Source: Macrolepiota albuminosa
Lineage: Eukaryota > Basidiomycota > Agaricomycetes > Agaricales > Agaricaceae
Length of the DNA: 64,000 bases
Direction: 5' to 3'
NCBI GenBank assembly: GCA_027475525.1
Contig: JAMWFC010000020.1
Span: forward strand, 62,001 to 126,000
In this document: piece after piece, positions 1-64,000 of the stretch
Layout: each line of letters begins with the position of its first letter
Numbering within the stretch: the first letter of the stretch is position 1
Made by a program: the position numbers and the translations under genes
Notes under the pieces: generated by a model
Seen by the model: only the letters and a program-made list of their open reading frames with translations
What the model was told of the DNA's origin: nothing
Database searches by the model: none

Positions 1-230
1 ATAAAGTATGTGACTCAGTCAGCCTCAGTAGCATTTCTCATTCGTTATCTTTCTAGTTGACAGAACAGCTGAAGGTCTACTACAACAGTACTTGGAAGAA
101 GAATGCAAATGTCAAACAAACAAAGACTATGACAGCCAAGATTTGATTCTCAATCAAGACAATGCTTTGAGACCCACAATGCTCACTTGAAGCACCTAAG
201 ATTCTGGAGAGACACCTTCAATTACATAGT

Positions 231-605
231 GTGACAAAAGGCTTCATCAAGTTAGACTCACCATCATTGCCAGATTACTCATTAGACCATCAGACATCTT
301 TCCCTCCACCATCTTCTGAATCTGACTTGGCTGGCTCTAGTATGCTTATTTTCAAAGCCCCTCACTCTGAGGCACTTCTTGAACTGTCTCACAAAAGGGC
401 TTGGGAAGCATTTTCAGAGCTTTCAGTAAAGAGGCAGAGAAAGAAAAGAACATGTAGAAAATGTGGTATTCCTACTTAAAAAGGGAGCCAAAAGGTAGAA
501 AACTGCAAGAACTCTTGTCAAGACTGTGGTCAGGTCAATTGCCGTAGTCACAACACTTCAAAGTGTTCAAAAAACTGCCAAACCAGTTGGTTGGATGAAG
601 ATTGA
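231..605 (+). pseudogene. Cys-rich C-terminal remnant, possibly of a transposase
   Basis: An 82-codon frame ending in a basic stretch and a C-x2-C pair (CRKCG) stops at 477-479. The same frame then stays open to 605 and adds many more cysteines (C-K-N-S-C-x2-C, then N-C-R-S-H and C-S-K-N-C). Spaced Cys pairs behind a basic region suggest a zinc-binding C-terminal tail, as in some eukaryotic DNA-transposon proteins. There is no ATG at the beginning and a stop in the middle, so it is a fossil. The family is not recognised. Confidence 0.3.
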
Positions 606-800
606 TGAGGTCAAGGCAGCTTACTGTAGTCTCAGACAATTCTTGGAGCTTGATGTTATATAGTAGTAGCAAAGAGATCAAGGCATCATCAATAATAAAT
701 CACCTCTTTCCTGCAATCATTTTTTATTTTTTTATTTTTCCTTATAGTTACTAATATTGAGCCAGATATTTCAGTGTGACCTGCTTCCATAAAGAGATTA

Positions 801-848
801 GACCTCTACATTGCCAAGGGGCAAGACCTCTACATTGCCAAGGGGCAA
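801..848. repeat. 24-bp tandem duplication
   Basis: Two adjacent copies, period 24, of a unit beginning GACCTCTACATTGCCAAGGG. The period differs from the 77-bp duplications elsewhere in the window. Confidence 0.8.
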
Positions 849-3043
849 AAATGCATTTACACATGAATCCTGGATTTTTGTCTGTCTAAGGGTGTCCTCT
901 GGAGGCTATGGCTCAGTCACACAGCTGTAAGAGGAACACTTAACATCTGTGGAAGAAGTTTCACAGAGCCAGCAAGCACTGGTGACAAGTAGGAGTCAAG
1001 CAGGCATAGAGGCAAGCAAAAGTCAGGCAAGGGACTGGCAAGGCTAATTAAATGGTCAGATGTTACTAGACAGCTTACAGTAGGTTCACTATATAGGCCA
1101 GAAGAATACTGCTATTGTTCAGCCTAGGAATATTCTATTTACAGGCTGCTTTTATATACTATATTGGTGGCTATGCTATTACTAATATTGCTTAACTAAT
1201 CAGGCCCCAGTATGTAATAAAGTATGACTAACAATAATTGATGCTGAGTAAAATCTATGCATATGACTCATCAAGGCTGATTACTAGAAGATGAAAGGAG
1301 ATTGGACAGGCCAAATAGTCATTCAGATGTCCTCTGCAGCTTGTTGCATATTTGGATTGACATTGTGAGAAAATGAACTGGGTTTAGTGCCAATCAGCCC
1401 CTGAAGCAATGATTTTTTGAAGCAGCAATGTAGCTATAGCTGTATACTATGTATTATGTAGTCCAAGAAATAGTGAAGTCCAAAACATATTAGGGAGAGG
1501 TGGAAGGGTGCATGAAGAAAACAATGACTATGCTAATAGGATTCTGATACCAAGAAAGGTATGGTTAAGTTGAATGACAGCATATACATATATTGGCTAT
1601 CACTTACTGTGAAAACCAACTTGTAACTTATAATAAATTCTTCTGTGCTGGTATTTGACTAACAACTGCTGTAAATAGTAAGATGATGGCTCATCTCCTC
1701 ATGATGGTGAGGTGACCTTACTTCTTAGAGTAGTGATGTGTGAAGTGTGAACTAGACAACTACAGTGGTGACGATTACTAATCTGCAGAGGAGGTCAGAT
1801 TGCTAAAGTACTGCAGATGGGCAACTCTGCACTGACCTGACTGAAGATGATGGTGGTATGAGTGCAAGACCATTGCATGGGTAACAATGCAGTATTTATG
1901 CATGTAACATGACTAACTGAGACCTCAGCTCTACTGTTCCTGACCCAACCTCTGCCAACACCATGGCATTGAGTCAGAAATAGCCACTAATGTCTTGATG
2001 GAGTGTTGGTATGTCTGCTTGTCTATGCAGAGGCCTCCAAAAATGCTCCTTACCCTTGGAACCTGCATTTTCATTGAGCTAAGAGTGGGCACATCATGCG
2101 ACTAAGCTCAGAATAGAGTTTGACATGGTCCAGAAACTGGTCTTCCAACATCCAGAGGTCACCTTTATAGGACTACAGAGAGAAAGAGAAAAGACATGAG
2201 GAGTCCCCTGACAGGTTGTCTATGCCAGGACTGATGCTTCTGAGGCCTCAGACATGGAAAACAACTATACAGGACAACAGAAAAAGTGAACTCTAATCTA
2301 AATAGTAAAAACTTTAAAAATTGACTAAATGAAGAATGAACATGATTACACAAGCAAAGTAGGAAAACTTTGAATTTTGAAAGTCAAAAAGGAATACTCT
2401 GGTTTATAAAAGCCATCAGTTGGCAGTGCTAGAGGAGCCACCATTATCTAGATGATAACCAAGAAACTAGAGCATCTTAGAAGCTGGGAGTGGTGAGGCA
2501 GCATATTGCAAAGTGGATGTATTTTTATGTATATAATCTGAAGTTTGAAGTCAGAGACAATTTGAACTTTAGATATCAGTACATTTTTTATATCTGTAAA
2601 TGAGACATTTCAAAATCCATAGAAATTACTATGATGTAATGAGATAGAGAAATTAAATAACAAAATACAGTGCACATTATAAATGAGTTATAGATGATCA
2701 AGTTTTGAGGTAACCTTCTGAAGTCAGGTGTTACTTTCCTCAACAAGTAGTATCAATAGATAGACTTGGAAGAGAAAAGTCAAGGAGGATCTTTACAAGG
2801 AGAGAGGACAGGAATCTAAAGATGAGAGAGGAGCAATAAAGTAGAAGAAATGAAGAGTCCTCTGACAGGTTTCACACCATACATGCCAAATATAAAAATA
2901 ACCTTCTTGCTGATATCACTCAAACTTGTTGATATAACCTCACCAATGCCTCATATGCCTGCAAAAGTGATGAAAACAAAGGAGGATAATTGGACAAATG
3001 GAAAGAGAGAAAAAAGAAGGCAGGAAAAGTAACAGAAGAAAGT

Positions 3044-3380
3044 TGTCAGAGCACAGATAATAACTAGAGCGTTTAAATAGAATAAGCAGATTTAGATTCA
3101 GAGTTTCGAGATAGAACTTAGGATGACTGAGATTTGAGACGAAACAACTGTGTTGATTGCCTAGAGACTTGTAATGAAGACAGAGTTTTTATATATAGTT
3201 ATGTAAAGGAGAAGTAATAAGGAGCAATAAAGAATAGGAAACTGAATCAGTCTATGAGGTCATGTATGATGAGATAAGAAAAGGAAAAGGAGAAAAAGGA
3301 GAATGAGAATTTGAATAAGGAGAAGTTGACAAAATTAGAATGAATTGGAAATCGGAATATACTTGGTGATTTTCTTGACA
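3044..3380 (-). repeat. E1 3' LTR
   Basis: 337 bp, matching 10902-11247 almost throughout. It is bounded by TGTCA and TGACA and flanked on the outside by AAAGT. The right-hand copy is longer, partly because TCTTGATTTT is duplicated near its end. Confidence 0.92.
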
Positions 3381-3396
3381 TTACCCCCCCTTTAGG
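3381..3396 (-). promoter_or_regulatory. E1 polypurine tract
   Basis: On the minus strand the bases next to the 3' LTR read CCTAAAGGGGGGGTAA, the expected position and composition for the plus-strand primer of an LTR element. Confidence 0.85.
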
Positions 3397-4162
3397 ATTG
3401 AGTCGACGTAATCTTTCGATTGAGGTGGGCGTGCAATGCATCCTGACTGTGTAGTGGTTTCTTTTGGAGGTTCGAAGTCCCATTGAAATGGCAGAGGAGG
3501 AGGAGACGGAGTTCGAGTTGGGTGGTTGATCAATATGTCGGAGTAAGCAATGGGGCCTAGCAATGTCGTTTTAGGTGCTCGATTGAAATAGATTTGTGGG
3601 GGCCTTGGTCTTCTAGGATTTTGGCGATGCCAACGTTCAATTACCTCGAATAGATCTGATGATATATCTGTTAAAGGGATCCAAGAATTCTCGGATTCGG
3701 GGAAGTTCTTCCATGAAACAAAGTAATCGTATTGTCGGCCTATTTTCTGCATGTCGATAATGGATGAGATATCACGAGGTTGATCCAGGATAACGTCGGT
3801 TGAAGGGGAAGTTGTAGGAGTACGATTAGGAATGATCGAAGTAGGTGTCCAGGGTTCAAGAAGAGAAACATGAAAAACTGGATGAAGTCTAGAGTAGGAG
3901 GAAGGGAGTTCAAGGAGGTAGGATGACTGGCCATGACGAGCCAAAATTTTGAATGGCCCAAGACATCAGTAGTCCAGTTTGCTAGAAGGTCGCGTGGTTT
4001 TAATATTACGATGTAGTAACCATACGTAGTCGCCAGGTTCTAGTTTAGGAGCAGGTGTGTGATGTCGGTCGTAATATTTTGCCATGTAATCGTTGGCCTG
4101 ACCTAATTCTAAATGAAGTTCCTTGTGTATTTCTTGAAGGCGATTTGCAAGATCTGTAGCAG
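3381..4162 (-). pseudogene. E1 integrase C-terminus and chromodomain (3' end of pol)
   Basis: Minus-strand coding remnant. The part at 3969-4162 resembles the integrase C-terminal region of Ty3 elements (ending EPGDYVWLLHRNIKTTRPSS). After a frame change the sequence continues as KILARHGQSSYLLELP, then a chromodomain with YDYFVSWKNFPESENSWIP and FEVIERWHRQNP, then a proline-rich tail ending at 3381. Chromodomains of this kind are thought to direct integration to heterochromatin. The start of this piece is cut off by the solo LTR at 4163-5232. Confidence 0.8.
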
Positions 4163-5232
4163 TGATGACGCCAACTGTGGTTGGGTGCGCTGGACATATA
4201 CGCAGTACAACGCCATCTCCAGCGCTTGGCATGTGTAGTTATGAGGAGTCCTGACAGAGTCCCGGTGTGCTCGAGCAAAGGTGTTAAAATGACACGCTAG
4301 ATGATAGTGCCTTGTGTACTACCTGACAAACGGTAAGTGTTGTAGTTTACACAAAGATATAGGAGACAAGGCAAATAGCGCAGCGTAGCGTGCCCGTAGG
4401 TGGCACCGTAAACAACAAAGACGGGATAAACAAGGCTAGCGCCCAACTTAGTGACAAAGTTTGAGCAAGCTAGCGCGATTTGAACGCTAAGGGTAACTTA
4501 GGTGCTCAAGAGGTTACAATTTGTTGCTATGTACATCCCAAGTAGCTATCTTTTATACTATGCACTATTATATTTTTAAAATGAGTCCATTAGCAGCGCT
4601 ACTAATTAGCGCCTCTCCTCATAGTTGTAGCTAACGGCAACCTGTCAACGGCAACCGGTACACATAGGGCAACGGCGACTAACGGCGTTATAGCCCATTG
4701 GCCATGGCAACTCCAAACTGACTTAAACTTTTGTAGGAGTCTGCTCACTTTTTAGTGTAATTCCGATTGGCCAGGCCTTTGGCGGAGTATGGTCAGAAAA
4801 TCCTTGACAGACGCTGTGAGTTCTGCTGCCGGCGCTAAATCTAGTATCAATTTTTGATGAATAGAATGTCGGGCTAGAGTATATCCTGTTCCGTCGCTGT
4901 TGATTCTTTAGACTTCTGATTAAAGTGCCTCGTCCAATGGCAGCGCCTAATGCTAACCCCTTTATGGAACTGATCGGGGTTTGGTCAAAGTCATGTCCCC
5001 GCCGTCTTGCTAGCGCCCAGAGTCCCTGGTCTCCTAATCCTCCAAGGTCAATAAATGGTATATGCTGAAGGCCTGGTCATGGTAGTTAAGACTGGTAACC
5101 AGCACCTATAATTGAGCGCCAAGATCCGTGGTTTCCTGTGTCCAAGAGGATTGCTAGGGTCTCGAGTATAGCCTGTGTCCGTAGACCTGTAGTGTACCCC
5201 TTGATGCGCTCAGTCCAAGTAGAAGCCTATCA
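4163..5232 (-). mobile_element. Solo LTR, family B (GC-target group), inside E1 integrase
   Basis: 1070 bp with ends TGATGACGCC and CTATCA, flanked by a perfect 4-bp duplication GCAG (4159-4162 and 5233-5236). Removing it and one GCAG rejoins the E1 integrase frame (NPAAD to ATDLANR), so it is a simple insertion. The TGATGACGCC end and the many AGCGC-type words relate it to families A and C. Orientation is assigned by analogy with the 3' end of family A. It contains no coding sequence. Confidence 0.85.
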
Positions 5233-5998
5233 GCAGCGGGGTTGGTTGTGCGTTCAGTTAATTTGACCTCAAAGTCAGGATGGTATCCAAGGTTGGCGTA
5301 AAATGGAATTTGCTGTGTTCAGGAATTCGTATGATTATTGAAGGAAAATTCGGCTAAGGCGAGGTAGTCGACCCAGTCGTCCTGTTGATAAGAGGTGTAG
5401 CTGTGCAAATACGTCTTAAGAGTTTGATTTGTACGTTCCGTAAGCCTGTTGGTTTGAGGGTGGTAAGCTGTGGATGGGCGCATTCTTGTGCCCACAAGAG
5501 ACATAAGGTTTGTCAGAAAAGAAGAAACAAAAATTGATCCTTGGTCAGAGACTATAGATTGAGAAAAACCGTGATATCGGAACACTTTATCCAGGTAAAC
5601 TCAGGTTAACTCCGGTGCATCCATAGATTCGCAGATTGGGATGAAATGCGCCGCTCTAGTCATATGGTCGCAAATTACCCAAATTGCGTTGTAACCATGC
5701 GAGGGAGGAAGTTTGGTAATAAAGTCCATGGAAATTGAGCGCCAAGGGCAGTCTGGAATATTGAGGGGCTGGAGAAGTCCGTAGGGTCTGTGGGTTGTGT
5801 TCTTGGTGCGTGCACAAATATTGCAGGATTTAACATAGGCATGAGAGTAAGTTTGCATTCCAGGCCATGAGAAATCTCAGCAGAGGTTATCATAAGTCCC
5901 TGCATGGCCAGGGTGGCCCAAAATAACAGAGTCATGACAAGAATGGAGGATCTTTGCTCGGAGTGACGAAGGGACAAAAAGGCGTCCATTATGAAAAA
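5233..5998 (-). pseudogene. E1 integrase core (broken)
   Basis: Minus-strand integrase remnant. The zinc-binding end shows SCNICARTK (the CC half of HHCC). It is followed by the catalytic core with the first Asp in SISMDFITKLPP, the second in IVSDQGSIF, and the PQTNRLTERTNQ segment with the Glu. It is broken into three frames, with a stop near 5601 and another after NNHTNS. It lies between the RNase H remnant and the family B solo LTR. Confidence 0.85.
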
Positions 5999-6176
5999 TT
6001 AAGTCGCCTTGCTGGGTAATGGATTTGTCACTTTGTTGTAGGAGAGTACACCATTCGGTGTCGGTGCAATAAGTGGCTTTGAATTCGTTAAGTAGTTCTG
6101 AATTGTCAAAAGTAAATGAAGAAAGGGAATTGATAGAAGGCGGAGGTGTGATGGAATGAGCATCAGAAGGAAAAAT

Positions 6177-7746
6177 TCATGCGGTGTGATAGAGGTTGAG
6201 TAAAGCTTGACACTGAGTAACAATAGTTTCATCCCCCTCTTGAGGCTCATAATCCGGTCGTCTGGATGCTGCGTCTGCCAGGTTCTTGGCACCTGGTGCG
6301 TAATCCAATTGAAAGTCGAATTCAGATAGGAATGAGGCCCAGCAAGCCTGGCATCGGTTCAGGAGTCTTGACGTCATAAAATACTTCAAATTAGAGTGGT
6401 CTGTGATTGTTGTGATCGTATGTGGTGATTCTATAAGCCATGAATGCCACTCGTGAAAAGCTTCTACTGTGCCCAGTAATTCCTTATCGTGAATCTCATA
6501 ATTGATCTCTGCCGGTGCTAGTTTACGAGAATAGTAAGCAACAGGATGAAGCAAAGAGTTTGAGTCAGGTTGCAGATAGATGGCTGACAGAACAAAATCA
6601 GATGCATCCGTGACAATAGTAGATGGAAGTTCTGGGTTAAAGTGCTGAAGGACCAGCGCTGTCGTAAATGTAATTTTAAGTTTCTCGAATGCTTCATGCG
6701 TGATGGAATTTAATCCTGGGAATTTAGATTTTGCTTGCTTTGTAGTCAAGGTATGCAATGGAAGACAGATTTCGGAGTATCGAGATATGAAATCTCAGTA
6801 GAAATTGCAGAACCTGAGAAATCGTTGGACTTGTTTAACTGAGGAAGGTAGTGGCCATTTTGCTATGGTGTCTAGTTTCTTCGGATTCATCTGGACACCA
6901 TTAGCCAAAATCATATAGCCTAAGTACTCAACTTGAGATTTCTCAAATTCGCATTTTTTGGCATTGGCGAACAAGTTCGCATCAGAGAGGCGTTTGAGAA
7001 CCGCCTTGACCCGTTCTTCATGATCTTCACCTGGTCGCAAGAATATTAGAATGTTGTCTAAATAGACAACACACCAGATGTCTAGAATATCACATAAAAC
7101 GTCTTGAATAAATGCTTGAAAAGTAGCCGAGGCGTTTGTGAGTCCAAAAGGCATGACAGTATATTCAAATAATCCAAGATGAGTTCAAAAAGCAGTTTTC
7201 CATTCATCGCCTGCCTTGACGCAAATTAAATTGAAAGTGTTCTTCAAATCAATAACAGTAAACTTGTTGCATCCCTGAACATGGTCTAAGAGATCTGATG
7301 TAAGAGGAAGGGGATAACGATTTTTTTTTGTTATGGCATTTAGACCTTGATAGTCCACACAGAGACGGAGATCTCCTGTCTTACGCCGTACAAACAGAAT
7401 AGGTGATGCTGCGGATGAGGTAGATCAACGAATAAACCCCTTTGCGAGTTGTTCTTCAATATACTCAAAGAGGGCTTGGCGTTCGTCTTGTGAAAGTGAA
7501 TAAATGGGACCAAAAGGAGGTGTTTTACCGTCCTCAATGTTGATACTAATGTCATAAGGTCTGTGATCTGGAAGTTTCTTGACTTTGACAGGGTCGAAGA
7601 CACTGAGGTATGTGTGAAATTATTGAGGTACCAAATTTCATAGTTCTTCTTCGTTTTCGGATAATGGTGATGGAGGTGGTTCAGGAGGTGGATGTGAGGG
7701 AGAGTTGATATCGGAAGGTAAGGAATTCAAAATAGCATTGATGCAT
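6177..7746 (-). pseudogene. E1 reverse transcriptase and RNase H (broken)
   Basis: Minus-strand RT begins with IYSLSQDERQALFEYIEEQL near 7500. It continues through MPFGLTNASATFQAF to the catalytic loop VVYLDNILIF at about 7050-7080, where the second Asp of YLDD is Asn. RNase H follows, with TIVTDASDFVLSAIY, NYEIHDKELLGTVEAF and DHSNLKYFMTSRLLNRCQ, ending near 6177. Several frameshifts and stops split the frame. Its 5' end abuts the family A solo LTR at 7747. Confidence 0.85.
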
Positions 7747-8730
7747 TGATGATGCCCAAATCGAGCTGGGCGCTGTGTGGACTATCACTAGTGCAGCTAC
7801 TTAGCTGATATAGCTTTGGGCATGCTAAGTGTGTGAGAGAGTCCCAGACAGGTCCCAGAGAACACACGGTAGGCAAGAGGTTGGTGGCAAGGAAAGTGGG
7901 TAATTGGAGGCACTTGCGTATGGCTCCAAAACGTGGCTACAGGGCGCTAAAAGTCGCTAAGGGGGAGCGCTAAGAGCGTGGGAAAGTCACTAAGAAAGGC
8001 GCTAAGAGGTGCGGGAAAGGGTCGCTAAGAGGCGCTAAGTGTTAGCACCTAGAACGTAATAATAAAAGGATGAGATTGCTTAGCAGATCTAAGCACGAAA
8101 GCCAAGCCATAGTTGCAAGGCGCTAGAGAGAGAGAAATATAGAAAACTAGAGCAGAGTCCCCTTGCTTGACACGGTCAACAAGAGGTAGTCTGTTGCGTA
8201 TGGAGACCAAAATGTTGGGATACAATCCCTACTGCCAAATTGATTCTCTGTACTACTAACAAAAAGTAAGTATTTATAGTAAAGAAAGTTAGCCGACGCT
8301 AAGAGGTTAAGCGCCGCTAGAGGGTGGTAAACTGATAAAAATGTAAGTAAATATGGTGAATTGAATTGTATAGTAAAAAGGTCCATAATGATGCTGTCAC
8401 GGAAATACTTCATCATTCTATCCTGTGAGCGCTGCCACTGGCTAAGAGCATTATTCCGGATTGACTGATGCCAAGTGTCTGTGTAAATGTATAGCCTTGG
8501 AGTGCAAGTGGCAAGGTGCGGCGAGGTGTCAACAGTGGTGCAAGGAATAAGTGGTGCCATAAAAGTAGTCTGAGAGTAATTGGAGTCTGTAGCTGCGAGT
8601 TATTAGTGTAAAAATATGAGAAAAATAGCGCTGGAAGCGCTAGAGCGTGGTGCTTCTGGTGGTACTAGTAGGCCTATATGAGGTGTGGGTATTGGTGCTA
8701 TCGGTAGCCAGCCATGATGCAGGCTCATCA
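7747..8730 (-). mobile_element. Solo LTR, family A, between E1 protease and RT
   Basis: 984 bp, closely similar in inverted orientation to the LTRs at 40255-41239 and 43938-44922. The flanking 4-mers are GCAT (7743-7746) and GCGT (8731-8734). They differ by one CpG-type transition, consistent with an aged 4-bp target duplication. Removing the LTR rejoins the E1 frame (NNNLKV to INAILNSLP), so this is a simple insertion reduced to a solo LTR. Confidence 0.88.
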
Positions 8731-9709
8731 GCGTACTTTCAAATTGTTGTTGGTGGAGTACCATATGCAAGATATTGCTTGATTCTTGGCATATTTTCTA
8801 AATTGTTGTGAAGAGCAAGTAGCAATGTGCACAGGTTTCGGTTTAGGTCCGTATACGGGTTCAGGGTCGAGTAAGGATGTCGTCCAGATTGCAAGAAGTT
8901 CTTCACAACTGATGCCGTTCCAAATTGGAGGTCTTAGAATAGAAGCAGATGAATGTGGAAAGGTGGATTGATATCCAAAATTTGGGCATAGTAGCCTACA
9001 AAGATCAGAAGGAGGCATCTTGGAAAGACCTAAGCCTAGGCCAAGGGAGCCAACAGAAAGTGCAGAGTGAGCACCTGGTTTTAGAGGACCGTAGCCCCAT
9101 CCAAATGCAGTAACTGGAAAATTGTGATTTAGTCCACAGCAGGATAGTGACAACTGACTGCGGATCCAATTTATAGATGGATTGTGTTGTTGTAACCAAT
9201 CCAAACCTAAGATTATCGGATAAGGCATTGAAACAATGCCTAGACGAATAACTTCCTGGTGTTCGTAGACCTTCAACTTGGTGATGACATTGTGCATAAG
9301 TAAACCAGAAGTCATGGGGCGGTTGTCAATAGTATAGATAGGAACAGGAGAACTTTTGAGGGCTCGTGGAAGAGAATGTTGGGAAGAGAATGTATCAGAT
9401 ATGTGGGAGGCCGTTGCGCCGCTGTCGACAAGTGCATAGGTTGAAATTTGTTTTCTTTTCAGAAATAGCAACATGACGGGAATAAAGCATAGGTTGAAAT
9501 TTGTTTTCTTTTCAGAAATAGCAACATGACGGGAATAAAGAAATGTTGTCTATTATGAGGAGCTAATCGAATATGAGTAGATAAAAGAAAGCGTGGGGCA
9601 AGAGTTGACTGAGCTGTCCATTTGCCATTGGTGTTCCTGACAAATTTCAGCTGTATGCAGCGACGGGGAAGTGACTCAGTTCCATCTGTCGTCGTCAAAG
9701 ACCTCGGAA
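8731..9709 (-). pseudogene. E1 aspartic protease region (broken)
   Basis: A minus-strand frame with the retropepsin signature YALVDSGATASHISDTF near 9410-9435 and the downstream IILGLDWLQQHNPSINW, typical of Ty3 proteases. A 53-bp tandem duplication (9435-9540) at the start of the domain shifts the frame, so protease is disconnected from gag. The 3' end is cut by the solo LTR at 7747-8730. Confidence 0.82.
9435..9540. repeat. 53-bp tandem duplication in E1 protease
   Basis: Two adjacent identical 53-bp copies (9435-9487 and 9488-9540). The unit encodes the peptide LLFLKRKQISTYAL twice and shifts the reading frame. Its period is not the 77 bp of the other tandem duplications here. Confidence 0.9.
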
Positions 9710-10879
9710 CTAATTGGTCTTTGGCTTGGCTTTTCCCGAATCCCCATGTTTGGCTTTGCATTTACAACATTCTTCAGCTTTGTGACCTTCCTTGCCGCAA
9801 TATAAGCAGAGATTGTTCTTGACGCGATGTTCATGTTCAGCAGCTGTAAGAAGACCACGTGTCTTAGAAGTTCCCGGAGTAGAAATGGTATCCACTTCCA
9901 TGGGTACAACGTCAGAGGTAGAGCTAGCATTGACAGGGGGTGTGACAGTATGGGTAGAGGGTGGAATAGAATGTTGACTAGAATGATTGTTACCAGAAAT
10001 CTTCTTTTTGCCAGTTTTGATACGTTTTTCGATTTTGCATTGATGGAGGTTTGTATCAATCAAAATAACTAAAGGTTCCCAATCTTTGAGTGTGGTAGGA
10101 CGATGAACTATATTAACCAAATGGTCCTTAACTGAGGACTTCAATCCCTTCATAAAACGAGTGATTTTTGTCTGTTTGGTCATCTTGAGATGGCTAGCAA
10201 GTTCCATGAATGCGGTAAGGTAGTAATGGGCTGATCCTGTCTGTTTAAGTGCGTCAAGTTTAAGTTCGGCATTTTGCATGAGACTGGGATCGGAAAACTT
10301 CTTCCTAAAAGCAGCAAGAAAATCGATCCAATTATAGAGCAGGGGCGATTCATTACATTCGAGATGGTTGAACCATTCAATAGGTAATCCGTCCTTAAGA
10401 TGCAAACCAATGTAAAGAACTTTAGAATGATCATCAGGGAAAGAAGGTGGGTGGAATTCAATAATTCGCTTGACTTCAGACAAGAAAGGAGTAATGTCAT
10501 TATGCTTGCCATTAAAAATGCGTGCGTCTCTGAGCTTGACATGACTACCACAAGTAGATTGGTTTTGGTCAGGGCCGGGTTGACCGGGACAGTGTGCGAC
10601 CTCATTCATGACATCAATGAGACTGTTTTGCAACATTGTCTGATTATGTGTAAGCTGAGCAAGAATTGCAGCAAATTCAGGTGTGAGAGCAGGAGCATTT
10701 CCTGCTGTGCCTGGGTTTTGACTTTGCTCCATCGGAGGTATTGCTGTAGGATCAAAGTTACCGGCAAGTTGAGTGAAGTCGATACCAGGAGAGGTGTGGG
10801 GAATGTAGTATTCAGGATTTAAGGATGGTGGCTGAGTGGTCGGGGAATTGTAGTCTGGATAGACAGAAGTTGTGGCCAT
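9710..10879 (-). CDS. E1 Gag (capsid and nucleocapsid)
   Basis: A 389-codon minus-strand frame from the ATG at 10879 (MATTSVYPDYN). It would package the element RNA. The central part (for example LSEVKRIIEFHPPSFPDD and IEWFNHLE) fits a Ty3-type capsid. Near the C-terminus the zinc knuckle CLYCGKEGHKAEEC has the C-x2-C-x4-H-x4-C spacing. The frame is open, but pol behind it is broken, so the element as a whole is defective. Confidence 0.85.
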   Translation of the reverse strand: MATTSVYPDYNSPTTQPPSLNPEYYIPHTSPGIDFTQLAGNFDPTAIPPMEQSQNPGTAGNAPALTPEFAAILAQLTHNQTMLQNSLIDVMNEVAHCPGQPGPDQNQSTCGSHVKLRDARIFNGKHNDITPFLSEVKRIIEFHPPSFPDDHSKVLYIGLHLKDGLPIEWFNHLECNESPLLYNWIDFLAAFRKKFSDPSLMQNAELKLDALKQTGSAHYYLTAFMELASHLKMTKQTKITRFMKGLKSSVKDHLVNIVHRPTTLKDWEPLVILIDTNLHQCKIEKRIKTGKKKISGNNHSSQHSIPPSTHTVTPPVNASSTSDVVPMEVDTISTPGTSKTRGLLTAAEHEHRVKNNLCLYCGKEGHKAEECCKCKAKHGDSGKAKPKTN

Positions 10880-10887
10880 ATAATGAG

Positions 10888-10897
10888 AGGCAATCAA
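10888..10897 (-). promoter_or_regulatory. E1 self-priming site (PBS)
   Basis: Read on the minus strand, the first internal bases after the 5' LTR contain TTGATTGCCT. Its exact complement AGGCAATCAA lies in the LTR (plus-strand 11011-11020) about 31 bases downstream of a TATAAAAA box (11044-11051), which is where the mRNA should start. This is the Tf1/sushi arrangement, in which the mRNA 5' end folds back to prime reverse transcription. Confidence 0.65.
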
Positions 10898-10901
10898 ACT
10901 T

Positions 10902-11247
10902 TGTCAGAGCGCAGATAATAACTAGAGCGTTTAAATAGAATAAGCAGATTTAGATTCAGAGTTTCGAGATAGAACTTAGGATGACTGAGATTTGAGACGA
11001 AACAACTGTGTTGATTGCCTAGAGACTTGTAACGAAGACAGAGTTTTTATATGTAGTTATGTAAAGGAGAAGTAATAAGGAGCGATAAAGAATAGGAAAC
11101 TGAATCAGTCTATGAGGTCATGTATGACGAGATAAGAAAAGGAAAAGGAGAAAAAGGAGAATGAGAATTTGAATAAGGAGAAGTCGACGAAATTAGAATG
11201 AATCGGAAATCGGAATATACTTGGTGATTTTCTTGATTTTCTTGACA
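10902..11247 (-). repeat. E1 5' LTR
   Basis: 346 bp, partner of 3044-3380. On the minus strand it has a TATAAAAA box at 11051-11044, and the presumed transcript start lies near 11020. It is flanked outside by AAAGT. Confidence 0.92.
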
Positions 11248-13264
11248 AAAGTAGAGTTAAAGGATGTGAAAATTGCACCTGCCAACAGACATCAGTGCAA
11301 ATTGAGCACTCAAGCAATTGCATTGCCACAGCTTAACTTTGTAAATCAAGGTTTTACAGCTGTTTTTATAATGTTAGACCCTTTGAGTTCCACCTGTTTA
11401 GTTGTTTAGCCTGATATTCACAATGCCAAGCTTGCTGCCAAAACATAAGTACTCATAAAATTAGCACATCTATTACTTACCTTCTTCCTCATTGAGGCAT
11501 CACATAAGGGAGTTGAAGAAACTAATTTTATAACTTGCACTTATCAGGAAATATTGATACAATGTGATCCAGGAAATTACTGGTTTGAGCATCCACACTA
11601 TCAAATGCATCTGGACAACATATCATTGGACTGGTAATATAACTCCATTGAAGAGGACTTGATGGAAGGACCCAAATTCTTCAGCAAGCCCAGCCATTGC
11701 AGATATTCCAAACAACTAAATGGGCAGATGTCAAAAGAGTCTAATGTTATGAAGATAACTGTAAAATAAAGCTAGACTTTATTCCATTGAGGTTGCCTTT
11801 AAGTAAAACTTACAATTCACATCAATACCTACAAAACTGATCAAAATGCATGATGCATTAGCCAAAACATGCCATCAGTCATTAGGTTAGCAATGAGCAT
11901 CAGATTGTTTGGGGATAAGATTGGGGTAGATGCAGTGGAGATAAGGGGTATCAAAATAGGAAATGTAACTTTGTTGCCTGATCTGATGGCCTTTATAGCG
12001 CTGTCATCGCATTGCCATAATCGAGCTTTCTCCTGCATATGTGCATAGGCAATATCTCCGTCGTGATACGAAATATCACCGTTCCAGCAGCACTTTTCTC
12101 TCATATATGAATGGATAGGTCTTATATGTATGAACCATTACATTTCGAGACTTGACAAATTATACAATTTTTTACCCAGCAAATCACTCATGCACAACCT
12201 GGACAAGAGTTGAAACGTTGAAGGTTTGAAAGGCCCCATTTCTCATGACATGCACTGCTCCTGCATCAGTAGTACCCATGCTCCTGAGGCATAGAATAAT
12301 TGTGAGGCAGGGGCAGCACTGCGCAAGCACGATGATACATGAGGTGGACTAAACATTGAGTATATAGCAAGGTGGCAACTGAGTCGGGTGCGCTACCGAA
12401 CGGGTCAGTGTGAGTGCAAGGCCTCAATTCGATTAAAGATAACAAACTTCAAGTTTATTTATATAACGCCAAGCTTGATAATTATCAATCAACTAATTAC
12501 AAAGTGGGGATTCCCAACTCTCTCATGGTTCACAAACAGACAGAATTGTCCATTTGTCAAACAGCCAGTTTTCGACAAGGTTTCCGCGGACATGTATGGT
12601 TGGTAATAGTCCAAATCAGTGAATGACAAATAGATCGCGGTTCTTTCCTGAGATTTTAAACGCCAGAGGTCAGGTACCTGATGTAAACTATACGTACTTC
12701 TTTTTTTCTGAGTCCGTGTATGGAAGGCTCATTTAAAGTCAGCTTGACCAATTCAGATCAGTCATGTGCTAATAATCCAAAAAACCTATGTTCTGATGAG
12801 CTTTATTCTTTGGCTTATCACTTCGGAGTGTACTCACATAAGGGGGTTCTGGCCTGAGAAATCCCAAGCAATCACAAACTTGTTCTCCTCGCAGAAATTC
12901 CACGCGGCCAGCTATATAAGAAACATTAGGTATCTTCTCAGTGGCGCGTAAAAATTGTCTAGCCCTTTTATTGAGAGAGGTCTTGCTTGAGTTTTTTTCC
13001 CTCCGGCTGTAAGCTTATTTCCGAATACAAGTGACTGATTGAGTTCAATTGTGTTTAAAAGAAGCTCATTGAGATGTACATGCAAGGAGCCTCGCACGAA
13101 TGTCATAACAGTCAGAATCCTTGTCCGAAGCGACTGTCACGGTGGAATTCGCCAAGTATGTGATCTTGATGATGGCTGTCATCACTCCGACGACTCAGAA
13201 AGGAGCAAACAACTGCAAGTGCCTCGAGCGGTCATCGATCATCGTTCATCGTTCACCCAGAAGC
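11248..13264. other. Gene-free stretch between E1 and E2
   Basis: No intact gene. The left part is CpG-poor and continues the DNA that E1 entered. At about 11510-11760 the plus strand reads as a worn coding stretch (for example HPHYQMHLDNISLDW and EEDLMEGPKFFS) whose family I do not recognise. The right part, from about 11990, has normal CpG content and no open frame longer than about 90 codons. Confidence 0.5.
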
Positions 13265-13560
13265 TGTCAGAGTCGTCGGGAATAGGTCCGGATACATAGC
13301 CACGTGTTCACTTCTCTTATGTAACTTCGTTCTTGTTTACTGTTTTACCTATTTCTCGTTTACTGTTTTACTTACGGGCACTCGTGTTTCTGTAAAGACT
13401 ATCATTTGTTTTATGTAGTCTATCATTTGTTTTCTATTCATAGTAAAAACGGACTAACTTAGCCGTCCTAGTTTAGTATAAAAGAGAGACTGTATTCGAT
13501 AGATGAACCTAACTTCGATATTGTTGGTTTTCTGATTTAATTTTAAGTCGAATCCTGACA
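13265..13560 (+). repeat. E2 5' LTR
   Basis: 296 bp with the same sequence as 19038-19333 by eye. A TATAAAA box lies at 13477-13483. Near identity of the two LTRs implies recent insertion. Confidence 0.95.
13477..13483 (+). promoter_or_regulatory. E2 TATA box
   Basis: TATAAAA in the 5' LTR, 34 bases before the AACTTCGATAT segment (13511-13521) that pairs with the priming site. The spacing places the mRNA start at or just before that segment. Confidence 0.7.
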
Positions 13561-13562
13561 TT

Positions 13563-13573
13563 ATATCGAAGTT
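13563..13573 (+). promoter_or_regulatory. E2 self-priming site (PBS)
   Basis: ATATCGAAGTT begins three bases inside the 5' LTR boundary and is the exact 11-nt complement of AACTTCGATAT at 13511-13521, the predicted start of the mRNA. In Tf1 the first 11 nt of the mRNA act as primer in this way. No tRNA-like site beginning TGG is present at this position. Confidence 0.75.
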
Positions 13574-14059
13574 CCACACTCAGCCAAGGTCCCTAGCTCA
13601 CTGTAGCCAGCGTCGTCCTCGCTGTTTCCCCCGTCACACTCGACAAAACCTTACACCTTATTCACAACACTTTTACTCTACTCGCCCTCCGCGCTAACCG
13701 CGTACTTATAAGGCCCAAGTACATTTTATTTTCCTATCATCCTCATCACCGTCTGCCGGTGCTACTAACGGTAGTCAGTAAATAGCGAGGAACCCTAGTC
13801 AGTACGTACAAAAGGGCTGCTCCGAGGCACCCTCCAGAGTTGAACTGTTGGGCCTGTGTCCTTAAGTGGACCAGCTCTTCATACACCAGTGCAACAGGCG
13901 GTAGTCACTCCGTTGAGCCTGGGTATTTAACAACTGCTCTCTGGTTTATCGGCGTGAACGCGCGTCGACTCGTGGCTGACGAAGATCTCGACTTGCTTCC
14001 TGCACGTGCTGTCCAAAGGCATATAATCGGCTGATTATATTGAGCTTTCACTTGCACAC

Positions 14060-15169
14060 GTGTCACAGCCTCTATACACACTCATGTCATCTGACTCTGA
14101 TCCTATGACCACTTCCGCACCAGAAGATGCAATCAGCATCCTTCAGAATGGGATCACTTCCATCCTTGATGCCATCAATCACCTTATCCCCACTTGGGGT
14201 ACCACCGCTGCCAATCTTGACGTTACCGCTCAATCAGTAAATCAACTTGCAATAGCTACGGCCCAATCTGTTGACGCTACCACCAATAATATCGCCGCTA
14301 TCGCAAACCGTCCTCAGCCACAAATCAACGTGGCAGTGAATCCAAGAACTATTCCACTTCCTGACGAGTTTAAAGGCTCCAGGGATAAGGCTATTTATTT
14401 CTTGCGAGCCTGCAACCAATATTTTGCACAAGCCGAAGTCTTGAGGGATGAAGTAAAGGTGGCGACAGCATTGGCATTGATGAAGGGTGACAAAGCGAGT
14501 AAATGGGCGGAGAATCAATTAGAACTTATTCAAGATGAGAGAGAGGGGGCACTTACCACCTGGGTACTATTCCAAGCCGGATTTAAAGACCATTTCGGGG
14601 ATCGAACTCCACAGGAAACCGCCGCCGCCAAGATTCGAACTCTTGCCATGGGAGATAAAGCAGCAGACGAATATAACGCAGAATTTGATAATCTTAAACA
14701 TGACACGAGGTGGAATGAGGCCGCTTTGCTCGATCGCTATAAGTTAGGACTGGAAAAGAATCTTCTCATGAAAATTTACCAGTGTGACCCCCTTCCCAGA
14801 ACGTTGCAGGAGTGGCAGGACAAGGCGGATTTATTGGACCGACAGTGGAGGCAGTCTAAAGTTACGGCAGGGAGAGCGGAGGAAGAGAGGCGTGGCACAA
14901 AAAGTTCAAACAAGCATACCAACGTTCCGCAGACTCCAACGACACCAACAAAGAATGCTACCCAATCAAACACCACCGCCGACCCAAATGCTATGGACGT
15001 AGATGGCACTCGAAAGCGAGGACCTCCAACCTGTTATAACTGTGGGAAGGTGGGGCACATTGCACGAAACTGTCGCTCACCTAAGGTCATAAAAGTGGTG
15101 GAGGTAGGAGAGATGACCGAGGAAATGAAGAAAGCAGTCGCAGCACAGCTCCGTGAACAGGGTTTTTAG
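14060..15169 (+). CDS. E2 Gag polyprotein
   Basis: A 369-aa structural protein. The capsid part is around residues 90-270 (for example FKGSRDKAIYFLRACNQYF). A basic linker follows, then a zinc knuckle CYNCGKVGHIARNC near residue 330 with standard C-x2-C-x4-H-x4-C spacing, presumably binding element RNA. The frame assigned at 14060 opens with a non-ATG codon; the first ATG is the M of MSSDSDPM at 14084, which may be the true start. The stop TAG at 15167-15169 directly follows a slippery heptamer, and pol lies in the -1 frame. Confidence 0.92.
   Translation: MSQPLYTLMSSDSDPMTTSAPEDAISILQNGITSILDAINHLIPTWGTTAANLDVTAQSVNQLAIATAQSVDATTNNIAAIANRPQPQINVAVNPRTIPLPDEFKGSRDKAIYFLRACNQYFAQAEVLRDEVKVATALALMKGDKASKWAENQLELIQDEREGALTTWVLFQAGFKDHFGDRTPQETAAAKIRTLAMGDKAADEYNAEFDNLKHDTRWNEAALLDRYKLGLEKNLLMKIYQCDPLPRTLQEWQDKADLLDRQWRQSKVTAGRAEEERRGTKSSNKHTNVPQTPTTPTKNATQSNTTADPNAMDVDGTRKRGPPTCYNCGKVGHIARNCRSPKVIKVVEVGEMTEEMKKAVAAQLREQGF
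15160..15166 (+). promoter_or_regulatory. -1 ribosomal frameshift site between E2 gag and pol
   Basis: The last gag codons CAG GGT TTT TAG contain the heptamer G GGT TTT, which fits X XXY YYZ. A one-base backward slip continues as TTA GAT AGC CCA CCA TGT GGC CGA and runs without a stop into the ATG of pol at 15190. This explains how an out-of-frame pol is made as a Gag-Pol fusion. A downstream stimulatory structure was not assessed. Confidence 0.65.
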
Positions 15170-18100
15170 ATAGCCCACCATGTGGCCGAATGGCAGGGCT
15201 TACTGATAATTTCGATTTAAATATGGACTCAATCATTTCTTTAAATAGTCAACAAGAATATTTTACACTAAAGTCGGAATTTAAGGCTGAAAAAGAGGAA
15301 AAAGAAATGACAATAGGAACAACAGGAGTGGGACAAACATCAGTAATGATCAAAGTAGAACTGCGGAGGTTGGATAACCGAGAAGCGCTGGAGGTTGATG
15401 GATTGTTAGACTCGGGAGCAACAAATATGTTTATTAATAAAGATTTTGCCCGAAGACATAACTTGCCCATCGAAAAACTACCACGGGCCATACCTGTATT
15501 CAACGTAGATGGGACAAAAAACATAAATGGGTCAATAACAGAGTTTGTTTCTTTAACAATGAGGCATAAAAACCATTCGGAGAAAGTTTATTTTTACGTT
15601 GCAAATATAGGAAAATCAAATATTATTATTGGGCATAACTGGCTTAAAAAACACAATCCTGAAATCAACTGGCAAACCGGAGAGGTAGTTTTAAACCGCT
15701 GCCCAAGCTCGTGTGGGAGAGGACGGATAGAAAAACTAAAAATGGAAGCAAAAGAGCGAAAACGCACGAAAAAAACAAAAAGAGGGGTGAAAACTGAGAA
15801 TATAGTAGGGGAAAATGAAATAACTGGCAAAGAGAAAAAATTCCGATGGGTAAAAGAGAATCATCAATACATACGATTTTTTAATCCTGAGGTTGGCTGC
15901 TTCGATGCATTATTTTTCGAAAAGAGCCGCATACCAAGACCTGCAGTACTCCGTATCAACGCAATGACTCATATATCTAAAAGAATTGCTCAGCGGGAAA
16001 ATGAACGGAAGCAGAAAGAATCAATTAAAGAAATGATTCCGGAACATTATTATACACCGTTTCGACCCGTTTTCGAGAAAGAAGGATTTAATGAACTACC
16101 CCCACGACGACCGTGGGATCATGCGATCGATATAATCCCAGACGCCAAGCCTAATAAACCTTCAAAAGTGTATCCACTGAGCCCATGTGAACAGAGAGAA
16201 CTGGATGAATTTCTTGATGAAAACTTAAGAAACGGACGGATTAGGGAATCTAAATCACCATGGGGATCAGGGTTCTTTTTTGTAAAGAAAAAGGATGGGA
16301 AATTGAGGCCTGTACAAGACTATCGGAAGCTAAATGCAGTTACGGTTAAAAATGTATACCCATTACCTCTCATTTCGGAAATCATTGGTAAACTGCGTCA
16401 CGCAAAGTATTTCTCCAAAATGGATGTCCGCTGGGGATTTAACAATATAAGGATTAGGGAGGGTGATGAGCATAAAGCAGCCTTTCTCACTAACCGAGGA
16501 CTATTCGAACCGACAGTTATGTTTTTTGGGCTATGCAATTCTCCGGCAACTTTTCAAACTATGATGAATAACCTGTTGAAGGAATTAATTCTCCGGGGAG
16601 TGGTAATGGTTTATATGGATGACATCCTTGTATACACCAAAACTTTGGCGGAGCATCGTAAAGTCGTACTTGAAGTGTTGGAAATTCTCGATCGAAATAA
16701 GTTATATTTGAAGCCTGAAAAATGCGAATTTGAAAAAACAGAGATTGAATATCTAGGGGTCGTAATCGGAGATGGCAAGGTAGCGATGGATCCGAGAAAA
16801 TTAGCAGCGATCCAAGATTGGCCAGCACCACGCACCGTCAAGCAGACACAATCGTTCTTGGGGTTTTGCAACTTCTACAGGAAATTTATTGAAGGGTTCG
16901 CTTCAATTGCACAGCCGCTTTATAACGTTACTAGAAAAAGCAATGGATTTAACTGGCCCGCATCATGCGACGACGCATTTCAGAACTTGAAGAACAAGCT
17001 GACCTCTTCCCCCGTGTTATCTCTTGCCACTGATGATGATCCATTTAAAATTGAAGCTGATGCCTCTGATTATGCATCCGGAGCTGTACTGTCACAGAAA
17101 ATAAATGACGAATGGCACCCTATAGCATACTATTCGAAAAGCTTTTCGGCAACAGAGAGGAACTATGAAGTACATGATAAGGAAATGTTAGCAATCATTA
17201 GGGCGTTAGAAGAATGGCGGCACCTGGTTCAAGGAAGTAAACATACGTTAGAGATCTGGACAGATCATAAAAATCTTGAGTACTTCTTGACGGCACAAAA
17301 ACTAAATAGACGGCAGGCACGATGGTCCGGATTACTTGCCGATTATGACTACACACTGAAACATAAACCAGGGAAAACGATGCTGAAACCCGATGCTCTA
17401 TCAAGAAGGCCAGACCATAAGCAGGGGGTAGAAAATGACAACAAAGATATCACCCTCGTATCGTCAGAACACATATCTATATTATATCTGCGGAGCGCAA
17501 TAACAATGAGCACCGAAGGAGACAGGATAATAGAACTGATAAAAGAAAAGGGAGAAATTTCCATCAACGAAAATGATAAAAATGCCGTGTGGGAAAAGGA
17601 AAATGGGCTGACATTTCGAAACGGACTTGTGGTGGTAATGGATAACGAGATCAAAAGAAAGATAGTCGAACTATATCACGATACGACAGTAGCAGGACAC
17701 CCAGGAAGAAATAAAACGAAAGAGTTGGTGCTGAGAAATTACTGGTGGCCCAAACTAACAGAGTACGTAAATAAGTATGTGGACGGATGTAGGAAGTGTC
17801 AACAAACGAAAGTATTCCCGCAGAAACCTCGTGGCTTCTTGTATCCGAACGCCATTCCCGATTACCCTTTCCAAATCATTTCTACTGACTTCATAACGGG
17901 TTTACCAACCTCATTAGGCTATGATGCAATAATGGTAGTAGTGGATCGATTCAGTAAACGAATATATACCATACCGTGTAACAAGGAAATTGACTCCGAA
18001 GGAGCAGCACGATTGTTCCGCGATCATATATGGCGTCACGAGGGTTTACCGCACACAGTGATTAGCGACAGGGGACCCCAATTTGCATCCGCGTTCACGA

Positions 18101-19026
18101 AAGACCTATACAAGTTGATGGGCATCGAGCGTAACTTATCAACGTCGCATCACGCACAGACTGACGGTCAGACGGAAAGAATCAATCAAGAAATTGAACA
18201 GTACCTGAGATTGTTTATCAACTACCGCATGGACGATTGGGCGGAATGGCTCCCTTGCGCGGAGTTTTGTTACAATAACCGTGTCTCAACTGCGACGGGC
18301 AATTCACCCTTTTTTATCACCAAGGGGCGTGAAGTTAACACCGGACTAGATCCAACTCCAAAAACCCGAAATCCAGAGGCTGCGGATGAGTTTGCATCGA
18401 GAATGAAGGGCATAAGGGACGAAACACGGGCCGCGTTGAAAGGAGCAGCGGATGATATGAAGCGCTTCTACGATCAGAAACACTCGTATGAGGAATACGA
18501 CGTAGGGGACATGGTCTGGTTAAACGCCGAGCATATATTCACCGGCAGACCGAAAAAGAAGTTAGATTGGAAAAATCTTGGACCATTTAAAATAATCAAA
18601 AAGTACTCACCGCACGCGTATGAATTAAAGTTGCCCAAATCATGGCGAATGCATCCTACGTTCAATATATCTAAGCTTAGGAGGTATAAACACGACGAAT
18701 TTAACCGACCAATACCACGTGTCACACTCAACGTCAGAGGAGAGAATTGGGAGCCCGAAAGAGTGATTGATTCACGACTGCGTAACAATAAGCTTGAGTA
18801 TCTCGTAACGTGGAAAAATCAAGCAACGTCGCGCGACACTTGGGAAAAGGAGTCTCGGATGCAAGACGAGGCACCCCGTTTGATCGTTGATTTCCATCGA
18901 CAAAACCCTGCGGCTGCACGTAGAATCACTTTCTTAGAATACAAATCTCTTCCTTTCGTACCGATCCCTGAACCACTTACTGAAGTATCGCCACCTAAAC
19001 ATGCTCGTTCGGAGTACTCGCCTTGA
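15166..19026 (+). CDS. E2 Pol (protease, RT, RNase H, integrase, chromodomain)
   Basis: An uninterrupted frame of about 1286 codons if entered by frameshift, or 1278 from the first ATG at 15190. Domains, numbered from that ATG: retropepsin LLDSGATNMF near 75; RT from about 330 with YMDDILVYT near 474; RNase H with IEADASDYASGAV near 620 and YEVHDKEMLAI; integrase zinc end with GHPGRNKTKELVLRNYWWP and CRKCQQTK near 835-880; core Asp residues in STDFITGLP and VISDRGPQF and Glu in DGQTERINQE; chromodomain LEYLVTWKNQATSRDTWEKE near 1200. All catalytic residues looked for are present. The order is that of chromoviruses (Ty3/gypsy). Confidence 0.95.
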   Translation, partial: LDSPPCGRMAGLTDNFDLNMDSIISLNSQQEYFTLKSEFKAEKEEKEMTIGTTGVGQTSVMIKVELRRLDNREALEVDGLLDSGATNMFINKDFARRHNLPIEKLPRAIPVFNVDGTKNINGSITEFVSLTMRHKNHSEKVYFYVANIGKSNIIIGHNWLKKHNPEINWQTGEVVLNRCPSSCGRGRIEKLKMEAKERKRTKKTKRGVKTENIVGENEITGKEKKFRWVKENHQYIRFFNPEVGCFDALFFEKSRIPRPAVLRINAMTHISKRIAQRENERKQKESIKEMIPEHYYTPFRPVFEKEGFNELPPRRPWDHAIDIIPDAKPNKPSKVYPLSPCEQRELDEFLDENLRNGRIRESKSPWGSGFFFVKKKDGKLRPVQDYRKLNAVTVKNVYPLPLISEIIGKLRHAKYFSKMDVRWGFNNIRIREGDEHKAAFLTNRGLFEPTVMFFGLCNSPATFQTMMNNLLKELILRGVVMVYMDDILVYTKTLAEHRKVVLEVLEILDRNKLYLKPEKCEFEKTEIEYLGVVIGDGKVAMDPRKLAAIQDWPAPRTVKQTQSFLGFCNFYRKFIEGFASIAQPLYNVTRKSNGFNWPASCDDAFQNLKNKLTSSPVLSLATDDDPFKIEADASDYASGAVLSQKINDEWHPIAYYSKSFSATERNYEVHDKEMLAIIRALEEWRHLVQGSKHTLEIWTDHKNLEYFLTAQKLNRRQARWSGLLADYDYTLKHKPGKTMLKPDALSRRPDHKQGVENDNKDITLVSSEHISILYLRSAITMSTEGDRIIELIKEKGEISINENDKNAVWEKENGLTFRNGLVVVMDNEIKRKIVELYHDTTVAGHPGRNKTKELVLRNYWWPKLTEYVNKYVDGCRKCQQTKVFPQKPRGFLYPNAIPDYPFQIISTDFITGLPTSLGYDAIMVVVDRFSKRIYTIPCNKEIDSEGAARLFRDHIWRHEGLPHTVISDRGPQFASAFTKDLYKLMGIERNLSTSHHAQTDGQTERINQEIEQYLRLFINYRMDDWAEWLPCAEFCYNNRVSTATGNSPFFITKGREVNTGLDPTPKTRNPEAADEFASRMKGIRDETRAALKGAADDMKRFYDQKHSYEEYDVGDMVWLNAEHIFTGRPKKKLDWKNLGPFKIIKKYSPHAYELKLPKSWRMHPTFNISKLRRYKHDEFNRPIPRVTLNVRGENWEPERVIDSRLRNNKLEYLVTWKNQATSRDTWEKESRMQDEAPRLIVDFHRQNPAAARRITFLEYKSLPFVPIPEPLTEVSPPKHARSEYSP

Positions 19027-19037
19027 AGAGGAGGTAG
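19024..19037 (+). promoter_or_regulatory. E2 polypurine tract
   Basis: GAAGAGGAGGTAG lies directly before the TGTCA start of the 3' LTR and overlaps the pol stop codon (19024-19026). Confidence 0.75.
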
Positions 19038-19333
19038 TGTCAGAGTCGTCGGGAATAGGTCCGGATACATAGCCACGTGTTCACTTCTCTTATGTAACTT
19101 CGTTCTTGTTTACTGTTTTACCTATTTCTCGTTTACTGTTTTACTTACGGGCACTCGTGTTTCTGTAAAGACTATCATTTGTTTTATGTAGTCTATCATT
19201 TGTTTTCTATTCATAGTAAAAACGGACTAACTTAGCCGTCCTAGTTTAGTATAAAAGAGAGACTGTATTCGATAGATGAACCTAACTTCGATATTGTTGG
19301 TTTTCTGATTTAATTTTAAGTCGAATCCTGACA
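19038..19333 (+). repeat. E2 3' LTR
   Basis: 296 bp, the same sequence as 13265-13560, followed by the target duplication GAAGC. Confidence 0.95.
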
Positions 19334-20495
19334 GAAGCCTTTCCAAAGATTTCACGAACATTACAGAGAGAATAGCTGGAGCTAAATTATGATAAGGTTT
19401 ATTGCATCCCAATGTAGCGCACTATGCCACGCATCATTCCGAACAGATCGTGAGTGTCTTCCGTTAAGAACGGAAGGTGTCGGTTCACTTGACTTGCTCC
19501 CGGAGCCGGGTGATCTTTCTATCTTTCTCACACCGAATCGGTACTGGTCGGCTGACCGAAGAGCTATTTTGCATAATATTAAAATCCACTTTGATGGAGT
19601 ATTTTCTGTTACCAAACAAGTTACCTATCTTGCGGGTTTGTGAGTCGGTTCCAGAGACTCGGAGAGCTCAAAAAAAGTTATTTGCTTTAAAAACCTTGCC
19701 TAGACACTAAATCGAGCAATGACTATCAGAGCGGTTCAGGCGAAACTTCGTATGCGCTTAAGTTACCACTATCTACTGTTCTTAAAGCTTAGCGTCCAAA
19801 AAGCCGTTTTTGCCTATCTGCCTACTGGGAAATAATGAATGAAAATCATTCAAGAGCCTCACTGTAACCATTAGATCGATAAACAAAAAGCAGATCTGCC
19901 CGATGAGAGAGCAAATACCGCAGTTGTTTTGAATATATTGCAGTGCCCTCCCTAAGTAATCGTACGGTAGCCACATCACTAGCCAAGGACATATAGTTGT
20001 GGAACCATTGGTCTCATCACTGACATTAGACAATCTTTAAGCGGTAAATTTGGGCAAACATACGAACAACATAAGTTGGCAAGTGCTAGAAAGCACGCTG
20101 GCAATGAATTGCGCCACACGATGCCTTGTATATCAAACAACGTAAATATCAAAGACCGAATCTAGCCAGAACTTCGCGCTCGGCTCATATTTTGGCAACC
20201 GGAGACCTCCTGAGCTCATGCCAAGCCAAAGCCGAGACCGCCCTGACTGTGCCGGAGCTAAATCCGATGTTACGGGTTTATGGTGTTAAGGCGGAGGTAG
20301 ATGTCATGGCTTTGACAGAACATCTAGGCTCCTTGAAACTTGATATCGTCCGGATCCGCCCTGACTCACCGAATTTGTTGGGGAGATTTGAGTCCAGGCC
20401 GGAACAACGCTGATCCCGGCTATTAGTTTTCTATAAAACCTAGCAAAATGAGATTCGATAGTGCAAGTTCTACCCTTCCAACAGTTCTCGCAACT
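19334..20495. other. Intergenic region upstream of the reductase gene
   Basis: No gene recognised. Open frames on both strands are short and show no domain. The last part presumably includes the promoter of the reductase gene that starts at 20496. Confidence 0.5.
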
Positions 20496-21937
20496 ATGCA
20501 CACTATCTCTCGTGGTGAAAAGATCCTTGTATCAGGAGCCAATGGTTTTGTTGCCATGTGGATCGTACGCACATTGCTTGAGAAAGGCTACGCGGTTCGC
20601 GGGACCGTACGCTCTGCCGACAAAGGAAGGTTTGTCGAAAGATACTTCCAGGAATACGCTCCCAAGTTCGAAATCACGATTGTTGAGGACATTACAAAGG
20701 TCATTATCCTTTTTCGGGGAGTTGACCAAAGACTCATCGTTCATTGCTGCTCAGGAAGGTGCTTTCGACGAAGTTGTCCAAGGTGTTCAGGCTATTATAC
20801 ATACAGCGTCCCCTTTCTACTTCGATGCTACATCTGTAGATGGTAAGAAGTCAAATAATTGGTGAATGAAATCTAACTTGATCCCTAGAACTCTTGGTAC
20901 CAGCAGTGTATGGAACTGTCAGCATCCTGAAGAGCGCTCTTAGATACGGGTTCGTCCAGTTCCCATTCCAGGAATCTTTTCTCATCGTTAACTGTCTACC
21001 CTTCAGGCAAGGGATCAAGCGCGTGTTGGTGACATCTTCCGCAGCCTCTGTCTCTGATTTTAGTGTGTACAAGGTTTTGGATGACGACGACTGGAACGAG
21101 CCTTCGATTAGAGAAATTGAAGAAAAGGGTGCTAGCGCTCCTGGTCATGTGAAGTACTTTGCATCCAAGACGACGGCAGAGAAGGGTAAGCCGATTTCAC
21201 ATGCCATCCAAGAGATAACATGCCAGAATTATATCTCTTATCAGCTGCATGGGATTTCTACGAGGAGAACAAGGCTATGGTTTCATGGGACCTCTCAGTC
21301 CTCAACCCACCTTACGTAAGTACACTCCCAAATGACAAGCTGAAGTATGAAATTGATCAGAACGCAGGTCTTTGGGGTGAGCACATGGATTATATGAATT
21401 GATCAAGGCTGACTTTGAACGAGCCTCCCATACATGAACTCAAACATCCCGAGTCTCTCAACACTTCTTCACGGCTTTGGTACGACGTTGTAGTTGTCGG
21501 AGGTCAACCTGAAGACTTTCTCAAGACGGGCTTAGCCTTCATCGATGTGCGCGATGTCGCGAAAGCGCACGTTCTAGCTTTGGAAAAAGAAGCAGCCGGA
21601 GGCGAACGTATTATCATCTCAGCAGGACCTTTTATTTGGCAACAATGGGGTGGGTACCTGTTCTTGAGACACCACGTTTTAGATATTGTTGACAAACCAC
21701 GCACTTCCAGTTGACGTGGCTAATTCGATTTCCCCATCACCAGTATCGCATTCCAAGCTTCCTGTTGGGTATCCGGGCCTTGCAGCCGAAGCAAAGCCAG
21801 CCGCTGAGTTTGATACGCGTAAAGCAACAAGGATCCTTGGTTTGACGTACTTGAATCAAGAGCAAGTAACACGAGACAGCTTGGCCGACTTTGAGAAACG
21901 TGGATGGTGCCCCCCCTTTTGTTATGCAGCGCTATGA
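20496..21937 (+). CDS. GRE2-like NAD(P)-dependent reductase (extended SDR)
   Basis: Predicted cytosolic oxidoreductase of the dihydroflavonol-reductase / GRE2 ketoreductase type, reducing a carbonyl with NAD(P)H. Eight exons: 20496-20699, 20755-20842, 20889-20949, 21007-21185, 21245-21315, 21368-21376, 21424-21649, 21711-21937. They give 354 aa, close to the usual family length. The Rossmann motif GANGFVA is near residue 14. The Ser of LVTSSAAS and the Tyr and Lys of YFASK form the SDR active site. LNPPY followed by VFG and later SPSPV are family landmarks. Introns are 46-60 bp with GT and AG. Exon 6 is only 9 nt and restores the VFG motif. The start was chosen because MHTISRG leads straight into the first strand. 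The substrate cannot be told. Confidence 0.88.
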
Positions 21938-22659
21938 CACATTAACGCTTACGAGTTACTCTTCGTACCGGAAGCTAGGAATCAGGATCAATTGAAATAC
22001 TTATGATAAAAACCGTGTGAAGTCCGTTCGTTTCAAGGTCCAGACCTGGTTCAAGTCATTGTTGGTGAAGTTCAGGTTTAAATTTGATCACTGTCCGCAT
22101 GAGTACAGTTCTTCATGTGTCATCAACGCAATGCAGCGAACAAATGGTCAATGCAGCACATTTCGGCCAAGTTTGAGCAGGCAGACCATCAAAACGCTTC
22201 CGAATCTTCATCCTGACACCAGTAGCAGGAGCTGAAATGCATGGAACAAGCATATCTGAACATGAAATGGCCACGAGGTTGTAGGATACTAGCAAAGTTT
22301 GCTCCGCGAACGTTCAGGGACTACGCCGTGTCACAGCTTGGAGGTGGACAATCGACGAATGCAAGAAGGGCAGACGGAGACTAGCAAAATAAAAGCAGAA
22401 ACCTTGAAGACAGATTTCAGATATCGGAGTCAAGAGACGCATTATCTTCTTCCCTTGAAGATAAAGACATCTTGGGGTCGAGCCCCCAAGAAGACACGTC
22501 CCTTCAGGCCTTACCTTCGGAGACGGCCCGGTCGCGCCGCACGTCTGGACGTAAGAAGCAGGTGTCCTTGGTAAGCTCACCAACGTGCAATGTCACGGGG
22601 CCGAAAAGTCTGCCTTGATGAAAAGTCATCGCAGCCGCGGGCCTCACGTCATAGTGGTG
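21938..22659. other. Gene-free stretch after the reductase
   Basis: No open frame with recognisable content. From about 22290 the base composition becomes GC-rich. A perfect inverted repeat, CTTGGGG (22471-22477) and CCCCAAG (22484-22490), lies here. This may belong to the structured non-coding interval that contains the hammerhead motif. Confidence 0.4.
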
Positions 22660-23042
22660 GGGTCCTATACTGGCAGGGGGCATTAGCCAGGGCGTTAACC
22701 CACTATACTGTACTACCCACCTGTTCGGGGTCCCGGTCCTGCCGGTAGCGGCCAGGTGCGCCCGTCATACTCCCCTCAGTCACCTGGGTAGACACGTGGC
22801 ATAGGTTGTAGTGTGACAAAGGTCCACACTATAGTAACCTGAGACGGATTAGGGCAGCGGTTAAGTCCTCTGACGAGCCCCTTCGCAAGGGCGAAATCCG
22901 TGCAAGACCCGACCGCTTTCTCGCACTCGGATATAACCGTTATGTCGGCGATTTCCGATTTCCTCAAAGCTGGGATACCTTTCTTACATGACCCAGTTGC
23001 AGACTGGGCCTAATTGTCTCTGAGTCGTGTTTTTTGTTTTTC
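22660..23042 (+). other. Structured GC-rich non-coding interval around the hammerhead
   Basis: No coding sequence. In order: a weak A-box-like word TAGCCAGGGCG near 22684, a weak B-box-like word TGTTCGGGGTCC near 22722, the hammerhead (22844-22901), a stem-loop CCCAGT/ACTGGG (22992-22997 and 23003-23008), and T-runs from 23030. The order would suit a small polymerase III transcript or SINE-like unit ending at the T-run, but the promoter matches are poor and no second copy or flanking duplication was seen. Confidence 0.3.
22844..22901 (+). ncRNA. Type III hammerhead ribozyme motif
   Basis: All core elements are in the right order. Stem III is ACGGA (22844-22848) with TCCGT (22897-22901), closed by U 22849 and A 22896. 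The cleavage nucleotide is U 22850. Stem I is AGGGC (22851-22855) with GTCCT (22865-22869), loop AGCGGTTAA. Then come CTGACGA (22870-22876), stem II GCCCCTTCGCAAGGGC (22877-22892, one bulged C, loop CGC) and GAAA (22893-22896). Stem III is the open one, so the topology is type III, as in plant viroid-like RNAs and retrozymes. Cleavage is predicted after 22850. The AUU site is permitted by the NUH rule but is less usual than GUC. No protein gene overlaps it. Confidence 0.8.
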
Positions 23043-24182
23043 CTTCATTTTTGTGAGATCAAAGGAGAACTTTGGATTCCTGTTCAGAAGTACGCAGATG
23101 ATGTACCAGTTAATAATTCTTTTAAGCTGAGACATCGCTGGTTCTGGGATGAAATGATTTAGTTGACATCATCACATTTCCAGTACAGGTTAACTTTGCT
23201 TGTATGTCCTTTTGGTTTCGAGACCAGTTCGCTATTGTAAATGTCATCTTTCTTGAAATTTGTGCTCAACCGATCTAGTTTTCTACGCAATATGAGGCAC
23301 TAGCTTCAGGTTCGGAGCTTGAGAAACGATATATTCCCCTTCCCGTGGGCCGGCTTCCGCATTTTGTTGATATCCTTCAATTTTTGGGTGCTCCATCACA
23401 AAGAACATGCATGTAACAGATACTTAGATTTTCCAGCGGTGAATGACATACAATTTTGTGCAAAGCGTAATCTCAATTTCCATGAGGTGACTCGTCGTTG
23501 ACCTGGCTTCTGAAGTATGTGGAGCTTTACCTAACGATTGACTCTTGACCACACTAAGATCGCGAGAAACTGAGACATGAGTCGATTTGAAGTATGTGGA
23601 GCTTTACCTAACGATTGACTCTTGACCACACTAAGATCGCGAGAAACTGAGACATGAGTCGATTACAATTCAGTTAATGAAGGGAGAGTGCAGCCGCACT
23701 CTCTAGCTTTAAGTCACATTTTCTTCATAGCATCTGATGTCATGAAGTTGAACACACGGACGACAATGGACGAACGGGAAACACTCCTATGATCTATATC
23801 TTTGATAATTGATATTCATAAGACAGCAATCGATCTAGGACCTAGCCACTGGTTGAGGTATCGGCATGTGAGGGGGAGAAACCTCCTGAAATACGCGTTT
23901 GGAGCAGTTGGATTGAAGCATTTCAATTCATACGCGCAAAGTCCAGAAACATTTGTGACTGACATAGATGAATTCGATATGAGAAAGTGATCAGCGGTGT
24001 CAAACGAACAAGTTGGTTAAGGAAAAAAGATAGGGGGAATTGAGAAACTTTCGACTTTATCGAAAAGACACTGTCGTTCAACACCGACAAAGATGGCCTG
24101 TACATGCATCGATGCTGTTTTTCCATGTAGAATCCTTCATAGAGAGCTTCCGGGCGAAAATCAGTACGAGAGCCTCGACAGC
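23043..24182. other. Gene-free stretch with a 77-bp duplication
   Basis: Apart from the tandem duplication at 23511-23664 nothing specific is seen. Open frames (for example 23319-23501 and 23802-23990) are short and domain-less. Confidence 0.5.
23511..23664. repeat. Exact 77-bp tandem duplication (likely assembly artefact)
   Basis: Copies 23511-23587 and 23588-23664 read as identical and abut without a spacer. The period equals that of five other duplications in this window, which points to an uncollapsed k-mer overlap. Confidence 0.9.
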
Positions 24183-24825
24183 TCATTTGGAACTACGATC
24201 TGCTGCTCCCAGAAGATTGGCAACAACAGCAGCGCTATCCTGACTACGTTTCATCTGCTCAAACACTAGGCGAATTGAATTATTGACGTCTGTTAGCAGT
24301 TGCTGTTCCGTCGGCCGGGACATAGCTTCACCGAGGGCAGGTATGGGAAGCAGAGGTAATGCACCAACACCACTTTGCAGCATCAACTGCGAAATTTCTT
24401 CAATCTCTTGTTTGAGGGTTCCGAGATTTGCTAACGGAGATGCTCATGAGAAGAGGCAGAAACAGATGCGAATGCTTTTCAGATAGCTTACCTTGAGTTT
24501 GTACCAGGCTGTTGCCTGGATGGTAAGCATTTTGTCTACAGGGAATACACACCTGTGAGCATACAAGGCACGGATTGGGGAGATACACTTACATCGCAGC
24601 TAATGTATTACGTGCAAGACTTTGAAGGCGCGCCACGCGTTCTTGGACAGTTTGCAGATTTTTTTGGAAAGCGGCAGGAGAATTCGGATCGGCTCCTTGG
24701 TGGAGATTTTGTTCTGATGACAGGAATCCTGGTTGGTTCGTGAAAGCTGGGCCACCGGAGAATCCTGTTTGTACTGCAGGCGTGTATCCGCTTATATTGG
24801 CGGTTGCCCGCGCGGTGGGGAACAT
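24183..24825 (-). CDS. Small coiled-coil protein of unknown function
   Basis: A three-exon minus-strand gene: exon 1 24593-24825, exon 2 24492-24535, exon 3 24183-24430. The two introns are 57 and 61 bp with GT...AG ends. The product is 174 aa. The N-terminus is Gly/Ser/Thr-rich (residues 1-50). Residues 50-80 (FQKNLQTVQERVARLQSLA) and about 93-105 (LKQEIEEISQLML) look like helical coiled-coil segments, and the C-terminus is again helical (LLTDVNNSIRLVFEQMKRS). The ATG at 24825 is the first in frame; the frame stays open further upstream without an ATG. About 190 bp separate it from the divergent methyltransferase gene. I do not recognise the family; a subunit of a larger complex would fit but is a guess. 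Confidence 0.7.
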
Positions 24826-25011
24826 GTTTCGAGCCACTTTGATCACGAGTTCCGGGATTTCTATAGGCGCACGTGCTAGATTTTATAACTTTTCCGCCAT
24901 GAGAAGAAAACCCAAAAGAAAATTTCATACCCATTTATACCTGATTATAACTGGAGGTGCGTAGAACGTTGTATCCACAGCAATTTCAAACTGACTTATA
25001 GCAGAGATACC

Positions 25012-26127
25012 ATGATTTCACCGCCTACTTTTCAACTTCCACCAATTCGCGGAATTGCATCGCATCCTGTCCACGATCTTAAGGAAGCGTTATTATATCT
25101 GCGTCATTTATATAATCCTCAAGTACAAGGTTCCCGTCGATGTCAGCGAGAACTACCCTCTACGCAAGTCGACATCATAAACGGGCTCGACGAACTGCGA
25201 TCAGACACCTTTGAGCGATCCTATGCCATGAGATGGCTAACTTCTCTGGTGTCTCTAACCGCTGATTGGGACTCCGGGCTCACCTCAGACGCAAGCCATT
25301 CGAAGGAATGGGAGGACCTTGTTCAAGAAGCAGCATCACTGCTGGCAGTATGCTCTGGAACCGCCGGCGCTGGGGTGGTTGTGCGAGATTTTGTATTCAA
25401 GCTTAGATCGGAGACAGATCAGCCGTTCAAGATCCAGGTCAAGGACATTTCTCTTGATAACAAGGACTATGGAAGCGTTGGAGCGCAGACATGGGGCGGT
25501 GCATGTGTCCTCGCCGAAACGATCCTTGATGATCCCGTATCCTTCGGATTATCCGAAATGAGCGAGTTGCGCATCTTGGAGCTTGGGGCTGGCACTGGTC
25601 TTGTCAGCCTAGCGTTGGAAAAACTGTTTGAAAGCGCAGGTTCTTTGGTTCCGTCGAGGACTATCGTAGCGACAGATTATTACCCATCAGTGATGGAGAA
25701 TCTTGCTTCAAATATACAAACAAATTTTCCGGGTTCAAATGCCATCCAAGCTTGTTTCCTTGATTGGTCGTCATTCCCCAACGAGGCTGTGGTTCCGCCG
25801 TTTGATGCACCTTTCGACCTTGTTTTAGGCGCAGACATTATATATGAAGTTCAGCATGCCATCTGGATCAAATCGTGCCTTGCAAGGCTCCTTCGAAAAC
25901 CAACCTTATCGCAAGATCCGCTATTTCACTTGATGATCCCTCTTCGGCCCACACATTCTTTTGAATCCAGCACCATTGATAGCGTTTTTTCTGCATCAAA
26001 TCCAGGTGGTAACCCTGACGAGTTACATTTGGTTATAATTTCAAGAGAGTCATTACTTTGCTATGCAGCACCAGGCAGCGGACAAGATCAAATCGAGTAT
26101 GCATATTATAGGATTGGGTGGCGTTGA
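25012..26127 (+). CDS. Lysine methyltransferase-like protein (METTL21/FAM86 type)
   Basis: An intronless 371-aa frame. The second half is an S-adenosylmethionine-dependent methyltransferase: VGAQTWGGACVLAETIL around residue 155, the SAM-binding motif LELGAGTGLVSLAL near 188, an acidic strand end IVATDYYPS near 220, and LVLGADIIYE, the DxxY-type motif typical of METTL21 and FAM86/EFM3 lysine methyltransferases. The N-terminal 150 residues are helical and suit the substrate-recognition part of FAM86-like enzymes, which methylate elongation factor 2; that substrate is inferred, not shown. The start is the first ATG (MISPPTFQLPP). Intact and likely cytosolic, with no signal peptide or membrane segment. 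Transcribed divergently from the coiled-coil gene. Confidence 0.88.
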   Translation: MISPPTFQLPPIRGIASHPVHDLKEALLYLRHLYNPQVQGSRRCQRELPSTQVDIINGLDELRSDTFERSYAMRWLTSLVSLTADWDSGLTSDASHSKEWEDLVQEAASLLAVCSGTAGAGVVVRDFVFKLRSETDQPFKIQVKDISLDNKDYGSVGAQTWGGACVLAETILDDPVSFGLSEMSELRILELGAGTGLVSLALEKLFESAGSLVPSRTIVATDYYPSVMENLASNIQTNFPGSNAIQACFLDWSSFPNEAVVPPFDAPFDLVLGADIIYEVQHAIWIKSCLARLLRKPTLSQDPLFHLMIPLRPTHSFESSTIDSVFSASNPGGNPDELHLVIISRESLLCYAAPGSGQDQIEYAYYRIGWR

Positions 26128-26718
26128 AAGCGGAGAACTTGTACAGGTATGCCATAATATTGACGAGTTTCTTGACGAAGCGTGCTCCTGCCCAGGACGG
26201 CAGCTTGGCGGGAATATAGAAATTTCTCCATGGGGCCTGGATCCTGGAATTTACAAAGGGGCTGCCCGACAAAAAGCTGTTTATCATGATTCTTTTCTGA
26301 AGTCTGAGTCGAACTCTAGGGTATTCTCGCACCCACAGTGTGATCTGCTCACAACAAGCCAAATAAGGCACAAGGCTATGTGTGGCTTTTGGCCTTTTCT
26401 TACTTCGGGCAGTTTTTTGTTGTTGTTATCAATCGATTATCATTTGACTTGCCCTTGTTATGAGGCATTGCCAAGGCCTCGTGACTGTAGGGGAATATTA
26501 ACGATCCATTACAACCCTTTGTTTTCAGGTTCAGCTGAACATGTGGTTTGTGTGACTTGCCACAAAGCAAGCATCAGTGGGCGTCATTTGTTTTTGAGTC
26601 AGTTACGGTTAAACGAGACGGGGACATCTGAGAGATTGCCTACATATAACCGAGTGTACTTTCTGAGCAAGGGCTGTCTACCCATTCTCTATCATACTCC
26701 TCACACTCCGAGTTCGAA
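26128..26718. other. Spacer between methyltransferase and gene X
   Basis: No gene is recognised on either strand. It should hold the 3' end of the methyltransferase transcript and the promoter of gene X. Confidence 0.5.
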
Positions 26719-28244
26719 ATGCCTGCCGATAATGCCCCCATCAGGGGACACAAACGCAGCCGTTCCAGCGCTGACCTGACCAAAGAACAAATCAATGAGC
26801 TCTCCGCAGTGTTAGATGATCTCGAAAGGAGAGTCAAGGAACTTAAAAACAACAAGAAGTGGGGCGACATTGAGGAAGTCCAGCAGCTTTCCAAAGAGAC
26901 TGCAGGGATCTTTGCTCAGGTGAAACAGTTCAAAGAAATCAAGTCAGTAAATCCTGACGCCGTGGTATGAATAAATGATACTGTGTTAACTCGTACTGAT
27001 CCATCCACATTTATAGGTTGTCTCTCTGTCTAAAATGAACTATGATACACTCAAATTCAGAATGGGGGTCAGTGATGCAATTGTGGTAAACACAGGCCAT
27101 AGCCCAGAAGCATTTCTCGCCGGTATTTGTCGGGCATTACGAGGATATCAAGGACCTTGCGACTTGGACATTATCATAAAGAGTGTTGAAACCTGGAACT
27201 GTCTTCCCCTCTTCGACCTGTTGAAAATATGTGAAACTAGCATAAATACTCAAGTATGTCCCTCATTCATACCTCACGCTCATAATTTGGTTTCAGATTA
27301 CTCACTTCCCACAAGTCAGAAGTCGCAGCAAGGATCATCATTGATCCTTGGATCATTTCAGGAATGCATATCATTAATACTATGGCGGCCGTTCATGTCA
27401 ACTATCGTCCTATCCTTTTTCCTGAATTGCATGTTTGGTCCACGCGATCCCAAAGCGATCCACCAGCCATTATCAAATACAAGGATATTACGACATACCT
27501 TTCAGGAAGCATCGACTACGTTTCCATCAACTACCATTTGCTGAATGAAGACGACACCAAGGGTGTTGAGAGAATTATAGGTATATACAACCTCAAATCT
27601 CGCACGGACTTAGCACTGATTCCTATTCATAGGCGTTAATAAGGTTATGAATGGTGAAAATGCAGCGCGTGCGTTGCGCGTTTTCACCCATGCAGATACC
27701 TTCACTATCTATGAGGCTAAGCGAAGATCCAAGAGACTTTATGATCATGAGCCTCAAGTTGTTGCAGAATGTCTTGCATTGTAAGGTTGCTATCAGACTT
27801 CTCTGCCTCTCAAAGCTAATATTCAAGATAAAGATTGAGTAAAGTCAAAGCGTACGTGGATGCTATATGAAATACTGGATTTCACAAGTCTTAGTACATT
27901 GTCACACTTTAGTGGCAACCCAACGTTTTCAACTACGAAAGTGGGATTCACCCTCACCACCGGCTTAGTATGGATATTCGGCCTGGTTGACACCCAGAAT
28001 CGAAAGTATTCAAAGACAACTGAAATCAAAATCAACGTGAAGGAGCTTAATACTGATGGAAAAGTCTACCAGAGTCTTCGAGCATTGATGACTATTATGC
28101 TGATCTGGGCAAGTGGCAGCTTGATGTTCTGGTTTGAAAAAAGTGCTAACTTCTGTTGTATAGGGCACGCAGTCGGGCGACGTACTTGAAATTATCATGA
28201 CTGCTTTGGCATCATCTACTAGCCATGTTAACTCTTCTGCGTAG
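26719..28244 (+). CDS. Gene X copy A: PD-(D/E)XK-like protein, possibly decaying
   Basis: A multi-exon gene. Exons 26719-26964 (coiled-coil N-terminus LDDLERRVKELKNN), 27017-27253, 27316-27580 and 27633-27783 join in phase across 52-62 bp introns. Together they carry LSGSIDYVSINYHL, FTIYEAKRR and EPQVVAECLAL. An Asp, then E-x-K after about 45-50 residues, then a helix with Gln is the PD-(D/E)XK nuclease pattern. Behind a TAA at 27781-27783 the sequence continues as KVGFTLTTGLVWIFGLV and LRALMTIMLIW, which look like further parts of the same fold. The 3' exons cannot be joined with confidence, so copy A may be a recent pseudogene or have an unseen intron. The 3' end given is approximate. Function is inferred from motifs only. 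Confidence 0.5.
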
Positions 28245-30390
28245 AATAGTCAGAGTCGCACATAATCCATTCCGATCAAGTCTTGTATTAGCAGTTTTTA
28301 AATAGGTGATGACTCAATCATTTTCAAATTACAGAAGAATATCAAAAACGTAAAGTAAATCATGCTGTCTTCGTATGAAAGATCGATGTATCAAGAATAT
28401 AAATTGTGCTGTCAAGGGATAAAATAATTCTTCCAGTCTCCTCAGCCAGAAACATCTGGATGGCGTAATTATATGGAGAAGGTAGAGAATGCCTGAGACC
28501 AGGAGACACAACAAGAGCCTCTTTCGTTGCTTTCTTCGTAGTCGAGTCCCATGAAAAGCTAAGCTTCACCAGACATTCTCCTTCCCTGAAGAGTGCTTTT
28601 TGAAAACCAATTGAGGATCGAGTCGAGGATTGATCAGTATTTATGGGTCCAGTGAGGTAAGCATTTTCTTCAGGGTTATGTGGAATGGTCAGTTTATAGA
28701 TCTGTTCTTTCGATAAAAGGACAAAAGAAGTTGCCTCCTTGAAAATCGAAACAACTGGTTGATTTTGGAAACGATAGTCTCCGCTATGTCTCCATTGGGG
28801 TGTTGTAGGACTTTGCGAGAAAGGAAGAGGAGTGGTAGGTGGTCCATCCAGCAATTCAATGACATTGTAAACAAGAATGGCCTGCCATCCAAGAACGATT
28901 AGCCGATTGCCAGGGAGTAGCTGTACTGTCTTCTATTAACCAAGAAATCAGTCTTTGTGTACACTCATATGCTATATAGAATGAACACACCGGTTCCACA
29001 TCAGGATAAAGTACAGTTTTTCGATGTATCGAGGACGTCGACAGCTTCCAGTTAAAGACTTCAACATACCGATCTGGCTCCTCCATACATAGAGCAAACA
29101 GATCACCATTCAAGCTAACTGACCTAATGGAAGCCCCATACTCGTAAGCTGAGAAAGAATGCAAAAAATGCGCTTCCAAGTGGACGGTAGAGCCATGACC
29201 ACATAAATTAACACTCCAGATCATGATATCCCTATTTCCGAGAAGTGAGATTCCTAGTTTTGAGTTGAGGTCCACACCAAACGATTAGTGGTCTAAATCA
29301 ACTGACCTTTGTAGTTCGAAGGGTACGTAACGAGATTGAACGTAAGTTTCGAGGCTGATTTATCAATATCGATGGCGAGGAAGTAACATATGACGTCACT
29401 GAAGTTCTCGCGAGGGGGTATTAGCATGGAGCTCAGAATTTCATGATGGTCAAGGTCATAACACATCACGCTCCCATCTGTCAAAATACAAAGGAGCCAG
29501 CGACCACCCGGAACAACAAATAAAGGGACCGTATTCTCCAGGTATATGGTACGCTCACGAGCGGAAAGTCCTGGCAACCCCCATCCGTGATCGGCTCCTC
29601 TGCGTTCTAGAACCCAATTTTCTAGCTCTCCACGCGAATAGGACTGCAGGCGGTTTTCCACAGTTGGCTGAAATTCTTTCTCTGCAACATATTGTCGATA
29701 TTGACTTATCCACACTTCCCGTACCCGTGAAATTTCATCGAGGCATTTGCAAACCTGCAGTCACCGACTTGATTACTACAGCCATAAAAGAGTTTGAACC
29801 AGTTACCTGACGTATGGCAAGTAAATCGCGCCAGTGCACATTTTTCAAAACCTCTGCTAATACTTCCGAAGGGAGCGCAGTGAATTCGTAGTAGGACTAA
29901 AATCATTTAGTAAAATCCCAACTTGTATGCATTCCTCAGCCATACCCTATCTTTCCAGGACCAAATATTGCTGAGCGGTGAACGAATCCACTTTAATAGT
30001 CCGAAGTTGAGGCGTGATGTGCCTAGTTGGAGAAAACTTGGGCGGGCCATATCCTTTTTATGACGTTCAAGGCCACTAATTTGATTATAATAGTGACAAC
30101 TTACGTTTACGACTGCACCAGAACTGCCTATGAAAGCCATTTACACACAAGAGTTCGGGACATAGTCACAAATAATTCTAGCAAAGATACAATCATGTGA
30201 TCTCTTTTCCCATGGTTTCACTGCGGGTCATTTCCTCTGTTTGGCAAGTATTTTTGATTACAATGAACGATTTTTGTTCATGACGCCATGGATCAAGAAT
30301 CATTTCCCAATATATTAAACATAACATAGCGTCTAACCGTGTCACATTAGGAAGGAATTTTTTTAGGCATTTCTGTCCTTGAAGTTTAAT
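27286..30390. repeat. Tandem segmental duplication, unit 1
   Basis: From intron 2 of gene X copy A, through the F-box gene, to the words CTGTCCTTGAAGTT at about 30375-30390. The same order of sequence recurs from 30391 (starting at the homologous TTCAGATTACTCAC) to about 53262 (ending CTGTCCTTGAAGTT), interrupted there by large insertions. Confidence 0.8.
28360..30140 (-). CDS. F-box protein, paralogue 1
   Basis: A six-exon minus-strand gene: 30105-30140, 29946-30053, 29807-29896, 29307-29754, 28991-29253, 28360-28932. All joins keep phase across introns of 49-58 bp and give 505 aa. The F-box is around residues 53-85 (TALPSEVLAEVLKNVHWRDL, LLAIRQ, then VCKCLDEISR across an intron), the segment that binds Skp1 in SCF ubiquitin ligases. 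The remaining 400 residues contain repeating beta-like strands (GGRWLLCILTDGSVMCYDLD, DIMIWSVNL, NRLIVLGWQAILVYNV) suggestive of a propeller-like substrate domain, which is inference. No inactivating change was found. A paralogue with the same exon layout lies at 49622-51406. Confidence 0.85.
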
Positions 30391-30399
30391 TCGGCTTCA

Positions 30400-31139
30400 G
30401 ATTACTCACTTTCCCCCAGTCAGAAGCCGCATCAAGGATCACATTGATCTTTTGTTTATTTCAGGAATGCGGATCATCGAAACTATCGAAGCCACTCATG
30501 GTCATTATATTCCTGTCCTTTTTCCCGAACTGCTGGTTTGGCGTATGCGATCCCAAAACGATACACCGGCCATCATTGAACATGATGGTAAAACGACATA
30601 CCTTTCAGGCGCCATCGACTATGTCTCTTTAAACTACCATTTGACGAGTAATCTGAGTGATGACCGCAAGTGGCAGAGAGATATAGGTATATACAATCTT
30701 ATATCTTGCACAGGACCTGGCATTGATCTCTATTTATAGACATTAAAGAGATTGTGAATGGCGAAATGCGGCACGTGCATTGCGTATTTTTACCAGCGCA
30801 GACACCTTCACTATTTACGAGGCCAAGAGAAGATCAAATAATAAACTTGACGAACATGAGCCTCAAATCGTTGCGGAATGTCTAGCGTTTTAAGGTTGCT
30901 ATCAGACTTGTCTGCCTCTCAAAGCTAATAGCTACGATGAAGGTTAAGCAAGCTAAAAGCGTACGTGAATATACATTGAAATATTAAATTTCACAAGTCT
31001 TAGTACATTGTCACACTTACTCTAGAGACTCCAGAAACAAAACGCTTTCAACTACAAAAGTGGGATTCACCTTCACCACCGGTGTAGCATGGATATTTGG
31101 CCTGGTCTGCGCCCAAAAACGAAGATATTTGAAGACAAC
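30400..31139 (+). pseudogene. Gene X copy B, 5' part (truncated, split)
   Basis: Starts at the homologue of exon 3 of copy A, so exons 1 and 2 are missing. It keeps VLFPELLVWRMRSQNDTPAI, TTYLSGAIDYVSLNYHL and, after a one-base deletion that shifts the frame, FTIYEAKRRSNN and EPQIVAECLAF. It then continues to VGFTFTTGVAWIFGLV and is cut at 31139 by E3. The rest of the gene lies at 39020-39049 and 49305-49495. Confidence 0.8.
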
Positions 31140-31361
31140 TGTAACGGATACGTGACCCCGTCACTTAGTCGGCCTTGGTTATCTATTTTACCGCTGGGCT
31201 ACCGGTAGATCCCCAGCCGCTCCCGTGTTCTCCCGAGAGTATAAAAGACCCTATGTAGTAGAGTAGGGTAGGTTTTGCAACTTAGAACTTACACCGGTTC
31301 TTTCCCGCAAGACATAAGCTGTGTGACCGTACTTTGCCTATTCAGGTAGACTACCATTACA
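31140..31361 (+). repeat. E3 5' LTR
   Basis: 222 bp with a TATAAAA box at 31240-31246; three differences from 38798-39019 noted by eye. Confidence 0.92.
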
Positions 31362-31476
31362 TCTTTTGAACCTCTAACAGTTCTATTCCAATCTCGAAAA
31401 CTCGACTCGCACGCAGTGGGCCCGACTTGGTCTGATCAACCGAGACAGTCCTTGTGGTGAGTCAAATTTTCAAACA

Positions 31477-32159
31477 ATGTCTACTAACAGTGCTTCCAGA
31501 TATAATCTTCGTCAGAGAACGCCCATGATACCTAGTACTGGGCAAGCCTCGAAGGCGGAGAGCAAGACACCTAGGCAAAAGCCCCCTCACATAGATGTCC
31601 AGGGCCTTGAGAGGACCAGGAGTTGCGAGGAGGCAAAGAATCCCCTTGCTCCGGCAGGGAACGAAAAATCTCCAGCCACGGCGGAGAATAAAAACCCCGC
31701 TCCGGCGGTGGGTAAACCGGAAACGGTAAACACCGAGAGCGAAGCCCAGGAGTCCACGGGTGGACCAACGGGACAAGGAACGACTAGTCAAAACAGTAGT
31801 GATAATAGTGATAATGAAAATGGGATTGATAACCGTATATACATGACCCCCAGGGTAGAAAATGATTCCCGTTCAGAATCAATAAGTATGGCCCGAGAAG
31901 GATCCCGTCGACGGGCGAGATCTGAGGCCATGCAGCCAGAAATTGAAGAAAACATAAGTATGGAACTATCCCCCGAACAGTCAGAGGCTATCCGAATGGC
32001 CCGGAACAGCCTGACTGAAACAGAAAAAGAATTGGTGGACGCCTGGGTAAGGTCTGTCCAGTTCAACACCACGCACGAACCAGGATAACCAGAGCTATGC
32101 AGTTCGCAACACTCAGGGTCGCATTGGGGAGGCCAGTGACCCTGAGGGAATGATACCGC
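31477..32159 (+). pseudogene. E3 Gag N-terminal part (truncated)
   Basis: Open from the ATG at 31477 (MSTNSASRYNLRQRTP) for 203 codons; charged and low-complexity with no clear domain. The frame ends at 32086-32088, but a neighbouring frame continues as DNQSYAVRNTQGRIGE until the family A LTR at 32160. One frameshift plus truncation by the LTR explains this. The capsid, nucleocapsid, protease and RT parts expected downstream are absent. Confidence 0.65.
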
Positions 32160-33280
32160 TGATGACGCCCAAATCGAGCTGGGCGCTGCGTGGACTATCA
32201 CTAGTGCAGCTACTTAGCCGATATAGCTTTGGGCATGCTAAGTGTGTGAGAGAGTCCTAGACAGGTCCCAGAGAACACACGGTAGGCAAGGGGTTGGTGG
32301 CAAGGAAAGTGGGTAATTGGAGGCACTTGCGTATGGCTCCAAAACGTGGCTACCACCCCTGGCAGGACGGTATATGCTTCTTGATGGCACTTTAGAGGGG
32401 TTTCTCTTGCTGACGGTAAGTACCCTAAGCATACCGACCGTACCTCATCTCAAATCTAAGATCGACGATCTGACCTGGTCTAGAACTGCTGAGGTTGGTA
32501 GGAAGAGGTCCCAGCGGTGGAGAGGTCGGGAGGTTCCAGGAGAGGTTTGGAGGTTATGAGGTCTCGAACTTCTTGACCAGACCACACTGTTGATGAATTA
32601 GTTTGTTTTCGTGGAATATCTTGACCGGACCAGAATTCCATGAATATTTTGGATGACCGTTGAATTAGTTTGTTTTTGTGGACTATCAAATTCATTTGTT
32701 TTCATGGAATATCAGACATTTATCTGTTGAATTAGTTTGTTTTCATGGAAAATTAGTGTGTGATGCCAAGAAAAGAATAAATAACATTTGTAGTTACATG
32801 AAACATTATAAAAAAAACTCAGCTATGATCAGGAAGCTACAAGAAATGTTGACTTCAACTGAGCATGTTTGGGTCTATATCATTGTCCTCTTATGTATAC
32901 CAGTCCGACAGACCCCAGAACAGTTCACCAGCATATGGCACATGTGAAGAACTTGCATTGTATGCTCCACAGCTCTGGGGTGGTGGTGGTGGGCACATGT
33001 TGTGGGAAAGCAAAATGGTACCAGGACGAAAAAGATCAGACAAAATTGAAAAGGTAAGATAGGATTTGGCAAATACTTTCAACTTGAGCTTAACTTCGAT
33101 CCACCAACTTCTGTTTTGCTTCCTCAAGTGTGGGATGCCAGTGCCTCTACAACACCAAAGAAGAGAGTGTCGGAATAGAATCATTGCTGTGGTGGCAGCG
33201 TGTCGGTTACTTCCTGGCATCTCAAGTTTTTGTTTTTGTTTTCTTTGTTTTACCTACTTATATTCTTCTCTAGGACGATC

Positions 33281-33434
33281 GTGGGTTGATTGTCCTATAT
33301 AGTTATTTAGCCACTATCCTCCCTTAGTGGGAGAGACCCCTTTTACTAGCCCTCAGTGTGGGTTGATTGTCCTATATAGTTATTTAGCCACTATCCTCCC
33401 TTAGTGGGAGAGACCCCTTTTACTAGCCCTCAGT
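33281..33434. repeat. Exact 77-bp tandem duplication (likely assembly artefact)
   Basis: Copies 33281-33357 and 33358-33434, inside the hAT-like element, read as identical. Confidence 0.9.
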
Positions 33435-33525
33435 TTTTTTACCAAAGACTGAGGGTACGTTACTTTACCTTCCACTTACCCTAGCCCATACTTACATTTG
33501 ACCTGTAGCATTAAGACTTACTTCG

Positions 33526-33679
33526 TATTACAGAGAGGAGGCTTGCAGCAAATGCTAAAAGCTGTAGAAGCTACTATAAGTGAGTCTTCTAGTCCAATAG
33601 TTTATTACAGAGAGGAGGCTTGCAGCAAATGCTAAAAGCTGTAGAAGCTACTATAAGTGAGTCTTCTAGTCCAATAGTT
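33526..33679. repeat. Exact 77-bp tandem duplication (likely assembly artefact)
   Basis: Copies 33526-33602 and 33603-33679 inside the hAT-like element, only about 90 bp from the previous pair. Confidence 0.9.
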
Positions 33680-34360
33680 CATAACATATACTGAATTTAT
33701 AAATATAAAAATAAGTCATTCATTAGTACACGAAATCCAAAGTACAATGAAAATAATCTCAAACTCGTGAAATGTTCCCCTAAGGCAGTAGTTGGGGCTG
33801 CATGTTGGGTACTTGGGTAGGGCTATTGAATATCTATGTTCATTGTCAGGGAGGAGGTTGATAAGTATGAGGGTATAGAGGTATGGAGGTTTAAAGGTAT
33901 GGCGGTACGGAGGTATGGAGCTATGGAAGGTGAGGTCAACAGTAGATTGGAGATCTCGGGAGGTGCTATTTTGGTAAATAGAAGCATGACCGTACAACCT
34001 CCTGACGTCTTAGGGTACTTACTGTAAGCACAGATAACCCCCCTAAAGTGCCATCAAGAAGCACGAAGTGTCCTGCCTTAGGTGGTGGCTACAGGGTGCT
34101 AAAAGTCACTAAGGGGGAGCGCTAAGAGCATGGGAAAGTCGCTAAGAAAGGTGCTAAGAGGTGTGGGAAAGGGTCGCTAAGAGGTGCTAAGTGTTAGCAC
34201 CTGGAACGTGATAATAAAAAAATGAGATTGCTTAGCGGATCTAAGCACGAAAGCCAAGCCGTAGTTGCAAGGCGCTAGAGAGAGAGAGATATAGAAAACT
34301 AGAGCAGAGTCCCCTTGCTTGACACGGTCAACAAGAGGTAGTCTGTTGCGTATGGAGACC

Positions 34361-34514
34361 AAAATGTTGGGATATGATCCCTACTGCCAAATTGATTCCC
34401 TGTACTACTAACAAAAAGTAAGTATTTATAGTAAAGAAAAATGTTGGGATATGATCCCTACTGCCAAATTGATTCCCTGTACTACTAACAAAAAGTAGGT
34501 ATTTATAGTAAAGA
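34361..34514. repeat. 77-bp tandem duplication in the family A LTR
   Basis: Copies 34361-34437 and 34438-34514 with period 77 and a single difference (AAGTAAGT against AAGTAGGT). Other family A LTRs have one copy of this segment. Confidence 0.88.
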
Positions 34515-34976
34515 AAGTTAGCCGATGCTAAGAGGTTAAGCGCCGCTAGAGGGTGGTGAACTGATAAAAATGTAAGTAAATGCGGTGAATTGAATTGTAT
34601 AGTAAAAAGGTCCATAATGATGCTGTCACAGAAATACTTCATCATTTCCCTTTGTAAGCGCTGCCACTGGCTAAGAGCATTATGCCGGATTGACTGATGC
34701 CCAGTGTCTGTGTAAATGTATAGCCTTGGAGTGCAAGTGGCAAGGTGCGGCGAGGTGTCAATAGTGGTGCGAAGAATAAGTGGTGCCATAAAAAGTGGTC
34801 TGAAAGTAATTGGAGTCTGTAGCTGCAAGTTATTAGTGTAAAAATATAAGAAAAATAGCGCTGGAAGCGCTAGAGCGTGGCGCTTCTGGTGGTACTAGTG
34901 GGCCAATGTGAGGTGCGGGTATTGGTGCTATCTGTAGCCAGCCACGATGCAGGCTCATCAACGCCAATGAACCGGG

Positions 34977-37663
34977 ATCTTTTGAGGGGTTTCCTGGGGG
35001 TGGCAGGGTACCTCGCCGATGACATAGATCAAGTGCGAATTCTGATGGGGGTGCTACACTCCCTAACGGGGGACACCGTACCTTTTCAATGGGAATATAC
35101 CCATCAGAGGGCCTTCGAGGATGTGAAGCGTCTGGCAGGACAGTGTCAGGACCATAGTCGGCGACCACTGCTATATGGAGAAGGCAACCCGCCGGTTAAC
35201 ATGGTCACAGACGGGTGTGTTACCAGCATCGCAGGAGTAGTCAGCCAGGGTGAGGACTGGAAGACGGCTGTAGTGGCCGCGTTCTTCTCCGCGAAGCTGA
35301 ACTTGGCCCAGCAGAACTACCCGGTCCACGAAATTGAGATGCTGGCCAGAGTGGAAACCATGATGCGCCACAGAGACATCTTGCAGGGTGTGAAATTTCG
35401 TTGGTTCACGGACCATAAGGGTCTGGTTCACCTGGTAGGGCAGAAGAACTTGTTGGGAAAACAGGCACGTTGGATGGAGAGGATAGCGGAATTTGATTTT
35501 GAAATCGTGTATGTCCCGGGGTCGGAGAACATTTTGTCTGACGCCCTATCCCGCTTGTATTCCAATGAACAGCCGGGCACGGTGCGGGCCAGGAGCGAGT
35601 ACACATATTTTGACATAATAAGCAACGATGCTCTGGACAGACAACTGGTCACGATGCCAGTACTGGTCGGCACGGAGGGCGCATCGAACCCAGCAAGAGG
35701 AACCATCCCTGGACAGCGGAAGGCAAAAACTGATACGCTCCGCTGGAGTACGAGAAGAAGAAACAAGAAAAATGGACCGGCGGCAGGGGAGGAACCCAGA
35801 GCCCAGAACGAGTTAGCCCCTGGGGTGACGCCACATTTCGCCCTGAGCGACCCTTGGAGGCGAAATGGAGGGGGGGAAGGTAACCCAAAAAATCAGAAAG
35901 CACAACCTGGAACACAAGGGCTGAGTGCAGCTGAGGAGGGACGAGGAGAAAGACTCACGATTAAGCTGCCAGCAAGAAAGAAGCAGGGATTACCTAACGT
36001 GAGAGGATCCACGGAAACGGAAGAAATGAGGCAAGATGAAAGCCTGGCAACCAGGTCACAGTGCTTGCAAGAAGAATATAAGGAACTAACTCCTCTCTCT
36101 CTGGAGGAGTTATTGAGTGCCAGGATGGATCCCATCGACATTGTGGCGTCGATAAAGGGTTGGTATCCTGAGGACAAACTATTTGCCAACATCATAGAAA
36201 ACCCAAAGGCCTACAAAAACTATGAAGTGACTGCAGATAACCTTATATATATTAAAACGGAAGGAAGGAAACTACTGTGCATACCGGCCATTATAGTGCG
36301 AGGAAGGAGCATCCGTGAGATCATTATAGCAGAAGCTCATTCGCTATTAGCTCATCTGGGTGCACGCAAGACCGTAATATATCTTCACGATCAGGTCTGG
36401 TGGAAGACAATGACTAAGGACGTGAAAGAATACTGCGACACGTGTTCCACATGCCGACGGAATAAGCCCTCAAATCAGAGACCGTACGGACTGCTTCAGC
36501 CTTTGAAAGTCCCAACACAACCATGGGAGGTAATAGGAATTGACTTCGTCGGCCCGTTGCCGGAAGCAAGAGACCGAGATGGGACTTATGATTCGAGAAC
36601 AGTAATAATAGACTTATTAACATCAATGGTCCATCTGGTACCTAGTCGAATTAATTACTCAGCATGACAGGTCACTGAACTAATATTTGATGAAGTATAC
36701 AAGCATCATGGATTACCAAGGGCAATTGTGAGCGACCGAGATTCATACTTCACTAGTACCTTCTGGACCCACCTGCACAAACTCACGGGAACCCAACTGA
36801 GAATGTCCTCAGCATATCACCCTCAGTCAGATGGATCAACAGAGAGAGCAAACCGCACGGTTGTTCAGATGATCCGACACTGCATCGGACACCAACATAA
36901 GGACTGGGCAGCCAAACTGCCGGCAATTGAGTTTGCTATTAATTCAGCCAGATCAGACAGCACGGGATATGCACCTTTTTTTCTAAACTCTGGAAGGATG
37001 CCTAGGCCCATGATATGGAATAACGCATGGGAGGGCGAGTTCCCGGGAGTAAGAGTATTCGCGCAGAGACTCAAGCTTGCCCTGATCGTGGCTCATGACT
37101 GCATCCTGGCGGCATGCATTAAGCAGACCCGCAATGCCAACAGGCAACGACAGGCAGCTCCCTTCGAAATGGGTGATATGGTGTATGTATCCACCAAGAA
37201 TTTTAGCTACCCCAAGGGGTTTTCCTGGAAGCTGATACCCAAGTATGAGGGGCCTTACCAAATTACTTAGGATTTTGGAAACAACTCCTTCCAGGTCACG
37301 ATCTCACGAAAAATGAGACAGAGAGGGATCCATGACGTATTCTATGCGGCGCTGCTCCGAATACATAAACCAAATGACGATCGACTGTTTCCTGGTCGAC
37401 TTGACGAGCAGATCGTGGAACCCAAAGCAAACGAATGGTCTGCGGAACGCATTGTGGCGCACCACGGGATATGCACCAGGGCGATGTTTGAGGTTCTCTG
37501 GAAAGCAGGGGACCGGTCCTGGATGAGTTATGAGCAAGTAAGGGACTTGAATCTTCTAAGCCCCTATTTGGAATTGGTAGGGGTTGAAAAAATTGAGGAC
37601 CTGATCGACGCCAGGAGCGGGATACCTCCCCGCGACGACCCTCAAAAATTTTTGGGCAGGTAA
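34977..37663 (+). pseudogene. E3 Pol: RNase H, integrase, chromodomain (5'-truncated)
   Basis: Begins inside the RT/RNase H junction. RNase H: VNMVTDGCVTSIAGVVSQ, NYPVHEIEMLARVETM, FTDHKGLVHL, SENILSDALSRL. After a long charged linker the integrase shows HLGARKTVIYLHDQVWW and CDTCSTCRRNKP, then core IGIDFVGPLPE, IVSDRDSYF and DGSTERANRT. A chromodomain-like end (MFEVLWKAGDRSWMSYEQV) follows. Only two stops break it: TGA at 36665-36667, where CGA is expected (a CpG transition), and TAG at 37268-37270. There is no start codon of its own because RT is deleted. Confidence 0.85.
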
Positions 37664-37800
37664 ATTTTCTAGGCTATATAGGGACCGACGAGGAGGGCGA
37701 GGAGTCCGCTCCAGACTCCTCCCTCAGTTCACCTAATCTACCTTCCTCTCAACTACCCCCTCTCGTAGCACCCAAATCCAACCCAAGTCTACACCTCTCC

Positions 37801-38691
37801 ATGGCACCACACTCAGAACGTCGCGGACCCCCCCAGGACGACGGCACTCGCAGAAACAGTCGAGCAGGCCATCATCCTTTCTTGTCCATCGACCCACTCA
37901 CCCAGATGATCTTACTGTTTGATCCAGAAAACCCAGACAACCCGTTGTGCATACACCCCTTACAAATTCAGATGTACATCGAGTTCGACTTGGAGGTGCG
38001 ACAGACTCAGGGCTGGCCTCGATCTCCTTTACCCTTAGGGTATAGTCCTTTCGCTGCTATTCTGAATCTGGCCTGTCCGGAAACAGAGTGCAAATACCAC
38101 TTAGCTGAATACTGTCCCGCTACCCACGAGTGGAGTAAAGTTAAGACTCCGTTTCCCAATGGCCTGCTCCCTACCAATTATGTGGACCCTCGTCTCGACC
38201 TCCTCATTACTCTTGGGTTCATCTCCAAACAAGGAAACGTAGATAAGCAGACGGTGGAGGACGCCGTGCGAGCCTGGCGAGCTCCCTCCAGTGAACGGGT
38301 ACAGCGAACCAAACAATTTCACCTTCGCCAATCTCATACCCATCCTTATGCCCGATTCCAGGCAGTTCGGCGGGCCTACCCATCTATTCGGGAAGAGATA
38401 GCGCTAGCTGGGCCAGGGCCTTCCACAACCATCCAGAGGGACCGACAGGTCACTGCTCGACCTCTCAAGTCTCCTTCACACCCTTTACTTCCCTCCGCCG
38501 TAACAGCTAAAGGCTTAGTCATCAAATCTCTCGATCCTAAGGGAAAGGGCAAGGCATGCGAGGACGACCCCAATGATGAGGTCATGGGCATGGAAATTGA
38601 TGATGCAGGACCACGTCAACACGACAACATAGACGCGGAAGGGGAGCTCGAAGACTTTCCCAATGAGTCTGGCGCATCCGCCTCTAAATGA
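37801..38691 (+). CDS. E3 extra open frame between pol and the 3' LTR
   Basis: An intact 296-aa frame from an ATG (MAPHSERRGPPQDD) 137 bp after the pol stop and 107 bp before the 3' LTR, where envelope-like genes lie in some retroelements. It has no signal peptide or membrane segment, so it is not a typical envelope. Residues 91-105 (ACPETECKYHLAEYC) give C-x4-C-x2-H-x4-C, a possible zinc site. The C-terminal third is basic, then acidic. It has survived while pol collected stops and a large deletion. Function unknown; nucleic-acid binding or a relocated Gag-like role are possibilities. Confidence 0.7.
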   Translation: MAPHSERRGPPQDDGTRRNSRAGHHPFLSIDPLTQMILLFDPENPDNPLCIHPLQIQMYIEFDLEVRQTQGWPRSPLPLGYSPFAAILNLACPETECKYHLAEYCPATHEWSKVKTPFPNGLLPTNYVDPRLDLLITLGFISKQGNVDKQTVEDAVRAWRAPSSERVQRTKQFHLRQSHTHPYARFQAVRRAYPSIREEIALAGPGPSTTIQRDRQVTARPLKSPSHPLLPSAVTAKGLVIKSLDPKGKGKACEDDPNDEVMGMEIDDAGPRQHDNIDAEGELEDFPNESGASASK

Positions 38692-38797
38692 GTGGTTCCC
38701 GCCAAACGCACGAGATACAACGATTCATTCTAAGACTCATTCTTTATTTACTATTTTAAAAGTCGTCTGGTACGTACACACCGACTTGGAGGGCGGA

Positions 38798-39019
38798 TGT
38801 AACGGATACGTGACCCCGTCACTTAGTCGGCCTTGGTTATCTATTTTACCGCTGGGCTACCGGTAGATCCCCAGCCGCTCCCGTGTTCTCCTGAGAGTAT
38901 AAAAGACCCTATGTAGTAGAGTAGGGTAGGTTTTGCAACTTAGAACTTACACCAGTTCTTTCCCGCAAGACATAAGCTGTGTGACCGTACTTTGCCTATT
39001 CAGGTAGACTACCGTTACA
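38798..39019 (+). repeat. E3 3' LTR
   Basis: 222 bp, partner of 31140-31361, followed by the target duplication ACAAC. Confidence 0.92.
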
Positions 39020-39049
39020 ACAACGAAGATCAAAATCCATGTGACGAAG

Positions 39050-39304
39050 TGTAAGCGTACTGCTTACAAGCGCTTACAAGCAGATTAGGGGTTGGGGATT
39101 GGGGAGAATTAGGGGCTGGGGATTGGGGATTAGGGAGATCGAAGGGGATTAAGGACGCGATTGGTTGGGAGGTTTCAAACCTTACTGCAATCGAGTATAA
39201 ATAGGGGGGTGGTAGTAGGTGTATAGGCAGAAAATCTTTTGAATACATCTCGTTTCAGTTTATTGCACGCGTCTCAGTGAAGACAGATATACCATCTGCT
39301 TACA
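39050..39304 (+). repeat. E4 5' LTR
   Basis: 255 bp with a TATAAATA box near 39195 and a purine-rich repeated stretch (GGGGATTGGGGA) at 39085-39145. Diverged from the partner at 49041-49299. Confidence 0.9.
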
Positions 39305-39574
39305 CTTTTTTTAAACTCTAATGAGTGCATCCTACTACCTACATGGGCCTCGGACATCTGCAAATTTCGAGCTTGGGACGTCTGCGAAGTTTTGGGGATT
39401 GGTGAAGTGACGTGAGGTGTATTAGGCGTGTTGGGGGGGAAGACGTTTATTCGATCGGTTCGCCACCGACTTTTGGAATCAGTATAAAAGGGACAGGGTG
39501 TATCTAAGACTCACAAAGTCAGCCTGGCTCGTACTCGTGCTCAAGCCCAACGCGTTTCTCATTCTCGTTCTCAC

Positions 39575-40254
39575 TTGTTTCCTCATGCTCGTCCTCAGTC
39601 ATCTTCACGCCCGCCATTTACCGCAGTGAATTCATCGTCATCGGATTCTGAAGAGGATTTTCCAAACACATCGTCTCTGATCTCAGTTATGTCCAAGACC
39701 GGACTCGCCGCATACATGGCCGAGGTCACTCAGATTTCGGCTAGTCATGCCCCGATTATTGGCAGGGGATCCATTGGTCTGCGTCAGCTTGATGCTTTAA
39801 ACGTTTTTTTAGTCACAAGGGGGTAAAGGAGGAAGATCGAGTGGAGAGAGTCATGTACAACATCGATTCGTCGGATGTCAGAGCGTGGGTCAAGGAAAAT
39901 GAAGAGGAGCTGAAGAAACTCACGTTTTCGGTCTTCATGGCACGTCTAAGGAGTTTGGTTTTGGCAACGGACTGGGCTTGGGAGGTCGCACAGGGATTGA
40001 CTCTTAAACAGAGGGATGAGGAGGACTTTAGGGAGTGGGCCTGCAATTTGAGGGAGGCGAATGACACGCTAAGCACTTATACCCGGTTTTATATTTCCCC
40101 GGAACGTATGCGCGACCACTTGTTACTGCATTGCCAGGACGATTTGCAACGAGAGTATTCTCTTTTGAACAAGGAGGGCTGTTTGGATGGCATCAAGGAT
40201 TTTCATGCTTGGCTTCAGGCAGTGTCGGATTTGGATGTGGTGCTCAGGGGGCGT
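39575..40254 (+). pseudogene. E4 Gag, first part (interrupted)
   Basis: Two frames (39575-39826 and 39841-40254) form a gag-like protein with a Ser-rich start and the helical capsid-type segment LKKLTFSVFMARLRSLVLA and DEEDFREWACNLREAND. A frameshift separates them at about 39830. The second is cut at 40254 by the family A element. Gag resumes at 44923. Confidence 0.75.
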
Positions 40255-41239
40255 TGATGAGCCTGCATCGTGGCTGGCTACAGATCGCACCAATACCCGC
40301 ACCTCATATAGGCCCACTAGTACCACCAGAAGCGCCACGCTCTAGCGCTTCCAGCGCTATTTTTCTCATATTTTTACACTAATAACTCGCAGCTACAGAC
40401 TCCAATTACTCTCAGACCACTTTTTATAGCACCACTTATTCTTCGCACCACTATTGACACCTTGCCGCACCTTGCCACTTGCACTCCGAGGCTACACATT
40501 TACACAGACACTTGGCATCAGTCAATCCGGCATAATGCTCTTAGCCAGTGGCAGCGCTTACAAAGGGAAATGATGAAGTATTTCCGTGACAGCATCATTA
40601 TGGACCTTTTTACTATACAATTCAATTCACCACATTTACTTACATTTTTATCAGTTCACCACCCTCTAGCGGCGCTTAACCTCTTAGCGTCGGCTAACTT
40701 TCTTTACTATAAATACCTACTTTTTGTTAGTAGTACAGGGAATCAATTTGGCAGTAGGGATCGTATCCCAACATTTTGGTCTCCATACGCAACAGACTAC
40801 CTCTTGTTGACCGTGTCAAGCAAGGGGACTCTGCTCTAGTTTTCTATATCTCTCTCTCTCTAGCGCCTTGCAACTACGGCTTGGCTTTCGTGCTTAGATC
40901 CGCTAAGCAATCTCATCCTTTTATTATCACGTTCTAGGTGCTAACACTTAGCGCCTCTTAGCGACCCTTTCCCGCACCTCTTAGCGCCTTCCTTAGCGAC
41001 TTTCCCACGCTCTTAGCGCTCCCCCTTAGCGACTTTTAGCGCACTGTAGCCACGTTTTGGAGCCATACGCAAGTGCCTCCAATTACCCACTTTCCTTGCC
41101 ACCAACCTCTTGCCTACCGTGTGTTCTCTGGGACCTGTCCAGGACTCTCTCACACACTTAGCACGCCCAAAGCTATATTGGCTAAGTAGCTGCACTAGTG
41201 ATAGTCCACGCAGCGCCCAGCTCGATTTGGGCGTCATCA
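40255..41239 (+). repeat. Family A 5' LTR
   Basis: 985 bp. The right half carries a dense array of TTAGCGCC and TTAGCGAC words (about 40950-41045). Confidence 0.93.
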
Positions 41240-41422
41240 TATTGGAGCCCACCACGAGGATATCTTAGGACAGATTCCGCCAGAAACCCACCTCTAGAGT
41301 AGCTAGCTGCTAGCGCAGTTGGCAACCTTACCACAGTTTCCTGGTGCCTTGCTGCACCCCCTTTACAACATTTTTGATATACGCTTGCCACTTGCCGTGG
41401 CTACTACTTGCCGATTATCCCC

Positions 41423-43465
41423 ATGCGGACTCTTGCTACTCCTACTATGAGCCAAGCACCGCTCCTTTATATGCCCAGTCGGAATCACTTTGCTGCACCC
41501 AAATGGGATGAAGCCAACCCACGCGAGTTACCCCAGTACTTCCAAGAACTAGAGCACCTTTTCCGTGATTGTGGTGTTACCGACAATGTCCAAATGAAGA
41601 ATTACGCTATCCGTTATGTCTCCTACAACACCGCAGAATGTTGGACAGGTTTACCAGAATTTGCCACCTTAGCACCTGCGTCTAGCGCTTCCCCAGACCC
41701 TTTAGCACCTGGCCAATCTAGCTACCAAGATTGGAAGACAGCAGTAATCAATTTATATCCTGGCGCAGAAGAATCCACCCATTATAGGCTTAGCGACCTC
41801 CAGCAGCTAGTACAGGACACCTTTGCCACTGGCCTGCACACTCTCAGCACATTCTCTACCTATTACCGTGACTTCCAACGCATTTCTAAATGGCTCCGAC
41901 AACATGGCAAACTATATATAAATGAAGAACGTCGCTTATTTCAGCAGGGTATTCCAACCTCCTTTTGGACAAAAATAGCACGTCGCCTAGAGATTCTCCT
42001 ACCAATGGACCATCCCGATGAGCTCTATGACATTGATCAGGTCTTTAAAGCAGGCAAATGGGTACTCACTGGTACCGCTACTAGTGCCAGCACTCTCAGT
42101 CCCCTTAGCGTCTCCAGCATCTCCAGCACCTCCAGCTCTTTTAGCACTCATTCTGGAGGTTTTCCTAGCACTCCCACAGTAACCCAAGCGCTAAATGTTA
42201 GCGCTTCCGATGACTATAAAGACCTAGAAACTCAGGTCAATGCTGCCGTCGCCACTGCTATGTTGCCAATTGAAAATTGGCTTGCTGCTACATTAGCAAA
42301 TAGCCAGCTCCAGGACTCACCATCAGAAGCATATATAGAGGAGATTTACTATTTTGGACCTGATCAGGACGCCAAGGAACCCCCTCAGCAGGAGTTTATA
42401 GGACTATCACGCCAGGAACGTATCGCTCAGATAGAACATGAACTTGCAATACTACGAGGAGAAATTGCCACACCAGAAACTACTCCAACTCTTAGCACCC
42501 CCTCGCCAATGTCTAGCGCCACTCTTAGCACCTCCAGCACCAGCCTTAGCGCTAAATCTAGGGCACCAGAAGCGACGCAATCCATGGTTTCTCAATCCAA
42601 GTCTCAGAGCACCTCCAACGTTAACTTAGCCATTGTCGACAATTCCATTGCCGTACCTCTTAGCGCATTGTCTAGCGCTCCTCCAGCACTGCCTAGCGCC
42701 TCTCCAGAACCTCCTAGCGCCTCCCTTGACACTCCTATGAAAGCTCAATCTGAAGTTCCCAACGTCACTGCTGATCTCGCTGTCATTGAGGACAGCTCTA
42801 GTATTCCTCTTAGCGCACCTTTTAAATCTAGCTGTTTGCCCCCTAGCGCTCCACCAGGCCTTAGCGCACCACCTAGCACCTCCTCAGCATTCCCTAGCGC
42901 CTCTCCAGAACACCTTAGCACCTTCTATGAAGACTCAGTTCCTGTTAACGCAAACTCTAGCACCATGACATTAGCGCCACCTATCTTGCCACCATGCAAT
43001 CACCTGCCTACTAGCTACCTCCAGCCCATAGCGCCAGCTCTTAGCGCTCCTCAGAGGCAGTTTGGGACAAATTCCTTGGCGACATTTCGAGTTTTTGAGC
43101 TAGAAGCTCCTCAACAAGTGACGGATCATATTATGACAACACGAGTTACAGCAACAATTAAAGAACTCTGCGGTATAGCTCCCAGCTCAAGCGCACCAAC
43201 AGGCACTGTCTTAGCACCTTCTGATGATACAGGCGCTACCATTAGCGCTCCCTTTAGCGCTTTCAGCTTGGGCAATAATCACTACTACTACGACCTCTCT
43301 GAACTTGCATTTACTGGCGACGTTTTTACGTGTTTCCTCAATAGTACCTCTACCACACCTTGCAGCGCTACTCTTAGCGCCCATATAGCCTCCAAAGGAC
43401 CACTAGGAATCCCAAAGAAGGCGCTAACACCAGCGCTTGCCGACGTTATTTCAGAAAATGGATAA
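41423..43465 (+). CDS. Family A Gag-like protein
   Basis: A 680-aa frame from the ATG at 41423 (MRTLATPTMSQ). Residues 20-210 resemble a capsid of Agaricomycete Ty3 elements: FAAPKWDEANPRELPQYFQE, AIRYVSYNTAECWTGLPEF, YRDFQRISKWLRQHG. The rest is Ser/Ala/Pro-rich with many Leu-Ser-Ala units encoded by CTTAGCGC. No CCHC knuckle and no protease motif was seen. The frame is intact in an element without enzymes, so the protein is probably needed in cis for packaging. The element's 3' part contains a 77-bp duplication (43539-43692) after the stop. Confidence 0.82.
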   Translation: MRTLATPTMSQAPLLYMPSRNHFAAPKWDEANPRELPQYFQELEHLFRDCGVTDNVQMKNYAIRYVSYNTAECWTGLPEFATLAPASSASPDPLAPGQSSYQDWKTAVINLYPGAEESTHYRLSDLQQLVQDTFATGLHTLSTFSTYYRDFQRISKWLRQHGKLYINEERRLFQQGIPTSFWTKIARRLEILLPMDHPDELYDIDQVFKAGKWVLTGTATSASTLSPLSVSSISSTSSSFSTHSGGFPSTPTVTQALNVSASDDYKDLETQVNAAVATAMLPIENWLAATLANSQLQDSPSEAYIEEIYYFGPDQDAKEPPQQEFIGLSRQERIAQIEHELAILRGEIATPETTPTLSTPSPMSSATLSTSSTSLSAKSRAPEATQSMVSQSKSQSTSNVNLAIVDNSIAVPLSALSSAPPALPSASPEPPSASLDTPMKAQSEVPNVTADLAVIEDSSSIPLSAPFKSSCLPPSAPPGLSAPPSTSSAFPSASPEHLSTFYEDSVPVNANSSTMTLAPPILPPCNHLPTSYLQPIAPALSAPQRQFGTNSLATFRVFELEAPQQVTDHIMTTRVTATIKELCGIAPSSSAPTGTVLAPSDDTGATISAPFSAFSLGNNHYYYDLSELAFTGDVFTCFLNSTSTTPCSATLSAHIASKGPLGIPKKALTPALADVISENG

Positions 43466-43538
43466 AAGTACAAAAACATTGATATTTTGCTAAGTCGTCT
43501 TTCTTGAATCATCTTTTTGTTAGCCTTCTTACTATACA

Positions 43539-43692
43539 TTCATAGACAATCTTTGCCACTACCTATACTGAATTTTGTTGCCAAGATCACTACAAGTTTG
43601 CTACATACTTGACCCTTCATAGACAATCTTTGCCACTACCTATACTGAATTTTGTTGCCAAGATCACTACAAGTTTGCTACATACTTGACCC
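43539..43692. repeat. Exact 77-bp tandem duplication (likely assembly artefact)
   Basis: Copies 43539-43615 and 43616-43692 in the 3' non-coding part of the family A element. Confidence 0.9.
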
Positions 43693-43937
43693 TTGAGTTA
43701 TCTTTCATTTTTGCATGCGTTGTTATACTTTTTGTTTATTCTTAATCTTTTTCGTATTTCAGCTCTGAGTTTCTAACGTTTTTAGCACCACTATACCTTG
43801 CCAACATCGCCAGCTTCTAGCGCACCTTAGCACCTACATTCCCCTTCTTGCCGACTACTTGTTCAATTGCTGACTTTCAGACTAGCGACCCTTGGAAAAA
43901 GTGACTGAGGACAGTCAGCATTTTAGTTGGGGGGAGA

Positions 43938-44922
43938 TGATGAGCCTGCATCGTGGCTGGCTACAGATCGCACCAATACCCGCACCTCATATAGGCCCAC
44001 TAGTACCACCAGAAGCGCCACGCTCTAGCGCTTCCAGCGCTATTTTTCTCATATTTTTACACTAATAACTCGCAGCTACAGACTCCAATTACTCTCAGAC
44101 CACTTTTTATAGCACCACTTATTCTTCGCACCACTATTGACACCTTGCCGCACCTTGCCACTTGCACTCCGAGGCTACACATTTACACAGACACTTGGCA
44201 TCAGTCAATCCGGCATAATGCTCTTAGCCAGTGGCAGCGCTTACAAAGGGAAATGATGAAGTATTTCCGTGACAGCATCATTATGGACCTTTTTACTATA
44301 CAATTCAATTCACCACATTTACTTACATTTTTATCAGTTCACCACCCTCTAGCGGCGCTTAACCTCTTAGCGTCGGCTAACTTTCTTTACTATAAATACC
44401 TACTTTTTGTTAGTAGTACAGGGAATCAATTTGGCAGTAGGGATCGTATCCCAACATTTTGGTCTCCATACGCAACAGACTACCTCTTGTTGACCGTGTC
44501 AAGCAAGGGGACTCTGCTCTAGTTTTCTATATCTCTCTCTCTCTAGCGCCTTGCAACTACGGCTTGGCTTTCGTGCTTAGATCCGCTAAGCAATCTCATC
44601 CTTTTATTATCACGTTCTAGGTGCTAACACTTAGCGCCTCTTAGCGACCCTTTCCCGCACCTCTTAGCGCCTTCCTTAGCGACTTTCCCACGCTCTTAGC
44701 GCTCCCCCTTAGCGACTTTTAGCGCACTGTAGCCACGTTTTGGAGCCATACGCAAGTGCCTCCAATTACCCACTTTCCTTGCCACCAACCTCTTGCCTAC
44801 CGTGTGTTCTCTGGGACCTGTCCAGGACTCTCTCACACACTTAGCACGCCCAAAGCTATATTGGCTAAGTAGCTGCACTAGTGATAGTCCACGCAGCGCC
44901 CAGCTCGATTTGGGCGTCATCA
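43938..44922 (+). repeat. Family A 3' LTR
   Basis: 985 bp, reading the same as 40255-41239, followed by GCGT. Confidence 0.93.
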
Positions 44923-45288
44923 GCGTAAGGATCAGCTGAGTAAACATCTTGCGAATTCTCTTGCTCAGTCAACGAAAACACATTGAAAAATGTTACGAAC
45001 GTTCACAAATTGGCTGCTATCAGTGATTCCGCAACAAACAGTTTTTTGACTTGCACTGAGAAGAATACTCCTTCGACCACGGGTTCGGGATCTCGTGTTT
45101 ACGTTTATGCATTGACGTCGGAGGAGCGTGCTCTTCTGGATCAGCACAATGGTTGTTACCGTTGCAGGAAGCTTTATATTGGTCATTAGGCGCAAGACTG
45201 TCTGGACAGTGAAAAACCGTTAACACTTGCAGAATACGAGACGCGTAAACTTACTCCGGCTTTTGCAGCGGATGCACAGGCGAAGTTT
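44923..45288 (+). pseudogene. E4 Gag, second part with nucleocapsid remnant
   Basis: Continues gag after the family A element. The stretch NGCYRCRKLYIGH, a stop, then AQDC is a damaged zinc knuckle. Several stops and frameshifts. Confidence 0.6.
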
Positions 45289-48200
45289 TTGAAGGGGAAA
45301 GGGAAGGAGGGGGCTTCGAGTAACAAGGAAGGAGGCTCAGTCACGGTGGCAGCTGTTTTTGAAGGATCTTCAGATGAGGATGACAGTAGTGACGTGGGTT
45401 CCAAGTACGTGCTCCCTTCCCATCTGAACTATTCCTGTTTCATCTCAGGTCCTTCCATTACTCCTGCTCTTGTTGAAAATGCGTTGATTGACACCGGCGC
45501 TCCACCAGCGCTGATTTCTTCAACGCTGGTGGATAGGTTGGGGTTGCCAACTCACTCCTTATGCCGGCCATTCGAAGTATCTGCTGCATTCACAAAGAAG
45601 AGTCAAGACTTGAAGACACGGTTCCGATACGTTAAACTGGTTGTGATTTCCCCCTGTTCCCAATGGCATTCTTGTTCTCAACTATTCGTTGTTTGCCCCA
45701 ATTTGCACTCTGAAATAATCTTGGGCCTGGACTTTTTACAAAAGAATCATATTGTCGTCAATCCCCTGTTACGTTCCGCTATTGCGATGAATGAGAATTT
45801 TGATTTACTATATCCTCTAAGTAAAGTTCCACCTCCTGTTGAACCACACATTAAGCGAAAACTTGAAAAGAAGTTGGCAAGACAAGACCGTGAGAAGATG
45901 TGTGTTGGGTTGAAGGTAGCTCAAAAAGTTCGTAGAGCAGTTCATTTTGAGCTCAATGAGAGATTTGCATCGAGGGGACAGGGAGAGGCAAGGCAGGAGG
46001 CCGTATCAACAGGAGAGCCATTAGTGCTGGGGTTGATTAGAACGTGAATTGAGGAGCTTGCCTTTAAAGAGAGGTTAGGATGGATGGATGCCAAGATGAA
46101 GCGACGTTTTGCATCATTGTTCCCAGATGACATTCCTCATGCGACGGATCTCCCTACAAGTGTATATCATCGGATTCAGGTGAAGCCCCTTGCAAAAATT
46201 ACAGTAGCAAGGAGTTGTTCTTGCCCCTGCAAGTACAGGGATAGTTGGCAGACTCTCATTGAACAACATGTCAAAGCTGGACGTATCTGCCCGTTGTCTT
46301 CTCAGTATGCAAGTCCTTCTTTTATCATTCCAAAATTGGATCCTACGGCCTTGCCCCGTTGGGTTAATGATTACCGAACTCTTAATGCCAATACGATACC
46401 TGACAATTATCCTTTGCCAAGGATTGACGATATTTTGGCTGATTGTTCACGACCTGGGACATGATTTTGGGGAAAAATCGACTTGACAAACGCATTTTTT
46501 CAGACGCTCGTTCATCCCGATGATGTGAAGTTCATGGCAACCCTTACCCCTTTTGGATTGTGGGAGTGGGTCGTGATGCCCATGGAGTTGCATAATGTGC
46601 CTGCTACTCAGCAACGGAGGGTGATGATGGCCTTGCGAAAGTTGATTGGGAAGATTTGTCATGTGTACTTGGACAACATCATTATTTGGTTGAATTCAAT
46701 TGAAAAACATCTCAAAAACGTTTCACGAGTTCTGACAGCGCTCAAGGATGCACAGCTTTTTTGTTCTTTGAAAAAGAGCAACCTTTTTTGCATGGAAATT
46801 GATTTCCTGGGACATCACATATTGGAACGTGGGATTGAGGCAGACGTGTCTAAAGTGGAGAGGATTTTGAACTGGCCGGTTCCTCGTAAGGCGAAACATG
46901 TTTGTCAATTTCTTGGCCTTGTTTGTTACATTGCAGTTTTCCTCCCTGCTTTGGCAGAGCACACATCAGTTCTCATGCCACTGACTAAGAAGAAGTTCAA
47001 TGGGGGTATTCCCCACTGGTTGGCAGAACATCAGAAGGCATTTGACGGAATTAAAGATCTGGTGGTAGGAAGGGATTGTTTGACAACTATTGACCATGAG
47101 GATCCGGGAGATAAAAAGATATTTGTTACTTGCGATGTGAGCAGTCGTCATACAGGCGTGGTTTTATTTTTCAGTGATTCTTGGGCAACAGCATGACCAG
47201 TTGGGTTTGATTCGAGACAATTCACGGCTGCTGAAAAGAACTATCCCATGCATGAACATGAGATGCTTGCCATTGTCCGGGCTTTGCGTAAATAGAGGAC
47301 CAATTTATTGGGTTCGCATTTTGAGGTTTTCACAGACCATAAGACCTTACAGAATTTCGACACGCAATATGACTTATCGAAGAGACAAGCTCAATGGATG
47401 GAATTCCTGTCCCAGTATGATTTTACACTGGATTACATACCAGGGGAGGACAATTCAGTGGCCGACACGCTCTCAAGATAGCCTGGATCAAATCACAATG
47501 TGAAGATTGCCCCTGTCATGGTGATTTACAATGACGAAAACACTCTTGAAACAATTTGAAGGGGATATATGGTGGATAAGTACACGAAGCAACTCATTGA
47601 CGATTTGAAAAAGGGCTTATGTCCTCCGGGAGTTGAACAGAAGAATGGGTTGCTGTACGTCAGAGAACGTCTCATTATCCCAGACTACGACAATCTGCAT
47701 GAGAATCTCTTTCGCGTTGCACATGATGAACTGGGACATTTTGGGGCGGACAAGACCTATGCGGCCTTGAGGTTTTTGTATTACTGGCCCAATATGAGGA
47801 GAGATTTGGTTCGAGGGTACATACCGTCATGCATTGAATGTCAGCGGAACAAAAGTTCGACCAAGAAACCTGTCGGTCCACTTCACCTGTTGCCTATCCC
47901 GGAGAGTAGATTTGGCTCAGTCACCTTGGATTTTGTAGGACCGTTGCCAGTTGATGAGGGTTTCGACCAGTTTTGTTCCATGACGTGTCAGGCGGGTGCC
48001 GATGTGCAAATTTCACCCTGTCGATCTACTCAAACTGGCAAGGAGTTTGCTCATATTTTTTTCAAGGACTGGTATTGCGAAAATGGTCTTCCTTATGAGA
48101 TTATTACCGATTGCGACATGCTCTTCACATCGTCCTTTTGGAGGGTGTTGATGAAACTCACTGGCGTTAAACACAAGATGTCTATGGCATTTCACCCTCA

Positions 48201-49020
48201 AACCGATGGCGCGTCGGAACGATCTAACAAGACTATTGTTCAATGTATCCGTTTTCATGTTGATCGGTTGCAGACAGGATGGGTGAAAGCATTGCCAAGA
48301 ATCTGCTTTGGTATAATGAACACTGTTAACACTGCCACTGGTTTTTCACCTTTTCAATTGAAATCCGCGTTTTTACCTTGTCTGATCTTACCATTATTCC
48401 CACCACCGCCCATCAACACTCCGGCTGAAGATCTTGCGTTGCGTGTTCTCAAGGAAATTGAGAATGATTTCTTAGAGGCAATGGACAACTTAATGGCGTC
48501 GAAGATTTCTCAAGCTCATCACACGAATAAATCTCGTTCTCCCGAAATTGCTTATGCCGTGGGTGATAAAGTGATGCTCTCGACAGTGAATCACCAATGC
48601 GAGTATATTCAAAAGCATGACGGTCGAGTGGCAAAGTTTATGCCTCGTCAAGATGGCCCGTACACTGTTTTGGAGGCTTATCCAGATTCTTCAGAATACG
48701 TATTGGATCTCCCACAAAGCATGAATATTCTAAATTGATTCCACTCTAGTCTACTCTCGCCTTTTATCGCGAATGACGACGAATTATTCCCTTCTCGGCG
48801 GCTTGAAATGCCCGGGCCGATTGTAACTGAAGACGGCCAGTCTGAACATTTCATTGATTGTATTTTGGATGAGCGAAAGCGGGGTCGCGGTTTCCAATAC
48901 CTCGTGAGATGGCGGGGTTATGGACCGGATCACAACGAGTGGAAGGGTGGAAAAGAAATGGAGAATACGATTGCGTTGGACGACTGGGAGAGGAAAAAAG
49001 AGACTCATGAGAGGAGTTAA
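45289..49020 (+). pseudogene. E4 Pol (protease to chromodomain, broken)
   Basis: Protease with ALIDTGAPPALISSTLVD near 45480 and IILGLDFLQKNHIVVNP. RT from about 46084, with VNDYRTLNANTIPDNYPLPR, LTPFGLWEWVVMPMEL and the catalytic loop VYLDNIIIW at about 46657-46690, where Asn replaces the second Asp. RNase H near 47190-47480 is in broken frames. Integrase 47569-48738 has ELGHFGADKTYAALRFLYYW, CIECQRNKSS, VTLDFVGPLP, IITDCDMLF and DGASERSNKT. Chromodomain at 48808-49020 has FQYLVRWRGYGPDHNEWKGG. At least five stops or frameshifts divide it. Confidence 0.88.
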
Positions 49021-49040
49021 TTTTTCAGATGTTGGGTGAG

Positions 49041-49299
49041 CGTAAGCGTACCACTTACAAGCACTTACAAGCAGATTAGGGGTTGGGGATTGGGGAGAAT
49101 TAGGGGCTGGGGATTGGGGATTAGGGACGCGATCGAAGGGGATTAAGGACGCGATCGGTTGGGAGGTTTCAAACCTTACTGCAATCGAGTATAAATAGGG
49201 GGGGTGGTAGTAGGTGTATAGGCAGAAAATCTTTCGAATACATCTCGTTTCAGTTTATTGCGCGCGTCTCAGTGAAGACAGATATACCATCTGCTTACA
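49041..49299 (+). repeat. E4 3' LTR
   Basis: 259 bp, partner of 39050-39304; followed by CGAAG. Confidence 0.9.
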
Positions 49300-49304
49300 C
49301 GAAG

Positions 49305-49495
49305 CAAGGTAATACGGAAAAAAATATTCAGCAGAGTCTTCGAGCATTGATGGCTCTTATGCTGATCTGGGAAAGTGGCGGCTCGATGTTCTGACCTTGA
49401 AAAAGTGTTGATTTCTGTTGTATAGGGTACACAGTCAAGCGACGTACTTGAAACTATCATGACTGCTTCAGCATCAACTAGGCCATGTTAACTCA
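49305..49495 (+). pseudogene. Gene X copy B, 3' part
   Basis: After E4 the gene X homology resumes: QQSLRALMALMLIWESGG matches QSLRALMTIMLIWASGS of copy A, and the following intron-like segment and tail (GTACACAGTC, GACGTACTTGAAA) also match. About 18 kb of transposon DNA separates it from its 5' part at 30400-31139. Confidence 0.78.
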
Positions 49496-49621
49496 TTTGT
49501 AGAGAATAGTCAGAGTCGCATGTAATCATTTTTCATAAAGCCTTAGATTAGAAGTTTTCAAACAGCTGATGACTTTTTCATACTCGAAAATTATAGAATA
49601 GTATTGAAAACAGAAGGTAGT

Positions 49622-51406
49622 TTATTCTGTCTTCGTCCGAAATATCGATGTATCAAGAACATAGATAAAGTTTGTAGGGTGCAAAATAATTCTCCCAGTA
49701 TCTTCAACGAGAAACGTCTGCATAATGCGATTGCGTGGATAGCATAGATGTTCACTGAGACCAGGAGACATAACAAGAGCCTGTTTCGTTGGCTTCTTCA
49801 TCGTCGTCGAGTCCCATGAAAAGCCAAGTTTCACCAGACAGTCATCTCCTTCCCTGAAGAGTGCTTTTTGAAAACCAGTTGAGGATCGAATGGAGGATTG
49901 ATCAGCGTTTATAGGTCCGGTGAGGTAGGGATTTTCTTCAGGGTTATGTGAGATAGTCAGTTTATAGATCTGTTCTTTTGAAGGTAGAACAAAGGAAACC
50001 GCCTCCTTCAAAATCGAAACAACGGGTTGGATTTGGAAACGATAATCTCCACTATGTCTCCATTGAGGTGTCGTAGGACTTTGCGAGAAAGGAAGAGGAG
50101 TAGTAGGTTCTTCACCCAGCAATTCAACGACATTGTAAACAAGAATGTCCTGCCACCCAACGACGATTAGCCGATTGTCAGGGAGTAGCCGTACTGTATT
50201 CTATTAACCAGGAAATCAGTCCTTGTTTACTCTCAGAGATTATATGGAATAAAACACACCGGCTCCACATCAGGATAAAGTACAGCTTTTCGATGTCTTG
50301 AGGACGTCGACAACTTCCAGTTAAAGACTTCAACATAACGATCTGGCTCGTCCATACATCGAGCAATCAAATCGCCATTCAAGCTAAGGGACCCAATGTA
50401 AACCCCTGCCTGGTAATCTGAGAAAGAATGCAAGAAATGTGCTTCTAAGCGTGCAGTAGAGCCGTGTCCACATAAATTAATACTCCAGATCATCATATTC
50501 ATATTTCCGAGAAGTGGGGATCCTGATTCTAAGTTAAAGGCCACACCGAACGATTAGTGGTCTAAAACAACTGACCCGTATAGTTCGTAGGATACGTAAC
50601 GAGATTGAACGTAAGTTTCGGGGCTGCCTTATCAATATCAATGGCGATGCGGTAACATGTGACGTCACTGGAGTTCTCGCGAGGGGGTATTAGTATGGAG
50701 CTCAGAATTTCGTGATGGTCAAGGTCATAACACATTACACTCCCATCTGTCAAACTACAAAGGAGCCAGCGTCCACCCGGAACAACAAATAAAGGGGCCG
50801 TACTCTTCATGTAGATGGTACGCTCACGAGCGGAAAGTCCTGGCAACCCCCATCCGTAATCGGCTCCTCTGCGTTCTAGAACCCAATTTTCTAGCTCCTC
50901 ACGTGAATAAGACTGCAGTGGCTCTTCCATAGTTGGCTGAAATTCTTTCTCTGCGATATATTGTCGATATTGACTTAACCACACTTCCCGTACCCGTGAA
51001 ATTTCATTGAGGCGTTTGCAAACCTGCAGTCACCGACTTGATTACTACAGCCATAAGAGAGTTTAGATCAATTACCTGACGTATGGCGAGCAAATCGCGC
51101 CAGCGCACATTTTTCAAAACCTCTGTTAATACTTCCGAAGGTAGCGCAGTGAATTCGTAGTACTAAAATCATTTAGTAAAATCCCGACTTGTATCCATTC
51201 CTCAGCCATACCCTATCTTTCCGGGACCAAATATTGCTTAGCGGTGAACGAATCCACTTTAATAGTCCGAAGTTGAGGTGTGATGTGCCTAGTTGGAGAA
51301 AACTTGGGCGGACCATATCCTTTTTATGACGTTCAAGGCCACTAATTTGATTATAATAGTGACAACTCACGTTTACGACTGCACCAGAACTGCCTATGAA
51401 AGCCAT
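49622..51406 (-). CDS. F-box protein, paralogue 2
   Basis: A minus-strand gene with the same exon layout as 28360-30140, starting MAFIGSSGAVVN at 51406 and ending FRTKTE at 49622. The F-box exon and splice sites are retained, and the later exons keep open frames (RGADYGWGLPGLSARERT, GGRWLLCSLTDGSVMCYDLD, NRLIVVGWQDILVYNV). The two proteins look about 85-90% identical by eye. Probably about 507 aa and functional as far as can be seen, although its neighbour gene X copy B is destroyed. Substrate unknown. Confidence 0.8.
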
Positions 51407-51529
51407 TTACACACAAGAGTTCGGGACATAGTCACAAATAATTCTAGCAAGGGTACAATCATGTGATCGCTTACCCCATGGTTTCACTGCGGATCATTTC
51501 CTTTATCTTCTTCGTTTGGCAAGTATTTT

Positions 51530-53127
51530 TAATAATGTTTTAAGGGCACCCTCTGGCCGCACAGCCCGCTACTTTTGAGAGGACGACACGGTTTGCAGTG
51601 AATCCCATTTTTACCGACCAGTGTCACATGCAAGGAGTCATGTATAATAACGATTACTGTAAAACCATCTTGTATCCCCTCTATAAACTTCTACAGCATC
51701 GTCCGATATTGAGCGCATGGGCAATTAAAATCGAAAGCTGTACCCATCATTCATGCGCCGATGCATTTTCGTACACATAGATTCATCTGCACATACATGG
51801 TTCCAATATTCCGTCCACTCTGCAAGATTTGCATAAGTCGTGTATCCCTTCTTTTTATATTGATGACATTAATAGCCATATCCCTAGTGGACCATCCAGG
51901 GGTTCCAACGGAGGACAAATTGACTATATTCCGAAGGGCAAATCTCAGCTCGGGATATGCACAGTAGATCTTGGTGCTTAACATGTAATTCATTGTGACA
52001 GTGGAATGAGATGCAAATATCAGATTGAAAACATTTTCCGTGTGAGAGATGACAACTTTCAAACACCGTGGCCCATCAGATAATACCACAATGGTACAAA
52101 TGTCTGTCAATGCGGAAAGGAGCAATGTGGGTGTGCTGATGAGGAGCTTGCAGAACATTCAATTCCAGAGGACACTGCACAAAGGCTATTTAACAGATGA
52201 TGAATCAATAAATTCTGACAATCAACATCGGTCCCTTGCTTTAATAATAGCCCATGAGATGCAAGAGATTCATACAACACATCAAAAGAAAATGATGACA
52301 ATGCAAACAATTTTCTGTCATTGACAGAAAATATAGTATTTCGTGATTTTTGATACAAATGGTATATTTGAATCAGGAGTAATTTGTGGAGAGAATTGCC
52401 CATGGCCAGCAACGGAAGCCAGACAAGGGAAAAGAACCTAAAAAGAAATAAGCAACAATTGAATGAAGAAAGAGAACAGACCATTGACATGTGACAGACA
52501 ATCAAATTGAGGTGGAACTAGAAACAAAACCTCATCGACTGAAGTGGGATAGCCAATAAAAATTGAATGTTCACGATATTGCATGAACCAATCAAGACTG
52601 AGTGACAGAAAATCCATCAGGCAAAATGAAAAACAAGACAAGATACAAAATCGACATCCGTGGATGGTACAAAGTCACAAGGAAGACAGTTTCCTGAATG
52701 GTCAGCGAAGATGATCTGAGAGCAAGCAAAAAAGCTGTTGGAACAGTCTGATTGATGGAGGAATTAATTACGATGGGAACTGTAGAGGAGCCCAACAAAA
52801 TGCTCATGCTTGTAAGAGGAGAATGAAATGTTGAAAGAAAGAAAAAGCCAGAATGTCCTATTGATGAATAAAAGTCAACCATAAATAGCAAAAATGAGAT
52901 GAAACAATCCAAAGAGAGACATCAGCTAGACAGTTTTGAACAAAAAGGGCCAAGGAGGGAAAAATAAGACAAGGACTGGTAAACATTATAAAATGGAGTG
53001 GCCTGAAAGAAAAGAGACTAAAAAAGGGGCTGAGACAGTAAGCAACATGTGATGAAAAGTCAGACCTGAAAATTTCACCACTATTGTTTGCACACCATAG
53101 ACCCACTACTAAAGTAGCGGGAATTAC
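51530..53127. other. Unclassified insertion in duplication unit 2
   Basis: Absent from the corresponding place in unit 1, where GCAAGTATTTTT runs directly into GATTACAATGA (about 30250). Near its ends, CCCGCTACTTT (about 51567) and the complementary AAAGTAGCGGG (about 53111-53121) form an inverted repeat. The interior is CpG-poor with broken frames on the minus strand: 51751-52158 (RFALRNIVNLSSVGTPGW) and 52438-52912. The latter contains HSIFIGYP, which slightly resembles the FVGYP segment of Copia polyproteins. Probably an old transposon of unclear class. Confidence 0.4.
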
Positions 53128-53691
53128 AATGAGCAATTTTTGTTCATAATGCCATAGATAAAGAATAGTACCATTTCCCAATATATTAAACATAACATAG
53201 GGTCTAACCGTGCCATACATTAGGAAGGAGTTTTTTCAGGCCTTTCTGTCCTTGAAGTTGACATGAGTCTTGCTCAGTAGAAAGCAGATTGATATGTCTG
53301 TCTCAAATCAGAGACAGAGACTGAGGAAAAGGAACAACAAATATATAAAATGTTTATTTTAATGTCCTAAGTCTATACAAGATAGCTGAAAACTGTAAGC
53401 TTTTGTGAAATGGTCAAAAACTGTAGACCAGGATGCACCTCAGAATACCAACCAGCACACAACCAGACCATCCAGCCAGCACTCAAAAATGACAAAGCCT
53501 ATGATAAAACAGCAACTGCCAAGGCAGCAGCAGGGTTTGATGGTAACACAATCTTGGCCAAATTCCTGAGATTGATCCCATCTTATGATTATGAACTGAT
53601 CATGACCAAAAACTACACACACACATTGTCGTTCTCCCTGCCTTACACACATCCCTGCTACTTTGTACCCACCCCACTGTCTGTCTGTCTG
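53128..53691. other. End of duplication unit 2 and spacer before E5
   Basis: About 53128-53262 matches 30258-30390 at the end of unit 1. After that, no recognisable gene. A CTGT microsatellite (53678-53691) directly precedes the E5 5' LTR. Confidence 0.5.
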
Positions 53692-54488
53692 TGTCACGAC
53701 CCCTCCAACTTGGAACCACCCCAGGACACTCCCAGAGCCACATCTGGGGCCCCTCTGCCAACCCCACAACACAAATCCTGCCATCAGGACTGCCCTCACT
53801 GCCATCATGCACATCAAGCCCTGCCATCATGCTGCACCCCCTGACAGCCCCACCACACAAACTCCGGAACTACCCACTGGCATGTGCCGATCACCGGTTC
53901 ACACCAACTACCCCAGCCATCACGCATCATAGCACCCTTCTGTGCCAATTGATCGTGCGCCCTGCATGTGCGATTTCTGATATATCGTTTCCCCACTTCT
54001 GCCACTGCTCATTAAATCCCAGAACTGCCCCAGACATCCCGGGATCTCCCAGGAAGCCAGAGCAGCCACCCCTGGTATTTAAAAGTAGCTACCCACTTGT
54101 CATACGATAGTCTTGATATTACATTTGATTGCTTGCATGCCCTTTTGATTGACTGGTATGCACTGACTGGCACACTTGACTGGCACACTTTGACTGGCAT
54201 GCTCAACTTGTTCATGTGCTTCTAAGATTGGTACACACTTCACGACTTAAACTTCACTAACCAGGTCTTGTCATAGAATTCCTGGTTCTCAACTCGACTC
54301 CATCCTCTTAATTCTTTTGACTTCACCCAATCTCCCAGACTAAGTCCCTTATCCTGGGAGTTCCCCTGTTTGCATCTTGAATTCCAGAGCTTAGTCCAGA
54401 TTTCCAGACACCTGAGTGTCCATAGATCAAGTCCACCTCGTAAGGGCATTGCTTTCCCAGAAAGCCCCCGACTGAGTAGAACCTGACA
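53692..54488 (+). repeat. E5 5' LTR
   Basis: 797 bp, ends TGTCACGACC and GAACCTGACA, related to 56482-57160. TATA-like TATTTAAAA at 54076-54084, then AGTCTTGATATTA (54109-54121) at the expected mRNA start. Confidence 0.82.
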
Positions 54489-54501
54489 TAATATCAAGAC
54501 T
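54489..54501 (+). promoter_or_regulatory. E5 self-priming site (PBS)
   Basis: TAATATCAAGACT starts directly at the LTR end and is the exact 13-nt complement of AGTCTTGATATTA (54109-54121), 33 bases after the TATA-like box. Same geometry as in E1 and E2. Confidence 0.75.
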
Positions 54502-56327
54502 CTCTCCTTACACTGTTCTTGATGACTACGTACACCCACATCTATTACCCTATGGGCTACCAGACCGACTCTTATGGACGTCCGGTCCCCAACCACTACT
54601 CCACACAGACTCCCTGCCCCGTCTACCCACCTCTCCCATACAAACCCCAATGCCTCCACCACCACTGGGCTCCTGACCTGTCCCTCTATAATCTGGGCCC
54701 CCCCACCCAACCTAGCCATGGCCCGACCTGTGGAGGCCCCCTTGTACCAGAGCATCTCTGGGGGTCTACCAAAGATCCCACCCATCCTCAGTAGACCTTG
54801 CCTGATACCCCCCAGCGAGGGTCCCTTTGCCCCCACCCCCTACTATGGTTATCAACGCCCTGTCCCCCAACCCCATGGACCCCCCCAACTACAACTACCC
54901 TCCTCGACACTACCTGGCTGCTGCCCCACCTGCACGGACCCCTCCATTGCCAATGGGACAACAATGCTTCAAGGAGTACAAACACCAATAGGACAAGGTG
55001 CTCTGCTCACTTAGAACCTTGCCAGAGAACTTTGTGTAGCAGACAAGGGCATTATTCATGGAATTTGGACACGATGACTTCAAAGGCACTCCAGAGAACT
55101 GGGCCCACTGCTTGGTCAAATTCAGGGATTGACTCATGTAAAGAGAACTCCCAGAACAGGCCATGATAAAATACAGGCGCAACATGATCCTCCATAAGGA
55201 GCTGCAGCAACTGCTTGACAAAGTCCATGCGTCCCCCTCCCCTCAACCCCTCAACAATCCCATGGACCCTGGTCACTCAATTCACATCCAACAGGAACCT
55301 CTGGAACCTGCCCCGGCAGCCCTCACTGTCCTGACCCTAGAGCAATAACAACAGGAAGAATGGCAGAACGCCTCAGCCATACTGCAGTCTCTCAACCTGA
55401 CAGGAGGGCTATTTGATCAGCCCTCTGCCTGCACAGTAGGTTTGTCAACTTGCCGTAGAGCTAACTCTGTCCCTAGCATCTTCGAGACCTGAGCAAACAA
55501 TGTCCAACCTCTGCCCCCAGCAACCTCTGGGAGACTCCAGGTGGACATCTTTAGTATGGACAACATGCTGTGCTACATCAACAAGCTCACTCGAGAGAAC
55601 AACAAACAATGCCCTGCACCCGCAACAACCCTGGCACCACCACCCACGTCTACCCCAGCCCCTCCCAAGCCCAACTTCCGTCGCAATCCCCTGCCCCACT
55701 TCGATCTGTGGAACCTCCCACAACCCCTGATGCAAGCTTGACCCTCCTGAGTTGAATGCTCCCCATGCAACCTGGCACCTGACCCACCCCAGATCAACCT
55801 AGCACCACCAAACCCTCCCCGACCATCTCCGCCACCCCTAGTTGACTCCTGAAGACAATCCCCTGACCTGCCACCTCTGCCACCCCCTGCATGGAGACCC
55901 AGACCTCCTCCCAATAAGAACAAACCCCCTTGGGACAACAGGCCTCCTGGCCACAGACCCCCAGGTGAGCCACCTACAGGAGGTCCTCCAGAAGGGTGGG
56001 GTTCAGCTATTGGCGCTTTTCCTCTCCAAGGAGGGGGGGGGGGGTAACTACTACTATTACTACTACAATGCAGGACCCCCTCCCTGCAACGCAGCAGGAC
56101 CAGACAATGCCTGCAACACCCTTGCCCACAAAAGATGCCTGGATATTCAGAAGCCCAACGTGTTTATGGGCCAGGATCTCTGAAAATGGTGTACCTTCCT
56201 AACTCAGTGTCTTAATATGTTTCAGGCGAAGCTGCTCACATTTCAGGTTGATAGCTCCAGGATGGCCTTTGCCATCTTGTATCTCCAGGGAATTGCCTTC
56301 GATTACTACACGGCCCTCATTCAGTTT

Positions 56328-56481
56328 AATTCCAACAACCTGGCACTCTCCTGCTGGCAAGCCTTTGTCAATAAATTCTCCAGAAAGTGATCTATGACAC
56401 TGTGAATTCCAACAACCTGGCACTCTCCTGCTGGCAAGCCTTTGTCAATAAATTCTCCAGAAAGTGATCTATGACACTGTG
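56328..56481. repeat. Exact 77-bp tandem duplication ending at a solo LTR
   Basis: Copies 56328-56404 and 56405-56481. The second ends exactly at the base before the solo LTR at 56482, as expected if a contig end at a repeat boundary was joined without removing the overlap. Confidence 0.9.
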
Positions 56482-57160
56482 TGTCACGACCCCTCTCCTC
56501 CGGATCTACCCCAGGACACCCCCGGAACACCATCCAGGACCCTCCTTCCAACCCCACAGGACACACATCAAGGGCCGCCATCAGCCGCCACCAGCCCCAA
56601 TCAACAATCGGATCATGCGACTCGCTTCCAGCCATCATGCATCACGCATCACAGCTCCCTCCATGCCAATTGATTGCGTGCCCCACATGCACAATCCAAG
56701 TATACAGTCCCTGCCCACTACTCAATGACCCCCGGAACCCCCCCGAGACCCGGTCTTGTAGTACTTATAGTGTAGTTCCCCATTGTATTCGCTAGTCTTG
56801 ATATTAACTTGAATTGTTGCATGCCCTTTGCTTGATTGGTACGCACTGACTGGTACGCTTTGACTGGCACACCTGAATAACCGCGTGCTCTAAAGTTTGG
56901 TACGTACTTTGTGACTTGTAATTTGCTAACTCGGTCTCGTCTTAGAACCTCCGGTTCACGACTCGACCCCCACCCAACCCCTAGTTACCCACAGCCCAAA
57001 ACTCCCGGACCAAGTCCCCTCTTCCGGGACTTCTCCTGTCCGCATCTTGAACCCCGGAGTCCTAGCCCCGGAGTTCCAGACACTCGAGTATCCGTGGATC
57101 AAGTCCGCATTGTAAGGGCGTTGCTTTCCTGGAAAGCTCCCAACTTAGCGGAACCTGACA
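56482..57160 (+). mobile_element. Solo LTR of the E5 family inside E5 gag
   Basis: 679 bp, TGTCACGACC to GAACCTGACA, with 5-bp target duplication CTGTG (56477-56481 and 57161-57165). Retains AGTCTTGATATTA at about 56791 and more CpG than the E5 5' LTR, so it is a later insertion of the same family reduced to one LTR. Confidence 0.88.
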
Positions 57161-57237
57161 CTGTGGCTGAGGCCAAGGACAACCTCTTCAACCTCTGGAT
57201 GTGTTCCAAGGAACGCTTCACTACCTTCATCGTGCGT

Positions 57238-58174
57238 TGATGATGCCCAAAGTTTGATCAGTAGCAAATATAACTATAGTGTTACCGTACCAAAAAGCTA
57301 GCGTTGGGCGTGCTATAAGTGATGTGAGGAGTCCCGGGCAGGTCCCAGAGAACGCGCCTATGAAAATAGGGAAGAAGTCAGTAAGGGGGTCGGCAAGTGT
57401 AAAGTGCTAAGGTAAAGCGCCTATGAAGGGAGTGGTAAGTGAACATGGCAACGTAAGTGGCAAGAGCGTGGTAAGCTTAGCAAAGTCTAAGCGTTGATAA
57501 TGCCTGCCGTAGCTGCAAGGCACAAATAGGTTGAAGGCTAGTGATAGTCTGCAACTGCCGACGAGTTCGACGTTGCCAACCGTAAATGAGGTCTTAAGCG
57601 TAAGGGAGACTGAAGAAAGGGGAGTAGGAAACCCTGGTCTATTGTTTTCTGTGTATGTACAAGTCGGTAAGTACTTTATATACTACAAGGAGTTCACCGT
57701 CGCCAGTGACCAACCATTGCCAAAGTGCGGTAAACTAGAAAATTTCATAGGGGTAGCTCCAACGGTTTCAGATCCCTACCATCCATTCAAGAACCTTAGC
57801 GACGCCAGGCAGCAGATCGCGAAGCTAAACTATCAATCCATCACCCTTCTGTCTGTCCACAATGCTTATTGATGTCAGGCGCCAGATCGAGGCGCTAAGC
57901 GGTGTCAGACGCCAAAGTCAAATGTCAAGCTGTCTGTCAGTTTTTGATAGATCATCAGGCTTCTCGCTAAGCACTGTCGTCAGTGACTGATGCCATCTGT
58001 CAGTTGTCATTCTGTTTGCCGTCGGCGCTATCATTGATTGGATCTGCTTCTTGCCATGTGCGGCTGTCAAATATTGCCAAAATTGGTTAGTTAGTGTGCG
58101 CTAAGGTATCCTGAGCCTGTGCCGTGTTGCCATAGCCTGCCGTTGATGCACTGATCCTGTATGGGGTCCTATCA
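57238..58174 (-). mobile_element. Solo LTR, family C (GC-target group), in E5 gag
   Basis: 937 bp, ends TGATGATGCCC and CCTATCA, with perfect 4-bp duplication GCGT (57234-57237 and 58175-58178). Removing it rejoins gag (TTFIVR to FKKEAYK). Related to families A and B by termini and by words such as GGTCCCAGAGAACGCG, close to GGTCCCAGAGAACACAC of family A. Confidence 0.87.
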
Positions 58175-58860
58175 GCGTTTCAAGAAGGAAGCTTACAAGA
58201 CAGGCTGGAACTATAGCACCCTCTGGTATGCCCTCCACTGCAACGCATCAAGGATGTCCTCCAACTCACCCCAAAACAACCCTCCTACAACAGATACAAG
58301 GCCCTTGTTATGCAAATTGACCAGCACTACTGGGAAGACCACAGTGAGTACTTGAACTTCCAGGCCCCCTGGAACCCCCAAGAAGGCCTGCCCTGGCCCT
58401 TTGGAGAACCCCCTAATCCTCCAAACCAAAACTCCGGCCTACCCCCCTTCCCCAGCAGCCACCTCCCAATAAGTCGTGGTTCTTCCAATGCTAACCCTGG
58501 TAGTAGTGCCTGCCCCCAGGCCCAGCTCAATGCCGCTGTGGCCATCAATGACCCTGGCAACAGCCTGCACCCTGAGGAGCTCTTGGAAGACCCAGACAAC
58601 TCCAAACTCCCTGATGAGAGGGATGAAGAGGCCCTCCAGGCTAACCAACTCCAGAAGAAGGGATGGCCTTGGATTGAGGTCCCAAAGGATGTGTAGGATC
58701 AATGGAGAAAGGAGGGTGCCTGTATACTCTGCAGTGAGAAAGACCACTTCATCTCCAAGTGCCCCCAACGACAGACCATGGAACATGCCACCTGGATCTT
58801 CGAAGGAGAAGACACCACCTACGAATACTTGGAAAATGACCTGGCAATTTAGATCCAGAA

Positions 58861-59044
58861 GACACATTAAATCATGGAATCGACCCCGATGTCTTCTCCA
58901 CTCTGGTCTCTTACCTATGCTCAACAACACTTGTACTGGACACCCTCACAGCTTACCTACCCTCCCACTCCTCACACTCCCTCCTCCTGAAAACCTACAT
59001 CACTCCCATGACGACTTTCCTCATAGTTGAAGATCGGCTTTGGT
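58861..59044. other. Junction between E5 gag and integrase
   Basis: No protease or RT motif. A frame (LVSYLCSTTLVLDTLTAYLP) is open but unrecognised. The missing protease, RT and RNase H imply a deletion here. Confidence 0.5.
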
Positions 59045-60279
59045 GATGGAATAGGACTGCCGCTCACAAATTGGTAATCAAACCAGATGGCCAAATCAGG
59101 ATTCTGCGCGCTATGCACGACAACTTGGGACATTGAGGACTCTACACGACGCGGGTGAATTTATTGGAACATTTTTGGTGGCCTCAAATTAGCGCCAATA
59201 TCACATGGTATATTCGCACTTGTCATTTCTGCCAAATCCAGCAGACGCGCCAAGTTCTTATTCCTCCAACAGTAGCAACTCCAGCACCATTGTTCAGAAA
59301 GATATATATCGACACTATGCACATGCCCAAGTCAGGGCGCTACAAGTACATCATCCAAGGAAGGTGTTCCTTGGTACATTGGCCAGAGTTCCATATGCTC
59401 CAGTGGAAAAATACCGACACTATAGCTAAGTGGCTCTTCGAAGATGTTATTTGCAGATGGGGAGCCCTTCATGAGATTGTTACAGACAATGGAGCGCCTA
59501 TAGTCAAGGCACTTACCTACCTCGCAAAGAAATACAATATACAGCATATTTGAGTCTCAGGATACAACAAATGCACTAATGGTATAGTGGAAAGGCCGCA
59601 TTTTGATGTTTGACAGGCGCTATTCAAGGCGGCAAACGGTGACGAAAGTTGCTGGAGTGAAGCGACTTATTTGGTCTTTTGGTCTGAACGGGTTACCATA
59701 TGGAAGAGGATGGGCTGTTCTCCTTACTACGTGGTGACTGGCACCCATCCCCTGCTCCCAGCGGATGTTGTGGAGGTGACGTACTTACAACCCCCACCTA
59801 ACTCAATACTGTCTTCAACCGATCTGATTGCCAGGTGTGCTATAGACCTGCAACGACACATGGAAGATCTCGAGCACTTACATGAGGTGGTATTTCAAGC
59901 TAGATGACAGGCTGCACTACGATTTGAAAGCAAGCACAATGCTACGATCTGGGATTACAACTTTGCAGCTGGCGCCCTGATACTAATGCACAACTCAAAA
60001 ATCGAAGTTACTCATAACAAGAAGATGTGACCTCGATACCTAGGACCCCTCATAGTAGTTTTCCACAATAGGGGAGGTGCCTACATACTCTGCAAGTTGG
60101 ACGGCTCAGTTTTGCATCGACCAGTAGCAGCGTTCCGACTCATTCCCTACTTAGCACGTGAACACATTCCATTACCTTTATTGGTGCTGGATATTGACAC
60201 TGCTAAACTTCGAAAGCTTGAAGAGACTGAGTTGGTAGACGATGACAAGACCACTCTGGATGGAGACAAGGAGCAATAA
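59045..60279 (+). pseudogene. Ty3 integrase (broken)
   Basis: Starts HKLVIKPDGQIRILRAMHDN with the zinc site (H in NLGH, then TCHFCQIQQT). The core has IYIDTMHMP, IVTDNGAPI and GIVERPH, the D, D and E positions. A C-terminal region, KLDGSVLHRPVAAFRLIPY, runs to a stop at 60279. Stops at about 59135, 59552 and 59905 and a few base changes inactivate it. Just downstream, TGTTAGCGCCCCC recalls the TTAGCGC words of family A. Confidence 0.82.
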
Positions 60280-60426
60280 ACTCATACAAAACATGAGGTG
60301 CTAACTGTTAGCGCCCCCCTTGATCAGACTTAGGCAACCCAACAACTATAAAAGAATAAATAAACAAGTGGTACTAATACATGATGAACTAGCGATCCGA
60401 CTATGACGACAACTAATTGAGCTACC

Positions 60427-62040
60427 CTAAAGAAGAAGACCGTCAATGTGAACCTTTGACTTGATCTTTAGATTGCCTGCAGGTGGGAGGAGCGCCTGGA
60501 GGTGGCGCATTAGCAGATGGTATTGGAGGTACAGGAACGCTAGGAGGAGGTGCAGGAGAAACACCTGGGCAAGGAGCACGAGGAGCGCCCAGAGGAGCGG
60601 CAGAGGGGTTGGGGGATGAGTACCACCCGTCCCCATCTGGGCGGGACTCAAATGATGTGAAGAGAAAGGCCGTGCATTCGAATATGGCTCTATGCGTGTC
60701 AAGGTTGATGAGAGGAGGAAGGGGGAGCCAGGAGAGATTCTTAGAAACAGCATGGAGTTAACAACCTCAGATCAGGAAAAGTTAAGAACTAACCAAGCTT
60801 CCTGTTTCGTGGAGTAGGCTGGCCAGACTCGAAGCAGTATCCATAACCAGCTTCTACACAACGCATGAGCATTACTCACGACCCATGCTAAGGGGAGGCA
60901 TACAGTGACCAAGGATGGGTTGACGGCGATCATCCACTCCTCAGATGCATCTAATAGAATTTGGTACCTGTGTACCAGGGTCATGGTGTTGCCATTCTCA
61001 TGCAGAAAGCCACCAGTAGGCATTAAAGCAAGAAACTGCTCCAACCAATCTAGGATAACGGGACAGTAAAGACATTCAGGCTCATCAAGGAGGAGGGGAA
61101 GTTCTGGCATGATGTGATACTGACCAGGTTAACAGTGCTAGGACCCATAAAATACCTCAAGCTACTTGCAGGGTCGCAGATACTTGGGAACTCTTACATG
61201 CACAAAACAATCACAGGGAGGAGGGCGACAACAGCGATGCAATTCATATAACTACAATAAAAGAAATCAAGTATCTAAAATCTGTCAGCCTGGTGGCGCC
61301 ATGGAAAAGAAGGAGCCGACTTACATAAACAACATGGGAGATGGACAAGCATCAAGGACCAGGCAAAAGGAGAGGCCTGGGAGGCCTCCAGCCTTCAGCA
61401 GGACCGCAAAAAAGTTGGCCACCAGTAGATGAGCAGGGCATCTAGCAAGGAGACATGTTAGAAGGAGGAAAACAAGATAAGAAGGCGATGGACCAGATAG
61501 TGGCTCTCCTCCAGCAGCAACTCAAGATGCTCTTTTGTCTCCTTGTTCGCAATTTGCTTTATTTGGCGACTATTAGAAGAGAAGGAGGACGAAAAAGGCA
61601 AAAGCACACCTGAAAAATCCGACTCCAGTTCTTCTCCATATCAAAACAGGTCAATGGCAGGTCGTCGTTCCAAATCTCACAAGCCGCACAAAGTAGCTTG
61701 CAGCGATGACCTAACTCAATGACTCTGTTGGTCAGTCCTGGCACGCTGACAGCCAGGTAGTGGTGGAAGAAGGAGGTAGCACATTCTAGGAAAGTGGGGG
61801 GATCAATCATGACATGAGCATGATCACAGCAAGGAGACCACACAATGCCAGTTGGGCTTTCTATCACGAAGACTGATGAGATTCTGTCGAGGCATGGGCA
61901 ATTTATAGGACTTGGGCAGTGTTTCAACTAGCGACAGCGTGGGAGGGCACTTCTTAAGGGGCTTGGACCCTGACGCAAACATGAACCAATAGGACACGCT
62001 TAACTCATTTTTAGGTTGCACAAAAAGGAAGTTACCTCCG
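60427..62040 (-). pseudogene. Unrecognised decaying minus-strand coding region
   Basis: Open stretches on the minus strand: 61559-61927 (ESPTGIVWSPCCDHAHVMI and VPGLTNRVIELGHRCKLLC), 60772-61110 (ECLYCPVILDWLEQFLALMP), and a proline-rich end at 60427-60753 (SVPVPPIPSANAPPPGAPP). They may be exons of one gene tail-to-tail with the integrase. No domain recognised. CpG is depleted. Confidence 0.35.
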
Positions 62041-62387
62041 AGATCTAGCGCTTATAGCCACCATCACTGAATAACTACAAGCAATCAGTGGCACTCTATT
62101 TCTCATACATTAAACTTCTTGCATGAATTGACTTATTTTTCTACAGACAATACCTATTTCTTCTTAGGCTGGTGCGATATTGGCTATCGGGTCATGCTGG
62201 TAATAGGAGTTTTCTACGCTATGATGATTTACTGAGCGTTTCCCCTTTTTCTTACTTTGTATTTGATTACTTACAAACAGACAATTTTGGAACAAAGAGG
62301 GAAGCATTTATTTTTAGTATGGCTACCACAGAACTACGTATCAAAGATTACAAAGTCCACAAAGTTCAAAGCGCTACAGGCTGGCGA

Positions 62388-63777
62388 CTACACATCAGAT
62401 TTGAAGGGAGCGGAATTGCCTAAAGGAAGCAAATTCCCATCCTGAATGGTGTTACTTGCTTGCCACTCGAGTGCATCAGTGATGTCGTCATGAAGCTCAA
62501 GCAGGAGGAGCTCGTGGCGTGCTAAGGTGGAGACATGAGGTCGCAGGATGGCGAGTTCACTACTGATGACGTCGGTTGCGTCCTCGATATGGCAAAGGTG
62601 TTGGCAGAGATTGGCAGCAGGATGAAGGGGAGTGATGGGATAAGAGAACTCGTCCCCAAGCCAAGAGTAGGCATCACCAGAAACGTGCATAGCAGGAGGA
62701 GGAGTCCAGAAGGGATCAAACTTAGCGGTGGTCAGACAAGAGGTGAACAAACTAATAAATGCAGACTTACTCGAACAGTTACGGGAGCACAAGGAGTCCA
62801 TTCATGGTGTTCATCGCCTGGGGACATAGCCCTAGCAGAGGAAAGGTGGATGCCATAAGAGGGCAAGTACCTCCAGCAGCAACGGTGCTCATCCTGAGCC
62901 ACTAAGGTCCCTTCGGACTCAAGCACAGTGGAGGACTCATGGGTACTGGGGAAGGAAGAGAGGCTGTGAGGAGGAGTAAGAGACAGGGTAATGGGAAGAG
63001 CGACAGAGTAGGTGCTAGCCACAACAGGCTCAGGAGCAGAGGTAGTGCTGGCAACAGACATCACGACATCTTCAGCAGGAGGGATATTCACGACAACAGG
63101 AAGCGAAGGAGTAGGGGACCTGGCAATAAAGAGGTTAGTGCTACTGAAAAAGGAAACATGAGGACTACACACCAATTACCACTGGGGCCACTCTGATAAG
63201 GGTTAGCGGTGATAGGGGGAGTAAGGCAAAGCAGAAGAGTGCATACCGCCAACAGCACATCGGTGTCGACTACAGGCCCAGCCTCATTGTCATCCTCGCC
63301 CTCAGCATCCCTCTTAGTATCCTCTCCTTCATTAGTAGACGACTCAGTAAAAGACAAGATTATGGGAGTAGCAGGTGCTAGCTCCCAGTGCTTACCGGAA
63401 CTCTTGCTAGGAGAGGCAATGACGGGCTTACGCTTCAAAGGAATGGGACAACGGGGAGAGCAGGCAAAGGGGGCCGCCACAGTGGTGCCATCTTGGATAA
63501 TGGGAAGTGGTAGGCTTGCAGCGCTAATCACAGTGGGCTGGTGAGTAGCCGCCAGATTGCGTTGCTGCAGCATGAAGGCCTGGGCATTACGAACTAAGAC
63601 TGCACGCTCATAATTCCTTTGCATGATAGCATCCCTACCGCGTTCACAAGTACAAATCCCATTGAAGGCACAACCCTGTTTCAACGCATTGCAGCGGTAG
63701 CAGGAAAGAGAGGTGGTAGGAAACCACAACCCTTGGGATTGTTCTCAGACCAACATTTATCACACTGAGAAAGAAAT
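62388..63777 (-). CDS. Cys-rich multi-exon gene of unknown function (5' end uncertain)
   Basis: Minus strand. The first segment shows CDKCWSENNPKGC (about 63739-63777) and, one frame over, SCYRCNALKQGCAFNGICTC, a C-x2-C-x6-C pattern as in fungal zinc clusters. Likely introns at 63193-63246 (GTATGC, branch CTAAC, TTATCAG), 63120-63172 and two more further on. The last exon is a helical segment (IEDATDVISSELAILRPHVS, ELLLLELHDDITDALEWQA) and ends at 62388. No ATG is clear at the start, and a frame change between the two Cys clusters needs an unseen intron or a mutation. Possibly a retroelement-linked or lineage-specific protein; family not recognised. Confidence 0.45.
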
Positions 63778-64000
63778 TAGCAACATCATCAACCTATCAG
63801 GGACAAACAAGCACTTATCACGCCAATCTTTGCCCTAAAAGTGTGATGGCGCCACAAATCCAAAATCAAACCTAAAAACTTATGAACAAGTCCACAAATA
63901 CAGTGTTCCGGCACTCCTTTTCCCACAGGTATTCCTTTTCCCAGTCATAGAGAAACATGTGCAATTCTTGACAGATTGCCTTCAAAGTTACAGAACACCT
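63778..64000. other. Right edge of window
   Basis: No gene recognised. It may contain upstream exons of the Cys-rich minus-strand gene. Confidence 0.4.

Follow-up and report, generated by a model that had tools for sequence, protein, structure and literature searches.

Within the window, by which we mean the whole 64-kb stretch of DNA analysed, a short dispersed repeat carrying a type III hammerhead ribozyme motif lies on the forward strand at 22470–22918. Its surroundings include a methyltransferase gene at 25012–26127 and, as the nearest transposon looked at, a chromodomain Ty3 element at 15190–19026, whose uninterrupted 1278-aa polyprotein contains protease, RT, RNase H, integrase, and chromodomain domains. 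The best named relative of the methyltransferase is from Termitomyces, at 75% along its entire length; next come Tephrocybe, Tricholoma, Lyophyllum, and others, relatives that presumably place the host in or near the Lyophyllaceae. Downstream of the element, at approximately 23512–23665, a stretch of ∼77 bp (GAAGTATGTGGAGCTTTACC...) was seen by eye to occur twice in tandem. The features of the element and its ribozyme are as follows.

22470–22918, forward strand: whole repeat element, window copy; homology between unrelated loci ends here, and empty sites of other copies give the same ends
22470–22491, forward strand: 5′ terminal hairpin of 22 nt, present in 17 of the 20 aligned family rows
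22844–22901, forward strand: type III hammerhead ribozyme; descriptor match, recovered by the consensus fold, 96.9% of 194 pair cells standard in an alignment of 13 rows
22844–22849 with 22896–22901, forward strand: stem III, read directly from the sequence, with U16.1 at 22849 and A15.1 at 22896
22850–22851, forward strand: self-cleavage site predicted from the sequence, after H17 = T22850 (U22850 in RNA)
22851–22869, forward strand: stem I with 9-nt loop AGCGGTTAA; 22851–22855 pairs with 22865–22869 (5 bp, one G-U)
22870–22876, forward strand: core CUGANGA, here CTGACGA, from the descriptor and comparison of copies
22877–22892, forward strand: stem II with 8-nt loop; 22877–22880 pairs with 22889–22892
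22893–22895, forward strand: GAA of the core, read directly from the sequence
22902–22918, forward strand: 3′ tail after the ribozyme, ending AAGACCCRACCRCTY in the sub-family of the window copy and AAGACCCACGT in the other

The preliminary description had placed three stems and every core base of a hammerhead at 22844–22901, and direct reading of the sequence confirmed this. CUGANGA, GAA, the A15.1–U16.1 pair, and an H17 other than G are all present in the window copy, and both the alignment and the consensus fold close stems I and II and leave stem III open, the arrangement that defines type III. A strict structural descriptor, comprising the core, NUH, and the three stems, was run over both strands of the 64-kb window. 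The motif was its single match, and no match was obtained in 60 dinucleotide shuffles. The loose string CTGANGA...CGAAA, taken without stems, is not rare, with two occurrences in the window against 0.94 expected. Judging from the loop sequences, a 4-bp kissing contact (GCGG/UCGC) between loop II and loop I is possible, all four pairs being available in 12 of 17 copies; pseudoknots of this kind were reported by Perreault et al. in about 40% of hammerheads (PMC3088659).

The preliminary description had also proposed a covariance-model check, with a score below threshold as grounds for refutation, and it is a score below threshold that was obtained. RF00008 (Hammerhead_3) gave the window motif 17.0 bits against a gathering threshold of 48.5 (E 3.5), and nothing in the Rfam scan of the 64-kb window reached gathering for any family. 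The RF00008 alignment spans 22856–22902 and draws the 5′ strands of stems III and I from bases other than 22844–22855, agreeing with the motif layout for the core and stem II only. When seven other loci were scanned, RF00008 matched five of them on the correct strand and in the correct place at 19.0–21.5 bits, all sub-threshold, and missed L056 and L058, two decayed copies; seven further sub-threshold families (miRNA, snoRNA, and lncRNA) in the same scan were read as chance. Because all RF00008 scores fell below gathering, the element is not filed as a member of that family. A genome-wide RF00008 search returned no match, nor did it return any in its 14 control genomes, so that this result is not evidence of absence. 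In our view, the conservation of the core in related copies, described below, outweighs the sub-threshold Rfam score.

Further copies in the same genome (100.1 Mb, 129 contigs), which the preliminary description had suggested looking for, were found, with the hammerhead conserved among them. Using 22400–23100 as the query, the first genome search returned 19 places, 17 of which are separate element copies; the other two are one downstream flank piece and one second piece of an already counted copy. A 30-nt core pattern allowing up to three mismatches found 17 places, and its reversed control found 0. Searches with the window query and two other copies, merged by hand, give a family of at least 23 loci. 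Four pairs of loci are duplicated regions (L044/L045, identical over 9.8 kb; L046/L047; L040/L041; and the window with L037), and 19 non-redundant loci remain after these are merged. L037 (C11) is ∼97% identical to the window region and has about 5 kb of other sequence immediately downstream of the element.

The copies are dispersed, and unrelated loci share nothing outside the element over 5 kb on each side, other repeats excepted. No tandem arrangement or LTR pair of copies was found among the loci compared, and a genome search for unit-unit junctions (tolerating up to three mismatches in sub-family 2 and requiring exact identity in sub-family 1) found none. One copy (C107) is split by a Ty3 element related to that of the window (about 72% DNA identity over 2 kb), and another (C24), judging from adjacent same-strand pieces, is probably split by 31 kb. 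The ribozyme had been considered as part of a Ty3 LTR at L053; this was rejected, the Ty3 being inserted in the element instead.

The element is about 465 nt in length (compared members about 420–485 nt, window copy ∼450 nt), and its GC content is 0.52–0.59 in six copies. It is treated here as non-coding, no coding frame being claimed. A GC-rich interval with further hairpins around the motif had been noted in the preliminary description; it is present and turns out to be the remainder of the repeat element. The window copy starts TCT (22470) and finishes CCCGACCGCTT (22918), and the last ∼75 nt of the element consist of the hammerhead and a short tail. Two sub-families could be distinguished, differing at both ends and through the body. 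The ends are TCT..CGT or TCT..CTY, with 3′ ends CACGT or RCTY (RCTY in all four independent copies of sub-family 1), and not TG..CA. The same ends were found at all 13 loci where both were examined, and the 5′ end is kept in 17 of 20 rows.

The 5′ hairpin has a TTCRAGY-like loop, which we take to be a T-loop or pol III B-box-like motif. Its pair 4 is T-A in five rows and G-C in 12, and its pair 5 is a non-standard C.A in eight of 17 rows, which counts against the hairpin. Overall, the element does not fold with unusual stability (z −0.2 to −2.1, forward strand, six copies), and the values (z near 0 to −2) do not support a viroid-like rod. In the body of the element, most two-sided changes of pairs run from C-G to U-A or from G-C to A-U; CpG decay can mimic such changes, and they are therefore not relied on as evidence. 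Strong C-to-T/G-to-A decay, as expected from cytosine methylation of repeats, was seen by eye in L055, L056, and L058.

Between the sub-families (four versus nine copies), the catalytic 35-nt window (CUGANGA, stem II, and GAAA) has an identity of 0.91, against 0.31–0.73 for the 13 other 35-nt windows. This comparison shows the predicted cutting core to be the best-kept part of the repeat between sub-families, and thus preferentially conserved. The ribozyme region is kept in 17 of the 19 non-redundant loci, with the core intact in nine of these 17. Eleven core changes are spread over the remaining eight, namely G12 to A in six copies (CpG), G8 to A in three, and an altered A15.1 in two. Six of the 11 are thus CpG-type, and the five that are not are counted against the ribozyme. 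At H17, all 17 copies have T or C (C in L044) and none has G; stem III of L055 lacks its 3′ strand. The ribozyme region is absent from three of 20 alignment rows, one of which is the 5′ half of a split copy.

Pair 16.2/15.2 of the ribozyme is U-A in eight of the 13 rows and A-U in five. Two-sided change is confined to 2 of 15 ribozyme pairs, the second resting on one compensated row, and this number of pairs is not above chance (matched by 189 of 500 shuffles). The number of cells with two-sided change is high (2 of 500 shuffles), as is the covariation score (0 of 500). RNAalifold recovered the hammerhead unprompted, together with one additional U17–A14 pair.

Empty sites were sought with a query of joined flanks, and paralogous unoccupied sites were obtained for L042, L043, L047, L049, and L051. 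In the empty site of L043 the left flank runs straight into the right flank, and for L049 there are three separate empty paralogues in which left and right flanks are directly joined. The flanks are also joined in the L042 empty site (95% identity), where ACTT could be part of either the element end or the target, and the L047 empty site agrees within one base at 84% identity. L051 lies in a tandem array; one of the four other units shown is a gapless empty site, GTCC^TCTCACC, and the other three are a few bases shorter. The bases at the insertion point are G^A (L043), A^C (L049), A^A (L042), C^T (L051), and G^T (L047). No target-site duplication is visible at the empty sites of these five copies, which are clean to within a few ambiguous bases.

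Across the flanks of 13 loci, a duplication of at least 4 bp at one shared offset was not seen in two or more of them. Direct repeats of at least 4 bp near the ends occur at 3 of the 13 loci (L039; L040, partly inside the element; and L054), compared with 55 of 156 when flanks were swapped between loci, so there is no excess. The longest near-end repeat is AATTAT (6 bp), two bases off each end of L054. Farther-out matches, TCTCACC at L051 and TTTTGCA at L050 (each lying 11 bases from the 5′ end), were set aside; TCTCACC falls in the gapless empty site of the array unit. As a positive control, the Ty3 interrupting the C107 copy has the 5-bp CTATG on both sides. Compared across loci and empty sites, these sequences show dispersal to unrelated sites with fixed ends and insertion without target duplication, and such insertion fits none of the mobilisers considered. 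Among these, Helitrons insert between A and T and have 5′ TC and 3′ CTRR; a Helitron was rejected on the insertion points listed above and on the 3′ ends CACGT or RCTY.

Three old decayed copies (L055, L056, and L058/L059) lie at one identical point of another repeat family, AAAACAC^TGTAAAAATAA, of which many copies exist in the form without the hammerhead element, and this suggests a single insertion into that repeat that later multiplied with it. A LINE tail following the element in L055, L056, and L058 was considered and rejected, the sequence being that of another repeat family containing the element. This other repeat family is abundant and starts CACTGGGTGCAGGGAATGATATT (L062–L064; also L055, L056, and L058/L059), with at least 56 matches to its 3′ part; in three decayed copies the hammerhead element sits within it at a single position. 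Beyond the composite repeat, the 3′ end of the L055 locus holds a stretch that by eye resembles a tRNA (GGTGTAGTGGTA...GGATTCAAACTGC), a possible tRNA-derived SINE.

Taken together, we think it rather probable that 22844–22901 is a probably active type III hammerhead and that it belongs to a mobile element that is small, non-coding, and non-autonomous. This element, about 465 nt in length and present at 23 loci or more, resides in an Agaricales fungus close to Termitomyces. The reading given in the preliminary description is partly supported. From the sequence, transcripts of the element would cut themselves co-transcriptionally at U22850/A22851. A unit-length RNA, probably circular by retrozyme precedent (PMC4918200, PMC7229834), may then serve as template for a borrowed enzyme that starts reverse transcription at a fixed point, and the resulting copy would be inserted without target duplication. 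Because genomic copies carry sequence on either side of the cut, the template would have to be uncut, or religated after cutting. For a circle, RNA-level multimers or other end-joining would be needed because single-copy loci give no dimeric transcript. With no unit-unit junction in the genome, no DNA template is seen for a circle-yielding dimeric transcript, and this is counted against the proposal. More tentatively, and with appreciable doubt, we suggest that the ∼465-nt non-coding element, with its fixed ends and type III hammerhead, represents a distinct mobile RNA class of mushroom-type fungi, which would spread as a unit-length (probably circularised) RNA and insert bluntly, with no target-site duplication and no fixed target, by a route unlike that of LTR elements, LINEs, Helitrons, or known retrozymes.

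In the main rival, a LINE copies a SINE-like element by target-primed reverse transcription, the second cut falling opposite the first and leaving no duplication, and the hammerhead trims the transcript. The repeat is non-coding and dispersed and begins with a B-box-like hairpin in 17 of 20 rows; the RCTY ends of sub-family 1 (four of four copies) and the ACTT of the L042 empty target could be 3′ microhomology, and AATTAT off each end of L054 is possibly a short duplication. Yet no A box, poly-A, or simple tail was seen by eye, and the target-site duplication of a tRNA-derived SINE was not found, the only locus with a 6-bp repeat close to its two ends being L054. Truncation at the 5′ end is common among LINE products, whereas the 5′ end is retained in 17 of 20 rows here, and the 3′ sequence following the three old copies belongs to another repeat family enclosing the element and is not a tail of its own. 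On this evidence, we regard LINE-dependent copying as unlikely.

It is quite doubtful that the copies are DNA forms of an RNA-replicating viroid-like circular RNA that was repeatedly endogenised. Size, ribozyme type, and single-unit copies would all fit, and viroid-like RNAs have been reported from fungi (PMC13343976), but varied opening points would be expected, and the 13 loci with both ends examined have identical ends. In addition, Rfam scans of the window's element and seven loci showed no minus-strand ribozyme, and neither of two exact core patterns matched viral contigs. An exact core search of prokaryote genomes gave no match either.

An origin as solo LTRs, left by a plant-type LTR retrozyme that local Ty3 elements mobilised, is already disfavoured and in our judgement very unlikely. 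Such an origin would suit the type III hammerhead, the GC content of 0.52–0.59 in six copies, and the presence of Ty3 both nearby (15190–19026) and inside one copy, and in Jatropha single hammerheads are described as mostly solo LTRs (PMC4918200). It would not suit the near-end repeats (3 of 13 loci versus 55 of 156 with swapped flanks), the lack of duplication at five empty sites where a Ty3 of the same genome leaves CTATG twice, or ends other than TG..CA; nor do any two copies make up an LTR element, and no unit junction was found. Neither two hammerhead LTRs around a non-coding centre nor a 4-bp target-site duplication was seen, and the copies hold no internal region between LTRs where a PBS or PPT could lie. 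Because of these LTR and target-site results, the element is not filed as a retrozyme. Finally, a chance hammerhead look-alike within an ordinary GC-rich repeat, never active, would explain the sub-threshold RF00008 score and the core changes in eight of 17 copies but is highly improbable beside 0 matches in 60 shuffled windows, a core that is the most conserved part between sub-families, and nine of 17 copies intact.

Genomic self-cleaving ribozymes are best understood from plant and animal retrozymes. The mobile element favoured here, a fungal dispersed repeat with a type III hammerhead and recoverable empty sites, offers a tractable system for the role of the ribozyme in mobile RNA and lets one ask if retrozyme-like propagation occurs in fungi; its duplication-free insertion opens the integration step to experiment.

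Hammerheads in fungi are already in print, and the statement in the preliminary description that one would be unusual in an Agaricomycete was overstated. In Yarrowia lipolytica, hammerheads in interspersed repeats were reported in 2011 (PMC3088659). Those repeats are likewise fungal, interspersed, and multi-copy but belong to a distant yeast, and the comparison is by description only, the element structure not being given in that account. For Pleurotus ostreatus, five RF00008 matches were reported in 2016, described as type III with three of the five on one scaffold (PMC5040776), and a 2022 Agaricomycete transcriptome study filtered out structural RNA transcripts, “Hammerhead ribozymes” identified by Rfam among them (PMC8893723), which suggests that Agaricomycete hammerhead RNAs can be transcribed. 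These two cases share the Agaricomycete setting, but as presented in those reports the Rfam matches are merely listed or filtered, with no repeat family. Among the publications listed by the literature searches, none was found to describe a type III hammerhead repeat family from a fungus.

Of the non-coding elements known from fungi, Helenus TRIMs are similarly short and have a tRNA-like promoter sequence; they are described with two LTRs, A and B boxes, a 5-bp target-site duplication, and no ribozyme, whereas the present element has a hammerhead and only a B-box-like loop (PMC10886601). Metazoan non-LTR retrozymes are, like this element, small hammerhead repeats without LTRs, but in the published account they are type I, tandem, and low in GC, with target-site duplications of more than 4 bp when present, in contrast to the type III, monomeric copies without duplication found here (PMC7229834). 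Plant LTR retrozymes, as described by Cervera, Urbina and de la Pena in 2016 (PMC4918200), differ in that no LTR pair, no 4-bp target-site duplication, and no two-hammerhead locus is seen here, and in that the ends are different; nor is a PBS or PPT seen, the copies having no internal region between LTRs. They are alike in being non-coding, non-autonomous, dispersed, and equipped with a type III hammerhead, and solo-LTR copies with a single hammerhead are known among them. By analogy with these systems, the element may work like a retrozyme.
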